Translations under genes and position numbers: made by a program
Origin: Clostridia bacterium
Lineage (GTDB): Bacteria; Bacillota; Clostridia; TANB77; CAG-465
Assembly: GCA_028692955.1 (NCBI GenBank)
Contig: JAQUWH010000001.1
Coordinates: forward strand, 1 to 64,000
Direction of reading: 5' to 3'
Length of the DNA stretch: 64,000 nt
In this document: positions 1 through 64,000 of the stretch, piece by piece
Layout: each line of letters begins with the position of its first letter
How positions within the stretch are numbered: the stretch's first letter is position 1
The notes under the pieces: generated by a model
Databases searched by the model: none
Told to the model about the DNA's origin: nothing
Seen by the model: only the letters and a program-made list of their open reading frames with translations

Positions 1-169
1 TTTTTCAATGTACTTAAGCCACTCATGTTTAGTGACTGTATTTAGTTTAACACAATTTGAACTTCTTGTCAACACTTTTTATGTAATTTTTTAAACTTTT
101 TTACATAATTCTGTTACATCTTTTTTTATAACTTTTTGTTTTCTTTCTTTTCAACTTGCGACGCTTTAT

Positions 170-198
170 ATATTACCATTTTTGTTTTCCTTTGTCAA
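170..198 (-). promoter_or_regulatory. candidate sigma-A promoter reading out of the window
   Basis: On the minus strand a TTGACA -35 (193-198) and a TAATAT -10 (170-175) are separated by 17 bases. It points left, so it would drive a gene outside the window. The rest of 1-250 is T-rich and shows no gene; TTTGACAAA at 225-233 resembles a Spo0A box. No downstream gene can be seen to confirm it. Confidence 0.35.
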
Positions 199-250
199 TC
201 TTTTTTTGTCACTTTTTTTATTTTTTTGACAAATTTTGCGTCAAACCCTT

Positions 251-481
251 TTAAATGTCTACTAAAATCACATCTTCTCCTATCTTTTTAATCTTATTCC
301 ACGGTATTGTTACATTGTTTTTACCCATTACATTTGTAAATAATTTACCCGTTTTTGCTACTATAATAGAATGTATTTCACCATTTTCAAAATCTGCTTG
401 AACATCTACAACAAATCCTAGTATTTTCCCATCATTCATACTTATTACTTCTTTTTGTTTAAAATCAATCCCTCTTGACAT
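251..481 (-). CDS. ymxH: YlmC/YmxH-type PRC-barrel protein
   Basis: Small protein of about 76 residues that matches the YlmC/YmxH family, PRC-barrel proteins found in spore formers. The single domain opens MSRGIDFKQKEVISM and continues with a glycine-rich turn (DGKILGFVVDV) and an IPWNKIKKIGEDVILV ending, which is the usual pattern. I chose the internal ATG at 481 because GGTGA lies just upstream; an ATG four codons earlier would place that ribosome site inside the gene. It follows murF on the same strand but is separated from it by a terminator, so it is probably transcribed separately. The molecular role is not established. Confidence 0.75.
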   Translation of the reverse strand: MSRGIDFKQKEVISMNDGKILGFVVDVQADFENGEIHSIIVAKTGKLFTNVMGKNNVTIPWNKIKKIGEDVILVDI

Positions 482-524
482 ATAAATCACCATTATATTT
501 TATGAATCTACTCTTTTTTTTATA

Positions 525-562
525 CGAAAAAACACACGTTGTTTTTTCAAACATGTGCTTTT
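525..562 (-). terminator. rho-independent terminator after murF
   Basis: Arms at 531-540 and 549-558 pair over ten bases (two G-T pairs), with an A tract on the plus strand to the left that reads as a T tract on the minus strand. A T run on the right could also make it work in the other direction. Confidence 0.7.
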
Positions 563-565
563 TTA

Positions 566-1957
566 TTATTTTTGCTCTAGCATTCTTTCAATCTCATTAT
601 ATAATGTGGTAAATTTCATTCCATTCGATGCTTTAAAGTATACAACATCTCCTTCTCTTATCTCTTTGATTAATTCTGCTACTAATTTATCCCTCTCATC
701 AAAGCATTTGATATGTGTTTCATCCATATATCTACCCGCCTCTTTAGCCATTAATTTCATTTTATCTCCTAATGTATAGATATAATTATAATTTACTATA
801 TCAAAAATGCTTGCTAATTTTTTATGTATTTCATTTGCATTTTCTCCAAGATCAAACATATCTCCTAGTACCGCAATTTTTCTTTTAGCTGTTAAATTAT
901 AAACAGTAATCAAACCTGATCTCATTGATTCATTGCTGGCATTATAAGTATCGTCAATTAAAGTAATGCCGTTAATTGTATTTTTCTGCATTCTACCAAC
1001 AAAATTTTTGTAATCTGCTATACCTCTTATGATATCTTCTTTGGAAACATTAAATGTTTCTCCAACCTTTATTCCCATAAGAGTGTTGTATATATTATGA
1101 TTTCCAATTTGATTTACTTTTACTTCTAATTTTTCATTATAGATTGTTGTAACAAATTTTAGATAATCTTCTCCCGTTATAATATTTCCCACATTATCGA
1201 TACTAACTTTTATTACATCATAATTATTATTTGACGTAAGCGTAGACAGATATTTATCATCACCGTTTGTAATTACTTTTGATATACCTTTTATATGATT
1301 TGTCAGTTTTAACTTTTCACTAAATATATTTTCCTGTGTTTTAAAAGTACCAATATGTGAAGTGCCAATTAGCGTTATCACAACAACATCAGGTTTTAAT
1401 AGTTCGGATAATTCTTCCATTTCATCGAACTTATCGATTCCCGCTTCTAATATACATACTTCTTGGCAATCAATTAATAGACACATAATAGATATACCAA
1501 TATTACTGTTATAATTTTTTTTAGTCACTAACGTCGTATACTTTTGTGAAAGGATACTTGCTACCATTTCCCTTGTGCTCGTTTTTCCAACACTTCCCGT
1601 GATGGCAACAATAGGAATATCCCTATGTTTTTCTCTGTTATATTTACCAGCACTTACTAAGGCTTTTAAAGTATCTTCTACTTCTATAATACAAACATTA
1701 GGGTTTAACGCTTTACTTTCCTCAATAATTTTTTCCTTATTATCATATTTCGAACTGATAAAAAACCCAGATACGTTTTTCTTTACACAATCAATAATAT
1801 AACAATGACCATCTGTGTTTTCACCAATAAGAGGGATAAAAAAATCGCCACTTTTTATCTCTCTACTATCTATTTCATAGCTTTTAGGAATAAAGTTTCC
1901 GTCGCCATTATATAACCTACCATTACACGCTTTTACAATTTCATTAATATTTAACAT
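566..1957 (-). CDS. murF: UDP-N-acetylmuramoyl-tripeptide--D-alanyl-D-alanine ligase MurF
   Basis: 463 residues, normal for MurF. This cytoplasmic ATP-dependent ligase adds D-Ala-D-Ala to UDP-MurNAc-tripeptide, the last soluble step of peptidoglycan precursor synthesis. An N-terminal UDP-binding region (SYEIDSREIKSGDFF, around 25-40) is followed by the ATP loop AITGSVGKTSTREM (around residue 119), the KKNYNSNIGI segment and, in the C-terminal domain, LIDDTYNASNESM, all family hallmarks. The start has GGTGA nine bases upstream. It lies in a minus-strand run after sigG and the amidase gene, and a terminator follows. There are no signs of damage. Confidence 0.95.
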   Translation of the reverse strand: MLNINEIVKACNGRLYNGDGNFIPKSYEIDSREIKSGDFFIPLIGENTDGHCYIIDCVKKNVSGFFISSKYDNKEKIIEESKALNPNVCIIEVEDTLKALVSAGKYNREKHRDIPIVAITGSVGKTSTREMVASILSQKYTTLVTKKNYNSNIGISIMCLLIDCQEVCILEAGIDKFDEMEELSELLKPDVVVITLIGTSHIGTFKTQENIFSEKLKLTNHIKGISKVITNGDDKYLSTLTSNNNYDVIKVSIDNVGNIITGEDYLKFVTTIYNEKLEVKVNQIGNHNIYNTLMGIKVGETFNVSKEDIIRGIADYKNFVGRMQKNTINGITLIDDTYNASNESMRSGLITVYNLTAKRKIAVLGDMFDLGENANEIHKKLASIFDIVNYNYIYTLGDKMKLMAKEAGRYMDETHIKCFDERDKLVAELIKEIREGDVVYFKASNGMKFTTLYNEIERMLEQK

Positions 1958-1993
1958 GTTCTCACCTTTTATTATTTTAGCACAGAATTTAGT

Positions 1994-2536
1994 TTAAGAC
2001 AAGCCAACGAAATAATTTTCTATCCCTTTTGCAATTGCCCTCCCAATATTTTCTATATTATCAATAATCCATTTTGCATCTTCTGGATTGTCATGAAAGG
2101 CCACTTCCAATAAAGCAGACGGTGCAAGGGTGTTTTTCACTTCATAAAGGCTATTTGTATAAATAACCCCTCTACTCGCCTCTTTATCAGGATAAATTTT
2201 TTCAATTTCATCATAAATATCAAGTGCTAGTCTATCACCACTAGTATCTGGTCTATTTGTATATATCTCTGGTCCTCTTGCTGTTGCTTCACCACCACTT
2301 GCATTACTATGTATAGCAACATGAATACTTGGTCTTAACATGTTACTTTCATCCACCACTTCTTTTAACGTTTGTTCTGGTTTATTTCTATATACCATAA
2401 ACCCTCTATTTCTTAATTCTCTTTCTACCACATCAGCAACTTGATTCATCCTCTGTTCTTCTGTACCATAATCATTTGCACCAATATTCCATTCTTGTAA
2501 TGATGGACTTAAATAAATACTTCTATTTTCTTCCAT
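1994..2536 (-). CDS. N-acetylmuramoyl-L-alanine amidase (Amidase_3), variant zinc site
   Basis: 180-residue single-domain amidase that would cut the bond between MurNAc and the peptide stem. The family core is present: GTEEQRMNQVADVV (Glu zinc ligand), HVAIHSNASGG (His ligand) and ALLEVAFHDNPEDA (catalytic Glu). The usual first motif, DPGHGG, is replaced by LSPSLQEW, so the first zinc-binding His is not evident. That SPSxQ-type opening recurs in clostridial and phage relatives as I remember them. No signal peptide is visible, so it would be cytoplasmic, for example acting in the mother cell. A good GGAGG site precedes the ATG. It sits between sigG and murF, which fits a sporulation link, but the substrate is unproven. 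Confidence 0.8.
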   Translation of the reverse strand: MEENRSIYLSPSLQEWNIGANDYGTEEQRMNQVADVVERELRNRGFMVYRNKPEQTLKEVVDESNMLRPSIHVAIHSNASGGEATARGPEIYTNRPDTSGDRLALDIYDEIEKIYPDKEASRGVIYTNSLYEVKNTLAPSALLEVAFHDNPEDAKWIIDNIENIGRAIAKGIENYFVGLS

Positions 2537-2605
2537 ATATGCCTCCTTATATTCATTATATATACAAGTATTACATTTTATGAAAGTTTGTGTTACTTCA
2601 TCACC

Positions 2606-3388
2606 TTAAAAATTTTTTTCATATCTTTTCTTTATTTTTTCTAATGCATTTTTTTCAATTCTAGAAATCTGAGCTTGTGATACCCCTAACTCATTGGCAA
2701 GTTCAGTTTGAGTTTTTTCCTGAAAATACCTTCTTTCAATGATAGTTCTTTCTTTTGAATTTAATTTATCTAGCATTTGTTTGATAGCAATACTATCTAC
2801 TAATTGCTCTGATTCTTCCTTTTCATTCTTTAACTGATCTAATAAAAATATTTGATCGCCACCATCATTATATACACTATCATAAATAGACATTGGTGTT
2901 ACCATACTATCAATAGCAAGTACTACATCTTCTTTTGAAGCATTTACCAACTTGCAAATTTCATCTATGGTTGGCTCTTCATTTTTTTCTCTAATATATT
3001 TTTCTTTTTCTTGTGATATTAAATAAGCTAAATCTCTTAAAGAACGAGTTACTCTAAAAGCACTATTATCCCTTAAGTATCTTTTTATCTCTCCAATAAT
3101 CATAGGAACCGCATAAGTTGAAAATTGTACTGGTTGTGACACATCAAAATTATCAATTGCTTTTATTAGACCAATGACACCTACTTGGAAAATATCATTA
3201 ATATTTTCTCCCCTATTATTAAACTTTTTTATAATACTTAATACTAATCTTAAATTAGCCTCAATGAAATCATCTTTTAATTCTATTTTCCCATCTTTTA
3301 TGTCATGTAGCATCTCCATCTGTTCTTTTTGTGATAGTTTTGGTAGTTTTGAAGTATCCATTCCTTGTATTTCCACTTTTACATTCAT
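2606..3388 (-). CDS. sigG: RNA polymerase sporulation sigma factor SigG
   Basis: 260 residues. This sigma-70 family factor directs late forespore transcription. The N-terminal stretch VEIQGMDTSKLPKL matches the SigG signature. Region 2 has NLRLVLSIIKKFNNRGE and DNFDVSQPVQFSTYAVPMI, with IGEIKRYLRDN, and region 4 ends in TQTELANELGVSQAQISRIE. SigF is the closest alternative, but it lacks the VEIxGxDTSKLP opening. GGGAGG lies upstream of the ATG. In Bacillus sigG also lies just downstream of spoIIGA-sigE, and that order is kept here, with a 238-base spacer between sigE and sigG. Confidence 0.93.
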   Translation of the reverse strand: MNVKVEIQGMDTSKLPKLSQKEQMEMLHDIKDGKIELKDDFIEANLRLVLSIIKKFNNRGENINDIFQVGVIGLIKAIDNFDVSQPVQFSTYAVPMIIGEIKRYLRDNSAFRVTRSLRDLAYLISQEKEKYIREKNEEPTIDEICKLVNASKEDVVLAIDSMVTPMSIYDSVYNDGGDQIFLLDQLKNEKEESEQLVDSIAIKQMLDKLNSKERTIIERRYFQEKTQTELANELGVSQAQISRIEKNALEKIKKRYEKNF

Positions 3389-3474
3389 ATGTATATCCTC
3401 CCTTTATCTTTTGTACTATTTTTTACATATGAATTCACTATTATACACATTCGACATTACTAGCTATAATGCGT

Positions 3475-3527
3475 GTTTTTACGTAAAAACCAGTATAATA
3501 TAACCCATTTGTTTTCTATTATACTGG
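3475..3527. repeat. palindrome and inverted repeat upstream of sigG
   Basis: A 16-base perfect palindrome (3475-3490) is followed by a perfect 11-base inverted repeat with arms 3490-3500 and 3517-3527. They sit in the spacer between the sigE terminator and sigG. There is no T tract, so these are more likely operator-like or structural sites than a terminator. Function unknown. Confidence 0.4.
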
Positions 3528-3598
3528 CAACGATTTAAATTATTTGTTAGATTTTGTTTTGTCTATATTTTTATTGAAATATAATGATTCATATAAAA

Positions 3599-3622
3599 AA
3601 GCTTGGAATAGTATCCAAGCTT
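3599..3622 (-). terminator. terminator after sigE
   Basis: Stem AAGCTTGGA/TCCAAGCTT (3599-3607 and 3614-3622) with a T tract on the minus strand, immediately after the sigE stop. Confidence 0.85.
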
Positions 3623-3626
3623 ACTT

Positions 3627-4337
3627 TTATGCTGTAAAATCTTTTTTTAGATTATTAATTACTTTCTTTTCTATTCTTGAGATATAGGATTGTGAAATAC
3701 CTAGCTTATCTGCAACTTCCTTTTGTGTCAATTCTTCATAGCCATCAAATCCATACCTAAGCTGCATAATTGTTTTTTCTCTATGATTTAATCTTTGAAT
3801 TGCTTGCATTAATACTTTTTTGTTATCACTCTCTTCTATCGATTTAAAAATACTATCATTATCTGTTCCTAATATATCACCAAGTGATAAATCATTTCCT
3901 TCACTATCCGTATTAATTGGTTCATCAATTGATATTTCTGTTTTTATTCTGTTATTTTTTCGAAGGAACATTAATATTTCGTTTTCTATACATCTAGACG
4001 CATAAGTAGCAAGTTTAATATTTTTATCCAAATTATAACTATTGATTGCTTTCATTAAACCAATTGTTCCAATTGAAATTAAATCTTCAATATTGACTCC
4101 TGAATTTTCAAATTTTTTTGCTATATAAACAACTAGTCTTAAGTTTCTTTCAATTAATATATTTTTTGCTTCAACACTTTTAACCATTAATTTTTCTAAT
4201 AGTTCTTGTTCTTCTTGTGGCTCTAATGGAGCTGGTAATTTGTCTGGGCCAGAAATATAATATAATTCATTTTCATTAATACCTAATATTTTTAATATTT
4301 TTAAATACACATTTTTTATCTTATCAACACTTATCAT
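3627..4337 (-). CDS. sigE: RNA polymerase sporulation sigma factor SigE
   Basis: 236 residues. This is the early mother-cell sigma factor. It matches SigE closely: a pro-region followed by [13 protein letters not shown], then region 2 ([52 protein letters not shown]) and a region 4 helix-turn-helix, [19 protein letters not shown]. The N-terminal hydrophobic segment fits the membrane-associated pro-sequence removed by SpoIIGA. Its ATG overlaps the stop of spoIIGA (ATGA), so the two genes are translationally coupled. GGAGC lies eight bases upstream. Confidence 0.95.
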
Positions 4338-5146
4338 AAAGTTGCTCCTTTCAATTTTTCTAAGTAAAGATTATAACTTATCAATGCATTATATTTATTA
4401 TTTACATTAATTGTTTGATTTGAAAAACAAATAACAATTTTATTCAAATGATTTATTTCTGTTTTATTTTTATATATTTTAACGTCATTTACAATATAAC
4501 CAGTAATATAATCTTCTGATGCAACAGTTCTTATTATTATATTTGTCTTCTGATTTAATAATTTTTTAGCATTTAATATTTCAAAAAATTTATTATCCAT
4601 AAAAATAACATCCAGGGAGTTTGCATAATCGTATACATCATTTCCTGTATCCACAAAAGCCAATATTTCTTGTCCATGTATCTCTAGTTTATATGTTAAA
4701 CTCTCATTTTTTATGTTTGTTTTCCACAGTTTCCACAAATATTTGTTAAAAAGATAAGAAATACCTGCAGAAACAATATAGATTAATATTTTCACAATTG
4801 TTTTTTCTATCGATATTTGAAATAATAATGTTATGGATATAATAATTCCAACATACGTAAATGAAATAATATAATAATATATTTGTTTTTTTAAATATTC
4901 TTTTATACTTTTTGGGTTAAACACTAAATATATTGCAAATCCTATTACAATGATTTTTATTACTATATTTTCAACTATACTGTTTTTTAATATATACGTT
5001 ATTACAGTATAAATAGAAATAATGAGAGAGCCTAATAACATATACCTTTTCTTACTATTTGATTTTGTAAACATACTCGTTTGAAATATGATTACTAGAT
5101 TAACAACTAGGTTCTCAAAAAAAATATAGTCTAGGTAAATTTTCAT
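4334..5146 (-). CDS. spoIIGA: sigma-E processing peptidase SpoIIGA
   Basis: 270 residues. This membrane aspartic protease activates pro-SigE at the sporulation septum. About five hydrophobic segments fill residues 1-135 (starting [18 protein letters not shown]), followed by a cytoplasmic protease domain with [19 protein letters not shown], where DTG is the aspartate motif expected for the family. The length is slightly short of the Bacillus protein. A GGTGA site precedes the ATG. It forms an operon with sigE, as elsewhere in spore formers. Upstream lie a TATAAT (5164-5169) and Spo0A-like boxes, consistent with Spo0A activation. Confidence 0.9.
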
Positions 5147-5163
5147 TTAATCACCTAGACCAT

Positions 5164-5230
5164 ATTATATCTATAACTTTATTAGAATTTTGTAGAATTA
5201 AGTATTAACTTCCATATTTTCATCGACATT
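5164..5230 (-). promoter_or_regulatory. candidate Spo0A-controlled spoIIG promoter
   Basis: A TATAAT -10 for the minus strand lies at 5164-5169, with no good -35 at 17 bases. TTTGTAGAA (5189-5197, plus orientation) differs by one base from the Spo0A box TTTGTCGAA, and a weaker match (AATGTCGAT on the minus strand) lies at 5222-5230. A poor -35 plus 0A boxes is the known spoIIG arrangement; the assignment here is inferred. Confidence 0.4.
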
Positions 5231-5260
5231 TTTTGTAACATGCTTTTTATAAGCATCAAA

Positions 5261-5289
5261 TTGACATAATATTGATTTTATGATATAAT
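5261..5289 (+). promoter_or_regulatory. consensus sigma-A promoter for the ClpP-like gene
   Basis: Perfect TTGACA (5261-5266) and TATAAT (5284-5289) with 17 bases between them, about 50 bases before the ATG at 5338. A short hairpin (arms 5240-5245 and 5251-5256) lies just upstream. Confidence 0.8.
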
Positions 5290-5337
5290 ATTATTAGATT
5301 TTATAAAAAAAATATTTAACGATTGGGGAATATTGTG

Positions 5338-5877
5338 ATGAAGAATGTAATTGCTATTAACGGTGAAATTAACCATGAAACTTACCTGTATGTAGCAAAA
5401 CAGCTGGTTGAAATCTTGACAGATAATAATGAGCAAATTTACGTTATTATCAATTCACATGGCGGGTGCGTAGACGTCCTTTTCGAACTCCTAGACCTAT
5501 TTGAAAGTGTAAAAGAAAGGATAACTACTTTTGCTACTAATAATTGTGAAAGCTCTGCTGCTTATTTGTTTTTATGTGGTACAAAACGTATTGTTGATCC
5601 ATTGTGCAAAGTTTTATTTCATACTGTTTCGGTACGTGAAGATTTTTTCATAGCTAATGTTAATAGGTTGCAATATATTTTAAAAGAGGTGAAAAGGAAA
5701 AACAAAAAATTAGAGTGGCTCGTAAAGCCATTTAATCTGCCACGTCATACCTGGAGGTTACTTTTTAATGAGCACAAAAATGTTGTATTCACTCCAGAAG
5801 AGTGTTTACAATATGGTTTGGCTACAGAGGTGGCTGAAATTGATATTTCCATCAACAAGCAAAAAGACTCGGATTAA
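5338..5877 (+). CDS. ClpP-like serine protease homologue
   Basis: About 179 residues with a ClpP/crotonase fold pattern: IYVIINSHGGCVDVLFELLDL (oxyanion glycines), then CESSAAYLFLCGTKR where one Ser takes the nucleophile position, LFHTVSV with the candidate catalytic His, and a TPEECLQYGLATEV ending typical of ClpP. It diverges clearly from housekeeping ClpP (no GxAASMG box), so it resembles the ClpP-like proteases of phages and accessory loci. I chose ATG 5338 because GGGGA lies eight bases upstream, rather than the TTG at 5323. It has its own strong promoter and stands alone between spoIIGA and ftsZ. Substrate unknown. Confidence 0.65.
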   Translation: MKNVIAINGEINHETYLYVAKQLVEILTDNNEQIYVIINSHGGCVDVLFELLDLFESVKERITTFATNNCESSAAYLFLCGTKRIVDPLCKVLFHTVSVREDFFIANVNRLQYILKEVKRKNKKLEWLVKPFNLPRHTWRLLFNEHKNVVFTPEECLQYGLATEVAEIDISINKQKDSD

Positions 5878-5891
5878 TATCCGGGTCTTTT
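5862..5891. terminator. bidirectional terminator between ClpP-like gene and ftsZ
   Basis: A 13-base-pair stem (5862-5874 and 5879-5891, one G-T pair) encloses a four-base loop that contains the stop codon of the ClpP-like gene. T runs on both sides suit the convergent genes. Confidence 0.85.
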
Positions 5892-5914
5892 CCTATTTAT
5901 TGATATATTTGTTA

Positions 5915-7057
5915 TTATTCACCTTTACTTCTTCTTAAGAAAGGAGGAATATCTAAATCTCTGTAATCGTTATTATTTGATGATGAAGATCCAAAAGAGC
6001 TTCTTGATGAAGTGGTAGGAATACTTCCTGTATTCATCATTGAATTGTTATTTACTGCATTATTTAAAGCTTCTCCAACAATTGTATCTAATTTTAAATC
6101 TTGAAATGGAGTTTTATTAAATCCAGTTGCAATTACAGTAATGATAATCTCATCTGTTAATTTTTCATCAATAACGGCACCAAATATAATATTTGCTTCA
6201 GGGTCAACTGATTTTTGTACTAATTCAGCAGCTTCATTAATTTCTAGTAATCCTAGATTTCTTCCACCTGTTACATTAATTAATACGCCGCCTGCGCCTT
6301 CTATTGAAGTTTCTAATAATGGACTATGAATTGCTTGTCTTGCTGCTTCTTGTGCTCTATGTTCACCTCTTGCTTTACCAGTACCCATATGTGCAATACC
6401 AGCATCTAACATAATTGTTTTTACGTCAGCAAAATCAAGGTTAACAAGACCAGGAATGGTAATAAGGTCAGAAATACCTTGTATACCTTGTCTTAAAACT
6501 TCATCAGACATTTTGAATGCATCTTCAAAACTTGTCTCTTTTTCTGCAATTTGAAGTAATTTTTCATTTGGTATAATAATTAAAGTATCAACACTTTGTC
6601 TTAATTCCTCAATACCTGCTTCTGCTTGCATCATTCTTCTTTTTCCTTCAAAAGGAAAAGGTTTAGAAACTACTGCAACCGTTAAAATACCCATTTCTTT
6701 AGAAGTTTCTGCTACTACAGGTGCTGCACCAGTTCCAGTTCCACCACCCATTCCAGCAGTAACGAAAGCCATATCGGCACCTTTTAGAGCTTCAGCTATT
6801 TCAGCTTTAGATTCTTCCGCACTACATTTTCCAATTTCAGGATTGGCGCCAGCGCCAAGACCTCTTGTTAATTTTTCACCAATTTGAATTTTTTTGTTTG
6901 CTTTTGATTCACTTAAAGCTTGTTTATCAGTATTAATAGCAATAAACTCAATATTTTTAAGTTCTGCTTCAACCATACCATTTACGCCATTATTACCTGC
7001 TCCACCAACACCAATTACTTTGATATTAGCCATTCCTGCTTTGAATTCGTTTTCCAT
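5915..7057 (-). CDS. ftsZ: cell division GTPase FtsZ
   Basis: 380 residues, normal for FtsZ. This tubulin-like GTPase forms the division ring. The N-terminal glycine loop [15 protein letters not shown], the tubulin signature GGGTGTG (about residues 104-110), the T7 loop region ([12 protein letters not shown]) and a Ser/Asn-rich linker ending in [10 protein letters not shown], the C-terminal peptide that binds FtsA, are all visible. GGAGG precedes the ATG. It lies 17 bases downstream of ftsA, so the two form a ftsA-ftsZ operon. Confidence 0.97.
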
Positions 7058-7074
7058 TATTTTTCCTCCTAAAA

Positions 7075-8358
7075 CTAATCTTCTTCATCAATTTTTTTTA
7101 CTTTTTTAAATATTTTAGAAACTTTTCCTTTAAAATAACTAAATCCTTCTGATATTTTATCCTTAAAATTTGGATCTGTCACTATTTCTACATCACTATT
7201 GACATGTTTACTAACTCCTAGACTTGCAATATATCTTACCATACCATACACAGTTGTATGCTGTGGTTTAATAATATTAATAAGTTTTGGACTACAAATT
7301 CTAACCTGATTTAATTTAAGAGTTAGCATTGCAAGTTCTTCTACTCCAACAATATTACTGATGCCTTGTCCTGTTAAAACGATACACTCTATCTTACCAG
7401 TAAGTTTGTTGTCTGCTATTAGTTTTTTAATAATTTGATAGATTTCTTTAATTCTAGCTTCAATAATTTGCACTACATCACTGCATTTTATTGTAGATTC
7501 TTGTGATTCGAACTGTGATTTAGTATTTAGTTTTATATTATGATTATTAGTAATCATTGCCATGATTGCTAGATTATACTGTCTTTTTAATTTTTCAGCT
7601 TCATCGTTTGTTATATCAAGAGTAATGGCAATATCGTTTGTTATATTCTCGCCACCTACTGGTATCGTATCATAAAATTCTAATTTTGAATTTTTATATA
7701 CTGATATATCTGTGTGTCCACCACCGATATCTACTAACAAAACACCAATTTCTTTTTCTTCTGGCATTAATACAATGTTAGAAGTTGCGAGCGTTTCTAA
7801 AATAAGCCCATCTAAACCAATTCCTGCATATTTCAATGTTTTTTGTATGCCCGCAATATAATCACCTTTTGCTATGACTACTTCAGCTTCCATTGAAAAT
7901 GTTTTACAAAATGCACCGATTGGTTCTTCTTTATAATTTCTTCCATTGACAATATATTGATAAGGTAGTATATCTATTATTTGTTCATCTTTGTCTAATT
8001 TTGTCGTCATTTGAATTTTTGAAAATAAATTATAGATATCATTGATTGTCATTCCATCGTTTGGTTTTTCAACCTCAGACTCTATTACAATTTTTTCAAT
8101 TCTGACATTCATTCCTTTTATATTCACATAAGCAGAATTCACAGATAATTCAGAAATTTGTTCCGCTGCTGTTACAGCCTCTTTCACTGAACTTGCGACT
8201 CTTTGTGGGTCTAATATTTGTCCTCTTTTAATACCAGAATTGTTAGATAAACCATAGCCAATCACTTCTATTTCACTGAATTTATTAACTTGTCCTATGA
8301 CACAGCTTACTTTAGAAACTCCAATATCTAGCCCAACTATAATATCTCCTATAGCCAC
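7075..8358 (-). CDS. ftsA: cell division protein FtsA
   Basis: 427 residues. This actin-like ATPase tethers FtsZ to the membrane. Phosphate 1 motif [15 protein letters not shown] is at the N-terminus, the SHS2 1C region around [10 protein letters not shown] and VNIKGMNV, phosphate 2 in [15 protein letters not shown], and the adenosine motif in [15 protein letters not shown]. The basic C-terminal tail ([14 protein letters not shown]) could be the membrane-targeting helix. The start is GTG with GGGGGTGA upstream. It is the first gene of the ftsA-ftsZ unit. Confidence 0.92.
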
Positions 8359-8475
8359 ATTTTCACCCCCACGTTTTAGCTATATATATGATACTATTTT
8401 TTCTAAAAAAAAGCAAGAGTTTTTACAAAAAAGTGTAATAATTCTGTAATTTTTGTGAAATATAACTTTAACATG

Positions 8476-9120
8476 CTAATAATTGCCATAGTTTGCAACT
8501 TTTTGTCGTTTCTTATTATTCTCTTGGATGAGAAACACGTAGAAAACAAAAATAATAATAGAGGGATTAAATAAAAAAACTAATTGTATGATGCCTACTA
8601 ATAATAAAAAAGATAATAAGCATTTTGATAGGATATATAATACTGTTTCTCTTTTCTTTTGTTTCATATTAAAAAATTCAAGAATATTATCTAAAATATG
8701 ATATCCATCTAATGGAAAAATAGGAAACATATTGATCATGGCAAAAATCATATTAATTTCAAAAATCATTTTATTATTTGAAAATAGGCATGCTAGCATT
8801 ATATTTGAAAGTGGACCCACCATATATAATAGTATTTCTTTTATATTTTCTATTTTTAATTTAACTGTTTCATTTACATAAAATCTCTTTTTTTTAAATT
8901 CAATACAAACACCAGAGATAGAAAATTTAAAATTTTCTATCTCTTTACCAAATAATAAAGCAACTGTCAAATGTGCTAATTCATGAAATATAATAAATAA
9001 ATAACACATATAAAAGGAAAATAATATATTTCGTATTGTATATGAAAATAGAAATAAAAATAATACGATTAAAAAAATATTTTCAATTTCAATATTCATT
9101 CTAGAAAATCTTAATTTCAT
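8476..9120 (-). CDS. spoIVFB: M50 intramembrane metalloprotease, SpoIVFB-like
   Basis: 214 residues with several membrane helices. HELAH at residues 46-50 is the zinc motif and MFPIFPLDGYHIL (about 131-143) supplies the third ligand, the signature of site-2 proteases. In Bacillus SpoIVFB cleaves pro-SigK in the mother cell. Here the gene follows an M23-domain membrane protein by ten bases, the same pairing as spoIVFA-spoIVFB, which is the basis for the name. The C-terminal CBS domain of some family members is absent. The substrate is not evident, since no sigK lies in the window. Confidence 0.75.
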   Translation of the reverse strand: MKLRFSRMNIEIENIFLIVLFLFLFSYTIRNILFSFYMCYLFIIFHELAHLTVALLFGKEIENFKFSISGVCIEFKKKRFYVNETVKLKIENIKEILLYMVGPLSNIMLACLFSNNKMIFEINMIFAMINMFPIFPLDGYHILDNILEFFNMKQKKRETVLYILSKCLLSFLLLVGIIQLVFLFNPSIIIFVFYVFLIQENNKKRQKVANYGNY

Positions 9121-9130
9121 GATTACATCC

Positions 9131-10237
9131 TTAAAAACTAATTAATTTTGTTGGGTCTACTGTTCTGGAATGAATACTAATTTCAAAATGTAAATGAGGT
9201 CCCGTCGACATTCCAGTATTTCCCACATATCCTAAAATATCTCCTTGCTTTATGGAATCATTTAATTTTACTTTTATACTATCCATATGAGCATATTTAA
9301 AGGTAACGCCATTTGTTTCTACTAAAATATTATTACCATAATATTTATCATTGTTTTGTACTTTAATTACTTTACCCTCTGTACTACTTTTGATTTCAAC
9401 ACCTTTTTTGGTAGCAATATCAAGACCTGTATGATAAGATGTGACACCATCAAATATTTGGTCTCTAGCACCATAATTGGATGTTATCGTGCCACTAATT
9501 GGTTTTATCATACTAATATTTTTACTGACAATCTGACCTAAATCGTCTTGCATAATACTGACTGCACTTGCTTCTTCAATAATTTTGGTAATTTCAGCAG
9601 GTTCACCCCCACCTTTTCCATCATATTCTTCATTTTCATGAGCACTGCTTTCATTTTCATTCTCTTTGACATTGGTATTTTTTTCTACCTTCACTGTTGA
9701 AGCATCACTATTCAATATTTTTGAAACAAATTCATTTAATTTAAATGCAAGTACTTTTGGTTTTACACTACTTACATATTTATTACTAATACTATTGGCT
9801 AGATTTGCTGGAATCACATATTTTAGTCCTTTATAGGCAGATTTTGAGATTTCCTCTATTCTATCTAATACATATTCTTTTGAATAATCGTTTTTATACT
9901 CATTGGTAATAATCATAACTGCTTTTTGATTTGCCAATTTATCGCTAAAAAACATTTTACAAATTAAGCATGTGAATATAATAAGTACCGATATAAATAC
10001 CTTTGCTAAAAAAATAGTTTTAAACTTTAATTTAAATTTTTTTTCTTCTTGCTCTTTTTCAGTCGCACTGAAATCATAATTATAACTGCTTAAATGTCCT
10101 TCATTACTATTCATATTATTTTTATTAAAATGCCTTCCTAAATCTATTCCTAATTCTCTATTTATGTCAATACTTTTTGGGTCAATATCCTTTAATACAC
10201 TTTTTCTAAGTCTTCTTGCTGATACTACATTTTCCAT
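9131..10237 (-). CDS. spoIVFA: membrane-anchored M23 (LytM) protein, SpoIVFA-like
   Basis: About 368 residues: a charged cytoplasmic N-terminus, one membrane helix around 80-100 (IFLAKVFISVLIIFTCLI), an acidic low-complexity linker, and a C-terminal LytM domain. Zinc residues are intact (HTGLDIA and HLHFE), so unlike a purely regulatory SpoIVFA it might still be an active endopeptidase. I chose the ATG at 10237 because the upstream ATG overlaps the GGGAGG ribosome site. It lies directly before the M50 protease gene. In Bacillus SpoIVFA is the scaffold that holds SpoIVFB inactive; the same job here is inference. Confidence 0.7.
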   Translation of the reverse strand: MENVVSARRLRKSVLKDIDPKSIDINRELGIDLGRHFNKNNMNSNEGHLSSYNYDFSATEKEQEEKKFKLKFKTIFLAKVFISVLIIFTCLICKMFFSDKLANQKAVMIITNEYKNDYSKEYVLDRIEEISKSAYKGLKYVIPANLANSISNKYVSSVKPKVLAFKLNEFVSKILNSDASTVKVEKNTNVKENENESSAHENEEYDGKGGGEPAEITKIIEEASAVSIMQDDLGQIVSKNISMIKPISGTITSNYGARDQIFDGVTSYHTGLDIATKKGVEIKSSTEGKVIKVQNNDKYYGNNILVETNGVTFKYAHMDSIKVKLNDSIKQGDILGYVGNTGMSTGPHLHFEISIHSRTVDPTKLISF

Positions 10238-10295
10238 AAAAAAACCTCCCATCTTGGTACAAGTCTTATTTCATTATATTGGGGATTTATTTTTT

Positions 10296-10346
10296 TATGA
10301 AAAAAACAAATAAAATAATTGATTTAATTACTTTATTTGTTTTTCT
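10296..10346 (-). terminator. terminator after miaB
   Basis: A 13-base-pair stem (10302-10314 and 10332-10344) with a T-rich tail on the minus strand, right after the miaB stop. Confidence 0.75.
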
Positions 10347-10347
10347 A

Positions 10348-11721
10348 TTATTCTATTTTACCTTTTAAATACCAAAGATGGTCACTTTCTATTTTAATAT
10401 TTTTTATTTTTCCTATCTCTTTATCTGACGCTTCAAAAATCACAATTTTATTTTGACTTGTTCTTCCTGTATATAAAGTTTCATTTGTTTTACTCTTCCC
10501 TTCCACTAAAACTTGATATACTTGTCCTATCATTTTCCTATTATTATTTGATATTTGTTCTTCATGGAATTTTTTTAATCTTTGTAATCTTTTCACTTTT
10601 TCTTGTGGTAAAGTATCGTCTTGCATACTCGCCGCTTTCGTACCGTTTCTCTTTGAATAAATAAACATATAAATTTGATTAAACTGTACTTTTTTGACAA
10701 CATCTAATGTTTCCATGAAATCTTCTTCAGTCTCCCCAGGAAAACCAACAATGATATCGGTAGAAATAGAGATACTTTCATCTGCTTCTTTCAATTTTTT
10801 AACAATTTCTAGAAATTCATCTTTAGTATACTTTCTATTCATTTCTTTTAATATTTTAGTACTTCCAGATTGAAGCGGTAAATGAATTTGTCTTGCAATC
10901 TTTTTTGAAGATTTAATTACCTCAATTAAATCTTCTTTAAAATCTTTTGGATGAGGAGATATAAATTTAATAATCTCTATTCCATCTATGGCTTCTATAT
11001 CTTTTAGTAACATAGGAAAAGTATACTTTTCTTTCAAATCATTTCCATAAGAGTTAACATTTTGTCCAAGTAATGTTATTTCTTTATATCCTGCCTTTGC
11101 TAGTTTTTTGATGTCAGCAAGAATTGCCTCTTTTTCTCTACTTCTTTCTCTTCCTCTTACATAGGGAACAATACAATAAGAACAAAAATTATTACATCCA
11201 TATATGATACTAACGCTTGCTCTATATTGATCCTCATACTTGATGGGTACTTCTTCTTCTAGGTTGTTACTAACATCTATATATTCTATTTTTGAATTAT
11301 TTTGTATAATGGACTCATATACTTTTTCTGGGAATAATGACATACAACTTGTTCCTAAAACAATATCTACAAATCGGTAAGATTCTTTTATTTTCTCTAT
11401 GATATGTTTTTGTTGCGTCATACATCCTACTACTGCTATATATACGTCTTTATTTTTTAGTTTTTGTCTTTTTAAAGCTCCTATTCTACCAAATAAAGTT
11501 TTTTCAGCATTTTCTCTAATACAACAAGTATTAAATAAAATCAGATTTGCTTTTTTTTCATCATCTTCTCTTTCAAATCCCATGCTTTCTAATATTCCTG
11601 CATATTTATTGGAATCATTTTCATTCATAGAACAACCCATCGTATCAATGTGATAGGTTAAGTGATGTTTTTCGTTATATTTTTTAATTTTTTCTTTATA
11701 GCTATTTACAAATTTCATCAT
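10348..11721 (-). CDS. miaB: tRNA-2-methylthio-N6-dimethylallyladenosine synthase MiaB
   Basis: 457 residues. This radical-SAM enzyme adds a methylthio group to i6A37 of tRNAs reading U-starting codons. The N-terminal UPF0004 domain has the three auxiliary cluster cysteines (DTMGCSMN, FNTCCIREN, VVGCMTQ), the radical SAM motif CNNFCSYCIVP follows, and a C-terminal TRAM domain closes the protein. RGRERSR after the SAM motif favours MiaB over MtaB. Two consecutive ATGs are possible starts behind GGGGAG; I kept the first. It is a single-gene unit closed by a terminator. Confidence 0.93.
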   Translation of the reverse strand: MMKFVNSYKEKIKKYNEKHHLTYHIDTMGCSMNENDSNKYAGILESMGFEREDDEKKANLILFNTCCIRENAEKTLFGRIGALKRQKLKNKDVYIAVVGCMTQQKHIIEKIKESYRFVDIVLGTSCMSLFPEKVYESIIQNNSKIEYIDVSNNLEEEVPIKYEDQYRASVSIIYGCNNFCSYCIVPYVRGRERSREKEAILADIKKLAKAGYKEITLLGQNVNSYGNDLKEKYTFPMLLKDIEAIDGIEIIKFISPHPKDFKEDLIEVIKSSKKIARQIHLPLQSGSTKILKEMNRKYTKDEFLEIVKKLKEADESISISTDIIVGFPGETEEDFMETLDVVKKVQFNQIYMFIYSKRNGTKAASMQDDTLPQEKVKRLQRLKKFHEEQISNNNRKMIGQVYQVLVEGKSKTNETLYTGRTSQNKIVIFEASDKEIGKIKNIKIESDHLWYLKGKIE

Positions 11722-11802
11722 TTTTCTCCCCTTGACATAGCTATTATACCTTATTTTAGTTATAAATTCAATACTGATAATTTAATATATTACATAAATG
11801 TA

Positions 11803-11831
11803 TTTTCAATAAAGATAACATGTGATATAAT
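11803..11831 (+). promoter_or_regulatory. candidate promoter for the gene at 11848
   Basis: TTTTCA (11803-11808) and TATAAT (11826-11831) with 17 bases between them, close to the ribosome site of the next gene. Confidence 0.45.
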
Positions 11832-11847
11832 AATCATTGGTGAAATT

Positions 11848-12603
11848 ATGAAAAATAAAATTTTATTAATAATAACTATTCTGTTTATGATAACTGCTAT
11901 TTTATCTGGTGTTTTATATTTTATTGATCATAATAAAATGAAAAATAATCAACCTGTTATATTCAGTACGTGGGGAAAAAAATATGAACCATCTATCAAA
12001 GAAGATATACCGGAAATTTCAAATATCGATATACCAAAAGAACCAGAATATATTGATGAAAATCCCGTTAAAATTGGAATCTATGTGGAAAAAGGAAATC
12101 AAAAACAAAAAATAACAGATTATACTTGTGCTTGGTATCCTGAAACTGTTATGGGACTATTTTACGTGATTCCTACTGAAGATGACTTTGTTTCTAATTA
12201 TAATTTTGATACTTTATGGAAACATTATATTAGCCAATATACAAATCCAGAAAAATATAGAATTGGCTATACAATCAATTTTACTTTAAATAATGGCGAA
12301 GAATTTAATAAGACAATATTAAATCCTGATGATGCTTTTTATATGTTTCCAAAAGTAATGTGTTTTTTATATGATGATGTTAATCTTGTTCCTGGAAAAA
12401 GATATTATCATATTACATCCGATGTTATGTACGACTATACACTATGTTCTTCTATTAAATTAGTAGGAGATGTTGAAACAAAAAATATCATATCTGATAT
12501 AACACTTACTGCTTTTTGTTTTGATACAGACGATGATTTTGATACAAAAACTGGTAATTACAGAGGAAATAGCTCTTATACCATTACAATTAAAAAAAAA
12601 TAA
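11848..12603 (+). CDS. membrane-anchored protein of unknown function
   Basis: 251 residues. One N-terminal helix (about 4-27, IL- and T-rich) follows MKNK, with no lipobox, so this is probably a single-pass protein with a large extracellular part. The remainder is rich in Tyr, Asp and Thr and looks like a beta-rich folded domain; Cys occurs at a few positions. I do not recognise the family. GGTGA lies five bases before the ATG. It is an isolated plus-strand gene between miaB and efp and shares a terminator with efp. Confidence 0.6.
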   Translation: MKNKILLIITILFMITAILSGVLYFIDHNKMKNNQPVIFSTWGKKYEPSIKEDIPEISNIDIPKEPEYIDENPVKIGIYVEKGNQKQKITDYTCAWYPETVMGLFYVIPTEDDFVSNYNFDTLWKHYISQYTNPEKYRIGYTINFTLNNGEEFNKTILNPDDAFYMFPKVMCFLYDDVNLVPGKRYYHITSDVMYDYTLCSSIKLVGDVETKNIISDITLTAFCFDTDDDFDTKTGNYRGNSSYTITIKKK

Positions 12604-12653
12604 AAAATGAACTTTAAAGAATAGATAATATGCTACTCTTTAAAGTTCATTTT
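12604..12653. terminator. bidirectional terminator between the 11848 gene and efp
   Basis: A perfect 17-base inverted repeat (12604-12620 and 12637-12653) with A and T runs on the two sides, between convergent genes. Confidence 0.85.
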
Positions 12654-12670
12654 ATTGTTATACTTATATC

Positions 12671-13228
12671 TTATACTCTTTCCATATATGATGCTGTTCT
12701 AGTGTCAATTCTTATTTTGTCACCAATTTCAACAAATATTGGAACGTTAAATGTTGCTCCTGTTTCTACAGTACAAGGTTTTGTTTGACCAGTTGCTGTA
12801 GCACCCTTTACACCTGGTTCTGTATAAGTTACTTCTAACTCTACAAATATAGGTGGCTCAACACCGAAAACATTTCCTTTATATGATAACACTTTTACAT
12901 TCATATTATCAATTAAATATGGTAATGTATCTTCTATTTTTGATTTATCTAATTCTACTTGTTCATAGGTTGTAGTGTCCATAAATGTATAATTTGTACC
13001 ATCATTGTATAAATATTGCATTTCTTGAACAGTTATTTGCGCTTCTTCAAACTTTTCAGTTGGATTAAAAGTCTTTTCTATATTTTGACCAGTAATCACA
13101 TTTTTAATTTTTGTTCTTACAAAAGCTGCACCTTTACCTGGTTTAACATGTTGAAATTCAACTATTTTATAAACATTTCCATCCATTTCAAATGTTACAC
13201 CATTTCTAAAATCTCCTGCTAGTACCAT
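12671..13228 (-). CDS. efp: elongation factor P
   Basis: 185 residues, standard length, three OB-like domains. EF-P enters the ribosomal E site and relieves stalling at polyproline stretches. The modifiable loop reads [12 protein letters not shown], with Lys at the position that Bacillus modifies with 5-aminopentanol. The C-terminus [18 protein letters not shown] is classic. GGAGG lies before the ATG. It follows rplT by 27 bases on the same strand. The yfmF/yfmH pair, whose families are linked to EF-P modification, lies at 39110-41657. Confidence 0.97.
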
Positions 13229-13255
13229 AAGCTCCTCCTAATACATTAATTTAAT

Positions 13256-13600
13256 TTATTTTATTTTTTTTACTAATGCTTCGAATGCAGGCATATCATT
13301 TACTGCCATTTCTGCAAGCATTTTTCTATTAATATTAATGTTAGCTTTCTTTAAGTTATTCATAAATTTGCTATAAGTTGTACCACACATTCTTGTTGCA
13401 GCATTAATTCTAGCAATCCATAGTTTTCTAAAGTTTCTTTTATTTTGTTTTCTACCAACATATGCATATTTTAAAGATTTCATAACAGCTTGATTAGCCA
13501 TTCTAAATCTTATTGATTTTGCACCAAAATATCCTTTTGCTCTTTTAAGCACTTTTTTATGTCTAGCTCTTGTAGTCACTGCTCCTTTTACTCTTGCCAT
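13256..13600 (-). CDS. rplT: 50S ribosomal protein L20
   Basis: 114 residues, standard. The N-terminus [20 protein letters not shown] and the [11 protein letters not shown] segment are characteristic. L20 binds 23S rRNA early in assembly and in Firmicutes represses its own operon by binding the infC leader; a matching leader lies at 14386-14530. It is the third gene of infC-rpmI-rplT. Confidence 0.97.
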
Positions 13601-13631
13601 TGATAATCTCTCCCTTCGTTATTTCTTTTAA

Positions 13632-13829
13632 TTATTGATATGGTAATAATTTTTTAACTGCTTTTGCATTAGCACTATCTACATAAGATGATTGTTTTAA
13701 CGCCATCTTTCTTTTCGCCGTTTTTCCAGTCAATTTATGTGCACGATTTGCAACATTTTTCTTAAATTTTCCTGTACCTGTTACAGATACTCTTTTTTTA
13801 GTTGAACTATGTGTTTTCATTTTTGGCAT
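13632..13829 (-). CDS. rpmI: 50S ribosomal protein L35
   Basis: 65 residues, standard. The basic sequence MPKMKTHSSTKKRVSVTGTG is typical of L35, a small 50S protein. It lies between infC and rplT, with GGGAGG upstream. Confidence 0.97.
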   Translation of the reverse strand: MPKMKTHSSTKKRVSVTGTGKFKKNVANRAHKLTGKTAKRKMALKQSSYVDSANAKAVKKLLPYQ

Positions 13830-13855
13830 AAAAATCTCTCCTCCCTATTAAACAC

Positions 13856-14365
13856 TTATTTTTGTTTTGGTGATAAAAACATTGTTAAATTTTTACCTTC
13901 TATTTTAGCTTCTTTTTCAATTTGAGAATTTTCAATCATTTCTTGAAAATTATTCATAATTATTTTTCCTTGATTCATAAAATTAAGCTCTCTACCCCTA
14001 AATCTCATGCTTATCTTAACTTTATCGCCAGATTCTAAAAATTTAGATGCATTTTTTGCTTTAACTTCAAGATCATGTTTATCAATGTTTGGCGATATTC
14101 TTATTTCTTTAAGTTCTACCACCTTTTGTTTCTTTTTAGCTTCTTTTGCCTTTTTTGTCATTTCAAACTTGTATTTACTATAATCTATCATTTTACATAC
14201 AGGATTGTCTTGACTTGGTGAGACTAGAACTAAATCTAAACCTTTATCTGCAGCCATTTCAATTGCCTCAGTAGTATTAAGTTTTCCTAATTTTTCACCA
14301 TTATCATCGATAACTTGAACTTGAGAAAATTTTATTTGCTCATTTACTAAAAAATCTAATTTAAT
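13856..14365 (-). CDS. infC: translation initiation factor IF-3, probable ATT start
   Basis: About 169 residues from the ATT at 14365, the usual IF-3 length. IF-3 binds 30S subunits and proofreads start-codon choice. Both domains are visible: VNEQIKFSQVQVIDDNGEKLG at the N-terminus and EIRISPNIDKHDLEVKAKNA in the C-terminal half. No ATG, GTG or TTG lies at a proper distance from the strong GGAGGTG, while ATT lies six bases behind it; IF-3 genes of other bacteria use ATT so that IF-3 represses its own synthesis. An upstream in-frame ATG at 14422 would put an attenuator stem inside the protein. First gene of infC-rpmI-rplT. Confidence 0.92.
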   Translation of the reverse strand: MKLDFLVNEQIKFSQVQVIDDNGEKLGKLNTTEAIEMAADKGLDLVLVSPSQDNPVCKMIDYSKYKFEMTKKAKEAKKKQKVVELKEIRISPNIDKHDLEVKAKNASKFLESGDKVKISMRFRGRELNFMNQGKIIMNNFQEMIENSQIEKEAKIEGKNLTMFLSPKQK

Positions 14366-14385
14366 ATTAAACACCTCCACAAATA

Positions 14386-14417
14386 TATAAAAAAGATTGC
14401 TCGTAATGGGCAATCTT
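14386..14417 (-). terminator. leader attenuator (terminator) of infC-rpmI-rplT
   Basis: Stem arms 14410-14417 and 14393-14400 followed by a T run on the minus strand, 20 bases before the infC ribosome site. Its upstream half (14412-14421) can instead pair over ten bases with 14504-14513, forming an antiterminator. This is the behaviour expected of an L20-type leader. Confidence 0.75.
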
Positions 14418-14527
14418 CTCAAAACTCAAATATATAATTGCAAATATATATGCAATATTATTATATTATTTTGTTCAACCTTATTAAGACATTACTTATA
14501 AGGTGAGAAGATTTCCTCTGCTTACGA
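14418..14527 (-). ncRNA. L20-type leader of infC operon (5' UTR)
   Basis: The leader runs from the promoter near 14526 to the attenuator. It holds the antiterminator arm (14504-14513) and an internal hairpin with ACCTTAT/ATAAGGT arms. In Firmicutes L20 binding to such a leader favours termination. The sequence match to the family was judged from structure and position only. Confidence 0.55.
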
Positions 14528-14532
14528 ATAAT

Positions 14533-14561
14533 ATTATACATAATAATAATCCATTTGTCAA
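14533..14561 (-). promoter_or_regulatory. consensus promoter of infC-rpmI-rplT
   Basis: TTGACA (14556-14561) and TATAAT (14533-14538) with 17 bases between them on the minus strand. Confidence 0.8.
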
Positions 14562-14687
14562 TAACTTATTCTTTTTTTTTGTATAAATAAGTTATTTTTT
14601 CATTAAGCATACATATTAACAACAATTTTTTGTATTATTTGTTGATCTTTTTCTACTTTATATGAATTGGTATTACTTCCTTCTTCT

Positions 14688-14861
14688 CTACTTAAATAAC
14701 AATAATTTTAAAGCATCTTCATTAAAATTATCGATTAGATTAATATTTGGATGCAATTTATCAGCAACAAATAAATATTCTCTTCCATCATTTGTACTTT
14801 TGTTGATAACAATATATTCGTTTGATTGTATTTCAACTTCATCATTTTTATTAAAATCCAT
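14688..14861 (-). CDS. small protein of unknown function, 57 residues
   Basis: Begins MDFNKNDEVEIQSNEYIVIN and ends ALKLLLFK. It is acidic and Asn-rich, with an alternating pattern (EYIVINKSTNDGREYLFVAD) suggesting a small beta-sheet domain. AGAGAGG lies before the ATG. It lies 19 bases downstream of another tiny gene on the same strand, after gyrB. I do not recognise a family; small DUF1292-like proteins have a similar look but the match is not convincing. Confidence 0.5.
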   Translation of the reverse strand: MDFNKNDEVEIQSNEYIVINKSTNDGREYLFVADKLHPNINLIDNFNEDALKLLLFK

Positions 14862-14880
14862 TTTTCTACCTCTCTTAAAT

Positions 14881-15006
14881 TTACATTTCTATTTCAGGTA
14901 AATCTATATTTCTATCTTTTGCTACTACTTCTACTTCATTTTCAGCTATTGCCTTTCCACATTCTGTTGTTTTTAATATCATTTTTTCGATTTGATCTAT
15001 TCTCAT
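14881..15006 (-). CDS. small protein of unknown function, 41 residues
   Basis: Begins MRIDQIEKMILKTTECGK and ends DLPEIEM; mostly helical and acidic, with one Cys. I chose the ATG at 15006, preceded by AAAGGA at a good distance, over an upstream ATG with no site. It lies after the gyrB terminator and just before the 57-residue gene, so the two may be a separate two-gene unit. Function unknown. Confidence 0.45.
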   Translation of the reverse strand: MRIDQIEKMILKTTECGKAIAENEVEVVAKDRNIDLPEIEM

Positions 15007-15073
15007 ATCTATCAATCCTTTCAAATTAGACTTCATTATATACAATATTTCATAAGAAGTCAATGTAAAATTA

Positions 15074-15110
15074 AAAAATACATATTAGATTAATTCCAAT
15101 ATGTATTTTT
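15074..15110 (-). terminator. terminator after gyrB
   Basis: A perfect 13-base inverted repeat (15074-15086 and 15098-15110) with a T-rich tail on the minus strand, 13 bases after the gyrB stop. Confidence 0.8.
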
Positions 15111-15122
15111 ATATTTATTATT

Positions 15123-17109
<1,987 letters not shown>

Positions 17110-17172
17110 GTATAAATTTATTTTTTTATGAAATTAAATTTCATTTATATTTCAAAAATTAGCAAAATAGTG

Positions 17173-18249
17173 CTATTTTAATGATATTTCACCATTTTTC
17201 ACTTGATAAATAATTATATTTTCTGCATGGTTTGCAAAAGAATCATCTGTTGTCGTGATAATACTTTGATATTTTTTTATATAATTAAGTAAAAATCTTA
17301 TTCTATTAGAATCAAGTTCCGACATAATATCATCTAGTAATAAAATAGGTTCATCATTATTCTCTTCTTTTAATAATTCAAAGTTAGCTAGTTTTAAAGT
17401 AAGTAAAGCTGTCCTATTTTGTCCTTGGGAACCAAACTTTGCAACATCCATCTCATTTATATATATTTCTATATCATCTCTTTGAATTCCTTTTAATGAC
17501 ATTTTTCTCATCATTTCTATTTCTAAATATTGATCTAATATTTTTTTTATTTCATTTTTTTCTAAATTGATAAAATCAGAAATATAAATCAAATTTATTG
17601 TTTCTAAATTATTTGTTAATTCATTTTGTATTACTTTTGCTTTTTCTAATAATTTACTTACAATCTTTTTTCTAAAATTTACTATATTAAAAATATATTC
17701 ACTCATTTTTTCATGTAATACAGTTATATATTCTCTATCAATATTACCATTTTTAAACATTGAATTTTTTAGTTTTAAACATTTCATATACTCTTGTAAA
17801 TTAATATAATATGATTTTGAAATTTGAGAACAAATCATATCAATAAAATTTCTTCTTTTTGCCGGAGAACCTTTTACAATATCCAAACTATCTGGAGAAA
17901 AAATAACAATTAGCATCTCTCCTACATGTTCTGATATTTTATTTATTTTAACTTCGTCTTGTTTAATTATTTTCTTATTAAAGTTATCAATAAAAACTTC
18001 AATTTTTTTATTGATATCAAGTTTATTATAATTTAAAGTTATTCTACAATATTCTTTTTCAAAATTAATAACCTCAATATCTTTTATTGCTCTATATGAT
18101 TTTCCAAAAGCTGATAAATAAACTGATTCAATAATATTCGTTTTCCCTTGTGCATTATCTCCCACAAATAAATTAATACCATTGATTAATTCTATATTTT
18201 GATCATCATAATTTCTAAAATTTTCTAACATTATGTTTTTTATATACAT
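17173..18249 (-). CDS. recF: DNA replication and repair protein RecF
   Basis: 358 residues. SMC-like ATPase that loads RecA at single-strand gaps. Walker A GDNAQGKTNIIESVY is near residue 31, with NFRNYDD before it, the MICSQISKSYY helix, and a C-terminal signature and Walker B (AKFGSQGQNRTALLTLKLA, ILLLDDIMSELD). ATGAGG precedes the ATG. The small S4-domain gene yaaA, often placed between dnaN and recF, is missing; the 140-base spacer holds a terminator instead. Confidence 0.95.
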   Translation of the reverse strand: MYIKNIMLENFRNYDDQNIELINGINLFVGDNAQGKTNIIESVYLSAFGKSYRAIKDIEVINFEKEYCRITLNYNKLDINKKIEVFIDNFNKKIIKQDEVKINKISEHVGEMLIVIFSPDSLDIVKGSPAKRRNFIDMICSQISKSYYINLQEYMKCLKLKNSMFKNGNIDREYITVLHEKMSEYIFNIVNFRKKIVSKLLEKAKVIQNELTNNLETINLIYISDFINLEKNEIKKILDQYLEIEMMRKMSLKGIQRDDIEIYINEMDVAKFGSQGQNRTALLTLKLANFELLKEENNDEPILLLDDIMSELDSNRIRFLLNYIKKYQSIITTTDDSFANHAENIIIYQVKNGEISLK

Positions 18250-18320
18250 TTTAGTACCTCATTTATATAAACGTAATTATATCAAATACCATTTTTAAAA
18301 TCAATTGAACAAGAAAAACT

Positions 18321-18367
18321 AAAGATACTTATCACTAAATACACTATCTAGTATTAAAAGTATCTTT
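18321..18367 (-). terminator. terminator between dnaN and recF
   Basis: Ten-base arms 18321-18330 and 18358-18367 with a 27-base loop, between dnaN and recF. The loop is long and the tail moderate, so it may be partial. Confidence 0.5.
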
Positions 18368-18389
18368 TATTATCTTATTTATTGTATTG

Positions 18390-19502
18390 TTATTGTTTTA
18401 ATTTAATTGGTAAAACAACATAGATAAATTCATTACTTGCAATTGGTTTTATTAAAACTGGTGATATACTAGAAGTAAATTCAACATAAATTTCTTGATC
18501 GTCAATTGATTTTAATGCTTCAATAACATATCTAGGATTAAATCCAATTTCAATATCTTTTCCTTCTACTACTGCAGTTATCATTTCTTTTGCATCACCG
18601 TTTTCACTAACACAACTTAAGATAACTCCATCTATTTCTATATTCATTTTAACAGGTGATTTTTTATCTTTTTCTTTATTTTCTTTTGCAAATAGTGCAA
18701 CTCTTTCAAAAGAATCCAAAAGACTTTTTGTTTTAATCTTTATTTTAGTTTCACATGATTCAGGGATAATATTATTATAATTTAAAAATTCTCCTTCAAT
18801 AATTCTACTAACAATGATACTTTGTCCTATTTCAAATAATGCTTGATTTTTATTAACACCAATTTTAATCATTTGATTTTCTTCTTCACTTAATATTTTA
18901 AATAATTCCGCAAGTACTTTTCCTGGAATAATTGCTTTAAAATTATTAATTGATTTTTCACTTAAATATTTTCTAAGTGATAATCTGAAACCATCAATTG
19001 CTACAATAGTTAATATATTATCTTCTACTTTTAATAAAGCTCCATTATAGATTGGTCTATTTTCATCATTACTAACTGAAAATAATGTTCTTTTAATCAT
19101 GTCTTTTAATATTTTTTGTTCTAACATAACAGAAGAATCAACATTAAATATTGGTAATTTAGGATATTCATCTGGATTCATGACTGTTAATTTAAAAATA
19201 CCATTAATAGATTTTAATATAAATACGTTATCTTGTACTTCTATTTCTATTGTTTCATCTTCTATCTTTCTTATAATTTCATTTAACATTCTAATATCAA
19301 CTACTGTACTACCTTCAGATATGATATCACAATTAAAAGTATGCTCAGAACCTATATCTAAATCATAAGTAGTTAATTTAATAGTTCCTTTAAACGCTTC
19401 TATTAATACTCCATCTAATATTGGCATTGTTGTTTTATTAACAGATTTTGTTACGATATTTAATCCGTTTATTAAATCTTTTAAGTTACATTTTATATTC
19501 AT
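18390..19502 (-). CDS. dnaN: DNA polymerase III beta clamp
   Basis: About 370 residues, standard. The sliding clamp. Three repeated clamp domains fill the protein; KTTMPILDGVLIEA in domain 1, DENRPIYNGALLKV in domain 2 and the C-terminal PVLIKPIASNEFIYVVLPIKL are typical. I chose the ATG at 19502 with GGAGG seven bases upstream rather than the in-frame ATG at 19544. It lies downstream of dnaA across the origin spacer. Confidence 0.96.
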   Translation of the reverse strand: MNIKCNLKDLINGLNIVTKSVNKTTMPILDGVLIEAFKGTIKLTTYDLDIGSEHTFNCDIISEGSTVVDIRMLNEIIRKIEDETIEIEVQDNVFILKSINGIFKLTVMNPDEYPKLPIFNVDSSVMLEQKILKDMIKRTLFSVSNDENRPIYNGALLKVEDNILTIVAIDGFRLSLRKYLSEKSINNFKAIIPGKVLAELFKILSEEENQMIKIGVNKNQALFEIGQSIIVSRIIEGEFLNYNNIIPESCETKIKIKTKSLLDSFERVALFAKENKEKDKKSPVKMNIEIDGVILSCVSENGDAKEMITAVVEGKDIEIGFNPRYVIEALKSIDDQEIYVEFTSSISPVLIKPIASNEFIYVVLPIKLKQ

Positions 19503-19618
19503 TCTATTTCCTCCATTTATATTTTTTATCAACATTATTAACATTCATTGTTTTATTATTGTCAATTTATTCTTATATTTGTTTAATGTATATTACAATT
19601 TATTAAATATATATATTT

Positions 19619-19903
19619 ATTCTCCACATTTTCCACAGAAAATATGTTCATAATAATAAAAAATTGCTTATATAAATACTATTATTATATTATATATTAA
19701 TTTAGTAGTAGTAGTAGTAGGTGTTGTGGAAAATGTGGAAAACATATTCAAAGTATTAATATAAATTAATTTGGCGCTGTTGATAAACTTGTGAATAACT
19801 TGTATTATTTTTCCACAGAAAATATGTTCTGTGTGGATAATTTTTATCTTTTTAAGTTATACACAAGTTATTAACATAGTTTTCCACTATTTGCTGTGGA
19901 TAA
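19619..19903. other. oriC: oriC core in the dnaA-dnaN spacer (DnaA boxes)
   Basis: The spacer holds perfect DnaA boxes (TGTGGATAA) at 19832-19840 and 19895-19903, one-mismatch boxes at 19629-19637, 19809-19817 and 19857-19865, a two-mismatch box at 19619-19627, and two abutting TGTGGAAAA boxes at 19725-19733 and 19734-19742. The stretch at about 19655-19702 is almost pure A/T and would be the unwinding element, next to a TAG repeat. Genes run away on both sides of the dnaA region. This is the Firmicutes origin plan; the site of unwinding is inferred. Confidence 0.85.
19703..19720 (+). repeat. DnaA-trio element, six TAG repeats
   Basis: Six uninterrupted TAG trinucleotides, four bases away from the tandem boxes at 19725-19742 and directly beside the A/T stretch. 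Order (A/T region, trios, short gap, DnaA box) and strand match the DnaA-trio element described in Bacillus, where each trio binds one DnaA on single-stranded DNA. Confidence 0.75.
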
Positions 19904-19959
19904 GTTTTTGTATGTAATATTAGTAACATGTATTTGTAACATAATTGTAATAGTGTCTT

Positions 19960-21369
19960 CTAATCCTCTATAGATAAGGATTTCTTTATTTCCTCTATCA
20001 AATCTTTTGTTTCAGGATTACTTCCATATTCGCTTGTTATTTTAGAATAAGCATGTAATACTGTTGAGTGATCCCTACCCCCAAAATCTTTACCAATACT
20101 TGGAAAAGACATATTTGCTAATTCTCTACATAAATACATCGCTATTTGTCTTGGAAATGCTACACTATTAGAGCGCTTAGTGCTAGTCATATCTTGTACT
20201 TTTATATTAAAGAATTTACATACTACTTGCATAATTAATTTACTTGTAATTACTTTTGTATTTTTTACTAATATAGATTCTATGGTATTTTCTACAACAG
20301 CGTCTGTTAAAGGATTATTAGTAAATGATGTATAAGCAACTAATTTATTAAAAACACCTTCTAATTCTCTAATATTTGATTTTACTCTTGTTGCTATTTT
20401 AACAAGGATTTCATCATCAATTACGTACCTTTCTTTCTCTGCTTTTTTTCTAAGTATAGCAAGACGCGTTTCATAATCTGGTGTTTGAATGTCAACAGAA
20501 AGTCCCATTTCAAATCTAGTTTTTAATCTATCTTCTAATAAAGGAATCTCTTTTGGTGGCTTTTCAGATGTTAAAACAATTTGTTTTCCACTTTCCCATA
20601 AAGTGTTAAAAGTATGGAAAAATTCTTCTTGACACTTCTCTTTTCCAGCTAAAAATTGTATATCATCTATTAGTAATAAATCAATATTTCTATATTTTTT
20701 TCTGAATGATTCATTTTTGTCTGACATGATAGCAGATACTAATTCATTTGCAAAAACTTCACCAGTACAATAAATAATTTTTGAATTTTTATTTGCTGCA
20801 CACATTGCATTTCCTATTGCTTGCATTAGATGCGTTTTTCCAAGCCCAACTCCCCCATATATAAATAATGGATTGTATTTTTTACCGGGATTTTCTGATA
20901 CTGCCACTGCTGCTGCATTTGCAAATCTGTTATTAGAACCTATAATAAAGTTTCCAAATGTGTATTTTGGATTTAAACCTTGTCTATCTTTTGTATTCTG
21001 TTCTGTAGAACTTGTAGTATTTTCTTGTACTTCTTCTACTCTTTCTTCATTTGTGGTTTTTACTAATTCTTTATTTGGTATGATAGTCTCTTTTATTTCA
21101 TTATTTATTTCAGGAATAATTTCTTTTGATTCGAATATAATGTCATAAGATTTATTTGTTAAGATTGTAAGAGTGTTCTCTATCAAATCAAGAAATCTCT
21201 TTTTGCAAATATCAATGTGATAACTAGAAGGTAAAATAAAGCAAAGAGTACTTTCATCAACAAGTCTTGGAGATATAACTTCTACGTATGTTTTATAAGC
21301 TACTTGAGACATCTCATTTTTAAGTAATTCCAAGGCTTCAGACCAAATTTGAGTAAAACTTTTTTCCAT
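19960..21369 (-). CDS. dnaA: chromosomal replication initiator DnaA
   Basis: 469 residues. Domain I (IWSEALELLKNEMSQVAYKTY) is followed by a Thr/Glu-rich linker (about 90-130), an AAA+ domain with Walker A GGVGLGKT (172-179) and Walker B LLLIDDIQFLAGKE, and domain IV with GGRDHSTVLHAYSKI, the DnaA-box-binding signature. A good GAAAGGTGG site precedes the ATG. DnaA boxes upstream (21405-21491) suggest autoregulation. Confidence 0.98.
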   Translation of the reverse strand: MEKSFTQIWSEALELLKNEMSQVAYKTYVEVISPRLVDESTLCFILPSSYHIDICKKRFLDLIENTLTILTNKSYDIIFESKEIIPEINNEIKETIIPNKELVKTTNEERVEEVQENTTSSTEQNTKDRQGLNPKYTFGNFIIGSNNRFANAAAVAVSENPGKKYNPLFIYGGVGLGKTHLMQAIGNAMCAANKNSKIIYCTGEVFANELVSAIMSDKNESFRKKYRNIDLLLIDDIQFLAGKEKCQEEFFHTFNTLWESGKQIVLTSEKPPKEIPLLEDRLKTRFEMGLSVDIQTPDYETRLAILRKKAEKERYVIDDEILVKIATRVKSNIRELEGVFNKLVAYTSFTNNPLTDAVVENTIESILVKNTKVITSKLIMQVVCKFFNIKVQDMTSTKRSNSVAFPRQIAMYLCRELANMSFPSIGKDFGGRDHSTVLHAYSKITSEYGSNPETKDLIEEIKKSLSIED

Positions 21370-21438
21370 AAAACCACCTTTCTAAAAACACATGTTTTTT
21401 TTAGTTTTCCACAGAGTTATCAACAGTTGTTGATAACT

Positions 21439-21447
21439 TTTCGACAA
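21439..21447 (-). promoter_or_regulatory. Spo0A-like box next to DnaA boxes
   Basis: Reads TTGTCGAAA on the minus strand; as ATTGTCGAA it matches the Spo0A box TTTGTCGAA in eight of nine bases. It lies one base from the inverted DnaA boxes. In Bacillus Spo0A binds the origin and represses initiation at sporulation. Confidence 0.45.
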
Positions 21448-21533
21448 TTTCAGATAATTTAATAAATAAATTTACATAACTATTGTGGATTGATGTGAAA
21501 CATGTGAAAATTAATAGTTTTTTTTGTAGCACT

Positions 21534-21562
21534 AATATATCATGAAATACACAAAAATACAA
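21534..21562 (-). promoter_or_regulatory. candidate dnaA promoter
   Basis: TTGTAT (21557-21562) and TATATT (21534-21539) with 17 bases between them on the minus strand, leaving a leader of about 160 bases that contains DnaA boxes. Confidence 0.5.
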
Positions 21563-21831
21563 TACTTTTGAAGTTTTTTAAATAAAAAAAATAAATAGAT
21601 GTAAACGGAACAAAAAAATAAGATACCTGTGGATAAGTATTCATAATTTGTATAAAAAGAAAGAAATTATCATGATATTAACACAAAATAAACACATACT
21701 TTACAATAAAATTAAAAATAAAAAAATAAGCATATATAACAAATATGTAAATATTTTAATGTTATATTATTATAAATTTGAGTTATTATATTTAATGTAA
21801 TAACTTTTTTTATATTCTTTTTAAAAAAAAA

Positions 21832-21860
21832 TTGACAAAACGGAAAAAATGTTATATAAT
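21832..21860 (+). promoter_or_regulatory. consensus promoter of the rpmH operon
   Basis: TTGACA (21832-21837) and TATAAT (21855-21860) with 17 bases between them, about 100 bases before rpmH. Confidence 0.8.
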
Positions 21861-21960
21861 AAATTCACTTGATTAAAAAGATAAAAGTGTATTTTTAATA
21901 ACATAATTATTTTTAATAGATAAAGGTGAATCATATTTATTACATTTGGGAGGTGTAACA

Positions 21961-22095
21961 ATGAAGAGAACTTATCAACCAAAAAAATTACATAGACAAA
22001 AAGTTCATGGATTTATGAAAAGAATGAAAACTGTTGCTGGAAGAGCTGTTTTAAAAAGCAGAAGAGCAAAAGGAAGAAAAGTATTAAGTGCTTAA
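21961..22095 (+). CDS. rpmH: 50S ribosomal protein L34
   Basis: 44 residues, standard. [18 protein letters not shown] and [10 protein letters not shown] are the L34 signature. L34 is a small basic 50S protein. GGGAGGTG lies before the ATG. It is the first gene of the rpmH-rnpA-yidD-yidC-jag run on the plus-strand side of the origin; a hairpin separates it from rnpA. Confidence 0.97.
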
Positions 22096-22107
22096 GTCTA
22101 CTATAAG

Positions 22108-22137
22108 AAGTGGGTATGTTTTTCATACTCACTTTTT
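22108..22137 (+). terminator. partial terminator between rpmH and rnpA
   Basis: An 11-base stem (22108-22118 and 22124-22134) and a short T tail. Its place within the operon suggests it lowers transcription into rnpA relative to the very highly expressed L34. Confidence 0.65.
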
Positions 22138-22157
22138 ATAATAAAGAGGAGTAAAAT

Positions 22158-22508
22158 ATGAAATTTACTTTAATTATTAAAAAAAATAAGACATTTAAAT
22201 ATATCTTAAGAAATGCTAAATATAAGACTTCTAAAACCATTGCAGTTCATTCTTGTCCTACAAGAAATAATGAAAATGTTATTTTTTTTGCAGTATGTGT
22301 CTCTAAAAAAAATGGCAATAGTGTAGAGCGTAATAAATTAAAAAGATGGGTAAGAGAAGCATATAAATTAGAAGAGTCAAAATTAAAAAAAGGCTATAAC
22401 ATATTAGTAATATATAAAAAAACAACTAATGTAGCTAATACTAATTTTAATTCTATTCATGAAGATATCATAAAATGTTTTAAGGAACTTGGATTATATG
22501 AAAATTAA
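22158..22508 (+). CDS. rnpA: ribonuclease P protein component
   Basis: 116 residues, standard. Binds the RNase P RNA, which matures the 5' ends of tRNAs. The RNR motif region reads [19 protein letters not shown], and [11 protein letters not shown] is the usual central strand. AGAGGAG precedes the ATG. The end overlaps yidD by 11 bases. Confidence 0.95.
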
Positions 22509-22746
22509 AGAATTTTTTTTGTTATTAGTTAGAATTCCAAGAAACGTTGAAATATTACTCATAAAAGGATATCAAAAGTTTATTTCACCATCTCTTGGTC
22601 ATAGGTGTATTTATTATCCTACTTGTTCAGAATATACCAAGCAAGCAGTTGACAGGTATGGTATAATAAAAGGAAATTTGCTTGGCGCGAAACGAATCTT
22701 AAAATGCAATCCGTTTTCAAGCGGCGGTGTTGATAAATTAAAATAA
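22498..22746 (+). CDS. yidD: membrane protein insertion efficiency factor YidD
   Basis: 82 residues, typical. The conserved core is [20 protein letters not shown] followed by [12 protein letters not shown], then [18 protein letters not shown], with three conserved Cys. It is thought to help insertion of inner membrane proteins through the YidC route. I chose the ATG at 22498, inside the end of rnpA, with AAGGA upstream. Confidence 0.92.
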
Positions 22747-22759
22747 AAGGAGAGTTTAA

Positions 22760-23599
22760 ATGATTGAAGCAATAGCTAGTTTTTTAGGTATGATTATTCG
22801 ATTTATTTATAGTTTAGTGGGTAATAATTATTTTATATCCATTTTGTTATTTACATTACTAACAAAAATAATTTTATTTCCATTATACTGGATACAAATT
22901 AAATCTACTGAGAAGATGAATAGAATAGGACCTTTAGACAAAAAGATAAGAGAAAAATATAAAAATGATAAACAAAAACAAGCAGAGGAATTAACAAAAT
23001 TATATAGTGAGAACAAGATTAATCCACTGGGTGGATGTTTACCATTACTGATACAATTACCACTGATACTTGCTATGTTTATGATTGTTAAGCAACCATT
23101 AACTTATGTTGCTAGAACGCCACAAGAAGATATTAAAACATATACGCAAGAATATTTACAAAAAGAAGAAGTATCGAATAATGAAATGAAAGAATACGAA
23201 ATTCCAATTGCAAAAGAAAAAAAAATAATGAATATGCAAGTATTCAAAGGTTTTAATTTAGGTGATGTTCCATCTAATGTGTTTAGTAAGGATGAAGCAA
23301 AAAAATCAAGCCCATTATCACTTGCAATTCCAATACTTACTATTGTATTTTCTATCTTATCCAATAAGATGATGATGAAGAGTTCTACCATGACTGACGA
23401 ACAAAAACAAATGCAAAAATCTATGAATATTATGATGCCATTATTATCTGCATCTATTTCATATACGATGCCACTTGCTTTAGGTATATACTGGTTATTT
23501 GGTAATATACTACAAATATTCCAACAACTTCTTACCAATTGGATTATTAAAAAAGATAAAGAAAAATTAGCGTTAGATGAAGGAGGAGCCATAAAATGA
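22760..23599 (+). CDS. yidC: membrane protein insertase YidC/OxaA
   Basis: 279 residues. Inserts membrane proteins alone or with Sec. A first helix (NNYFISILLFTLLTKIILFP), the cytoplasmic loop KMNRIGPLDKKIREKYKND, then LGGCLPLLIQLPLILAMF and two further C-terminal helices fit the family. There is no lipoprotein signal with Cys, unlike Bacillus SpoIIIJ. The stop overlaps the ATG of jag (ATGA). Confidence 0.93.
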   Translation: MIEAIASFLGMIIRFIYSLVGNNYFISILLFTLLTKIILFPLYWIQIKSTEKMNRIGPLDKKIREKYKNDKQKQAEELTKLYSENKINPLGGCLPLLIQLPLILAMFMIVKQPLTYVARTPQEDIKTYTQEYLQKEEVSNNEMKEYEIPIAKEKKIMNMQVFKGFNLGDVPSNVFSKDEAKKSSPLSLAIPILTIVFSILSNKMMMKSSTMTDEQKQMQKSMNIMMPLLSASISYTMPLALGIYWLFGNILQIFQQLLTNWIIKKDKEKLALDEGGAIK

Positions 23600-24252
23600 G
23601 AAAAATGACAGAACAAATAGGAAAAACAACAGAAGAAGCCATTAGAAAAGGATTAGAAGAGTTAAAAGTTTCTAGAGATGATGTTAAAATTGAAATTTTG
23701 GAAGAGCCAACTTCTGGTGGTGTACTTGGCATCTTATCAGCAAAAATGGCAAAAGTAAGATTAACTGTAGATAAGAAAATGAGTGATAATCAATTTGAAA
23801 GAACAGAAAAGAAAGTAAATGAATTACTTTCAAAAATATTTAATATTACAGGTGATAACGAAATTAAATATACTATTGATAAAAAAGAAAATCAAGTAGT
23901 AATCAATATTACTGGTGATAAAGTGGGTCATTTAATCGGCTATAAGGGAAAAACAATAGAAAGCTTTCAATCATTAATTAATTCTATGCTTCAAAAAGAG
24001 GATGAAGAATATGCGAAAGTGTTTGTTGAAATTAATGATTACAAAAAACAAAAAGAAGAAAAACTAAAAAGATTAGCTGATAAAATGGCAAATAATGTTA
24101 TCAAATTTAGAAAGCCAATCAGACTTGAACCAATGTCTGCTTATGAAAGATTAATTATTCATACAGAGCTTGCAAATAGAGACGATGTTGAAACAGAAAG
24201 TATTGGAGAAGAACCAAGAAGAAGAGTCGTTATTAAAAAGAAATATAATTAA
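23596..24252 (+). CDS. jag: RNA-binding protein Jag/KhpB
   Basis: 218 residues. Three domains in order: Jag_N (EQIGKTTEEAIRKGLEELKV), a KH domain with GHLIGYKGKTIESFQ, and a C-terminal R3H domain with RPIRLEPMSAYERLIIH-type sequence. It binds RNA together with KhpA and affects cell elongation. The ATG at 23596 lies nine bases after GGAGG inside the end of yidC. A terminator follows. Confidence 0.93.
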   Translation: MRKMTEQIGKTTEEAIRKGLEELKVSRDDVKIEILEEPTSGGVLGILSAKMAKVRLTVDKKMSDNQFERTEKKVNELLSKIFNITGDNEIKYTIDKKENQVVINITGDKVGHLIGYKGKTIESFQSLINSMLQKEDEEYAKVFVEINDYKKQKEEKLKRLADKMANNVIKFRKPIRLEPMSAYERLIIHTELANRDDVETESIGEEPRRRVVIKKKYN

Positions 24253-24260
24253 AAATAGTG

Positions 24261-24287
24261 AAAGTCAGCATAACATGCTGGCTTTTA
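24261..24287 (+). terminator. terminator between jag and mnmE
   Basis: An 11-base stem (24261-24271 and 24275-24285, one G-T pair) with a three-base loop and short T run. Confidence 0.65.
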
Positions 24288-24308
24288 TACAGAAAAGGAG
24301 AAATAGTT

Positions 24309-25685
24309 ATGTCAACAGATACGATAGCTGCTATTGGAACCGCATTATCAAATAGCGGAATTAGCATTATTCGAATCAGCGGAAGAGATAGTTTAGCGCT
24401 CATCGATAAGATATTTAAAAGTAATCAAAGTTTGGAACCAAATAAAATCATATTTGGTAAAATTGTAAAGAATGAAAAAAAATTAGATAATGTATTGGTT
24501 TCATACTTTAAATCTCCTAAATCGTATACAGGTGAAGATGTTTGTGAAATTAATTGTCATGGTGGAAATGAAATCACACGTGAAATATTAGAATTAGTGC
24601 TAGAAAATGGTGCAAGAATTGCAACACCAGGAGAATTTTCAAAAAGAGCTTTTATTAATGGTAAGATGGATTTAACACAATCTGAGGCTGTCATTAATCT
24701 TATTAATGCAAAGACAAGAATAGAAAGTAGAATTGCTTCCAAACAATTAGATGGTAATTTATATAGTAAAATCAAAGAATTAAGGGAAGAATTGGTTGAA
24801 TTACTAGCTCATATTGAGGTAAGTATCGATTATCCAGAATATGATTATGAAGAAGTAGAACCTATTAAAGTCAAAGAATTACTTTATAAAAAAATTGAGG
24901 AGATTCAAAAGATAATAGATACGTATGAACAAGGAAGAATAATTAAAAATGGAGTAAATGTTGCTATTCTTGGCAGGCCTAACGTAGGAAAATCTTCTTT
25001 ACTCAATAAATTAGCAGAGTATGAGAAAGCTATTGTTACGGATATCCCTGGCACAACAAGAGATATTGTAGAAGAAAGTATTAATATAGGGGATATCATT
25101 TTAAATGTTTTTGATACAGCAGGAATCAGAGAAACAGAAGATATTGTAGAAAAAATAGGAGTTGAAAAAACATTAAAAAAACTAGATGAAGTAGATCTTG
25201 TTATTTATATATTGAATGCGGAAGAAAAAGTAGAATTGAAAGATTTTGAACTGATTGCTAAAATCAAAAATAAAGGCATTAAATTAATAGTGGTGATAAA
25301 TAAGATGGATAGAGTAGAAAAATCAATTTTTGACACCTTTATGCTTCAACTAAAAGAAAATAATATTGAAACTATATTACCAATGTCATTAATTAATGAT
25401 GATGGTATCGAGGAATTAAAAAATGAAATCGTTACTTTATTTCATACAAATGACTTTGATTATGAACATGAATTGATGATAACAAATGTAAGACATAAAG
25501 ATTTGTTAAAAAAAGCAATTCATTTTTTAAAAAATGCTAGTAAATCAATCAATAGTATAGAATCTATTGACATAATATCTATTCACGTGAAAAATGCTAC
25601 TAGATTTTTAGGAGAAATCATAGGAGAAGATGTCTCTGTTGACGTAGTGAATAAGATATTTGAAAAATTTTGTTTAGGAAAGTAA
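24309..25685 (+). CDS. mnmE: tRNA modification GTPase MnmE
   Basis: 458 residues. With MnmG it makes cmnm5U34 in tRNAs. N-terminal domain [21 protein letters not shown], helical domain, G domain with [26 protein letters not shown] and [10 protein letters not shown], and the C-terminal CLGK motif. I chose the ATG at 24309 with AAGGAG eight bases upstream rather than the in-frame ATG 17 codons earlier, which falls in the terminator region. It lies 10 bases before mnmG. Confidence 0.96.
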
Positions 25686-25695
25686 GGGAAACAAT

Positions 25696-27585
25696 ATGGA
25701 AAATAATGAATACTGTTTAGGAGAATATGATGTAATAGTAATAGGTGCTGGTCATGCGGGATGTGAGGCGGCGCTTGCTAGTGCACGCCTTGGAAAAAAG
25801 ACGGCTTCTTTTGTTATTAATTTAGATACCCTTGCAAATATGCCTTGTAATCCAAGCATTGGAGGAACATCGAAAGGACATCTTGTAAGAGAGATAGATG
25901 CTTTAGGTGGCGAAATGGCAAAGAATGCAGATAAAACCTTTATTCAATCAAAGATGCTAAATTTATCAAAAGGCCCAGCTGTTCATTCTTTAAGAGTACA
26001 ATCTGATAGAAAAATGTATCATATCGCAATGAAAGAAGTGATGGAAAATCAAGCAAATTTAGATATATATCAAGCCGAAATAGTAAAAATACTAGTAGAA
26101 AATAACAAGGTAATAGGAGTAAAAACAAAAATAGGTGCTACTTTCTATGCAAAAGCAATTATTGTGGCAACAGGTACTTATTTAAAGGGTAAGGTGATTA
26201 TAGGAGAAGTTTCTTATGAAAGTGGTCCTGATGGTGTATTTCCAGCTAATGATTTGTCACAAAGTTTACTAGACATTGGAGTAGAGCTTAGACGTTTTAA
26301 GACTGGTACACCCGCTAGAATTAATAGTAATGCAATGGATTTATCAAAAACAGAGGAACAAAAAGGAGATGAAAAAATCATTCCTTTCTCTTTTGAAAAT
26401 GAGAATAACGAAGAAATTAAAAATAGAAAACAAGTTTCTTGTTATCTTACGTATACTACGGAAAAAACACATCAGATTATTAAAGATAATCTGCATCGAT
26501 CACCTATTTATAGTGGTAGAATACATGGTATAGGCCCTAGATATTGCCCATCTATCGAAGATAAAGTAGTGCGCTTTAGTGATAAACCAAGGCATCAATT
26601 ATTTATTGAACCTCTTGGTGAGAAGACATCTGAAATGTATATACAAGGAATGTCTTCCTCAATGCCTGAAGAGATACAAATTCAAATGTATAGAAGCGTT
26701 CCTGGTTTAGAAAATGCAACAATGATGAGACCAGCCTATGCGATAGAATATGATTGTATCGATTCTACCAACCTAGCATTAAGCCTAGAGTATAAGGGAA
26801 TAGAAGGTTTATTCTTTGCTGGACAAATTAATGGTAGTTCTGGTTATGAAGAAGCAGCTGCACAAGGCTTAATGGCTGGTATTAATGCAGTTAGAAAAAT
26901 TGATAATAAAGAACCTGTTATATTAGATAGGTCAGAAGCATATATTGGTGTATTAATTGATGATTTAATAACAAAAGGAACTAACGAACCATATAGAATG
27001 ATGACTTCAAGGTCAGAATATAGGTTAATGTTGAGACAAGATAATGCCGATTTACGTTTAACCGATTTAGGACATGAGATTGGATTAGTCAGTGATGTAA
27101 GATATGAAAAATTTCTACATAAAAAGTTAGATATTGAAAATGAAATCAATAGGTTAATCACTACAGTAGTAAAGCCTACAGAGGAAGTAAATGCAATATT
27201 AAAAGAAATTGGTGCCTCAGAAATTACAACTGGCGTTAAATTATCTGATTTGTTAAAAAGAAGTGAATTAAACTATGATAACTTAACGAAGCTAGATTCA
27301 AATAGACCATTTTTAGCTGATTCTGTTTATGAGGAAGCACAAATTGCAGTAAAATATGAAGGATATATAAAAATGCAATTAGAGCAAATAGAGGATTTCA
27401 AAAAACTAGAGAATAAGAAATTAAAAGCAGAAATAGATTATGAACAAATTAAGGGTTTAAGCTTGGAAGCAAGACAAAAATTAAACAAACAAAAACCCTT
27501 ATCTGTAGGACAAGCATCAAGAATATCTGGCGTTTCTCCAGCAGACATCTCTGTTTTATTGATTTATTTAAGTCAAGGCATGTAA
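25696..27585 (+). CDS. mnmG: tRNA uridine-5-carboxymethylaminomethyl modification enzyme MnmG
   Basis: 629 residues, standard. FAD-binding partner of MnmE. The FAD motif [19 protein letters not shown] is at the N-terminus, [20 protein letters not shown] and RPAYAIEYD follow, and the C-terminal helical domain ends in [20 protein letters not shown] precedes the ATG. It sits between mnmE and rsmG in the common order. Confidence 0.97.
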
Positions 27586-27599
27586 AAAGGAGTTTTCAT

Positions 27600-28334
27600 A
27601 TGAAAAATGAATTTAAAGACGTTTTAAGAGAAGAAGCAAGTAAAATAGACATTAATCTTACGGAAGAAATGTTGATAAAATTTGAAATATATAAAGAATT
27701 GTTAGTAGAATGGAATAAGAAAATGAATCTAACTGCTATAACCGAAGATTATGAAGTAATTATGAAGCATTTTGTTGATTGTTTAGAAATAGTAAAGTAT
27801 ATTCATGAAGGACAAAACATTGTAGATGTGGGAACGGGAGCTGGTTTCCCTGGTATTGTGATTTCAATTTATTTTAATTCAAGAATTAAAATGACATTAC
27901 TAGATGCTCAAAATAAAAGATTATTATTTTTAGAAGAAGTGATAAAACAATTAAAATTACAAAATATAGAAATAGTACAGGGAAGAGCAGAAGAATTAGC
28001 TCATAAAGACGAATATAGACAACAATATGATATTGTTGTATCAAGGGCTGTAGCTAATTTAAGTACATTACTAGAGTTTGATAGTGCATATATTAAAGTG
28101 GGCGGAAAGTGCTTATTTTTAAAAGGTGAGAATGTTAATATAGAAATTAAAGAAGCAAAAAAAGCTTTTGATATTCTACACTGTGAGTTAGATAATCAGT
28201 ATACTTATACTTACAATATAAAAGGGGAAAGTTATGATAGGAGAGTGCTAAGCATAAAGAAAATAGCGAATACTCCACCAAATTATCCAAGAAATAATGG
28301 ACAAATAAAGAAAAATCCGCTAAATCAAAATTAA
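27600..28334 (+). CDS. rsmG: 16S rRNA (guanine527-N7)-methyltransferase RsmG
   Basis: 244 residues. SAM-dependent methyltransferase for m7G527. The SAM loop reads NIVDVGTGAGFPGIV, preceded by WNKKMNLTAITE, and followed by SRAVANLSTLLE, the family substrate motif. AAGGAG precedes the ATG at 27600. A strong terminator follows, so it ends the mnmE-mnmG-rsmG unit. Confidence 0.95.
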   Translation: MKNEFKDVLREEASKIDINLTEEMLIKFEIYKELLVEWNKKMNLTAITEDYEVIMKHFVDCLEIVKYIHEGQNIVDVGTGAGFPGIVISIYFNSRIKMTLLDAQNKRLLFLEEVIKQLKLQNIEIVQGRAEELAHKDEYRQQYDIVVSRAVANLSTLLEFDSAYIKVGGKCLFLKGENVNIEIKEAKKAFDILHCELDNQYTYTYNIKGESYDRRVLSIKKIANTPPNYPRNNGQIKKNPLNQN

Positions 28335-28341
28335 AAATAGA

Positions 28342-28379
28342 AGAAAAATACTAAATTTGTATTTTTCTCTTTTTTTTTG
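28342..28379 (+). terminator. terminator after rsmG
   Basis: A perfect ten-base stem (28342-28351 and 28359-28368) followed by a T run to 28379. Confidence 0.85.
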
Positions 28380-28416
28380 TATCAAAATAGTATATAATGT
28401 AGATCGAGGTGACAAT

Positions 28417-29187
28417 ATGGCAAAAGTAATATCAATTGCTAATCAAAAAGGCGGTGTGGGAAAGACTACAACTGCTGTTAATTTGAGTACGTGTATCGCA
28501 CAAAAAGGAAAAAAAGTATTATTGGTAGACATTGATCCACAAGGCAATGCTACGAGCGGACTAGGAATCGAGGCTCATGAACATAAATCTATCTATAATG
28601 TTATTGTAGATGAGACAGATATGAAAGAAACAATACAAGCAACGATGGTAAAAAAATTGGATGTATGTCCTGCTAACATTGATTTAGCAGGAGCTGAAGT
28701 TGAGCTTGTGTCAATGGTTTCCAGAGAGACAAGATTAAAAAATGCAATAGAGTCTATCAAAGATAATTACGACTATATCTTTATAGATTGCCCGCCTTCT
28801 TTAGGTCTTATTACACTAAATGCATTTACTGCATCAGATAGTGTACTAGTACCAATACAGTGTGAATACTATGCCTTAGAAGGACTTGGACAACTTATCA
28901 ATACTATAAAACTTGTACAAAAGCATTTAAATAAGGCTTTAGAAGTTGAAGGTGTTGTTTTAACGATGTATGACTCTAGAACAAATTTATCCTTGCAGGT
29001 AGCAAATGAAGTAGAAAAATATTTCGGAAATAAAGTATTCCAGACAATCATACCAAGAAATATTCGTTTAAGCGAAGCTCCTAGTCATGGACTTCCTATC
29101 ACTTTATATGATAATGATTCTAAAGGCGCAGAAACATATAAAAAACTAGCAAAAGAACTATTAAAATCTAATGAGAAAGGAGCATAA
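28417..29187 (+). CDS. soj: chromosome partitioning ATPase ParA/Soj
   Basis: 256 residues. Deviant Walker ATPase KGGVGKTTTAVNLS (from about residue 11), LLVDIDPQGNATSGLG (Walker A') and YIFIDCPPSLGLIT (Walker B). It regulates DnaA and segregates origins with Spo0J. I chose the ATG at 28417 because GAGGTGA precedes it and the family begins AKVISIANQKGG; an upstream in-frame ATG lies in the terminator. It lies two bases before spo0J. Confidence 0.95.
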   Translation: MAKVISIANQKGGVGKTTTAVNLSTCIAQKGKKVLLVDIDPQGNATSGLGIEAHEHKSIYNVIVDETDMKETIQATMVKKLDVCPANIDLAGAEVELVSMVSRETRLKNAIESIKDNYDYIFIDCPPSLGLITLNAFTASDSVLVPIQCEYYALEGLGQLINTIKLVQKHLNKALEVEGVVLTMYDSRTNLSLQVANEVEKYFGNKVFQTIIPRNIRLSEAPSHGLPITLYDNDSKGAETYKKLAKELLKSNEKGA

Positions 29188-29189
29188 TC

Positions 29190-30083
29190 ATGCAAAAAGA
29201 AAAAAAAGGTCTAGGAAGAGGTCTTAATATATTTTTTGGTGAAGATACAGAAATGGTAGAAGAAGTCGCAAGACCAAGAAAAAGTAAAACTCACAAAGAA
29301 CTAGAAAAAGTAGTTGAGTTAAATATCACTGAAATAGAACCAATGTTAAATCAACCTAGAAAGATATTTGACAAAGAAAAATTACAAGAACTTACTAATT
29401 CTATTAAAGAAAACGGTGTTATACAACCAATATTAGTTGTTAAAGATGAAAATGGCTATACTATTGTAGCAGGTGAAAGACGTTGGCGTGCGGCTAAAAA
29501 TGCGGGATTAAAAGAAATTCCAGCTATTATCAAGGATTATACAGATGTAAAGAAAAAGCAAGTTGCGTTAATAGAAAACATCCAAAGAGAAGACTTAAAT
29601 GTGATTGAAATTGCAAATGCACTTAAAGAGTTAATGGAAATAGAGGGCTATTCGCAAAACGAAGTTGCAAAAGTAACAGGAAAGAGTGTACCTGCCGTAT
29701 CAAATATTATGAGACTGCTTAAATTACCTGGAAAAATACTAGATTATATTTTACAAGGAAAACTTGTAGAAGGGCAAGCTAGAGCCTTACTTGCGGTGAA
29801 TGATGAAAAGAAACAAATAGAAATAGCTGAAAAAATAATAGAAAAAAGATTAACTGTAAGAGAGGTTGAAAAATTAATCTATGGTGCAGAAGAATATGAA
29901 AGAAAACAGGATAAAAAACAGCCTAAAACCGTGTATTATCAAAAGCTTGAAGAAAAGCTGAAAAATTACTTTGGATATAAGGTAAAAATAGATTCTAATA
30001 AAAAACATCAAAAATTAGTGATCGAATATAATGACGATGATGGTCTTGAAAGCCTTCTTTCAAAACTAAATATTAAGATGTAG
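29190..30083 (+). CDS. spo0J: chromosome partitioning protein ParB/Spo0J
   Basis: 297 residues. The N-terminal GLGRGLNIFFGE box, the CTP-binding domain with AGERRWRAAKNAGL and the ENIQREDLN segment, and a helix-turn-helix (NEVAKVTGKSVPAVSNIMRL) for parS binding. GAAAGGAGC precedes the ATG. It forms an operon with soj. A clear perfect parS was not found; see the parS-like site in findings. Confidence 0.95.
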   Translation: MQKEKKGLGRGLNIFFGEDTEMVEEVARPRKSKTHKELEKVVELNITEIEPMLNQPRKIFDKEKLQELTNSIKENGVIQPILVVKDENGYTIVAGERRWRAAKNAGLKEIPAIIKDYTDVKKKQVALIENIQREDLNVIEIANALKELMEIEGYSQNEVAKVTGKSVPAVSNIMRLLKLPGKILDYILQGKLVEGQARALLAVNDEKKQIEIAEKIIEKRLTVREVEKLIYGAEEYERKQDKKQPKTVYYQKLEEKLKNYFGYKVKIDSNKKHQKLVIEYNDDDGLESLLSKLNIKM

Positions 30084-30090
30084 GTGTTGA

Positions 30091-30531
30091 ATGGAAAATC
30101 AAAGAACGGCAAGAGCTATTATTGAAGTAGAAGAAAATGGTAATAAAAAAATTGTATCTATGAAAAGAACAAAGTATAAAGAAGGAAAAATAGATAAAAT
30201 CTATTATACCTTTCCTGGTGGTCATGTTGAAAATGATGAAACTTATGAAGAAACGGTTGTTAGGGAAATTAAAGAAGAATTAAACATAGAAATTTACATA
30301 AAAAAAGAACTTACTCATTTTTTTAATACAGATTTAAATAGACAGGAATCATTTTTTGTTTGTGAGTATATATCTGGAAAAATTGAGCGTGGAGATGGAC
30401 CAGAATGGTCAAATCCAGATAAGGAAAAGTATGGTGAATATGAGATTGTATTGATTGATGTAGATAAATTAGAACAATATAATCTATTACCATTAGAGAT
30501 AAGAGAGATGTTGATAAAACGATATAAATGA
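30091..30531 (+). CDS. NUDIX hydrolase
   Basis: 146 residues. The Nudix box GGHVENDETYEETVVREIKEEL has the required spacing (G, five residues, E, seven residues, REUxEE), so this is a hydrolase of nucleoside diphosphate-linked compounds. The N-terminal RTARAIIEVEENGNKK strand pair resembles MutT-like proteins. It starts seven bases after spo0J and is probably cotranscribed. The substrate cannot be told from sequence. Confidence 0.85.
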   Translation: MENQRTARAIIEVEENGNKKIVSMKRTKYKEGKIDKIYYTFPGGHVENDETYEETVVREIKEELNIEIYIKKELTHFFNTDLNRQESFFVCEYISGKIERGDGPEWSNPDKEKYGEYEIVLIDVDKLEQYNLLPLEIREMLIKRYK

Positions 30532-30564
30532 TGGATTTAAAATTTCCAAATTTATAAAAAAAGC

Positions 30565-30592
30565 TTGACAAATTTTCAAAAACTGGTATAAT
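30565..30592 (+). promoter_or_regulatory. promoter of the tRNA-Ser genes
   Basis: TTGACA (30565-30570) and TATAAT (30587-30592) with 16 bases between them, just upstream of the first tRNA-Ser. Confidence 0.75.
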
Positions 30593-30610
30593 AATTATTG
30601 TACCTAGTAC

Positions 30611-30699
30611 GGAAGAGTGTCCGAGTGGTTTAAGGAGTCAGTCTTGAAAACTGATGATGTCGCAAGGCACCGTGGGTTCGAATCCTACCTCTTCCGCCA
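30611..30699 (+). tRNA. tRNA-Ser (anticodon TGA)
   Basis: Acceptor stem GGAAGAG/CTCTTCC, anticodon loop CTTGAAA with TGA, a long variable arm typical of Ser, T loop GTTCGAATC and encoded CCA. Full length with no mismatches in the acceptor stem. Confidence 0.95.
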
Positions 30700-30746
30700 A
30701 TAAAAGAGGAAATATAGTTAAGTGTATTTCCTCTTAATTAATATAT

Positions 30747-30836
30747 GGAGACGTACCCAAGTGGTGAAGGGGAATGTTTGCTAAACATTTAGGGTCCAAC
30801 AGGGCCGCGGAGGTTCGAACCCTCTCGTCTCCGCCA
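30747..30836 (+). tRNA. tRNA-Ser (anticodon GCT)
   Basis: Acceptor stem GGAGACG/CGTCTCC, anticodon loop TTGCTAA with GCT, long variable arm, T loop GTTCGAACC and encoded CCA. It lies 47 bases after the TGA-anticodon tRNA-Ser and shares its promoter. Confidence 0.95.
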
Positions 30837-30848
30837 ATCAATAAAATA

Positions 30849-30880
30849 TTTTCTAGTATCTAATACTAGGAAATTTTTTT
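30849..30880 (+). terminator. terminator after the tRNA-Ser pair
   Basis: An 11-base stem (30849-30859 and 30863-30873) with a seven-base T run. Confidence 0.85.
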
Positions 30881-30981
30881 ATATCTAATTGTAATATAAA
30901 ATATAGTATAAAACATATAAAATATGATGGAATAATATTATAAAATATGATAGAATAATATAGATAGAAGTAGGTGTTAAA

Positions 30982-31683
30982 ATGTCGTACATAGAATTTA
31001 AAAATGTTGTGAAAACATATGAGATGGGTGAAATTAATATCAATGCCTTAAACAAGGCAAATTTTTCAATTGAAAAAGGAGAACTTGTCGTCATTGTAGG
31101 ACCTAGTGGAGCTGGTAAAACAACGGCACTTAATATACTAGGAGGAATGGATGATGTTACTTCTGGGGAAGTAATCGTAGATGAGAAAAGGGTAGACAAA
31201 TTAAAAAACAAAGAATTAATCAAATATAGAAGAGAAGATATTGGCTTTGTGTTTCAATTTTATAATTTAGTTCAAAACTTAACTGCAAAAGAAAATGTTG
31301 AATTAGCAACAGAAATTTGTAATGATTCACTAAATCCAGAAAAAGTATTGGCTAAAGTAGGATTAAAAGCAAGAATGGACAACTTTCCGGCACAATTGTC
31401 TGGTGGTGAACAACAAAGAGTGGCTATTGCAAGAGCAATAGCAAAGAATCCAAAACTATTACTTTGTGATGAACCCACAGGAGCACTTGATTACAAGACA
31501 GGAAAACAAATATTAAAATTATTACAGGACACTGCAAAAAAAGAAAATATGACGGTGCTAATTATTACACATAATGGAGCGATTGCTCCCATGGCAGACA
31601 AGGTAATCCATTTTAAAAATGGCAAATCAGAAAAAGTGGAAATAAACGATCATCCAGTATCCATAGAGGAAATTGAATGGTAA
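30982..31683 (+). CDS. ABC transporter ATP-binding protein (MacB/LolD type)
   Basis: 233 residues. Walker [17 protein letters not shown], signature [16 protein letters not shown], Walker [13 protein letters not shown] and the H-loop ITHNG are intact. It resembles ATPases of FtsX-type exporters, including those for antimicrobial peptides, lipoproteins or signalling. GTAGGTG lies before the ATG. The permease follows 25 bases downstream. The substrate is not visible from sequence. Confidence 0.92.
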
Positions 31684-31708
31684 ATAATTAAAAAAGGAGT
31701 GTGAAATC

Positions 31709-34700
31709 ATGAAAAAGGCGTTAGTAAAAGATACTATTAAAGAAATAAAAAATACATATAAAAGATTTCTATCTATTTTACTAATGGCTTTTTTAGGAGT
31801 TGGCTTCTTTGCTGGTATTAGAGCATGTTCTCCTGATATGATTCATACAATAGATCAGTATTTTAAGGAAAATCATGTGTTTGACATTGAAGTGATTTCC
31901 ACATTAGGTTTAACAAATAGCGATGTAGAGGCAATAAAAAAAGTGGAAAATGTTGATAAAGTATATGGAACTTATAGCAAAGATGGAATTGTAACATTAA
32001 ACGAAAATGAATTAGTTACAAAAGTGTTATGCGTGGATGACATAAATAAGCCTATTTTGAAAAAAGGCAGATTACCAAAAAATCAAAATGAATGTGTAGT
32101 TGAAGCGATATTATTTGAATACAGTAATATGAATATTGGTGATAGGATAAAGATTGATATAGAGAAAGTAAACAACGATAATGGCAAGGAGGTACCGTAT
32201 CTAAAGCAAAATGAGTTAGAAATCGTTGGTGTGGTAGATAGTCCTTTGTATATTTCACGTGAGAGAGGAGCCAGCAAATTAGGTTCTGGTAAAGTAAACT
32301 TATTTCTATATGTAACAAAAGATAATATTAATTTAACAGATATCTATACAGAAATATATGTAACAATGAAAAATAGCAAAGAATATATTACTTCGACAAA
32401 ACAATATGAAGATAATGTGGATAGCATTAAGAATGATATTGAGAAAATTAAAGAAGATAGGCAAAAAGCTAGATATGAAGAATTAGTGGAAAGTGCTACA
32501 ATAACACTTGAAGATGCTAAAATCAAATTAAATAATGAGAAAACAGAAGCAACAGAGAAGATTGCTCAAGCAGAGCAAGAGATGGAAAATGGAAAAAAAG
32601 AAATAGAAACTAGTGAGAATATAATCAATATAAATAAAAGAAAGGCAGATAATGAATTTGCAAGTGCTGATGCTAAAATAGCTAAAGCAAAACAGCAAAT
32701 AGTAAGCGGAGAAAATGAATTGAAAACTCAAGAAACAATGACAAATCAAAAAATTTTTGAAGCAGAAAAAACAAGAGATATCTACAAGTCTAATTTAAAT
32801 AATATTAATAATGCGTTAATTCTAATAAATAGCAATTATAATGATGTGATAGAGGTTTTAAAAAATCCGAACTTATCGTTGGAACAAAAGGAAAAGCTTG
32901 AAAAAACTAAGACTGAATTAGAAAAGAAAAAACAAGAGACAGAAAGTACTAAAAACCAGTTAGAAGATGCAATTTATAAAATAGAAGATGGAATAAAAAT
33001 TGCAAGACAAGAATTGGAAAATGCAAGAATTGTTATTGCAAGTAGTAAAACAGAATTAGAGCAACAAGAAAAAAGTCTGCAGGCCACTAAAAATACAACT
33101 TATGCTAAAATAGAAGAGGCAAGACAAGAATTAAACAAGGCAAAAGAAGAACTGACTAGTGGTAAAACAGAATTAGAAGAACAAAAGTTAGAAGTTAATG
33201 AGAAAATAATAGAAGCAGAAGGTAAGCTAATAGAGGCAGAAGAAAAAATTGCTGACATTGAAGAACCTTCTTGGTATATCTTAGACAGAAACACTAATCC
33301 TGGTTATGTCAGCTTTATACAAGATACAAAAAGTATAGAGAATATTGGAGCGGTATTTCCAGTTGTATTTTTTGTTATAGCAACATTAATATCACTTACA
33401 TCCATGACTAGTATGGTTGAAGAAGAAAGAATACAAATTGGTACTTTAAAAGCACTTGGCTATAACAAAAGACAAATAGCAAGTAAATATTTAATTTATG
33501 CATCTCTTGCTTGTATTATCGGTGGTATTTTAGGTATGACTCTTGGCTTTTTGTTGCTGCCAAAAATTATTTGGATGATGTATAAAATGATGTATACAAT
33601 GCCTAATATTGCAATTAGTTTTAATTTTGAATACGGTAGTATTGGACTAATTGTAGCAAGTGTTTGTATTATAGGAGCAACATTATATGCTGCTATGAAA
33701 GAACTAATCCACACACCAGCTGTATTGATGCGCCCAAAGGCTCCTAAAAATGGAAAAAGAGTATTTTTAGAGCGAATTACTTTTATCTGGAAACATTTGA
33801 AGTTTTCAAGTAAGGTAACCATTAGAAATATATTTAGATATAAAAAAAGATTTTTAATGACGATTATTGGTATATTTGGTTGTACATCACTAATTATTGT
33901 TGGATTTGGAATCAAAGATTCTATTAGCTCTATTTTGCCAAATCAATATGAGAAAGTATTTAACTATGACATGCAGATTAATTTAAAAAATAGTTTGAAT
34001 AATGAGAGAAAAGATGATTTAGTTAACAAGTTGATGGCAAATGATAAGATAAAAGAGACAATAGAAATAAAATCTACGTCAGCTACTGCTATAAATGGTG
34101 ATAAAACTCAAGATATTCAAATCATAGTGCCAAAAAATAACGAAGATTTAGGCAAAATGATTCATATAGCAGATGTTAAGTCGCATGAAGTACTAGAATT
34201 AAAAGACGATGAGATTTTTATTACCGATAAAGTGGCACAATTATTAAATGTCAAAAATGGAGATACAATAAAAATAGAAAATAGTGATAAAGAAGAAAAA
34301 GAGCTTGTCATTGCTAATGTAATAGAAAATTATGTGGGGCATTATGTGTATATGTCAAAATCATTGTATGAGGCAACTCAAGAGCCATACGATACCAATC
34401 TCTTATATGTGAAAAATAATGAAATATCAGAGGAACAAGAAGAAAATCTATCAAAAGAAATGATAGGTATGAGTGAAGTGAGTTCTATTACATTAACGTC
34501 AACCGTGATGAATATGATGGATGGTACACTAAATTCTTTGAACTATGTTGTTGTTATTTTAATAGTGTCTGCAGGAATATTAGCCTTTGTTGTGTTATAT
34601 AACTTATCAAACGTTAATATTAGTGAGAGAATACGTGAGCTTGCAACCATAAAAGTACTGGGATTTTATGACAATGAAGTATATAAATATATATCAAGGG

Positions 34701-34939
34701 AAACTGTACTGTTAACAGCAATAGGTATTGTTTTAGGTATATTCGGAGGCTATTTACTAAATTCGTTTATTATTAGTACTTGTGAAATCAATTCACTTAG
34801 ATTTGCAAAAATGATTGAACCATTAAGTTATGTGTACTCCATACTAATTACAATTGGATTTACCCTTATTGTGAATATTGTAACCTATTTTTCATTGAAA
34901 AAAATTAATATGATTGAAAGTTTGAAGAGTGTAGAATAA
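31709..34939 (+). CDS. FtsX-like permease with large coiled-coil insert
   Basis: 1076 residues. N-terminal helix (SILLMAFLGVGFFAGIRA) is followed by an extracellular MacB-like domain, then a very long, Glu/Lys-rich coiled coil from about residue 230 to 515 (runs of EAxxELNKAKEEL-type heptads), then three helices forming the first FtsX domain and a second FtsX domain at the C-terminus (VVVILIVSAGILAFVVLYNL). This two-module plan with an extracytoplasmic coiled coil fits ABC permeases that reach through the cell wall. AAGGAGTG lies before the ATG. Partner ATPase is directly upstream. Substrate unknown. Confidence 0.85.
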   Translation: MKKALVKDTIKEIKNTYKRFLSILLMAFLGVGFFAGIRACSPDMIHTIDQYFKENHVFDIEVISTLGLTNSDVEAIKKVENVDKVYGTYSKDGIVTLNENELVTKVLCVDDINKPILKKGRLPKNQNECVVEAILFEYSNMNIGDRIKIDIEKVNNDNGKEVPYLKQNELEIVGVVDSPLYISRERGASKLGSGKVNLFLYVTKDNINLTDIYTEIYVTMKNSKEYITSTKQYEDNVDSIKNDIEKIKEDRQKARYEELVESATITLEDAKIKLNNEKTEATEKIAQAEQEMENGKKEIETSENIININKRKADNEFASADAKIAKAKQQIVSGENELKTQETMTNQKIFEAEKTRDIYKSNLNNINNALILINSNYNDVIEVLKNPNLSLEQKEKLEKTKTELEKKKQETESTKNQLEDAIYKIEDGIKIARQELENARIVIASSKTELEQQEKSLQATKNTTYAKIEEARQELNKAKEELTSGKTELEEQKLEVNEKIIEAEGKLIEAEEKIADIEEPSWYILDRNTNPGYVSFIQDTKSIENIGAVFPVVFFVIATLISLTSMTSMVEEERIQIGTLKALGYNKRQIASKYLIYASLACIIGGILGMTLGFLLLPKIIWMMYKMMYTMPNIAISFNFEYGSIGLIVASVCIIGATLYAAMKELIHTPAVLMRPKAPKNGKRVFLERITFIWKHLKFSSKVTIRNIFRYKKRFLMTIIGIFGCTSLIIVGFGIKDSISSILPNQYEKVFNYDMQINLKNSLNNERKDDLVNKLMANDKIKETIEIKSTSATAINGDKTQDIQIIVPKNNEDLGKMIHIADVKSHEVLELKDDEIFITDKVAQLLNVKNGDTIKIENSDKEEKELVIANVIENYVGHYVYMSKSLYEATQEPYDTNLLYVKNNEISEEQEENLSKEMIGMSEVSSITLTSTVMNMMDGTLNSLNYVVVILIVSAGILAFVVLYNLSNVNISERIRELATIKVLGFYDNEVYKYISRETVLLTAIGIVLGIFGGYLLNSFIISTCEINSLRFAKMIEPLSYVYSILITIGFTLIVNIVTYFSLKKINMIESLKSVE

Positions 34940-34974
34940 AAAATGTAATCTAAAAAATAAATAAATTAATACAT

Positions 34975-35742
34975 ATGCTTCCTATCGAATATAGTTTAAT
35001 AGATTCGATGGGAAGTGTTTTTGTGTTAGAGGTATTAAAAATAACAATTATTATGACATTACTTGGAGGCATAAGTAGTGGTGCCGGAGGAGCTATTGCA
35101 AGTCTTTTTAAAGTGAAGTCTCATAATAAAATAGCAGGATTATATGAGATAACTGCTGGCATTATGACTGGTATTGTTTGTATCGATATGTTACCAGAAA
35201 GCTTTGATATGGCGCCTATGCCATATAGTATTATTGGTATCATTATCGGTATCGTGATGGTATTAATGATAAATGCCATGGTGGAAAAAAGTAAAAAAAG
35301 TTCTGCCTATTCCACGGTATCTTTAGTGGTAATGATATCAATGTCACTTCATAATGCCATTGAAGGCCTAGCAATAGGTTCTGGATTTTCTTATTCATTT
35401 TCACTGGGCTTTTCTATACTTATTTCGATGTTTTTACATGATATACCAGAGGGAATGGTTGTAGGAATTACTAGTAAAACAAGTGTAAATAAATCTAGTA
35501 AAAATATACTAAATAGTGTTATTGTTGGTGCTTGTGTTGGAATAGGTTGTTTCTTTGGAAATATGATAGGAAATATAAATGATAATTATATTTCTTTTTG
35601 CCTATCTATTGCAGCAGGCGCCATGTTGTATATTGTTGCTTGTGAACTGATTCCAAATTCAAAAGAATTAAAACCAAAAAAAGTGGTATCATTAATGTAT
35701 ATTTTGGGCATTATAATAGGAGGAATAGTAAGCAAATTATAG
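34975..35742 (+). CDS. ZIP-family metal transporter
   Basis: Up to 255 residues, about eight membrane helices. MSLHNAIEGLAIGSGF and FLHDIPEGMVVGITSK are the ZIP/GufA metal-binding motifs in helices 4 and 5, so it probably moves zinc or another divalent metal. The start is uncertain: the ATG at 34975 has no ribosome site and lies in a 13-base-pair hairpin with a T tail; GTG at 35023, behind GGGAAGTG, or ATG at 35008 would also give a complete transporter. It stands alone between the FtsX exporter and the ywlE-like operon. Confidence 0.8.
   Translation: MLPIEYSLIDSMGSVFVLEVLKITIIMTLLGGISSGAGGAIASLFKVKSHNKIAGLYEITAGIMTGIVCIDMLPESFDMAPMPYSIIGIIIGIVMVLMINAMVEKSKKSSAYSTVSLVVMISMSLHNAIEGLAIGSGFSYSFSLGFSILISMFLHDIPEGMVVGITSKTSVNKSSKNILNSVIVGACVGIGCFFGNMIGNINDNYISFCLSIAAGAMLYIVACELIPNSKELKPKKVVSLMYILGIIIGGIVSKL
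34979..35028 (+). terminator. hairpin with T tail overlapping the ZIP gene start
   Basis: A 13-base stem starting at 34979, with a 14-base loop and a T run after about 35018. It may be the terminator of the ABC/FtsX operon or a leader hairpin of the ZIP gene. Confidence 0.5.
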
Positions 35743-35773
35743 AGTTATAAATTCGTAAACATAAGTATTTTCA

Positions 35774-35802
35774 TTGACTTTGTAACAAAAATGTGATAAT
35801 AT
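35774..35802 (+). promoter_or_regulatory. promoter of the ywlE-like operon
   Basis: TTGACT (35774-35779) and TAATAT (35797-35802) with 17 bases between them, upstream of the phosphatase gene. Confidence 0.6.
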
Positions 35803-35829
35803 AAAAATAAAAATGGAGGGAGTATAAAC

Positions 35830-36294
35830 ATGGTTAAAATAATGTTTGTATGCACTGGAAATATCTGTAGAAGCCCAATGGCACATTATTATATGCAAAG
35901 TAAAGTAAAAGAACTTGGATTGGAGAACGAATTTTTAATAAGTTCTTGTGGTACCTACGCCATAAATGGTGAGCGTTCCACTGATAATGCTATACTTTCT
36001 ATGAAAGCATATGATGTTGATTTGACACCTCATAGAGCTACTAATATTGGTGATACAGATATTGGTAATTATGATTTTGTTATAACATTAACAGTAAAAC
36101 ATAAAAATGATATTATTAATTACTATAAAGAATTGAAGGACAAGACATTTACTTTAAAAGAATTTGTTAATGATGATGTTAACTATAAAGATGTAGATGA
36201 TCCTTGGGGACTCAATATAATGGTATATAAAGATACTGCAAAAGAGATAGTTGAAAATGTAGATAAATTAATACAAAAATTATTAAGGAAGTGA
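35830..36294 (+). CDS. ywlE: low-molecular-weight protein phosphatase, YwlE-like
   Basis: 154 residues. The P-loop CTGNICRS (Cys8 and Arg14) and the acid motif DVDDPWG are intact. Family members are tyrosine phosphatases or, as in YwlE of Bacillus, arginine phosphatases; being followed at once by rpiB matches the ywlE-ywlF(rpiB) order of Bacillus, which is why I prefer YwlE. GGAGGG lies before the ATG. First gene of a unit with rpiB, tagO and yqeY. Confidence 0.8.
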   Translation: MVKIMFVCTGNICRSPMAHYYMQSKVKELGLENEFLISSCGTYAINGERSTDNAILSMKAYDVDLTPHRATNIGDTDIGNYDFVITLTVKHKNDIINYYKELKDKTFTLKEFVNDDVNYKDVDDPWGLNIMVYKDTAKEIVENVDKLIQKLLRK

Positions 36295-36299
36295 TTGAG

Positions 36300-36764
36300 A
36301 TGGTTGTAATTGGTTCAGACCACACAGGAATAGAACTAAAAAAAAGAATCATTAATTATTTATATAAAGAACATATTGAGTATGCCGATGTAACAAAAGA
36401 TAGTTATAATCCAGAAGATGATTACCCAGATATTGCGCTATCTGTATGCTCAAAAGTTTTACTGGCTAGAAATAATTTAGGTATAGCTATTTGTGGGACA
36501 GGCATAGGGATTTCCATTGCTTGTAATAAATTAAGAGGGATTAGAGCTGCGGTTTGTACAGACGAATATATGGCAGAATATGCAAGAAGAGATAATGATG
36601 CTAATGTACTATGTTTAGGTGCTAGGCTAAAAATAGCTGAAGATGATGATAAAATAGAGACTATAGTCGAATCTTTTATTAATAATTTTTATGATGGTGG
36701 AAGACATGATAGAAGACTAGATAAAATTCGAAATATTGAAGAAATGAATAGAGAAGGACGGTAA
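36300..36764 (+). CDS. rpiB: ribose-5-phosphate isomerase B
   Basis: 154 residues. RpiB/LacAB family. VVIGSDHTGIELKKRI at the start, GIAICGTGIGISIACNK (with the catalytic Cys) and AVCTDEYMAEYARRDNDANVL are conserved. It interconverts ribose 5-phosphate and ribulose 5-phosphate. I chose the ATG at 36300, six bases after the stop of the phosphatase, since AAGGAAGTGA lies in the right place; a GTG three codons earlier is less likely. TagO follows within five bases. Confidence 0.92.
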   Translation: MVVIGSDHTGIELKKRIINYLYKEHIEYADVTKDSYNPEDDYPDIALSVCSKVLLARNNLGIAICGTGIGISIACNKLRGIRAAVCTDEYMAEYARRDNDANVLCLGARLKIAEDDDKIETIVESFINNFYDGGRHDRRLDKIRNIEEMNREGR

Positions 36765-36769
36765 ATAGT

Positions 36770-37906
36770 ATGGCTTTTGTTTATTCTATCGTTGGTGTTA
36801 CTTTTGTTATCTGTTTAATACTTACACCAGTCGTTATAAAATTATGTAGAAAATATAATATTGTGGATATTCCAAAAGATAGCAGGAGAGTACATTCAAA
36901 ACCAATGCCAAGAATTGGCGGTGTAGCAATTGTTATTTCTATGTTGATTGGTTTTTTAATTTATTATTTATTGACAAAAGATATACCCTCTATTGCATTA
37001 AATGAAAAATTTTTGGGCTATATCATAGGTGGATTAATTATTGCAATTATGGGACTAATCGATGATTTATTTAATTTAAGGGCAAGATATAAATTTCTCT
37101 TTCAACTTGCTGCTGGACTAGTGGTTTATTATTTTGGTATCAGAATATCTGGTGTTAAAATACCTTTTCTTTTTCCAGACGTAATTGACTTTGTATGGTG
37201 GCTTGATTTACCATTAACTTTACTTTGGGTAATAGGAGTAACGAATGCTATTAATTTGATAGATGGTTTAGATGGTCTTGCTGCAGGTATAACTGCAATA
37301 TCAGCAACTTCATTATTGATTATTTTTATAGCAACATCAGCAAGTTTGGAGGCAATTATTATTTCAGCAGTTTTAGTTGGTGCAGTACTTGGATTTTTGC
37401 CATACAACTTTAATCCCGCCAAGACTTTTATGGGGGATGTAAGTGCTAATTTTCTCGGATTTACGATGGCAGTTGTCTCCATTCTTGGATTTGCAAAGGG
37501 ATACACTATGCTTGCTATCATTGCACCAGTATTAGTACTTGGTATTCCAATATTTGATACTATTTTTGCTATGGTAAGACGTTTCTTAAAAGGGCAACCT
37601 ATGTTAAAACCTGATGGAGGACATATTCATCATAGGTTGATACGAAGAGGTTTTTCACAAAAACAAGCAGTTATATTACTGTATATTATTACAACGATAT
37701 TTTGTATGTTAGCGGTACTTTTAGTATCAGCTGATGTATGGAAATTAGTGTTACTAATTCTTGCCTTTGTATGTTTTTCTGTTTTCGGTATCATAACAAC
37801 ACTTCATAGAAAAAATGATAAGAATGATAAAACAGAAGAAATTAATGAAAACTTTGAGGCGGGAGCAGAACATAAAATTAACGAGGAAGGAAAAAATAAA
37901 GTATAA
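36770..37906 (+). CDS. tagO: undecaprenyl-phosphate GlcNAc-1-phosphate transferase, TagO/WecA type
   Basis: 378 residues with about ten helices. It would start synthesis of wall teichoic acid or another undecaprenyl-linked polymer. Motifs: HSKPMPRIGG, GLIDDLFNLRARYK (metal-binding Asp pair), NAINLIDGLDGLAAG, FMGDVSANFLG and the basic loop GGHIHHRLIRRGFSQKQ. The tail after residue 340 is charged and cytoplasmic. AGAAGGACGG precedes the ATG. The polymer made cannot be told from this window. Confidence 0.9.
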   Translation: MAFVYSIVGVTFVICLILTPVVIKLCRKYNIVDIPKDSRRVHSKPMPRIGGVAIVISMLIGFLIYYLLTKDIPSIALNEKFLGYIIGGLIIAIMGLIDDLFNLRARYKFLFQLAAGLVVYYFGIRISGVKIPFLFPDVIDFVWWLDLPLTLLWVIGVTNAINLIDGLDGLAAGITAISATSLLIIFIATSASLEAIIISAVLVGAVLGFLPYNFNPAKTFMGDVSANFLGFTMAVVSILGFAKGYTMLAIIAPVLVLGIPIFDTIFAMVRRFLKGQPMLKPDGGHIHHRLIRRGFSQKQAVILLYIITTIFCMLAVLLVSADVWKLVLLILAFVCFSVFGIITTLHRKNDKNDKTEEINENFEAGAEHKINEEGKNKV

Positions 37907-37947
37907 TCTATTTTACTTTATTGTATAATGTAAAGAGAGGAGTATTT

Positions 37948-38391
37948 ATGAAAGAAGAGTTATTAAATGAATTAAAAGAGGCAATGAGAAATAAAGATGA
38001 ATTAAGAAAAGATACGATTACGCTGCTTAGATCAGCCATATTACAAGTAGAAAAAGACACACAAAAACAATTATCGCAAGATGAAATGCTTACGATTGTT
38101 TCAAAAGAAGTAAAGAAGAGAAAAGAATCTATTACTGATTATGAAAAGGCAGGTAGACAAGATATTATTGATAATTTAAAAAAAGAAATAGAGATATTAT
38201 CTAAATATCTACCGGAACAGTTAACCGAAGAAGAAATAAGTAAATTAGTAGCAGAAGCAATTGTTGAAGTAAGAGCAACATCTCCTAGAGATATGGGTAA
38301 AGTAATGCAATCATTAAGACCAAAAACAAATGGAAAAGCAGATGGCAAACTAGTGAGCCAAATCGTAAAAGAAAAGCTAGAGAATAGTTAA
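37948..38391 (+). CDS. yqeY: GatB/YqeY domain protein
   Basis: 147 residues. Matches YqeY, a stand-alone relative of the tail domain of GatB; RTLR-type motif KDTITLLRSAILQVEKD, KKRKESITDYEKAGRQD, and SPRDMGKVMQSLRPKTNGKADGK-type ending are characteristic. The role is thought to be linked to tRNA amidation but is not settled. I chose the ATG at 37948 behind GAGAGGAG. It lies 41 bases after tagO; a terminator follows. Confidence 0.9.
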   Translation: MKEELLNELKEAMRNKDELRKDTITLLRSAILQVEKDTQKQLSQDEMLTIVSKEVKKRKESITDYEKAGRQDIIDNLKKEIEILSKYLPEQLTEEEISKLVAEAIVEVRATSPRDMGKVMQSLRPKTNGKADGKLVSQIVKEKLENS

Positions 38392-38398
38392 AAATAAA

Positions 38399-38441
38399 AA
38401 ACAAGAAAATATAGCATAAAAAGGTATTTTCTTGTTTTTTT
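38399..38441. terminator. terminator after yqeY (copy 1 of a repeated hairpin)
   Basis: A 12-base stem with T tail. The 40 bases at 38403-38442 recur with two changes at 39014-39053, on the other side of the next gene. Confidence 0.8.
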
Positions 38442-38445
38442 GAGT

Positions 38446-38889
38446 TTAAAAATTTGCATTGTATTTTAGATAAATATCCTTTATTTTTTCTTTTATATCA
38501 TTTTCGGTTTGATACGTTTTATGATGAATGACAATCTGTGTAGCATTAATAGCTATTTCTACAGAACTGTTATTAGCTTTATTTCTAATAATAAAATCAT
38601 CGGCACCACCTAACAAAGTTTCTCCCAGTTCTACATTAGGGCTTATCCTTTCATCTTTGAAAGCATTCACAATAGCAGTAATATCTTCTTCATCTGTAAT
38701 AGTTGATATTTTGCCATCTTTTGGAGTTATTACATCTATTTCTATGTTATTTACATCACTTTGAGTATGATATACCTGTTTAAAATGTTCATTTTCACAT
38801 AAGACAATTGTTCTATTCATCCAAAAATACAGAAAAATTACAATAATCACTATCATTGCTATAGGTATCAATATAAATCTTTTTTTCAT
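38446..38889 (-). CDS. membrane-anchored protein of unknown function
   Basis: 147 residues. Starts MKKRFILIPIAMIVIIVIF, one N-terminal helix, then an extracellular part of about 120 residues, acidic and Asn-rich, with no conserved motif I can name; it has one Cys (CENEHF), near residue 31. AAAAGGAG precedes the ATG. The only minus-strand gene in this stretch, it lies between two near-identical copies of a 40-base terminator. It could be a small inserted cassette. Function unknown. Confidence 0.5.
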   Translation of the reverse strand: MKKRFILIPIAMIVIIVIFLYFWMNRTIVLCENEHFKQVYHTQSDVNNIEIDVITPKDGKISTITDEEDITAIVNAFKDERISPNVELGETLLGGADDFIIRNKANNSSVEIAINATQIVIHHKTYQTENDIKEKIKDIYLKYNANF

Positions 38890-39013
38890 TTAAATAGTCT
38901 CCTTTTGTTAAATACAATTGTATCATAAAATAATTTTCAATTCAATAAAATAGAAAATAACAAAAATATATTAAAAAACGAAAAATTGTGAGGAATAGAT
39001 TAAATATATTAAT

Positions 39014-39053
39014 AGGAAAATATAGCATAAAAATGTATTTTCTTGTTTTTTTG
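39014..39053 (+). repeat. second copy of the 38403-38442 terminator
   Basis: Matches 38403-38442 at 38 of 40 positions and still folds a nine-base stem with a T tail. There is no plus-strand gene directly before it, so it looks like a duplicated piece rather than a functional operon terminator. Confidence 0.7.
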
Positions 39054-39109
39054 TGAAAAAAGGCTATATATTTTATGATAATATGTTAAAATAGTAAAGA
39101 GGTGATTTT

Positions 39110-40372
39110 TTGAAACAAATCTATAAAATCAATAATAATAAATTCAATAGTATGTATATTTCTATTAATTTTACAATGAAAGTAAATAGAGAAGAACTCT
39201 CTAAATCTGCATTGCTTGCTTCTGTTATGGGAAAATCATGTAAGAAATATAAAACACAAACTGAAATCGAAACGTATCTTTCTAAATTATATGGAACAAA
39301 TTTTGATGTAAATGTTCAAAAAGTAGGAGAGTTATATAATATAGAGTTTCGTTTAGAACAAGTGAATAAAAACTATTTACCAAATAAGACCGATGTATTA
39401 GAAAATAATTTGAAATTTTTATATGAAATTATTTTCAATCCTTATTGTCATGAAAATGAATTTGATAAGGAAACAGTTGAAAGAGAAAGAGTTTCTCTTC
39501 TTCAAAAAATAATGTCAAAGAAAGATGATAAGACCGCGTATGCAGTATACAGAACAGAGCAGCTTATGTCAAACAATCAAATAGCAGGAGAGTATTTATT
39601 TGGTGATGAAGAAATTGTTAAAAATATAACATCATTACAGTTATATAAGCAATATGAAAAATTGTTAAACGACTCTTGTATTACTGTGATACTATCAGGG
39701 AATCTGGATAGTTATGAAGAGATTGATGTAACTATTGATGATATCTTTAGAAAGAAATTGGAATCTAAATACTTATTCAATGAATTAAATATCAATTCAA
39801 ATAAAAATGATAAGGTAGAAGAATTAGAAGAAACATCAGAATTGCAGGAAACAAATCAAAGTACTCTTACCTTTGGGATGAGAGTTTTAAATGCAACACA
39901 ACAAGATTTCTATACTTTAAATGTATATAATGCGATACTTGGTTCGACACCGAGTTCAAAACTGTTCCAAAATGTTAGGGAAAAAGAATCTTTAGCCTAT
40001 ACAGTAAAGTCAAGATTTTATCGCTTTAATAACATTATTATTATTTATGCAGGAATTCAAAAAGCAAATTACGAAAAAGCAAAAAAGGTAATTCATGAGC
40101 AATTAAAACAAATTGAAAATGGAGAAGTGACTACAGAAGAATTTGAAGCCGCTAAGCAAAGTATCTTGGCGGATTTATTAGAATGGGAAGACTCTAAAAT
40201 TGCCATAGCTAAAATGTTATTTTCTAATTTATTTGCTTTTAAAAGTGATAATGTGACAATACAAGAAATGTGTGAAAAAATTAGTAATGTTACATTGATA
40301 GATGTACAAGATATTGCCAAAAGAATTAAAACAGAACATATTTACCTATTGGGAGGTGAAGCAGATGTATAA
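39110..40372 (+). CDS. yfmF: M16 peptidase-like protein YfmF (EF-P modification-associated)
   Basis: 420 residues. M16 family fold (YEIIFNPYCHENEFDKETVERER, LFQNVREKESLAYTVKSRFY) without the HxxEH zinc motif, so a non-catalytic partner. Bacillus YfmF/YfmH affect 5-aminopentanol modification of EF-P according to the family names in use; I infer the same link here. The start is a TTG with AGAGGTGA upstream, since no ATG fits. It overlaps yfmH by eight bases. Confidence 0.8.
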   Translation: MKQIYKINNNKFNSMYISINFTMKVNREELSKSALLASVMGKSCKKYKTQTEIETYLSKLYGTNFDVNVQKVGELYNIEFRLEQVNKNYLPNKTDVLENNLKFLYEIIFNPYCHENEFDKETVERERVSLLQKIMSKKDDKTAYAVYRTEQLMSNNQIAGEYLFGDEEIVKNITSLQLYKQYEKLLNDSCITVILSGNLDSYEEIDVTIDDIFRKKLESKYLFNELNINSNKNDKVEELEETSELQETNQSTLTFGMRVLNATQQDFYTLNVYNAILGSTPSSKLFQNVREKESLAYTVKSRFYRFNNIIIIYAGIQKANYEKAKKVIHEQLKQIENGEVTTEEFEAAKQSILADLLEWEDSKIAIAKMLFSNLFAFKSDNVTIQEMCEKISNVTLIDVQDIAKRIKTEHIYLLGGEADV

Positions 40373-41657
40373 AATAAACGCTTATATGAATGAAGAATTA
40401 AATGAAACTACATATGAAACAAAACTAGATAATGGTCTATCTGTATATATTTGCAAAAAACCAGGTTATAAAAAGAAAATTGGATTATTTGGAACAAAGT
40501 ACGGCTCTGTTATTAATGATTTTGTGGATATACAAACAAAAGAAAGAATTCAGGTACCAGATGGTATTGCACATTTTTTGGAACATAAATTGTTCGAAAA
40601 AGAAGGAGCCAACGCACTGGATTTGTTTTCTAAAATTGGTGTTTCTTCTAATGCTTATACAACATTTGATCATACTGTTTATTATTTTGAAACGTGTGAA
40701 AAGTTTCAAGAATCAATTAGATTACTAGTTAAGTTAATTAAGGAACCTTATTTTACAGACGAAAATGTAGTAAAAGAGCAGGGTATTATTGGTCAAGAAA
40801 TTATGATGGGTGATGATGATCCAGAGTATAAAGTGTACTTTAATTCTTTAAAAGCAATGTACCAAAAAAATAATGTAAAAATAGATATAGCAGGTACAGT
40901 TGATTCAATATCCCATATTAACAAGGAATTATTGTATACTTGTTATAATACGTTTTATAATTTGAATAATATGTTTTTTGTTGTGGTAGGAGATGTTGAT
41001 ATTGAATCAACCATAAGGTTGATTGAAGATAGTGTCAATTCCTATTCTAATATAACAATAAAAGAAGATGTTGAAGTTTTCCATCATGAAGAGCCAACTG
41101 AAATTAATGAGAAAGAAATAGTGGAGAAAATGGATATTTATTTGCCACAAATTTATTTAGCATATAAACTTAAAGTGGCAAAGAAAGAAGAGATTATTAA
41201 AAATGCATTAGTTGCAGATATTGTTTCTCAAATGTATTTTTCTAAAATGAGTGGTTTTTTTAATGAGGAATATAACAAGGGAGTTTTAGTAGAAAATCCA
41301 GTTTTGGTGTATGAAGGAAGTAGTAGTTTTTCATATATTCTTTTAGGAGCACAAACACTGAAATTAGAAGAATACAAGAAAGATATCTTGGAATATATAG
41401 AAAGAATAAAAAAGGAAGAAGTAAACGAAGAATTATTTACTACCATTAAAAATAGCAAAATTGGTTCGCTTGTTATAGAAGATGATAATTTAAACAGTTG
41501 CTATCGAAGAGTAATAGACAGTATTCTGACACAAACGGAAGTTTATGAAGATGTTAAAATATTAAATGATTTAACAAAAGAAGATGTTAAAATATTTTTA
41601 AACTACATGACGGAAAAAAATAGAATAGTTTCCGTTATTGATACCAAAAATAAATAA
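40365..41657 (+). CDS. yfmH: M16 zinc peptidase YfmH (EF-P modification-associated)
   Basis: 430 residues. HFLEHKLFE carries the inverted zinc motif HxxEH, with the second Glu further on in EQGIIGQEIMMG. The rest has the two-domain M16 plan. It is the active partner of the yfmF product and probably forms a heterodimer with it. The ATG at 40365 lies behind GGGAGGTG inside the end of yfmF; an upstream ATG at 40302 belongs to that gene. Three hairpins with T tracts follow. Confidence 0.85.
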   Translation: MYKINAYMNEELNETTYETKLDNGLSVYICKKPGYKKKIGLFGTKYGSVINDFVDIQTKERIQVPDGIAHFLEHKLFEKEGANALDLFSKIGVSSNAYTTFDHTVYYFETCEKFQESIRLLVKLIKEPYFTDENVVKEQGIIGQEIMMGDDDPEYKVYFNSLKAMYQKNNVKIDIAGTVDSISHINKELLYTCYNTFYNLNNMFFVVVGDVDIESTIRLIEDSVNSYSNITIKEDVEVFHHEEPTEINEKEIVEKMDIYLPQIYLAYKLKVAKKEEIIKNALVADIVSQMYFSKMSGFFNEEYNKGVLVENPVLVYEGSSSFSYILLGAQTLKLEEYKKDILEYIERIKKEEVNEELFTTIKNSKIGSLVIEDDNLNSCYRRVIDSILTQTEVYEDVKILNDLTKEDVKIFLNYMTEKNRIVSVIDTKNK

Positions 41658-41665
41658 TTAAAATG

Positions 41666-41771
41666 GTAGGTGCCTTTTAAAAGCCCCTACTTGTTATTTA
41701 GTGAACAAAAAATGTTCAATTTTTTGGGTTCAGTACAGGTTAGGAGAACATGTTTTTCCTAATCTTTTTTT
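41666..41771 (+). terminator. three consecutive terminator-like hairpins after yfmH
   Basis: Hairpins at 41666-41690, 41702-41718 and 41737-41765, each followed by a T-rich run (the last has a perfect nine-base stem and seven Ts). Strong insulation between yfmH and the Spo0E-like gene. Confidence 0.65.
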
Positions 41772-41854
41772 ATTCTTATTTTTGTATAATCCATCCAATA
41801 TATGCATATAATATTAGCACGTAAGACATGATTAAATGTACTTGTATGTATGTT

Positions 41855-41864
41855 TTTGTCGAAA
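41855..41864 (+). promoter_or_regulatory. Spo0A box upstream of the Spo0E-like gene
   Basis: TTTGTCGAAA, a perfect match to the Spo0A box, ending 28 bases before the -35 at 41893. AACTTGCGAC follows directly and recurs at 153-162. Confidence 0.6.
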
Positions 41865-41892
41865 CTTGCGACCGATTTATTGACAACAAATA

Positions 41893-41921
41893 TTGACATT
41901 GTGTTTTAAAAATGATATAAA
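41893..41921 (+). promoter_or_regulatory. promoter of the Spo0E-like gene
   Basis: TTGACA (41893-41898) and TATAAA (41916-41921) with 17 bases between them, about 25 bases before the ATG. Confidence 0.7.
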
Positions 41922-41948
41922 TAAAATGTAAAAAGGAGATGAATAATA

Positions 41949-42110
41949 ATGATTGCTGATGAAATTAATATTTTAAAGAAGAAATTAGAAGAACAAGTCA
42001 TGCAAGAAGACTCATATAATAGCATATATGAGACAAGTATCAGAATTGATGAGTTATTGGTTAGTTATTATAAAGAATTCGAGGCCTCTAGAAAAGATTT
42101 AAGTTGCTAA
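41949..42110 (+). CDS. Spo0E-like sporulation regulator (small phosphatase)
   Basis: 53 residues. Fits the Spo0E family: a helix EINILKKKLEEQV, a loop, then the signature helix TSIRIDELLVSYYKEFE (S-x-x-x-D-x-L-L-x-x-Y-Y). Family members dephosphorylate Spo0A-P and delay sporulation. AAGGAGATG lies seven bases before the ATG. The promoter and a Spo0A box upstream suggest feedback control by Spo0A. The 3' end overlaps the convergent gene at 42088 by 23 bases. Small enough to be missed by routine annotation. Confidence 0.75.
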   Translation: MIADEINILKKKLEEQVMQEDSYNSIYETSIRIDELLVSYYKEFEASRKDLSC

Positions 42111-42498
42111 AAGAAAAATTAAATAGCATCATCCCTAAAACAATTAATAGTGTAAAGTTATTTTCATGCTCCAAAAAAAGTAAAATAATTAGTGCAATAA
42201 TGATTAAATCATCTATAGCTAGAGAAAAACCAAATATATCAATTCTATTATCACCAATTGACAAAGGGCCTAATCTAAATTTACTATCTTCTTCTTTCTT
42301 GCTAGTATCTTTTTGATCTTCATCTTTTAAAATTTCTTCATTGAAATCTTTGCTCATTGTATAATCCATGTTTGGGATTGTTGTATTTGTATAGTTTGTA
42401 TAATAAGGATTAGTAAAGGCAGGATGGTAATAATTATTATAATTTCTATAGCCGTAATTGTTATTATATCTTTGATAATATGTATTATTTTCAAACAT
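42088..42498 (-). CDS. Asn/Tyr-rich membrane protein of unknown function
   Basis: 136 residues. Residues 1-45 are almost all Asn, Tyr, Thr and Pro (NNTYYQRYNNNYGYRNYN), which resembles spore coat or surface proteins. An acidic stretch follows, then DNRIDIFGFSLAIDDLIIIA and a C-terminal hydrophobic hairpin (two helices). I chose the ATG at 42498 with AAAGGTAG upstream; M at 42504 is an alternative. It is the last gene of a three-gene minus-strand unit. I do not recognise the family. Confidence 0.55.
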   Translation of the reverse strand: MFENNTYYQRYNNNYGYRNYNNYYHPAFTNPYYTNYTNTTIPNMDYTMSKDFNEEILKDEDQKDTSKKEEDSKFRLGPLSIGDNRIDIFGFSLAIDDLIIIALIILLFLEHENNFTLLIVLGMMLFNFSFSNLNLF

Positions 42499-43012
42499 TA
42501 TCATCACTACCTTTACTTGTGAAACTTTCAAATGCTTTTGCAATTGTTAACATTGACATATATTCTCCAATTTTATCTTGTCTAGATTTTCTTAAAAATG
42601 GTTTTAGTGAAAGTAAAAGATTCTTTTGTGGGTCATCTTTGCCCATAGAACTCATTACTCGTTGAATTTTCATGATGGTATTAGGATCTATGCTATCAAA
42701 GTTAAGTCCACTATTGTTTTCTTTCGTTTTATTGTTACTATTATTACTATTTCCCAGTAAACCAAGTATTGAACCTAAATCTACATTTTGTAATAATGAG
42801 CCAATACCTGATAAATTAAATTTATTATTTGTATTATTGTCAATATTTTTTTCTTTTGTTTTTTCAATTGTATCTTCAAACTCTATTTGTTTTACTTCAT
42901 TTTTGTTATCATTGGTATCTAATTTTGATTGGATGCTTTGTATTAAATTGAAAATTTCTTGCGAATTTCCTTGATTTTCATTTTGATCTTGAATATTGTT
43001 ATTATTATCCAT
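42491..43012 (-). CDS. Asn-rich protein of unknown function
   Basis: 173 residues. Long Asn/Asp-rich linkers (NNNNIQDQNENQGN near the start) with two ordered parts: GIGSLLQNVDLGSILGLLG and a C-terminal helical part with NLLLSLKPFLRKSRQDKIGEYMSMLTIAKAF. The latter resembles a short motif (ALKPFLSxxRQxKVDxAIKLL) seen in small proteins of other clostridial spore formers; I cannot name the family. Overlaps the next gene by eight bases. Confidence 0.55.
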   Translation of the reverse strand: MDNNNNIQDQNENQGNSQEIFNLIQSIQSKLDTNDNKNEVKQIEFEDTIEKTKEKNIDNNTNNKFNLSGIGSLLQNVDLGSILGLLGNSNNSNNKTKENNSGLNFDSIDPNTIMKIQRVMSSMGKDDPQKNLLLSLKPFLRKSRQDKIGEYMSMLTIAKAFESFTSKGSDDNV

Positions 43013-43028
43013 AACCTTATCTTCTTCA

Positions 43029-43199
43029 TCATTTTTTCTTATTCATATTAAGCATACCAACTAAATTATTTACATCCTCAGTAGACATGTTTTGCACTAG
43101 TCTTGTCACTTGTTCTAATTTACTTTTATCAATTGTAGATAGTAATTCCATAACTTTTGAGTTTAACATGTTGTTATTTGCATCATTTTGATTATTCAT
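43029..43199 (-). CDS. small protein of unknown function, 56 residues
   Basis: Starts MNNQNDANNNMLNSKVMELL and ends VGMLNMNKKK; Asn-rich start, then one or two helices (STIDKSKLEQVTRLVQNM). GGAGATGATTTGTC precedes the ATG. First gene of the three-gene minus-strand unit, divergent from the VirB4/Tad-like operon. The C-terminal half looks related in style to the helical end of its neighbour. Function unknown. Confidence 0.5.
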   Translation of the reverse strand: MNNQNDANNNMLNSKVMELLSTIDKSKLEQVTRLVQNMSTEDVNNLVGMLNMNKKK

Positions 43200-43258
43200 G
43201 ACAAATCATCTCCTTTATTTATGTATATATAATAAATATATGCAATTAAATAAAGTTT

Positions 43259-43840
43259 GTGATATATTTATTTGTTTTTTTGAAAGAAGGTGAGATTATA
43301 TCAAAATATAAAGAGATAGAGAAAATATATAATATAGTAGATATTCATTATAATCATATTATAGTGGATAGAGAGGGCACTATTAGGAAGATATATTTAT
43401 ATCAGATATTTCCTGTTACTATTGTCAATTTAGAAGAAGACATAGCAAAAAAAATAATATATCAATATAGAGAAATACTTAAATTAATTGATTTTGACTT
43501 TCAAATTTTAATGAGTAATACAAAATTTAATGTGGAAAATTACATTCATGATTTAAAAATTAGAATGAACAATGTTAATTTAAAAAATCCTGATATCTCT
43601 AGAAAATATATTGAAACTGTTCAGAAAAATTTACAAGAAGAAAATATATATGATACTCAATATTATATGATAATTGTTGATAAGGAAGAAAGTACTTTTA
43701 AAGATAGTATAGATAATATTATTGATAAGTTTACGTTAATAGATTGTAAAGTAAAAAGAGTTGACAATGAAGAAGAAATTGGGAAAATATTGAACTTCTA
43801 TATTAACAAAGAAAGGAGTAGAATGGAACATGGACTTTAA
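43259..43840 (+). CDS. TraC-like N-terminal partner of VirB4 (unknown role)
   Basis: Up to 193 residues. Mixed alpha/beta protein with no membrane helix: YREILKLIDFDFQILMSNTKFNVENYI resembles the small TraC-like domain that precedes VirB4 in some secretion loci. The start is unclear: GTG 43259 has no ribosome site, while GAAGGTGAG at 43286-43294 would direct starts at ATT 43295 or ATA 43298. It overlaps virB4-like by 11 bases and opens the operon 43259-49555. Family assignment is weak. Confidence 0.5.
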   Translation: MIYLFVFLKEGEIISKYKEIEKIYNIVDIHYNHIIVDREGTIRKIYLYQIFPVTIVNLEEDIAKKIIYQYREILKLIDFDFQILMSNTKFNVENYIHDLKIRMNNVNLKNPDISRKYIETVQKNLQEENIYDTQYYMIIVDKEESTFKDSIDNIIDKFTLIDCKVKRVDNEEEIGKILNFYINKERSRMEHGL

Positions 43841-45560
43841 TAAGCAAAAATATAATTTACCAAGTTATATAGATGCCACTAGCTTTAAGTATCTTAAAAT
43901 AGATGATAAATATTTAATAGGAATCATTATAAAGAGTTTACCACATCAACTGAATTTTTTAGACGTTATGAATGGAATACCTAAGAATGAAATATATGAC
44001 TTATCCATTTACGTTTCAAAAAAAGATACATCAAAAATACTAAAGGAACTTACTTATTATATTTCTTCATCAAATTCTGAAATAAAAACATCGAAGGGAA
44101 ATCAAAGTGATATTGATATTCTAACTAAAACAAAAGATGATGCAAGAGAACTTAGAAAAAAGATACAAATAGAAGGGGAAGAAATATTTTATGTTAATTT
44201 TGTTATCACCATGGTAGATGAAGATTCTACCACTTTACTACGAAGAGCAAAAAATTTTCAGAGTAAGTTATATGCAAAGGCTATATTTTCTAATCTATTA
44301 AACTTTAGACATTTAGATGCGTATCAACTCACCTTACCTCTTGGTTATCCCATTAATAAAATAATAGAGAAAGAATACGTTAATATCACAACAAGTGGAT
44401 TAAGCTATATTTTCCCTTTTTACAAAACGAATATATTTGATAATAATGGAATTATTTTTGGTTATACACTAAATGAAAACAAACTATGCAATCTTGATGT
44501 ATTTGATCAAAAATATACAAATTCTAATATGTGTATTTTTGGAAGTAGTGGTTCAGGTAAATCCTATTTTACCAAAATAATGATTATTAGAAATTATTTA
44601 AATGGCATTTCACAATATATATTTGATATAGAGGGTGAATATATAAATCTTTCTAAAAACTTAGATTTAGGCTATATTTCACTCGTAAATGACAGTCATT
44701 TTTATTATAATCCATTTCAGATATACGATTACGAAGTAAAAGCAGAAAATTATTTAGATAAAAAGATAGATAAATTACTCAAATTTATTACTTCACTATG
44801 TGGATTTTGTAAAGAGGCACAAATAAAAGAAATCAAAAAGGCAATTGCTAGATTATATGATGAGTATAGCATTACTTCAGATAGGAACTCTGTAATCAGT
44901 AAAGAGAATATGAGTATTACTAAAAAGATATTGAAAAATTACCAATTTCCCACATTTACTGAGTTGATACCTCTATTAAAAACAAAAAAAATAAAGGATG
45001 TGATAAAAGAAAAAATAATCAATGTATTTCCTGTGTTGTGTAAAATTACCAATATAGATAATTTAAAACAATTACTAGTAATACATGTAGGAAATATAAC
45101 AACAGAGGCACTTAATGTGGCAAGTTATTTATTAAATGAGATGGAAGAAATAACAAAAGAAAATACACAAAAAACATTACTATACATGGATGAAGTATGG
45201 AAGTATATCTCTAATAAAGATACCGCAATGATTGGTGATAAAATATTTGAGATGTATAAAACAATAAGGAAAAGTAAGGCGGGAATTGTAACAATAACAC
45301 AAGACATAACTGATTTTTTTAATTATCAAGAAGGAAATTACGGAAAAAGTATTTTAAATAATTCAGCTTTTAAACTGTTTTTTAAATTAGATTTCTCTGA
45401 TATAGATATTCTATCAAAGTTATCATGCATTAATTCAAATATTATAAATAGTATTTCTAAACTAGATAAAGGACAAGCTTTAATAGTATTTTCAAATAAC
45501 ACATTTATCATAAATATAAAATCAAATGAATATGAAAAGGAGATTATAGATGAAAGATGA
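43830..45560 (+). CDS. VirB4/TraC-like conjugation-type ATPase
   Basis: 576 residues. N-terminal domain of about 200 residues, then a HerA/FtsK-type ATPase with Walker A FGSSGSGKSYFTKIM (about 237-251), IFDIEGEYINL, Walker B LLYMDEVWKYI (about 449-459) and a TQDITDFF motif after it, the order of VirB4 in type IV secretion. Such ATPases power assembly or transport at the membrane. No membrane helix. Overlaps its neighbours by 11 bases on both sides, so one transcript. No VirB6, VirD4/coupling protein, relaxase or pilin lies nearby. Confidence 0.8.
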   Translation: MDFNKQKYNLPSYIDATSFKYLKIDDKYLIGIIIKSLPHQLNFLDVMNGIPKNEIYDLSIYVSKKDTSKILKELTYYISSSNSEIKTSKGNQSDIDILTKTKDDARELRKKIQIEGEEIFYVNFVITMVDEDSTTLLRRAKNFQSKLYAKAIFSNLLNFRHLDAYQLTLPLGYPINKIIEKEYVNITTSGLSYIFPFYKTNIFDNNGIIFGYTLNENKLCNLDVFDQKYTNSNMCIFGSSGSGKSYFTKIMIIRNYLNGISQYIFDIEGEYINLSKNLDLGYISLVNDSHFYYNPFQIYDYEVKAENYLDKKIDKLLKFITSLCGFCKEAQIKEIKKAIARLYDEYSITSDRNSVISKENMSITKKILKNYQFPTFTELIPLLKTKKIKDVIKEKIINVFPVLCKITNIDNLKQLLVIHVGNITTEALNVASYLLNEMEEITKENTQKTLLYMDEVWKYISNKDTAMIGDKIFEMYKTIRKSKAGIVTITQDITDFFNYQEGNYGKSILNNSAFKLFFKLDFSDIDILSKLSCINSNIINSISKLDKGQALIVFSNNTFIINIKSNEYEKEIIDER

Positions 45561-46797
45561 TATCAATATTATCATAGCATTAAATAATGAGTATATTACT
45601 AACCATATTAAAGAAACATATGGAGATAGTGTATATGAGTATGACATTTCTTCAAAGGAAGATGTCATTGAAATATTAAGTAAAAATGTAAAACAATATA
45701 CGATTATAACAAAAGATAATTTGGAGGGTCAATTAGATACTCATATGTATATTAAACAAATGAAACTTGCAAGTCCAAATACAAAAATTATATACATAGT
45801 GGAAGAATTAAGCGCAGAATACAAACAATTTTTGTTTGCAAATGAGGTTTTCAATATCATAGAAGCAAAAGAATTAACAATGGAAAATCTTGATGAAAGT
45901 ATGCACCAAGATAAAAGTGTCATATATAAAAGTAAGAATGAAGTAGTAACTAATAATGAAATGAAAGAAAGCCAGGTGTTACCTAAAAAATTAATTGCTA
46001 TATATGGAACAAGTGGTGCAGGAAAATCATATTTTTCCTCTATATTAGCAGAAAGTATTACAAGAGATATTGGCATATCGGTAGCTTTACTTGATATGGA
46101 TGTACAAAATCCGTCTGTAGATATATATAACAATATTAGTATCAATTTAAATGGATTATCGAGTATTATTGATGAGATGGATAGTAAAAAGGAAATGAAT
46201 GAAATATTAGACAAATACATGATATGTGATAAAAATAACAAAAAACTATGGTATATGACAAATAATAGTAGTATTTTTGATATACAAAATAAATATTCTA
46301 ATTCGTATTACGAGAGGATATATAACAGTGTTAATTTACGATATGACTACACAATTATTGATTTACCCTCTACCCCTTTTTTAGATGTAGTACCCTATAC
46401 ATTACTAAATGCAACCGACATATTCTTTGTATTAAATCCTAACTATATTAGTATTAGACAAGCAATTAAATATTTAGAATTAATTACTAAGCTTTGGGAT
46501 GTGCCAAAAGAAAAAATCAATATTATCATCAATAAAAAACAAAAAAACTCATTAGAAAATATACAAGTAAAATCCTTAATTAATGGCTATAGGATTGCTG
46601 GTGAAATCATTCAAAATGATAATATGGATGTATATATTAATAGTCCATTATATAATAAGAATTGTATCATCAATCAAAATAAAATATATGAATCGTTAGG
46701 AATCAAAAGTTTAGATGGAAATCAAAAATCTAGTTTTAATGGTATGAAAATGTATCATATGTTAAAGAAAAAAATAGAGGTAAATAATGCTAATTAA
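45550..46797 (+). CDS. CpaE/TadZ-like ParA-family ATPase
   Basis: 415 residues. N-terminal receiver-like domain (about 1-115: IIIALNNEYITNHIKETYGD and ASPNTKIIYIVEE) followed by a MinD/ParA ATPase: GTSGAGKSYFSSILAESI (about 153-170), VALLDMDVQNPSVDIY, YTIIDLPSTPF. The deviant Walker lysine of true ParA (KGG) is replaced by GTS, which TadZ proteins also do. TadZ places Tad pilus machines. Overlaps both neighbours, so translationally coupled. Confidence 0.75.
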   Translation: MKDDINIIIALNNEYITNHIKETYGDSVYEYDISSKEDVIEILSKNVKQYTIITKDNLEGQLDTHMYIKQMKLASPNTKIIYIVEELSAEYKQFLFANEVFNIIEAKELTMENLDESMHQDKSVIYKSKNEVVTNNEMKESQVLPKKLIAIYGTSGAGKSYFSSILAESITRDIGISVALLDMDVQNPSVDIYNNISINLNGLSSIIDEMDSKKEMNEILDKYMICDKNNKKLWYMTNNSSIFDIQNKYSNSYYERIYNSVNLRYDYTIIDLPSTPFLDVVPYTLLNATDIFFVLNPNYISIRQAIKYLELITKLWDVPKEKINIIINKKQKNSLENIQVKSLINGYRIAGEIIQNDNMDVYINSPLYNKNCIINQNKIYESLGIKSLDGNQKSSFNGMKMYHMLKKKIEVNNAN

Positions 46798-47944
46798 TCC
46801 TTTTAAATTGGATAAAAATGATGAAGAGAAGATAATTATTAAGAAAGAAATTGATTTTAAAGAGATACAAAAATATATGATAGCACAACACAGTGATGAC
46901 ATAAAGAATAATGAAAAAGAGAAAATAAGAGAAAAATTAAAAGAGTTGTTAATTAATACATACGCAAAGAAGGACGATAACTCATTAATCCAAATCATTA
47001 ATAAAGTGATAAATAACATGTTTGGCTATGGAATATTGCAAAAGCATATAGAAAACGAAAGGATAACAGACATAAGGGTTGTAAAATACAATAGTGTTTT
47101 TATTAAAAGTTTAGGAAAATGGCGAGAAACAGAAGATAAGTTTGAAAGTGATAGTGAATTTGAGGAATATATCCGATATACTATTCTAAAAAATAAGGGA
47201 AGTATCAACTTTGATTCTCCTATGGTGGTAGCCAGTGATAAGGAGTATAACCTAAGAATAGAAGCCGGTATTACTCCTGTTAATTCAATATCACCTAGTC
47301 TAGTCATTAGAATTCATAGACCAAATCAAAAAATCACTCTTGAAAGTTTACTGATTATAGATGAAATGTTAGATAAGACTAGTTATAAAATGATAATAGA
47401 TGCTATCAGTAATAAGAAAAACATAATATTAGCAGGTAAAGGAGGAAGTGGCAAAACAACGCTTCTTAGGGCAGTTATAGATGAGATACCAAATGAAGCA
47501 TCAATTTGTATTAATGAGGAAACAACAGAGCTATATATTGATAACAAAAATGTAATACAACGAGAAGTAATAGAAAATAGGGAAAATAGCAAAAAAATCA
47601 CCCTTGAAAAGTTGATGAAACATAGTTTAGTAATGAGTAACGATGTCATTGTGGTAGGAGAATTAAAGGGAGCAGAGGCAAGTGTGTTTATAGATTCCAT
47701 TGGTACAGGGCATATGGGGCTTACAACTATTCATTCAGATAGTATTTATAATGTACTCAGAAGACTTGTTATATTGTTTAAGAGAGATGAAAAAACACAA
47801 CAATATAGTGAAGAATTTGTTGAGAATATTTTAGCTAGTAGTATAGATTATATTGTTTATTTAAAGGAATATAAGGTGACACAAATTGCGATTATAAACA
47901 ACAATCATTTAGATATAATATATGATAAAGAGGCAAAACCATGA
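46787..47944 (+). CDS. CpaF/TadA-like secretion ATPase
   Basis: 385 residues. GspE/VirB11-type ATPase: DSPMVVASDKEYNLRIEAG and IRIHRP in the N-terminal half, Walker A AGKGGSGKTTLLRA (about 216-229), EETTELYI (Asp/Glu box), DVIVVGELKGAEA (Walker B) and GTGHMGLTTIHSDS (His box). Cytoplasmic hexameric motor for type II/IV or Tad systems. Its start overlaps the end of the CpaE-like gene by 11 bases. Confidence 0.85.
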   Translation: MLINPFKLDKNDEEKIIIKKEIDFKEIQKYMIAQHSDDIKNNEKEKIREKLKELLINTYAKKDDNSLIQIINKVINNMFGYGILQKHIENERITDIRVVKYNSVFIKSLGKWRETEDKFESDSEFEEYIRYTILKNKGSINFDSPMVVASDKEYNLRIEAGITPVNSISPSLVIRIHRPNQKITLESLLIIDEMLDKTSYKMIIDAISNKKNIILAGKGGSGKTTLLRAVIDEIPNEASICINEETTELYIDNKNVIQREVIENRENSKKITLEKLMKHSLVMSNDVIVVGELKGAEASVFIDSIGTGHMGLTTIHSDSIYNVLRRLVILFKRDEKTQQYSEEFVENILASSIDYIVYLKEYKVTQIAIINNNHLDIIYDKEAKP

Positions 47945-48822
47945 TATGGATTAGGATAATAGTTACATGTAGTATTGTGATAATAATTTCATGTGTAATA
48001 TCACTAAAAAAATTCAATACTCATAGGAAAAAAATTAATTACAAGAGTGTAGAAAACACTATCAGTAAAACAAAAACATTTCAGAAGTTAAATGTCTATC
48101 TTTCTTCTATAGAGTGTACTCAGAATAAATTACTACCATATTTTATTATGCTCTCTAGTTTCCTGTTGGCGACTATGGTATATTTTATTTCATATCGCAT
48201 TTTTTCAGTTATATCAACATCTATGATAATTTCTTGTATTAGTTTATCTATTCCCTATCAAATTATCAAGCAACGATACTACAAGAGAAAAGAAAAAATA
48301 CTAGCTATTTTCCCAACCTATATTATCACGCTAAAAACGTATATTCAAGTGACAAACGATATTATAGTGGCATTTAAAAATGCAAAAGTAATAGAACCAT
48401 TAAAAAAATACATTGATAAATTTAATATATATGTTGAAAAAGGTATTAGTGTATATGAGGCATTTGAAAATTTAAAAAACGAAATAGATATAAGACAAAT
48501 AAGTGGCTTCATATCTTCATTGCAAGTTTGTTATATCAATGGTGGAAATTTTAGCATATTGTTACAACGTTATGCCAATCTATTATCAAAATCTAATTTA
48601 CAAAGAGAAAAAGAGGATCAGGAAAACTTCTCATCAATACTTGTGTTGATTGTTTTAATTATAATCAATATTGTTTTATTATTTTCATTTGTGTTTATAA
48701 ACGTGGAATATAAAGTGATTATCACACAAACTTTTGTAGGAAAAATGTTATTAAATATAAATATTATATCATATTTGTTTATTTATTTTATGATTAAAAA
48801 AATTAGTAAAAAAGGAGTTTAA
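47941..48822 (+). CDS. TadB/GspF-like inner-membrane protein
   Basis: 293 residues. An N-terminal helix (IIVTCSIVIIISCVISL), a paired hydrophobic segment (about 65-105) with the cytoplasmic QRYYKRKEKILAIFPTYIITL region, then the FSILLQRYANLLSKSNLQREKE loop and two C-terminal helices, as in TadB/TadC. It anchors the motor. ATGA overlap with the CpaF-like gene. Only one such gene is present, while Tad systems have two (TadB and TadC). Confidence 0.7.
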   Translation: MIWIRIIVTCSIVIIISCVISLKKFNTHRKKINYKSVENTISKTKTFQKLNVYLSSIECTQNKLLPYFIMLSSFLLATMVYFISYRIFSVISTSMIISCISLSIPYQIIKQRYYKRKEKILAIFPTYIITLKTYIQVTNDIIVAFKNAKVIEPLKKYIDKFNIYVEKGISVYEAFENLKNEIDIRQISGFISSLQVCYINGGNFSILLQRYANLLSKSNLQREKEDQENFSSILVLIVLIIINIVLLFSFVFINVEYKVIITQTFVGKMLLNINIISYLFIYFMIKKISKKGV

Positions 48823-48823
48823 A

Positions 48824-49555
48824 ATGGAAGAAATATTAGAAAGAGCAAGTAAAGGTAAGGATATTATCTTAAATAAAGAATTAAATTTAGAAGTATATAG
48901 AAAAAAAGAGGAATATGAGAGAATATTATCAAATGTAATTAATAGTGGTTTGGATTATGCAATTAAAGGCTTGAATGTAAGTGAAAATTTTAAGAACACA
49001 TTGCAAGAAGTAAGAGATATTTTTAAAAAGAAAGATTTCAAGAATATTATTAGTAGTTCTTTATCTGGCAGTTTAAAAGAGGGATTAGACATAACAAAGG
49101 ATCGACCACAAGATTTAAAAAATATAGATAACATTAAAAATAATAGTATAAAAGGGGGAATTAACTTTCTTCTATCAGCAGGAATTGATATTGTTTTAAA
49201 TAAGTTTTTAAAAGGAAATTTGTTTTTACCGCAGATTAAGAAAGTATTAGATCACGTGAAAGGTTTTTTAGGTAGTAATTCCTTTCTACAAAAAATAGAT
49301 AGTGGAATTAGAAAATTATTTGGCAAAAAAAATAAATTTAATATTATTTGCGAAAACTGGTATAAAGCATATGAAAAGTTTAGTATAAAAGATATCAATA
49401 ACTTTGCTGGCACCTTAAACAGATATAAAAGCACATTAAAATATGATAAAGAATGTATGCAACAAAATAGTATCATACAAAATATGACAAAGCTGATTAA
49501 TAGTAAAAAAGACAAATTATCGCAAATCCAGTTGCAAATATGTAATGAATTGTAG
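48824..49555 (+). CDS. protein of unknown function at the end of the VirB4/Tad-like operon
   Basis: 243 residues. No signal peptide. The first 90 residues are helical and charged, followed by a hydrophobic stretch (INFLLSAGIDIVLNKFLKGN, about 125-145), amphipathic GFLGSNSFLQKIDSGIRKLFG, and a Lys/Asn-rich C-terminal helix. The pattern suits a substrate, an effector or a platform protein, but I recognise no family. It starts one base after the TadB-like gene and shares its transcript; AAAAGGAG precedes the ATG. Confidence 0.55.
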   Translation: MEEILERASKGKDIILNKELNLEVYRKKEEYERILSNVINSGLDYAIKGLNVSENFKNTLQEVRDIFKKKDFKNIISSSLSGSLKEGLDITKDRPQDLKNIDNIKNNSIKGGINFLLSAGIDIVLNKFLKGNLFLPQIKKVLDHVKGFLGSNSFLQKIDSGIRKLFGKKNKFNIICENWYKAYEKFSIKDINNFAGTLNRYKSTLKYDKECMQQNSIIQNMTKLINSKKDKLSQIQLQICNEL

Positions 49556-49561
49556 TATAAT
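49532..49561 (+). promoter_or_regulatory. candidate promoter of the CapA-like gene
   Basis: TTGCAA (49532-49537) and TATAAT (49556-49561) with 18 bases between them, inside the end of the previous gene, suggesting separate transcription from here. Confidence 0.5.
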
Positions 49562-49593
49562 AAGTGCATAGTAAATAACAAGGGAGAGATGTT

Positions 49594-50886
49594 ATGAGAA
49601 ACGGCGACTTAGGTAGAGGTACAAACTTTAGTAATGATGCAAAAAGCACTCCAAAAAAGGTAAGAGCAAAAAGTACAAAAAAACAAAAGATATGGCTAAT
49701 TATTTGGATTATATTATTTGCTTTGATATGTTTTGAAGTCGTGAAGCTTGTTCGATATACTTTAGGAAAAGAAAATAAAGAAAAAATGTGGCTATATAAT
49801 TCAGTAGATAGCGTTATCCAGAAAGTAATTAAAAGAAAATCTGGCAGTGTTGATGAAAAATCTTTAACCATGGCTGCTTTGGGGGATATATATTTAAGCC
49901 CTAACATGTTAAAAGGTGCTACAACATCGAATGGATATGATTTTTCTTCGGGTACAGATTTGGTAAAAGATGTGTTAGCTAAATATGATCTTGTTACGGC
50001 AAGTTTAAGTACACCTATTGCAGGTAAGGCTGCTGGGTATTCTACGACAAAAAATTACAATGCACCAGAAGAATTGCTAAGTACACTAAAAGATTTGAAT
50101 GTAAAGGTGCTTACAACAGCTACCGTAAACGCAATGGATAAAAGCACAAATGGAATAACAACTACAGTTGAAAACATTAAAAAAGCTGGATTAGAACAAA
50201 CTGGTTTGGGTGGCTCAGAAAGAACAAAACCTGTTATCTTTAATAAAAATGATATTACAATAGGAATTTTATCTTATGCCACAAAATCTACTGTTAAGAT
50301 TGCAAAAGGAAATGAAAATTATCTTAATTTATTAGATGATGAAAATTTAAAACAGGATATAGCCTATCTAAAAGAAAATAAAGTTGATTTTATTGTCACT
50401 TATGTTAATACTCCTAATACAGATGCAGATATTATAGTCGCAAATCAAAAAGATAGTGTTGAACAATTGATTCAAGCGGGAGTTGACGTGATACTTTGTA
50501 CGGGTGTGCCTGGAGTACAAGAAGATTATGAAGAAGAAGTTACCTTAAAGGATGAAACAAAGAATCATGTCTATAGTATCTATGCTCTAGGAGAATTCTT
50601 CGGTGGAAATACAACAAATGCAGCTAAATCTTCTATTATTGCTAATATAGAGTTTACAAAAACAATTACTAAAAATAAAAACGGTGAAATAACAAAGACA
50701 CAAAATGATATGAAGATTAAAGAACCTGTTGCATTATGGGCAAGTGTAGATAAAAGTTATAAAAAAACAATGTATGTAATGAGCAGTGAAATAGAAAAAT
50801 ATAATAATAGCAAATCGAATCTTGATGTAAAAGAATACAGTGCGATGAAAGAAGAATATGATAAAATATTAACGATGTTTAAATAA
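49594..50886 (+). CDS. degenerate CapA/PGA-type metallophosphatase, membrane-anchored
   Basis: 430 residues. One N-terminal helix (WLIIWIILFALICFEVV) and an extracellular domain resembling CapA (poly-gamma-glutamate synthesis family). TMAALGDIYLSPNML keeps the GD motif, but the family boxes NLE, NNH and HxGxE appear as SLS (ASLSTPIA), ATVNAMDKST and VTYVNTPNTDAD, so the metal site looks lost. GGGAGAG precedes the ATG. A candidate promoter and a terminator bracket it. It might bind a ligand rather than cut one. Confidence 0.65.
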   Translation: MRNGDLGRGTNFSNDAKSTPKKVRAKSTKKQKIWLIIWIILFALICFEVVKLVRYTLGKENKEKMWLYNSVDSVIQKVIKRKSGSVDEKSLTMAALGDIYLSPNMLKGATTSNGYDFSSGTDLVKDVLAKYDLVTASLSTPIAGKAAGYSTTKNYNAPEELLSTLKDLNVKVLTTATVNAMDKSTNGITTTVENIKKAGLEQTGLGGSERTKPVIFNKNDITIGILSYATKSTVKIAKGNENYLNLLDDENLKQDIAYLKENKVDFIVTYVNTPNTDADIIVANQKDSVEQLIQAGVDVILCTGVPGVQEDYEEEVTLKDETKNHVYSIYALGEFFGGNTTNAAKSSIIANIEFTKTITKNKNGEITKTQNDMKIKEPVALWASVDKSYKKTMYVMSSEIEKYNNSKSNLDVKEYSAMKEEYDKILTMFK

Positions 50887-50891
50887 AATAG

Positions 50892-50928
50892 AAATGGTAA
50901 ATGTATGTATTTGCATTTACCATTTTTT
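50892..50928 (+). terminator. terminator after the CapA-like gene
   Basis: A perfect 12-base stem (50892-50903 and 50914-50925) with a T run. Confidence 0.85.
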
Positions 50929-50962
50929 GTAGTATAATAATAAAAAAGAAAGGAAGATTATT

Positions 50963-51301
50963 ATGAATTTTTATGATAAAATACACGAATTAGTAAGGAG
51001 TTTAAAGGAAACAATTGAATATACCGATTATATTAATTTAAAAAATGATTTAAAAAAGGATGAAAAGACATATCAACTAATTAAGAATTTTAAAGGCAAA
51101 CAAGGAGAATTGCAATTAAGCTATATTAATGGCAAAGAGATAGATAAGAATACGGAACTAGAGATGCAAAATATGTATTCCATCATTATGCAAGATGAAA
51201 AAGCAAGAAGACTATTTGAAAATGAGATGAAATTAAATGTCATGATTGCCGATATACAAAAAATACTTGGTGAGGGAATAAAGGAGCTTATAGAGTTTTA
51301 A
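50963..51301 (+). CDS. YlbF/YmcA-family protein
   Basis: 112 residues, all helical (LVRSLKETIEYTDYINLKNDL, then QDEKARRLFENEMKLNVMIADIQKIL), typical of the Com_YlbF family. In Bacillus YlbF, YmcA and YaaT help RNase Y and affect sporulation and competence. AAGGAAG precedes the ATG. Its stop overlaps the next ATG by one base (TAATG), so the two genes are coupled. Confidence 0.8.
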   Translation: MNFYDKIHELVRSLKETIEYTDYINLKNDLKKDEKTYQLIKNFKGKQGELQLSYINGKEIDKNTELEMQNMYSIIMQDEKARRLFENEMKLNVMIADIQKILGEGIKELIEF

Positions 51302-51906
51302 TGAAAAAGCCAAATAATCCAAAGTTACAAAATATTGTTGACAAAATGCCAAATAATAACAAGATGGCAGAAGATATCTTAATTGGATTAAATAATTATA
51401 CTACAAAAATAAAGTTAGATGATGATATTAAAAATAGTTACTATATTTATTTAAATGACACCATCTATCTAGCAAATAATGCAGATGCACAGACTAACTA
51501 TTCGAGATTGTGTTTAATTGCACATGAAAGTATGCATTCCATACAATCAAAAAAATTACAAAAATTGAATTTTATATTATCTAACATAGAATTGGTTGCA
51601 TTCGTTGTTTGCGTGCTACTTTTGATATTTAAAGTATCTTTTTTAGCAATACCAATAATATATGCGTTGAACGCTGTTTTTTCGTTGGCAATACGATTGG
51701 TACTGGAAATAGATGCTGTAAAAAATTCAGTTATTATTTCTGAAAATTATGTTAGACAATTATTAGGAGATGAAGAAGCAAAAATAGTTGAAGAAGAATT
51801 TGCTAAAGAAACAAAAAAGTTATTACCTATTTTTTTACTAGCTTTATCTTGGTTAAAAATATTAAAAATAATTGCTATATTTTTAATATACTTTTTTCTA
51901 AAATAA
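51301..51906 (+). CDS. YugP-like zinc metallopeptidase, membrane protein
   Basis: 201 residues. LIAHESMHSIQ holds the HExxH zinc motif, and RLVLEIDAVKNSV further on may supply the third ligand. Two helices lie in the middle (ELVAFVVCVLLLIFKVSFLAI) and one at the C-terminus. Resembles YugP-type neutral zinc peptidases though shorter. It starts within the stop of the ylbF-like gene. Substrate unknown. Confidence 0.65.
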   Translation: MKKPNNPKLQNIVDKMPNNNKMAEDILIGLNNYTTKIKLDDDIKNSYYIYLNDTIYLANNADAQTNYSRLCLIAHESMHSIQSKKLQKLNFILSNIELVAFVVCVLLLIFKVSFLAIPIIYALNAVFSLAIRLVLEIDAVKNSVIISENYVRQLLGDEEAKIVEEEFAKETKKLLPIFLLALSWLKILKIIAIFLIYFFLK

Positions 51907-51915
51907 ATTATCCCG

Positions 51916-51946
51916 ATAACTACTACGTGTTTTGCATAGTAGTTAT
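51916..51946 (+). terminator. hairpin after the YugP-like gene
   Basis: A perfect ten-base stem (51916-51925 and 51937-51946) with an 11-base loop, lacking a strong T run. Confidence 0.4.
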
Positions 51947-51992
51947 TTGCATGATATATGAAAAAACACATATAAATGTATCAGGTGATGAT

Positions 51993-52731
51993 ATGAAATT
52001 AAAACTACTAAAGAAACGTATAGGATTTGTATTCGTTTTTGTTTGCATTTCAATACTAACATATGGTATAATAGGTATAGTAAATAAAAACAATAAGTCA
52101 CTATCTGTTAATGCTACACCAATAGCAAATAAAACAATCGTTATTGATGCTGGTCATGGAAAGCCAGATGAACGGTGCCACTGGATTTTATGGAACGAGT
52201 GAAGAGGCAATTAATTTAAGTATTGCTTTAAAATTGCAAAAACTAATAGAGCAAAGTGGAGCTAGAGTATTTTTAACACGTAGTGATGAAAATGGTATTT
52301 ATTCTACTGATAGCAAAAGTATAAGAAATAAAAAAGTAAGCGATTCAAAGAATAGAGTGCAAATTGGAAATGGTAATGATGCAGATATTTTTGTGTCCAT
52401 TCATTTAAATAAATATCCAGCTTCAAGTTCATATAGTGGTTGGCAAGCATTCTATCAAAAAAATAATGCTAAAAGTAAAAAGATAGCAGAGATTATTCAA
52501 AAAAATATGAATAAAAATATAGATACAAAAAATAATAGGACCCCATTACAAATCACGGGTATTTATGTGATGGATAAATTGCAGATTCCTGCGGTTATTA
52601 TAGAGTGTGGCTTCCTATCGAATCCAGAGGAAACACTTAAATTAAAAGAAGATGAGTATCAAAATAAACTGGTTTGGGGTATTTATATAGGATTGCAAGA
52701 ATATTTTTTAGAAGGAGAAAAGAATGAATAA
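51993..52731 (+). pseudogene. cwlD: cwlD, N-acetylmuramoyl-L-alanine amidase, split by a frameshift
   Basis: Read across two frames this encodes a whole CwlD of about 245 residues: N-terminal helix (FVFVFVCISILTYGIIGIV), IVIDAGHGKPDE in frame one, then GATGFYGTSEEAINLSIALK, VSIHLN and AVIIECGFLSNPEET in frame two. All zinc and catalytic residues are retained. The shift lies near 52170; removing one base there, for example the C after GATGAA, restores PDEGATG as in relatives. CwlD makes the muramic-lactam of spore cortex. Because the rest is intact, a base-call or assembly error is as likely as a real mutation. Confidence 0.8.
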
Positions 52732-53179
52732 GTTTATGCAGGAGGCAGTAAAGGAAGCCAAGAAAGCATATAAAAAATTAGAGGTGCCAGTAGGTGCAGT
52801 ATTGGTAAAAGATGGTGTTATTATTGCAAGAGGACATAATTTAAGAGAAACTAAAAACAATTCACTTGCCCATGCTGAACTGATATGTATCAATAAGGCA
52901 TGTAAAAAAATGGGAAGTTGGAGATTAGAAGATGCTGAAATGTATATTACTTTGGAACCATGTGCTATGTGCGCAGGGGCAATTGTGCAATCAAGAATAA
53001 AAACAATATACATTGGAGCAAAAGATTCAAAAAATGGTTGTGTGAATTCTGTTTGTAATCTGTTAGAGGAAAAAACAACCGCAACAACTAATTTCGAATA
53101 CCTATTGGAGGATGAATGTTCTAATTTGTTAAGCCGATTTTTTAGGGAATTAAGGGAGAAGAAAAAGAACTCCATCTAG
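52724..53179 (+). CDS. tadA: tRNA-specific adenosine deaminase TadA
   Basis: 151 residues. Cytidine deaminase fold: NSLAHAELICINKA (HAE) and TLEPCAMCAGAI (PCxxC) bind zinc. It converts A34 to inosine in tRNA-Arg(ACG), and such a tRNA lies at 54173-54249. AAGGAGAAAAG precedes the ATG, which overlaps the end of cwlD by eight bases. Confidence 0.93.
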   Translation: MNKFMQEAVKEAKKAYKKLEVPVGAVLVKDGVIIARGHNLRETKNNSLAHAELICINKACKKMGSWRLEDAEMYITLEPCAMCAGAIVQSRIKTIYIGAKDSKNGCVNSVCNLLEEKTTATTNFEYLLEDECSNLLSRFFRELREKKKNSI

Positions 53180-53187
53180 GAGTTCTT
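53165..53187. terminator. shared terminator between tadA and the XRE gene
   Basis: Nine-base stem (53165-53173 and 53179-53187), five-base loop, within the last codons of both convergent genes. The two stop codons overlap inside the loop. Confidence 0.7.
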
Positions 53188-53526
53188 AAATTCATTTTCT
53201 ATTTCTTTGCAAAATTCCGCTATTGACTTCTGCTTTTCAATTGGTAATTCTCGTAAAAACTTTACAATACTATTTTCCTTATTATTTGTACTAATTTGGA
53301 AAAATTCATCAATATTTAATTTAAATATGGTACATACTTTAAAAATTAAAGTGATAGAGCAAGTGTATTTATGATTCTCAATTCTAGAGATATGTTCAAC
53401 TGAAACATCGAGAATTTCTGCTAGCTTTTCTTGAGTCAAATTATTGTTCTTACGAATTTTAATAATAGATTCAGCTATTACTCTTCTAATATCATTTTCG
53501 TCTTTAAAGTAAGATAAATAATTCAT
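53176..53526 (-). CDS. XRE-family transcriptional regulator
   Basis: 116 residues. Helix-turn-helix of the Cro/CI type (RKNNNLTQEKLAEILDVSVE, then HISRIENHKYTCSITLIFKV) at about 25-80, followed by a helical C-terminal part (IVKFLRELPIEKQKSIAEFC). The spacer 53527-53659 toward the divergent gene is A/T-rich with inverted TAATATTATT-like stretches, a likely operator. Regulated target unknown; the divergent gene is the best guess. Confidence 0.75.
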   Translation of the reverse strand: MNYLSYFKDENDIRRVIAESIIKIRKNNNLTQEKLAEILDVSVEHISRIENHKYTCSITLIFKVCTIFKLNIDEFFQISTNNKENSIVKFLRELPIEKQKSIAEFCKEIENEFKNS

Positions 53527-53659
53527 AATATTAATCCTTTCATATGTATATAATAATATTATTCTATTAATATATTATTATGATACATTATTTTAACATT
53601 AAATTACATGACTTATTATACATAAACAACTATGATTATTGTACATTGGAGGTGTGCGT

Positions 53660-53980
53660 ATGGATCATACAATTGAATTTAATTATTACAGAAATGTTGA
53701 GATCGTATCTAACAAAAATTTTGAAAAATATAATTTGTCTAGATATATAAAAAAGTGTGAAAAAAAAGATAGCAAAAAACTTGAATGTGTATATAAACAA
53801 AAATTATATAATCTTATTCTTAATATTTGTAATCAATATGTTTATGACTATGATTATCTATTAAAAAGAGATGAGATTAATTTTATGTATGATTTTAATT
53901 TACAAAATGTCATAAGATCTTGTATTAGTGACTTGGAGAAAGATATCATGAGATATAAAAATGAATGTAAACAAAGCTAG
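53660..53980 (+). CDS. protein of unknown function next to the XRE gene
   Basis: 106 residues, Lys/Asp/Tyr-rich, probably helical (YKQKLYNLILNICNQYVYDY), with four Cys and no recognised motif. I chose the ATG at 53660, with GGAGGTG five bases upstream. It is divergent from the XRE regulator and lies just before tRNA-Arg genes, so it could be a small accessory gene. Function unknown. Confidence 0.5.
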   Translation: MDHTIEFNYYRNVEIVSNKNFEKYNLSRYIKKCEKKDSKKLECVYKQKLYNLILNICNQYVYDYDYLLKRDEINFMYDFNLQNVIRSCISDLEKDIMRYKNECKQS

Positions 53981-53994
53981 TTTACATTCTAAAT

Positions 53995-54070
53995 TGGTGT
54001 TCCTGGTGCGAATCGAACGCACGACCAACAACTTAGGAGGTTGCTGCTCTATCCACTGAGCTACAGAAAC
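53995..54070 (-). tRNA. tRNA-Arg (anticodon CCT)
   Basis: Acceptor stem GTTTCTG/CAGGAAC (one G-T), D arm GCTC/GAGC, anticodon loop CTCCTAA with CCT, T loop GTTCGATTC and encoded CCA on the minus strand. Confidence 0.92.
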
Positions 54071-54172
54071 ATTAACACATTTATTATAGCATAAATACTT
54101 AGCTATTACAATGAAATTTTGATATTATAGTTGAATTATGAGTCATCATATAGTATAATATACACTAGTGAT

Positions 54173-54249
<77 letters not shown>

Positions 54250-54295
54250 GATTGATAGAAAACTCGAAATTTTAAGTTTCGAGAGTAATAAATGG

Positions 54296-54319
54296 CTAAC
54301 TAGAAATAGTTAGTTTTTT
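54296..54319 (+). terminator. terminator after tRNA-Arg(ACG)
   Basis: Seven-base stem (54296-54302 and 54307-54313) with a GAAA tetraloop and a six-base T run. An upstream hairpin (CTCGAAA/TTTCGAG) lies between it and the tRNA. Confidence 0.75.
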
Positions 54320-54440
54320 GCTATTTAAGAAATGGAGAGTGATGACTTATGACAATAGAAACTAAAGCACTTAATATAATGAATTAAAAAGAAAGGAGAA
54401 ATAATGAGGATTGTAGAAAGGATAAAAAAGAGTGGTAATT

Positions 54441-54929
54441 ATGAATAATAGTTTATTAGTATATTTTTCATATAATGGAAATACAAAAATGATAGCCGAT
54501 TATATTTTAAATAAAATTAATTGTGATGTTTTAGAGTTAAAACCAAAAATAAAATATTCTGATGATTATCAATCAGTTGTTGATGAATATCAAAATAATG
54601 AAACAGCAAAATCTACTACGAAATTAGAAGATTATAAAATAGATATAGATAAATATGAAAAAGTTATTATTGGAAGTCCCGTTTGGTGGTATACAATAAC
54701 ACCAGTAATAAGAACTTTTTTAAAGGATAATGATTTAAGTGGTAAAACAATTATTACTTTTGCAACAAATGCTGGTTGGTTAGGTAGAACATTTAAAGAA
54801 ATTAAAGAACTATGTCCTAATTCAACTATTAAAAATGAAATGAATATTGTTTTTACAACAAATCATAAAGAACATAAATTAAAGACTGAATATAAAGAAA
54901 TTGACGAGTGGATAGAAAAAATAAAATGA
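54441..54929 (+). CDS. flavodoxin-family protein
   Basis: 162 residues. FMN phosphate loop YFSYNGNTKMIADYI at the start, IIGSPVWWYTITPVIRTFL (flavin-facing Trp) and FATNAGWLGRTFKEI, typical of flavodoxin-like proteins. It would carry electrons or reduce quinones. I chose the ATG at 54441 over a GTG three codons earlier. Two tiny reading frames without a family (54348-54386 and 54404-54448) lie before it and may be remnants. Confidence 0.8.
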   Translation: MNNSLLVYFSYNGNTKMIADYILNKINCDVLELKPKIKYSDDYQSVVDEYQNNETAKSTTKLEDYKIDIDKYEKVIIGSPVWWYTITPVIRTFLKDNDLSGKTIITFATNAGWLGRTFKEIKELCPNSTIKNEMNIVFTTNHKEHKLKTEYKEIDEWIEKIK

Positions 54930-54998
54930 TAAATTTCAATTTGATTATCGGTTAGTAATAATTATAGGTTTACAATACATATGTCACAGTAAAATAAA

Positions 54999-55140
54999 AA
55001 TAGGAAGTACCATATGATATAATATAAGTGACTAACTTAAAATATCGGAGGTACTTCCTATTAATAGTATAACACAAGACATAATACTGTTTACATCTGC
55101 TAATAATAATCTACTCGAAGAAAAATTACCTGCTAATGCA
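54999..55140 (+). mobile_element. insertion-sequence-like fragment (5' end only)
   Basis: A perfect 13-base inverted repeat (54999-55011 and 55050-55062) encloses a TATAAT; the right arm follows GGAGGT and leads into an open stretch starting at ATT 55060 that reads INSITQDIILFTSAN and is cut off near 55140 by the end of the next gene. The layout (repeat, ribosome site, start) looks like the left end of a small element. The transposase family could not be confirmed, and no right end was found. Confidence 0.35.
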
Positions 55141-56647
55141 TATATTGTGTTATATATAATGTATCTTCTATACATTTATATCCATTTTCCAATTTATCTT
55201 CATTTACTAAATTTTCATACTCATTATATGCTTTTTCATTATGCTTTTTGTCTACTTTTTCTAATTTTCGTCCTGTATAATAATTAATTACTCCATCGTT
55301 GGACCAATTTGATCTTACTGCACTATATGTCAAGATGTTATGGGTTTTTATTCCATTATAATATAACTTTATAAAATTTTCATTTGATATATAATCTACT
55401 ATATATTTAACTTCTGTGTTATTTTCTTTTTCATATTGTTTAATGTATTCATTTATTTGTATAACTTCTTGTTTTTCAAAATAATTTACTTTTTTATGTT
55501 CTTTCATTATAAATATGTAAAAAAATAAATTTAGTACTAAATATACAACTAGTAACAATGTTGTAATAACTTTTATAAATCCCTTTTTATGAAATATATT
55601 ACTTGTACAATATAAGTAAATAAATAATATTCCTATTGTTGCACCTATTGAAAATTTAAGTCTACCTGCATAAAAACTAGTAAGGCTTAAAAGATATGTT
55701 ATAAAGCTACTAGCTATTGTTGTTGATGCAAGCAATATGATAAAAAGCATATTTTTTGTACATGATTCTTTGTTCTTGGAAAATTCTATAATTCCTAATA
55801 ATATAAGAATATTTAATATTAGTAAAAAGATCCATCTTGGAAATAATCCGCATGTATATATCAGTATATGATTCATATTTGTTAATATATATATATAATT
55901 ATACCATATTTTACTTAATGATCCTATTCTTGTTTGATTTGTTCCAAATATAATTTCTATCATTTTAATTTGCAAGATGTTAATAGCTACAGCTGTGGCT
56001 ACTATTAAGCAACATGCAAAAAAATCTTTTATGATGTTTTTAACCCCTTTTTCTTTATTGTTTATAAGTGAAAATAACAATGTTGTTGCAAAAAATATTC
56101 CAATTGTCCCTTGGTAGCACATTACTCCTATTATAACTAATACCATACTTTTAATAAAATTGTATTTTCCTTTTCTTACTAATAAATCTGCGGCAATTAT
56201 AAATAGCAATATACTTAATGCCATGACAAATGATTCAACAAAATATAAATTTTCTAAATACATAAAATTAAATATAGTACAATATGAAATTATTAACGCT
56301 ATTATTTTTTTCCATTTATTTTCTGTTTGCTTATATCTTAATATTATATTTTTTAGAATTATAACTGTAATACAAGATATTATTAAAGATAATATAGATA
56401 ATACAATTACATATATATCTATTGGCAAGCTTAACGTTTCTGCTAATAAGCCTATTATTCCCATAAAAATTCTACCATCTGTTAAAGACCAATTTATTGC
56501 ATATTTTTGATAACCTACATTTATTATATTGTATGTATCTGTAGCATAATGCATAGTTAAAAAATTGGTAAAAATGATGCTTGTAAATATAAATATTATG
56601 CAAAACATTATAATATTTTCCTTATTTTTTGTTATCAACTCTTTCAT
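55133..56647 (-). CDS. GtrII-like membrane glucosyltransferase domain protein
   Basis: 504 residues with about eleven helices. After a first helix comes a loop with YATDTYNIINVG and INWSLTDGRIFM, resembling the D...GR pattern of GtrII-type glucosyltransferases, then helix-rich sequence and a C-terminal extracytoplasmic part (about 390-504). Such enzymes modify surface glycans. Asn/Ile-rich composition and its place between a mobile-element fragment and a broken coding stretch suggest an acquired gene. Substrate unknown. Confidence 0.55.
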   Translation of the reverse strand: MKELITKNKENIIMFCIIFIFTSIIFTNFLTMHYATDTYNIINVGYQKYAINWSLTDGRIFMGIIGLLAETLSLPIDIYVIVLSILSLIISCITVIILKNIILRYKQTENKWKKIIALIISYCTIFNFMYLENLYFVESFVMALSILLFIIAADLLVRKGKYNFIKSMVLVIIGVMCYQGTIGIFFATTLLFSLINNKEKGVKNIIKDFFACCLIVATAVAINILQIKMIEIIFGTNQTRIGSLSKIWYNYIYILTNMNHILIYTCGLFPRWIFLLILNILILLGIIEFSKNKESCTKNMLFIILLASTTIASSFITYLLSLTSFYAGRLKFSIGATIGILFIYLYCTSNIFHKKGFIKVITTLLLVVYLVLNLFFYIFIMKEHKKVNYFEKQEVIQINEYIKQYEKENNTEVKYIVDYISNENFIKLYYNGIKTHNILTYSAVRSNWSNDGVINYYTGRKLEKVDKKHNEKAYNEYENLVNEDKLENGYKCIEDTLYITQYMH

Positions 56648-57000
56648 TTATTTTCAAATACCTCTCTATTTAGAATTATTCATCATTTTTTAAAAACTCG
56701 AAGGTTACGTAGAACTAAGACAGATAAAACTGTTAGTATAACTATCTCCAAATATCTTATGTATGTTTCTTACAGACCAAATTCAGATTTATTATACACC
56801 CTTTCTTTATTAAAGTCACTATGTAGATAAAGAAAATTATTGATTAAAGAAAGAAGTAAATTTGCAGGACTCTTAACAAACGAACTAGACAAGTCTTTCA
56901 CGGAATTAAAACCTTTATTTAGTAATAAGGTTTCAATATTATACTTGATTTTTAATAGTTAGTCTCGTATATTTTATGAATATAAATAATAGATAAAAAA
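56648..57000 (-). other. non-coding stretch with a possible gene remnant
   Basis: No complete gene. On the minus strand, from about 56968 to 56775, an open stretch of about 60 codons reads LLKIKYNIETLLLNKGFNSV onward to KSEFGL and a stop, but it has no start and a stop codon directly before it; it looks like the 3' part of a lost gene. Family not recognised. Confidence 0.3.
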
Positions 57001-57042
57001 CAAAGAGTTATAACTGTATTATTTACAGCATTACTCTTTGTT
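56999..57042 (-). terminator. terminator after the gerQ-like gene
   Basis: Ten-base arms 56999-57008 and 57033-57042 extended by inner pairing, with a T-rich tail on the minus strand. Confidence 0.75.
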
Positions 57043-57046
57043 ATAT

Positions 57047-57373
57047 TTAGAAACTTTGTGGAGGTATAAATGGTTGATTACTTGGTATAAAATTTTGTTG
57101 TGGGTTATAAATAAAAGGTTGCCTAGATAAGGTAACAAATTTAATTGAGTATATGTCACAATATAAAAGATTGTTATCTTGTATTGATCTAAGCAGTATG
57201 TAGCTTGCTCCAACTTCTAGTAAAACGCCAATTCTATCTTCCATTAAAGAGGTACCGATTAAAAATTCTACCTTTACTAAATCACCAATATGTTTTCTCA
57301 AAAAAGCTGGTGTATAGATTGGATTTTTTAACGTCTCTGGCATATTTTGTTGGTTGTTAGTTTCGTCATTCAT
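57047..57373 (-). CDS. gerQ: spore coat protein GerQ-like
   Basis: 108 residues. Core VKVEFLIGTSLMEDRIGVLLEVGASYILL (about 34-62), then DIYSIKFVTL, resembling the conserved domain of GerQ, a coat protein cross-linked late in sporulation that is needed for CwlJ to reach the spore. The Pro/Gln/Asn-rich tail is coat-like. It lies directly downstream of cwlJ, as in Bacillus, which supports the name. AAAGGAG precedes the ATG. Confidence 0.7.
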   Translation of the reverse strand: MNDETNNQQNMPETLKNPIYTPAFLRKHIGDLVKVEFLIGTSLMEDRIGVLLEVGASYILLRSIQDNNLLYCDIYSIKFVTLSRQPFIYNPQQNFIPSNQPFIPPQSF

Positions 57374-57391
57374 TACTAATTCTCCTTTCCA

Positions 57392-57838
57392 TTAAGATTT
57401 GGCATAGAGAGGGGTAGGATTATAAAAACAATGATTATCAAGGCGTGTTAGTAAGTTTCCAGAACCATTATAAGGAAATATGGGTGGGCAGGTTGGTTTA
57501 AAAGGATTCATAAACCATAAACATTCACCAATTTCATTGAGCCTATTTCCACTAATAGCCCAATCTGCTATCTCATAATGTACATCGGTTGGATTCATAT
57601 TGTATATATTTTGTGGATTATAGCTACTACCAACCATTTCTTTTACACAGGTGAATTGTCCTGGTTGCATAATGATATTTCGTATGCTACCACCTTGTGA
57701 TATTCTAGAGTATTCTCCTACAGGAACATCAACTCTATTCATGATGACAGACGCAACTGCTCTCATACCGTTATCACCTTCACCGCCCGCTTCGCACATT
57801 ACAATTCTTGCCAGTAGTTCTCTTTCTGAAAAAGCCAT
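57392..57838 (-). CDS. cwlJ: spore cortex-lytic hydrolase CwlJ/SleB family
   Basis: 148 residues. ELLARIVMCEAGGEGDNGMRAVASV holds the catalytic Glu of the Hydrolase_2 fold, and YEIADWAISGNR plus LWFMNPFKPTCP and NHCFYNP complete it. CwlJ degrades cortex during germination. No signal peptide, as expected for CwlJ (SleB has one). GGGGTGA precedes the ATG. Forms an operon with the gerQ-like gene. Confidence 0.88.
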   Translation of the reverse strand: MAFSERELLARIVMCEAGGEGDNGMRAVASVIMNRVDVPVGEYSRISQGGSIRNIIMQPGQFTCVKEMVGSSYNPQNIYNMNPTDVHYEIADWAISGNRLNEIGECLWFMNPFKPTCPPIFPYNGSGNLLTRLDNHCFYNPTPLYAKS

Positions 57839-57895
57839 GATTTTATCACCCCTGTTATAAAATTATATTAAAAAAAGAGATAAAAGGTTACAAAT

Positions 57896-57930
57896 AAAAA
57901 TAAAAGGACTGTGAATCCTTTTATTTTTTG
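57896..57930 (-). terminator. terminator of the 57943 gene
   Basis: A perfect ten-base stem (57899-57908 and 57916-57925) with T runs on both sides, between the FTR-like gene and cwlJ. Confidence 0.8.
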
Positions 57931-57942
57931 ATAATTTTAATT

Positions 57943-58119
57943 TTAAATGGGTAAAAATAAATTACATTTACAAATTCCACTTTCTATAAATTCATCACAG
58001 GGACATAAGGTAGAATCGTCTTGATTAATTCTACAGGGACAATGACCTTCTTTTCTATGAGTACCTTCAATGATTTTCATGACATATTCTTTATCTGGAT
58101 TTAGCCTATAACCTTTCAT
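57943..58119 (-). CDS. mini ferredoxin-thioredoxin reductase catalytic-domain protein
   Basis: 58 residues. GYRLNPDKEYVMKIIEG leads into the cysteine pattern CPC (27-29), CPC (39-41) and CKC (50-52), the arrangement of the catalytic subunit of ferredoxin-thioredoxin reductase, a 4Fe-4S/disulfide enzyme. The protein lacks the N-terminal part of the plant enzyme. TAAGGAGG lies eight bases before the ATG. It is transcribed alone, next to spmA. Electron donor and target unknown. Confidence 0.75.
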   Translation of the reverse strand: MKGYRLNPDKEYVMKIIEGTHRKEGHCPCRINQDDSTLCPCDEFIESGICKCNLFLPI

Positions 58120-58208
58120 CTCTTACCTCCTTAAAACGATATTGATCACTTAATACTATTCATATAGTAAGCTAAAAATACATATATTTAAAATAGCCGA
58201 GGTGTAGT

Positions 58209-58781
58209 ATGTCGAAAATATGGGGAGCAATGTTAATTATTAGTATAGCAGTGGCACTATTTACTGGTAATGTAGAAAGTGTTGTTAGCAGTATCATGAG
58301 TAGCGGACAGGGCGCAGTAGAAAACATGTTGGGATTAGTAGGCATGATGTGTTTTTGGAATGGATTATTTAATATATTTGAAAAAACAAGTGCAATCAAA
58401 TCATTTTCTAAAGTTTTTTCTAAATTTATTGGTAAAATATTCAATAAAAAAGAATTAAATGAAAAAGCAGTGGAATACATGAGTATGAATATTGCTAGTA
58501 ATATCGTGGGAATAGGAAATGCAGCGACTGTCAATGGAATAAAAGCAATAGAGCAATTACAAAATGAAAATAGTAATAAAGATACACCGAACAATAATAT
58601 GACGACATTTGTATTAATTAATACAGCCTCTTTACAATTAATTCCAACCAATATTATTGCACTACGAGCTATGTACGGTTCAACGTCGCCATCGGCAATT
58701 GTCGTACCAATATGGATTGTCACAGCAGTCGCATTGACTGTTGGGTTAATTAGTATCAAAATTTTAAACAAAAGGATGTAG
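58209..58781 (+). CDS. spmA: spore maturation protein SpmA
   Basis: 190 residues, membrane protein with a nucleoside-recognition (Gate) domain: GLVGMMCFWNGLFNIFEK, NIASNIVGIGNAATVNGIKA and LINTASLQLIPTNI are typical. SpmA and SpmB act together in spore core dehydration. GAGGTGTAGT precedes the ATG. CATATAGTA at 58161-58169 could be part of a sporulation-sigma promoter, but no confident -35 goes with it. Directly followed by spmB. Confidence 0.9.
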   Translation: MSKIWGAMLIISIAVALFTGNVESVVSSIMSSGQGAVENMLGLVGMMCFWNGLFNIFEKTSAIKSFSKVFSKFIGKIFNKKELNEKAVEYMSMNIASNIVGIGNAATVNGIKAIEQLQNENSNKDTPNNNMTTFVLINTASLQLIPTNIIALRAMYGSTSPSAIVVPIWIVTAVALTVGLISIKILNKRM

Positions 58782-58784
58782 AGT

Positions 58785-59306
58785 ATGAATTTTGTTATCA
58801 TGTGTATTATACCATTATTTATTATTGCCATTTTATTAATAGGATTAAAAGAGAAAAAAGATATTTTTAAATTATTCGTCGAGGGGTGTTTAGAAGGACT
58901 TAAGATGGTTTATAGAATATTTCCTTTTATTTTAGCCATAACGATAGCAATAGGACTTTTAAAATCAACAGGAGCATTAGACTTCATATTAATACCACTT
59001 AGACCGCTATTAACTAAATTTGGAATTCCTGACGATATTGTACCACTATGCTTAATGAGACCACTATCTGGTGGCGCCTCTATGTCAGTTGTTATGGATA
59101 TATTAAAAACAAGTGGAGCTGATTCTATCTCTGGTAAAATGGCGGCTATTATTATGGGAGCAACAGAAACTACGTTATATACCATTACTATATTATTTGG
59201 TGCTGTGGGAATAAAAAAGATGAGAGGAGTATTAATAGCTGGATTAATAGCAGATACTGCTGCTATTATTACTGCAATTATACTAGTAAATGTAGGAATT
59301 CTTTGA
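58785..59306 (+). CDS. spmB: spore maturation protein SpmB
   Basis: 173 residues. Gate-domain membrane protein, partner of SpmA: GCLEGLKMVYRIFPFILAI, LIPLRPLLTKFGIP, RPLSGGASMSV and ATETTLYTITILFGAVGI are conserved. Starts three bases after the spmA stop. Confidence 0.9.
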   Translation: MNFVIMCIIPLFIIAILLIGLKEKKDIFKLFVEGCLEGLKMVYRIFPFILAITIAIGLLKSTGALDFILIPLRPLLTKFGIPDDIVPLCLMRPLSGGASMSVVMDILKTSGADSISGKMAAIIMGATETTLYTITILFGAVGIKKMRGVLIAGLIADTAAIITAIILVNVGIL

Positions 59307-59342
59307 AATATATGAAAAAAAGTAAAATATTTTCAAATAGAC

Positions 59343-59370
59343 TTGCATATATTTTAAAATATGATATAAT
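59343..59370 (+). promoter_or_regulatory. promoter of the zinc-ribbon gene
   Basis: TTGCAT (59343-59348) and TATAAT (59365-59370) with 16 bases between them. The leader to the ATG is about 100 bases, unusually long for such a small gene. Confidence 0.7.
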
Positions 59371-59402
59371 ATGATTGTGTTAATTAGTAAGTTTAAATAT
59401 TA

Positions 59403-59469
59403 TCCTTTAAGAAAACAATTTTTAAAGTAAGATTTAAAATAGTCCTAATAACCAATATTTCTTAAAGGA
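59403..59469 (+). promoter_or_regulatory. leader hairpin that can sequester the ribosome site
   Basis: A perfect 12-base repeat (59403-59414) is complementary to 59458-59469, which covers the AAGGA of the Shine-Dalgarno region of the zinc-ribbon gene. Pairing would hide the site, a design seen in thermometers and riboswitches. The intervening 43 bases show no known riboswitch. Confidence 0.6.
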
Positions 59470-59479
59470 GGAAAAATAA

Positions 59480-59641
59480 ATGCAAGATAAAACTATCGTT
59501 TGTAAAGACTGTGGCGAAGAATTCGTATTTACAGTTGCTGAACAAGAATTTTACGCTGAAAAAGGTTTAGATCATGAACCAGTAAGATGTAAAGCTTGTA
59601 GAGATGCAAAAAAAGCAAGAAATAACAGAAGAAGTTATTAA
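59480..59641 (+). CDS. small zinc-ribbon protein
   Basis: 53 residues. Two CxxC pairs (IVCKDCGEEF and VRCKACRDAKKAR) with EQEFYAEKGLDHEP between them match the short zinc-ribbon family (zf-trcl). Basic C-terminus RNNRRSY. Probably binds nucleic acid or ribosomes. AAAGGAGG precedes the ATG; own promoter and terminator. Confidence 0.85.
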   Translation: MQDKTIVCKDCGEEFVFTVAEQEFYAEKGLDHEPVRCKACRDAKKARNNRRSY

Positions 59642-59645
59642 TCTT

Positions 59646-59680
59646 AAAAAGTAGTCATTTTTTAAAATGGCTACTTTTTT
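59646..59680 (+). terminator. terminator after the zinc-ribbon gene
   Basis: A 16-base stem (59646-59661 and 59664-59679, one G-T pair) followed by Ts. Confidence 0.85.
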
Positions 59681-59748
59681 ATTGTATTTTTTGATATTTT
59701 TTGATATAATGTACTCAACAATTAAACTTGAAATGAGGAGGAGAAATA

Positions 59749-62349
59749 ATGCCGGTAACACCTATGATGCAAATGTATTTAGATACTAAAGAAAAATATA
59801 AAGATTGTATTTTATTCTATCGACTTGGCGACTTTTATGAGATGTTCTTTGAGGATGCAAAAGTTTGTAGTAAAGAATTAGAATTGACACTTACTGGCAA
59901 GGATTGTGGCTTAGAAGAAAGAGCTCCAATGTGTGGTATCCCCCATCATGCAATTAATACGTATATTCCAAAGTTGGTTGAAAAAGGATATAAAGTAGCA
60001 ATCTGTGAACAACTTGAAGATCCAAAATTTGCAAAAGGAATTGTAAAACGTGATGTGGTAAAAATTATAACACCGGGAACGATAACAGAACTAACGATGT
60101 TAGATGATAAAAAAAATAATTACATTGCTTCCATTAATGCAAATAAAGATAGTGCTGCTATTTCCTTTTGTGATATATCAACAGGTGAATTTTTTGTTTC
60201 CAATATCACTGGAATTGATGTCAGTAATAAAATCAAAAATGAAATTGCTAGAATTAATCCTTCTGAAATTGTTGTATCTAGTGGTAATAAATATAATGAA
60301 ATTATCGTAAAAGAAATCGCAAAAGTATTTAATATCTATATTAGTAAATATGAAAGTATAGCAGAAAATCAGATGTTGCAAGAAATTATCATAAAAAGTA
60401 ATATTACCATTTGTGATTTAGAAAAATTTTCTTGTAATTTATTATTAAACTATATAGAAGATACTCAAAAAAGCAGCATTAATCAAATTAATGAGATTAA
60501 AAAATATGAAATGGAAAAATATATGCAATTAGATATCTCTACTAGAAAGAACCTTGAAATTTTGGAAGCAAATAGAGAAAAAACAAAAAAAGGCAGTTTG
60601 CTTTGGGCATTAGATGAAACTGTTACTGCTATGGGTGGAAGACAATTAAGACATTGGATTGAAGCACCACTATTGAATATTGATGAGATTAATAAAAGGC
60701 AAGATGTAGTGGAACTACTAGTAAATAATAGTGTACTGAAAGATGATATACAAGACGTACTAAAAACCGTTTACGATATAGAAAGAATTATATCAAAAGT
60801 GGTAAGTGGTAACGTTAATGCACGTGAAATGATTTCACTTAAAAATTCAATTGAAAAACTACCACTATTAAAAAATATACTAGCCCAAATAGTAAATGAT
60901 ACAAAAAATGCTTATTTTTATGAATTATATCAAAAATTAGATACATTAGAAGACGTCTATTCTTTAGTTGAAAAAGCAATCGCCGAAGATGCCAAAATTA
61001 CCATCAAAGAAGGTGGGATTATTAAAGACGGATTTGATAGCCAAGTAGATGAGTATAGGAGTGCTTCCACACAAGGGCAAAATTGGTTAATGGAATTAGA
61101 AGCAAAAGAAAAAGAACGCACAGGCATTAAAGGCAAATGGTTAAGAGTTGGGTATAATAGAGTTTTTGGCTATTTTATAGAAGTGACCAATTCGTATAAA
61201 AATTTAATTCCAGAAGATAGATATATTAGAAAACAAACATTAGCTGGTGCGGAAAGATATATTACAGAAGAATTAAAAGAAATTGAAGATAAAATACTAG
61301 GTGCTAAAGATAAACTAGTCGATATCGAGTATGAGATCTTCTGTAACATTAGAGAAGAAATTGCAAACCAAGTGATTAGGGTACAAAATAGCGCTAGTGT
61401 GGTTGCTACTTTAGATGTACTTTGCTCTTTTGCTAACGTTGCCATAAATAATCACTATGTCAAACCAATTATGACAAATGATGGAGAAATTGATATCAAA
61501 AATGGAAGACATGCTGTAGTGGAAAAAGCACTAAAAAATGATGAATTCATACCAAATGATGTTTATATGAATAATAACGAAGATCGATTTTTAATTATAA
61601 CAGGCCCTAATATGGCAGGTAAATCAACGTATATGAGACAGGTTGCTATTATTACGTATATGGCACAATTAGGATGTTTTGTACCAGCAGAAAGTGCAAA
61701 AGTATCGATTGTAGACAGGATTTTTACAAGAATTGGTGCATCTGATGATTTAGCAATGGGACAATCTACTTTTATGGTAGAAATGCAAGAGCTTTCTAAT
61801 ATACTGGAAAACGCAACAAAAGATAGCTTAATTATTCTAGATGAGATAGGAAGAGGAACTTCTACTTATGATGGTCTTGCCATTGCTTGGGCCACAGTTG
61901 AATATGTGTCAAGCAAGGAAAATATAGGAGCAAAAACATTATTTGCTACCCACTATCATGAATTAATCGAATTAGAAGGAAAAGTAGAAGGTGTCAAAAA
62001 TTATTCTGTAGATGTGAAGGAAAAGGGAGATGAAGTTATCTTCTTAAGAAAAATAACACCTGGTGGTGCAGATGAATCCTACGGAATCTATGTTGCAAAA
62101 CTTGCTGGTATTAAAAAGAGTGTCATTCAAAGATCAAAGCAATTATTAAAAGAATTAGAAAATGTAGATTTAGCTAAGAAAACAATACAGGAAAAGAAGA
62201 AAAAAATTACAACGGATGAAATTCAAGTGGATATGTTTAATTATAAAATGGCAGAAATTACTAAAATATTAGAAAAAACAGATTTAGATGAAATAACACC
62301 AAAAGATGCATTAGAAGTATTGTATCGATTAAAAGAAAAATTAGATTAA
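59749..62349 (+). CDS. mutS: DNA mismatch repair protein MutS
   Basis: 866 residues, MutS1 type. Mismatch-reading motif RLGDFYEMFFEDA at the start, connector and lever domains, Walker A TGPNMAGKSTYMRQ, IGASDDLAMGQSTFMVEM, Walker B LIILDEIGRGTSTYDGL, ATHYHEL and a C-terminal helix-turn-helix with clamp-interaction-like ending. AGGAGGAG precedes the ATG. A TATAAT lies at 59705-59710. mutL follows after a terminator. Confidence 0.97.
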   Translation: MPVTPMMQMYLDTKEKYKDCILFYRLGDFYEMFFEDAKVCSKELELTLTGKDCGLEERAPMCGIPHHAINTYIPKLVEKGYKVAICEQLEDPKFAKGIVKRDVVKIITPGTITELTMLDDKKNNYIASINANKDSAAISFCDISTGEFFVSNITGIDVSNKIKNEIARINPSEIVVSSGNKYNEIIVKEIAKVFNIYISKYESIAENQMLQEIIIKSNITICDLEKFSCNLLLNYIEDTQKSSINQINEIKKYEMEKYMQLDISTRKNLEILEANREKTKKGSLLWALDETVTAMGGRQLRHWIEAPLLNIDEINKRQDVVELLVNNSVLKDDIQDVLKTVYDIERIISKVVSGNVNAREMISLKNSIEKLPLLKNILAQIVNDTKNAYFYELYQKLDTLEDVYSLVEKAIAEDAKITIKEGGIIKDGFDSQVDEYRSASTQGQNWLMELEAKEKERTGIKGKWLRVGYNRVFGYFIEVTNSYKNLIPEDRYIRKQTLAGAERYITEELKEIEDKILGAKDKLVDIEYEIFCNIREEIANQVIRVQNSASVVATLDVLCSFANVAINNHYVKPIMTNDGEIDIKNGRHAVVEKALKNDEFIPNDVYMNNNEDRFLIITGPNMAGKSTYMRQVAIITYMAQLGCFVPAESAKVSIVDRIFTRIGASDDLAMGQSTFMVEMQELSNILENATKDSLIILDEIGRGTSTYDGLAIAWATVEYVSSKENIGAKTLFATHYHELIELEGKVEGVKNYSVDVKEKGDEVIFLRKITPGGADESYGIYVAKLAGIKKSVIQRSKQLLKELENVDLAKKTIQEKKKKITTDEIQVDMFNYKMAEITKILEKTDLDEITPKDALEVLYRLKEKLD

Positions 62350-62355
62350 CAACAA

Positions 62356-62388
62356 GCCATTACCAATAGAAAAAGTAATGGCATTTTT
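62356..62388 (+). terminator. terminator between mutS and mutL
   Basis: Perfect eight-base stem (62356-62363 and 62375-62382) with a five-base T run after it. Confidence 0.75.
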
Positions 62389-62477
62389 ATAAGTGAACAA
62401 GAAATAGATGATTTTATTGTTATCAGTATAAGAGAATATAAAGAAATAATAAGTGAAATATAGAAAGGAGTGAGTAC

Positions 62478-64000
62478 ATGGGAAGTATTGTATTATTAGA
62501 TGAGCATACTATTAATAAAATTGCAGCAGGTGAAGTAGTGGATAGACCATCTTCTATTGTAAAAGAATTAATTGAAAATTCAATCGATGCAAAAGCGACT
62601 GCAATTAATATCGAGATTAATAAAGGTGGCATTAGTTATATCAAAATAACAGATAATGGAATCGGGTTTGCAAGTGATGATATGGAACTTGCGTTTGAAA
62701 GACATGCTACCAGTAAAATTAGGAAAGAAGAGGACTTATTACATATTACTTCTATGGGATTTAGAGGTGAGGCACTAGCATCTATTGCTGCTATTTCAAA
62801 GGTTACTTTAACAAGTAGAAATGAAAAAGAGGAGATTGGTAAAAAAGTAACAGTAGAAGCAGGAGATATAAAATCATCTGAACAAGTTGCTTCTAATGTT
62901 GGTACAAAAATAGAAATTAAAGATGTTTTCTATAATGTCCCCGCCAGATTTAAATTTCTAAAAAAGGATTTTACAGAAGCCGGCTATATTGAAGATGTTG
63001 TCATCAGAACTGCCATCTCTAACCCACAGATTAGTTTTAAATATGTGAGTAATGGAAAAGTAGTATTACAAACTTCTGGAAATGGAGATATTAATTCTGT
63101 TATTTATGATATTTTTGGTAAAGATATTTATCAAAATATTATTCCAGTAAACTATGAATTAAATGACATGAAGGTAGAAGGTGTGATAGGATTACCAAGT
63201 GTGTCTCGTTCTACAAGAAAGCAGCAATTTACGTACATTAACGCAAGGTATATAAAAAACAAAACCATTAGCACAGCAATTGATAAAGCATGTGAACAAA
63301 AATATGCGATTAATAAATTTGCTTTTGTTGTTTTGAATATTACTATTCATCCAGAACATATTGATGTGAATGTGCATCCTGCAAAATTAGAAGTTAAATT
63401 TGATGATGAAGCAAAAGTATTTGATACGGTATATTATGCGGTAAAATCAGCGTTGGAGAAAAAAGAAGAGACAAGTAGTCCTTTTTCCAACATAAAAACT
63501 GTTGAAACCGTTGATAAGATCAGTAAGATTTCTACTGATTTATTAAATAATGGTATGCTAAAAAACGAAATCAAATATAACAATACAGAAAAAAAGTTTG
63601 ACTTTGCAAGAACAACTGAAGAATCAAGTTTGCCATTAAAAGAGGAATTGTCAAAAAATTATTCTGTGGTTATAGATGGAAATTCAGTAAAAGAAGAACC
63701 GACTTTCACCATTCCAAAAGAAATCCCAACATTAGAAATAGTAGAAAACGTAAATTCACCTATTACTTATGAGGCAGTTGATATATTGCAAAAAGAAGAA
63801 CTTGCCTACAAGTACGTTGGACAAGTATTTGATACTTATATCATCATACAAATAAAAGAGAAAATGTATATTATTGATCAGCATGCTGCTCATGAAAGAT
63901 TGTTGTTTGAACAGATTAAAGAGGCATATTATGCTAAAGATAAACAGTCTCAACTATTGTTAATTCCTATTTTGGTAGAGTTATTACCAAAGGAAAAAGA
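62478..64000 (+). CDS. mutL: DNA mismatch repair protein MutL (partial, runs off the window)
   Basis: About 507 codons are present; the 3' end lies outside. GHKL ATPase motifs are intact: NKIAAGEVVDRPSSIVKELI, ITDNGIGF, HATSKI and GFRGEALASI, with the DVNVHPAKLEVKF element and a long linker. The C-terminal domain begins (QVFDTYIIIQIKEKMYIIDQ, HAAHERLLFEQIK). MutL relays mismatch recognition by MutS. AGAAAGGAG precedes the ATG. Confidence 0.93.
   Translation, partial: MGSIVLLDEHTINKIAAGEVVDRPSSIVKELIENSIDAKATAINIEINKGGISYIKITDNGIGFASDDMELAFERHATSKIRKEEDLLHITSMGFRGEALASIAAISKVTLTSRNEKEEIGKKVTVEAGDIKSSEQVASNVGTKIEIKDVFYNVPARFKFLKKDFTEAGYIEDVVIRTAISNPQISFKYVSNGKVVLQTSGNGDINSVIYDIFGKDIYQNIIPVNYELNDMKVEGVIGLPSVSRSTRKQQFTYINARYIKNKTISTAIDKACEQKYAINKFAFVVLNITIHPEHIDVNVHPAKLEVKFDDEAKVFDTVYYAVKSALEKKEETSSPFSNIKTVETVDKISKISTDLLNNGMLKNEIKYNNTEKKFDFARTTEESSLPLKEELSKNYSVVIDGNSVKEEPTFTIPKEIPTLEIVENVNSPITYEAVDILQKEELAYKYVGQVFDTYIIIQIKEKMYIIDQHAAHERLLFEQIKEAYYAKDKQSQLLLIPILVELLPKEK

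Follow-up and report, generated by a model that had tools for sequence, protein, structure and literature searches.

The dnaA–dnaN intergenic region

What lies between dnaA and dnaN in this genome? In the 64,000-nt stretch of Clostridia DNA that we analysed (the window), the two genes are separated by a 415-bp gap, with recF and gyrB as neighbors of the origin region on the left and rpmH and rnpA on the right. Inside the gap, direct reading of the plus strand finds an uninterrupted run of six TAG trinucleotides, (TAG)6, bordered on one side by A/T-rich DNA and on the other by a four-base spacer and two abutting DnaA boxes (Table 1). These are the elements named by the original prediction, which took them for a DnaA-trio origin unwinding toward dnaN. 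The elements are confirmed, and the proposed origin and direction of opening are supported by the order in which they stand and by the recurrence of the same anatomy across the order.

Table 1. Positions of the predicted origin features and neighboring genes in the window
Feature	Position	Strand	Basis
dnaN (DNA polymerase III beta clamp); ORF start set mechanically, true start may be further in	18390..19544	-	PF00712, PF02767, PF02768
Two abutting DnaA boxes on the dnaN side, facing the BUS boxes: TGTGGAGAA (19620-19628) and TGTGGAAAA (19629-19637)	19620..19637	-	Box scan
A/T-rich predicted unwinding element flanking the trios	19650..19702	.	Sequence, stability calculation
Six perfect DnaA-trios, 5'-TAG-3' x6 (3'-GAT-5')	19703..19720	+	Sequence, shuffles, assembly count, relatives
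Spacer GTGT, 4 nt	19721..19724	+	Sequence, relatives
Trio-proximal DnaA box TGTGGAAAA	19725..19733	+	Sequence, box scan
Second DnaA box TGTGGAAAA, abutting the first	19734..19742	+	Sequence, box scan
DnaA-box-like sites toward dnaA	19809-19817, 19832-19840, 19880-19888, 19895-19903	-, +, -, +	Box scan
dnaA (initiator, 469 aa)	19960..21369	-	Profile matches, alignment
dnaA–rpmH intergenic region, with box-like sites at 21405 (-), 21438 (-) and 21628 (+) and the GC-skew minimum at 21479	21370..21960	.	
rpmH (L34), right-hand neighbor of the origin region	21961..22095	+	

In shuffled windows, (TAG)6 was matched 0.11 times on average with as many as three mismatches allowed, versus one exact match plus its three overlapping shifts in the real sequence. 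The tract is the single copy of (TAG)6 in the whole assembly (1,253,440 bases in 25 contigs), and, homopolymers aside, the window has just one more perfect trinucleotide run of at least four units, (ATT)4 at 40034. Sites within one mismatch of TGTGGAAAA number 8 in the gap and 56 across the 64 kb; the shuffle mean is 31.2 per window, or ~0.2 per 415-bp gap. By nearest-neighbour energy, the 60-mer at 19650–19709 ranks second among the window's peaks of instability, with 0.005% of all 60-mers in the window less stable.

A basal unwinding system (BUS) is defined by a DnaA box, a spacer, and at least three DnaA-trios (PMC8287927). The rule allows a box up to two mismatches from TTATCCACA, and here TGTGGAAAA (that is, TTTTCCACA) occurs twice with one mismatch each; it requires at least three trios with a middle A within 16 bp of the box, and here there are six TAG units at a distance of 4 nt. 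The boxes form an abutting pair (19725–19742)—tandem boxes being the commonest BUS arrangement, at 57%, in the same source—and the site lies in a predicted oriC adjoining dnaA, with unstable A/T-rich DNA alongside. From its sequence, conservation, gene context, and calculated stability, we conclude that the (TAG)6 site is very probably the BUS of the chromosomal oriC, and the succession of boxes, spacer, trios, and A/T-rich DNA points to opening toward dnaN. The gap also holds an exact 21-bp direct repeat, TTTTCCACAGAAAATATGTTC, whose two copies (19629–19649 and 19809–19829, 180 bp apart) flank the BUS, one per side; each consists of a DnaA box and 12 more identical bases.

The window's DnaA keeps the trio-contacting residues: N208, R223, and E249 align (via 8btg) with Asn187, Arg202, and Glu228, which the B. 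subtilis structure shows in contact with the trio (PMC10721633). The same genome encodes a PF07261 DnaD/DnaB-like protein with two DnaB_2 domains (G000:C3:78996–79955), adjoining a gene for an AAA+ ATPase that, from its Pfam matches and position, may be a DnaC/DnaI-type loader. By analogy with work on B. subtilis and C. difficile, DnaA would bind the two abutting boxes, cross the 4-nt spacer, and extend as a helical oligomer along the six plus-strand trios—the predicted single-strand track—capturing the A and the G of each. The duplex would then open into the A/T stretch on the dnaN side, and the freed opposite strand of CTA repeats would serve for DnaD-type loading. Read from the complement, that strand has five TnnT steps, and the DnaD recognition element (DRE) is defined by at least two 5'-TnnT-3' opposite the trios. 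The B. subtilis DRE, as described in PMC10201434, likewise combines TnnT steps opposite the trios with a DnaD/DnaB-like gene; the two DnaB_2 domains of the loader candidate set this genome apart from it.

The closest published parallel is the BUS of B. subtilis, which shares tandem boxes (DnaA-boxes 6/7), a short spacer, six trios, an A/T flank, and strand logic with the window (PMC10721633). At least one of its trios (#3) differs, however, whereas all six are TAG in the window. In B. subtilis, an origin engineered to carry 3'-GA-5' at each of its six trios is reported to be functional (PMC10721633), and the window's origin is its natural counterpart. In the B. subtilis structure, seven DnaA protomers engage six trios (PMC10721633); the six-trio length found here looks selected and fits that arrangement. 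In the literature that we searched, the phrase "six DnaA-trios" was found in one paper, on B. subtilis. The DnaA-trio of Clostridioides difficile oriC2 resembles the window's in gene order and in opening downstream of dnaA, and its printed sequence, in our reading, runs TAG TAG TAA TAG TAG TAG in the window's register (PMC7561715). It differs in having one TAA, plus a TCA that might count as unit seven, and its opening was tested with P1 nuclease (PMC7561715); opening in the window is predicted from the sequence. Taken by itself, then, the window's site is one more BUS origin, a very clean one, whose opening signal is already known.

GC skew and the site of opening

How does the putative origin relate to GC skew? 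A skew switch at this spot had been proposed as a check, and taken at face value the check fails: the cumulative minimum of the window lies at 21479, 1777 bp to the right of the trios. Within the gap the skew also changes sign at the BUS (-0.33 to its left and +0.19 to its right), as calculated from few G and C. A bipartite origin (oriC1 between rpmH and dnaA, oriC2 between dnaA and dnaN) would have clusters of DnaA boxes in both regions and an unwinding element in one of them; in the window, box-like sites number 8 in the dnaA–dnaN region and 3 in the dnaA–rpmH region. Unwinding might occur in the dnaA–rpmH region at the skew minimum, where there are the three box-like sites and an unstable 60-mer (21732–21791), with the tract between dnaA and dnaN as an accessory site for DnaA titration or regulation. 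However, scanning the dnaA–rpmH region for trios found no tract, and in C. difficile, where the genes are arranged alike, the dnaA–dnaN region is the one that opens (PMC7561715); its opening in vitro is reported to have required both intergenic regions (PMC7561715). Comparison with relatives also counts against it. In two other genomes with the window's layout the minimum is offset from the BUS by 2030 and 2077 bp, but in three genomes of a sister lineage, with dnaA on the other side, the offsets are -12, -46, and -173 bp, on a near-minimum plateau that is ~1.2–1.4 kb wide and lies between about -330 and +1180 bp.

We therefore reject the skew minimum as the origin and consider unwinding in the dnaA–rpmH region highly improbable. 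Initiation would instead take place at the BUS between dnaA and dnaN, with the minimum displaced by dnaA, whose own skew in the window is -0.13; our explanation is that the minimum lies off the BUS because dnaA is transcribed toward the origin.

Trio number and recognition across the order

How general is the anatomy of the window's BUS? Among 114 genomes sampled from the order, a BUS was read in 95 and tallied in 92; the three that were read and left untallied are G010 (degenerate tract), G110 (short contig), and G063 (no box). The 19 genomes in which none was read comprise 10 without a DnaA match, 5 with a weak or partial one (G020, G024, G064, G089, and G105), and G068, G075, G081, and G090. 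The scan accepted spacers of 3–5 nt, scoring those of 3 or 5 nt slightly below those of 4, and favours TAG-rich tracts, not tracts of six; the tracts of G036 and G094, both missed by the automatic scan, were set by a hand-written pattern. Reversed-sequence controls scored at most 0.25 among the matches listed, and most real tracts scored 3 to 6.

Across the 80 tallied genomes outside the sister lineage, which are related and so do not represent independent events, TAG occurs at trios 1 to 6 in 72, 52, 64, 55, 66, and 74 genomes, and at trio 7 in 1. The spacer is 4 nt long in 79 of the 80. All of trios 1–6 are TAG in 31 of the 80 genomes (including the seven-unit G022) and in 16 of the 22 genomes that share both the window's family and its layout. 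The length of six trios is thus the conserved trait, even where the units differ (e.g., TAG TAG TAA TAG TAT TAG), and perfection is ordinary here. Of the expectations raised at the outset, conservation of trio number in relatives holds, with six in register; the view of six perfect trios as striking loses force. Conservation of the number itself, beyond the trio sequence, agrees with the six-trio structure. In a wider search of the class, (TAG)4-N1-7-TGTGGA matched 21 of 391 genomes, versus 2 for the reversed pattern. All 21 matches are in register, 19 of them directly with a 4-nt spacer and 2 (G274 and G025) with a TAT trio ahead of the 4 nt. Among those from other families, several read as six trios and others as fewer.

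Could slippage have produced the TAG run as a trinucleotide microsatellite, its match to the DnaA-trio being incidental? The repeat is perfect and its unit number varies among relatives (seven in G022 and five in G002, both of the window's genus, and four after two TCG in G039), but (TAG)6 occurs once in the assembly, TAG drops from 74/80 at trio 6 to 1/80 at trio 7, spacer and boxes are conserved along with the tract, and six units stay in register across four families (f1, f3, f4, and f5) despite differing in sequence; with length, spacer, and register kept by nonidentical units, we reject this scarcely credible reading. In the single genome of family f2, the tract is less clear and the spacer is 3 nt.

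The same 80 genomes also bear on how DnaA might recognize the trios. The middle base is A in 471 of the 480 cells at trios 1–6, C in 8, and T in 1. The middle-C cells, which likely represent fewer than eight independent events, are TCA in G008, G001, G018, and G031 and TCG in G039 (twice), G009, and G036; the sole middle T falls at position 6 of G002, whose tract is five long. With C in 8 of the 9 exceptions, the pattern is as predicted by, and would fit, the published amino-group recognition rule. Exceptions that are nearly all cytosine thus offer an evolutionary check on the amino-group recognition model. In genomes of family f5 (e.g., L224 in G027 and L223 in G050), the trio-proximal box is TGTTAG-like (TGTTAGTAG, TGTTAGTAA, TGTTAGTTG, or TGTTAGCAA), with the second box mostly of canonical form.

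A sister lineage with a different origin layout

Within the window's genus (28 genomes), two layouts are found. In 14 genomes, the window's included, the BUS adjoins dnaN and lies between dnaA and dnaN; for one of these (G019), with dnaN and BUS on another contig than dnaA, the layout is inferred. In 13 others the dnaA–dnaN gap measures only about 55–124 bp and has no BUS. Eleven of the 13 carry the BUS upstream of dnaA on the same contig (in degenerate form in G010), and G006 and G038 have BUS and dnaA on separate contigs, such that their layout is again inferred. The remaining genome, G020, has no full match to dnaA, dnaN, or recF at 93% completeness; the assembly probably lacks its origin region, and its DnaD-like protein (53% identity) falls within the range of the sister lineage. 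Examples of the sister layout are L176 (G015), L166 (G005), L167 (G007), and L170 (G013), to be contrasted with 19545–21960 of the window.

Eight read genomes from other genera of the family and 58 tallied genomes from other families have the window's layout; because the outgroups all carry it, the sister layout is derived. We aligned the long dnaA–rpmH gap of 11 sister genomes to both gaps of 13 window-lineage genomes. The BUS part matched a dnaA–dnaN gap in all 11, at E 7e-20 or better. In 9 it was followed, on the rpmH side, by the best match to a dnaA–rpmH gap, with G007 and G004 deviating from this order. Part of the signal, both in these matches and in scattered shorter ones, comes from the repetition of DnaA boxes. 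Most simply, dnaA would have switched sides and the origin stayed put. A tblastn search of the 11 regions with three DnaA proteins found no remnant of dnaA at its old site (no match at E <0.4), and so it is the flanking alignments that document the move. Among the papers listed in our searches on origin layout, dnaA relocation, and Z-DNA at oriC, no title or opening part of an abstract describes dnaA switching sides in this way inside one genus.

No support was found for a transfer of dnaA into the family from outside: the DnaA tree accepts both lineages as one clade (likelihood 1.93 above the free quick tree, p-AU 0.56). The DnaN tree draws the sister lineage as nested within the window's lineage, placing G002 and G039 next to it with support of 88. 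Because the alternative of separate clades keeps a p-AU of 0.43, we do not claim this nesting and claim only, from the outgroup comparison, that the layout is derived. G002 and G039 both have a GGGC spacer and fewer TAG units, five in the former and four plus two TCG in the latter.

Do the two lineages differ in more than gene order? In 12 tallied sister tracts (G010 left out), 11 have five TAG and none has TAG at trio 6; the spacer is GGGG in 10 and GGGC in 2. Where B. subtilis has Arg202, the aligned DnaA residue is Lys in all 13 sister genomes versus Arg in 81 of 82 others. At the Asn187 position, Ser is found in 3 of 13 sister genomes and Glu in 1, versus Asn in 81 of 82 others. The one genome with Glu, G010, is also the one with degenerate trios (a single case). 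A tight link between pocket and trios is made less likely by the three sister genomes with Ser, whose tracts still have four or five TAG, and by two genomes from outside the lineage, G053 (Lys) and G076 (Ser), which retain six trios. Identity in DnaA domain III is 0.74 between the lineages versus 0.90 within the window's; the corresponding values for DnaN are 0.73 and 0.75, and the RecF ranges of the two lineages overlap. DnaD-like proteins are 63–89% identical to that of the window in 12 window-lineage genomes versus 52–59% in 12 sister genomes, with no overlap and with one genome per lineage lacking a match.

A further difference is a CG tract, CGCGCGYRCG, carried by 12 of 13 sister genomes and by G002 (L067), in each only at oriC; where measured, it begins 48–60 bp past the trios in the A/T direction. 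It occurs away from oriC in three window-lineage genomes, and the reversed-pattern control matched nine genomes, all of them tract-bearing, and was therefore uninformative. The sequence of the tract (CGCGCGYRCG and longer) varies and its alternation is retained. A Z-DNA-type element or a GC clamp would be guesses as to its role.

The sister lineage thus differs jointly in gene order, trio number, spacer, DnaA pocket, and DnaD. A tentative reading, which we stop just short of calling probable, is that the initiation module was rewired in coordination within the genus, trio number being a counted ruler for the DnaA oligomer that coevolves with the DnaA pocket. The move of dnaA to the other side would have turned an origin split by dnaA into one uninterrupted origin, with five trios, a GGGG or GGGC spacer, and, ~50 bp away from the trios toward the A/T flank, a CG tract; Arg202, which captures guanine, would have become fixed as Lys, and DnaA and DnaD would have diverged where DnaN and RecF did not. 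The cause and the order of these changes are part of this tentative reading, and we rate it lower because Arg-to-Lys and Asn-to-Ser each occur once outside the lineage together with six-trio tracts. The joint differences make the control of trio number and origin layout directly testable. Directly upstream of dnaA in G004 (L165:2698–3453, minus strand), there is also a 251-aa open reading frame with three copies of DnaA domain I (PF11638).
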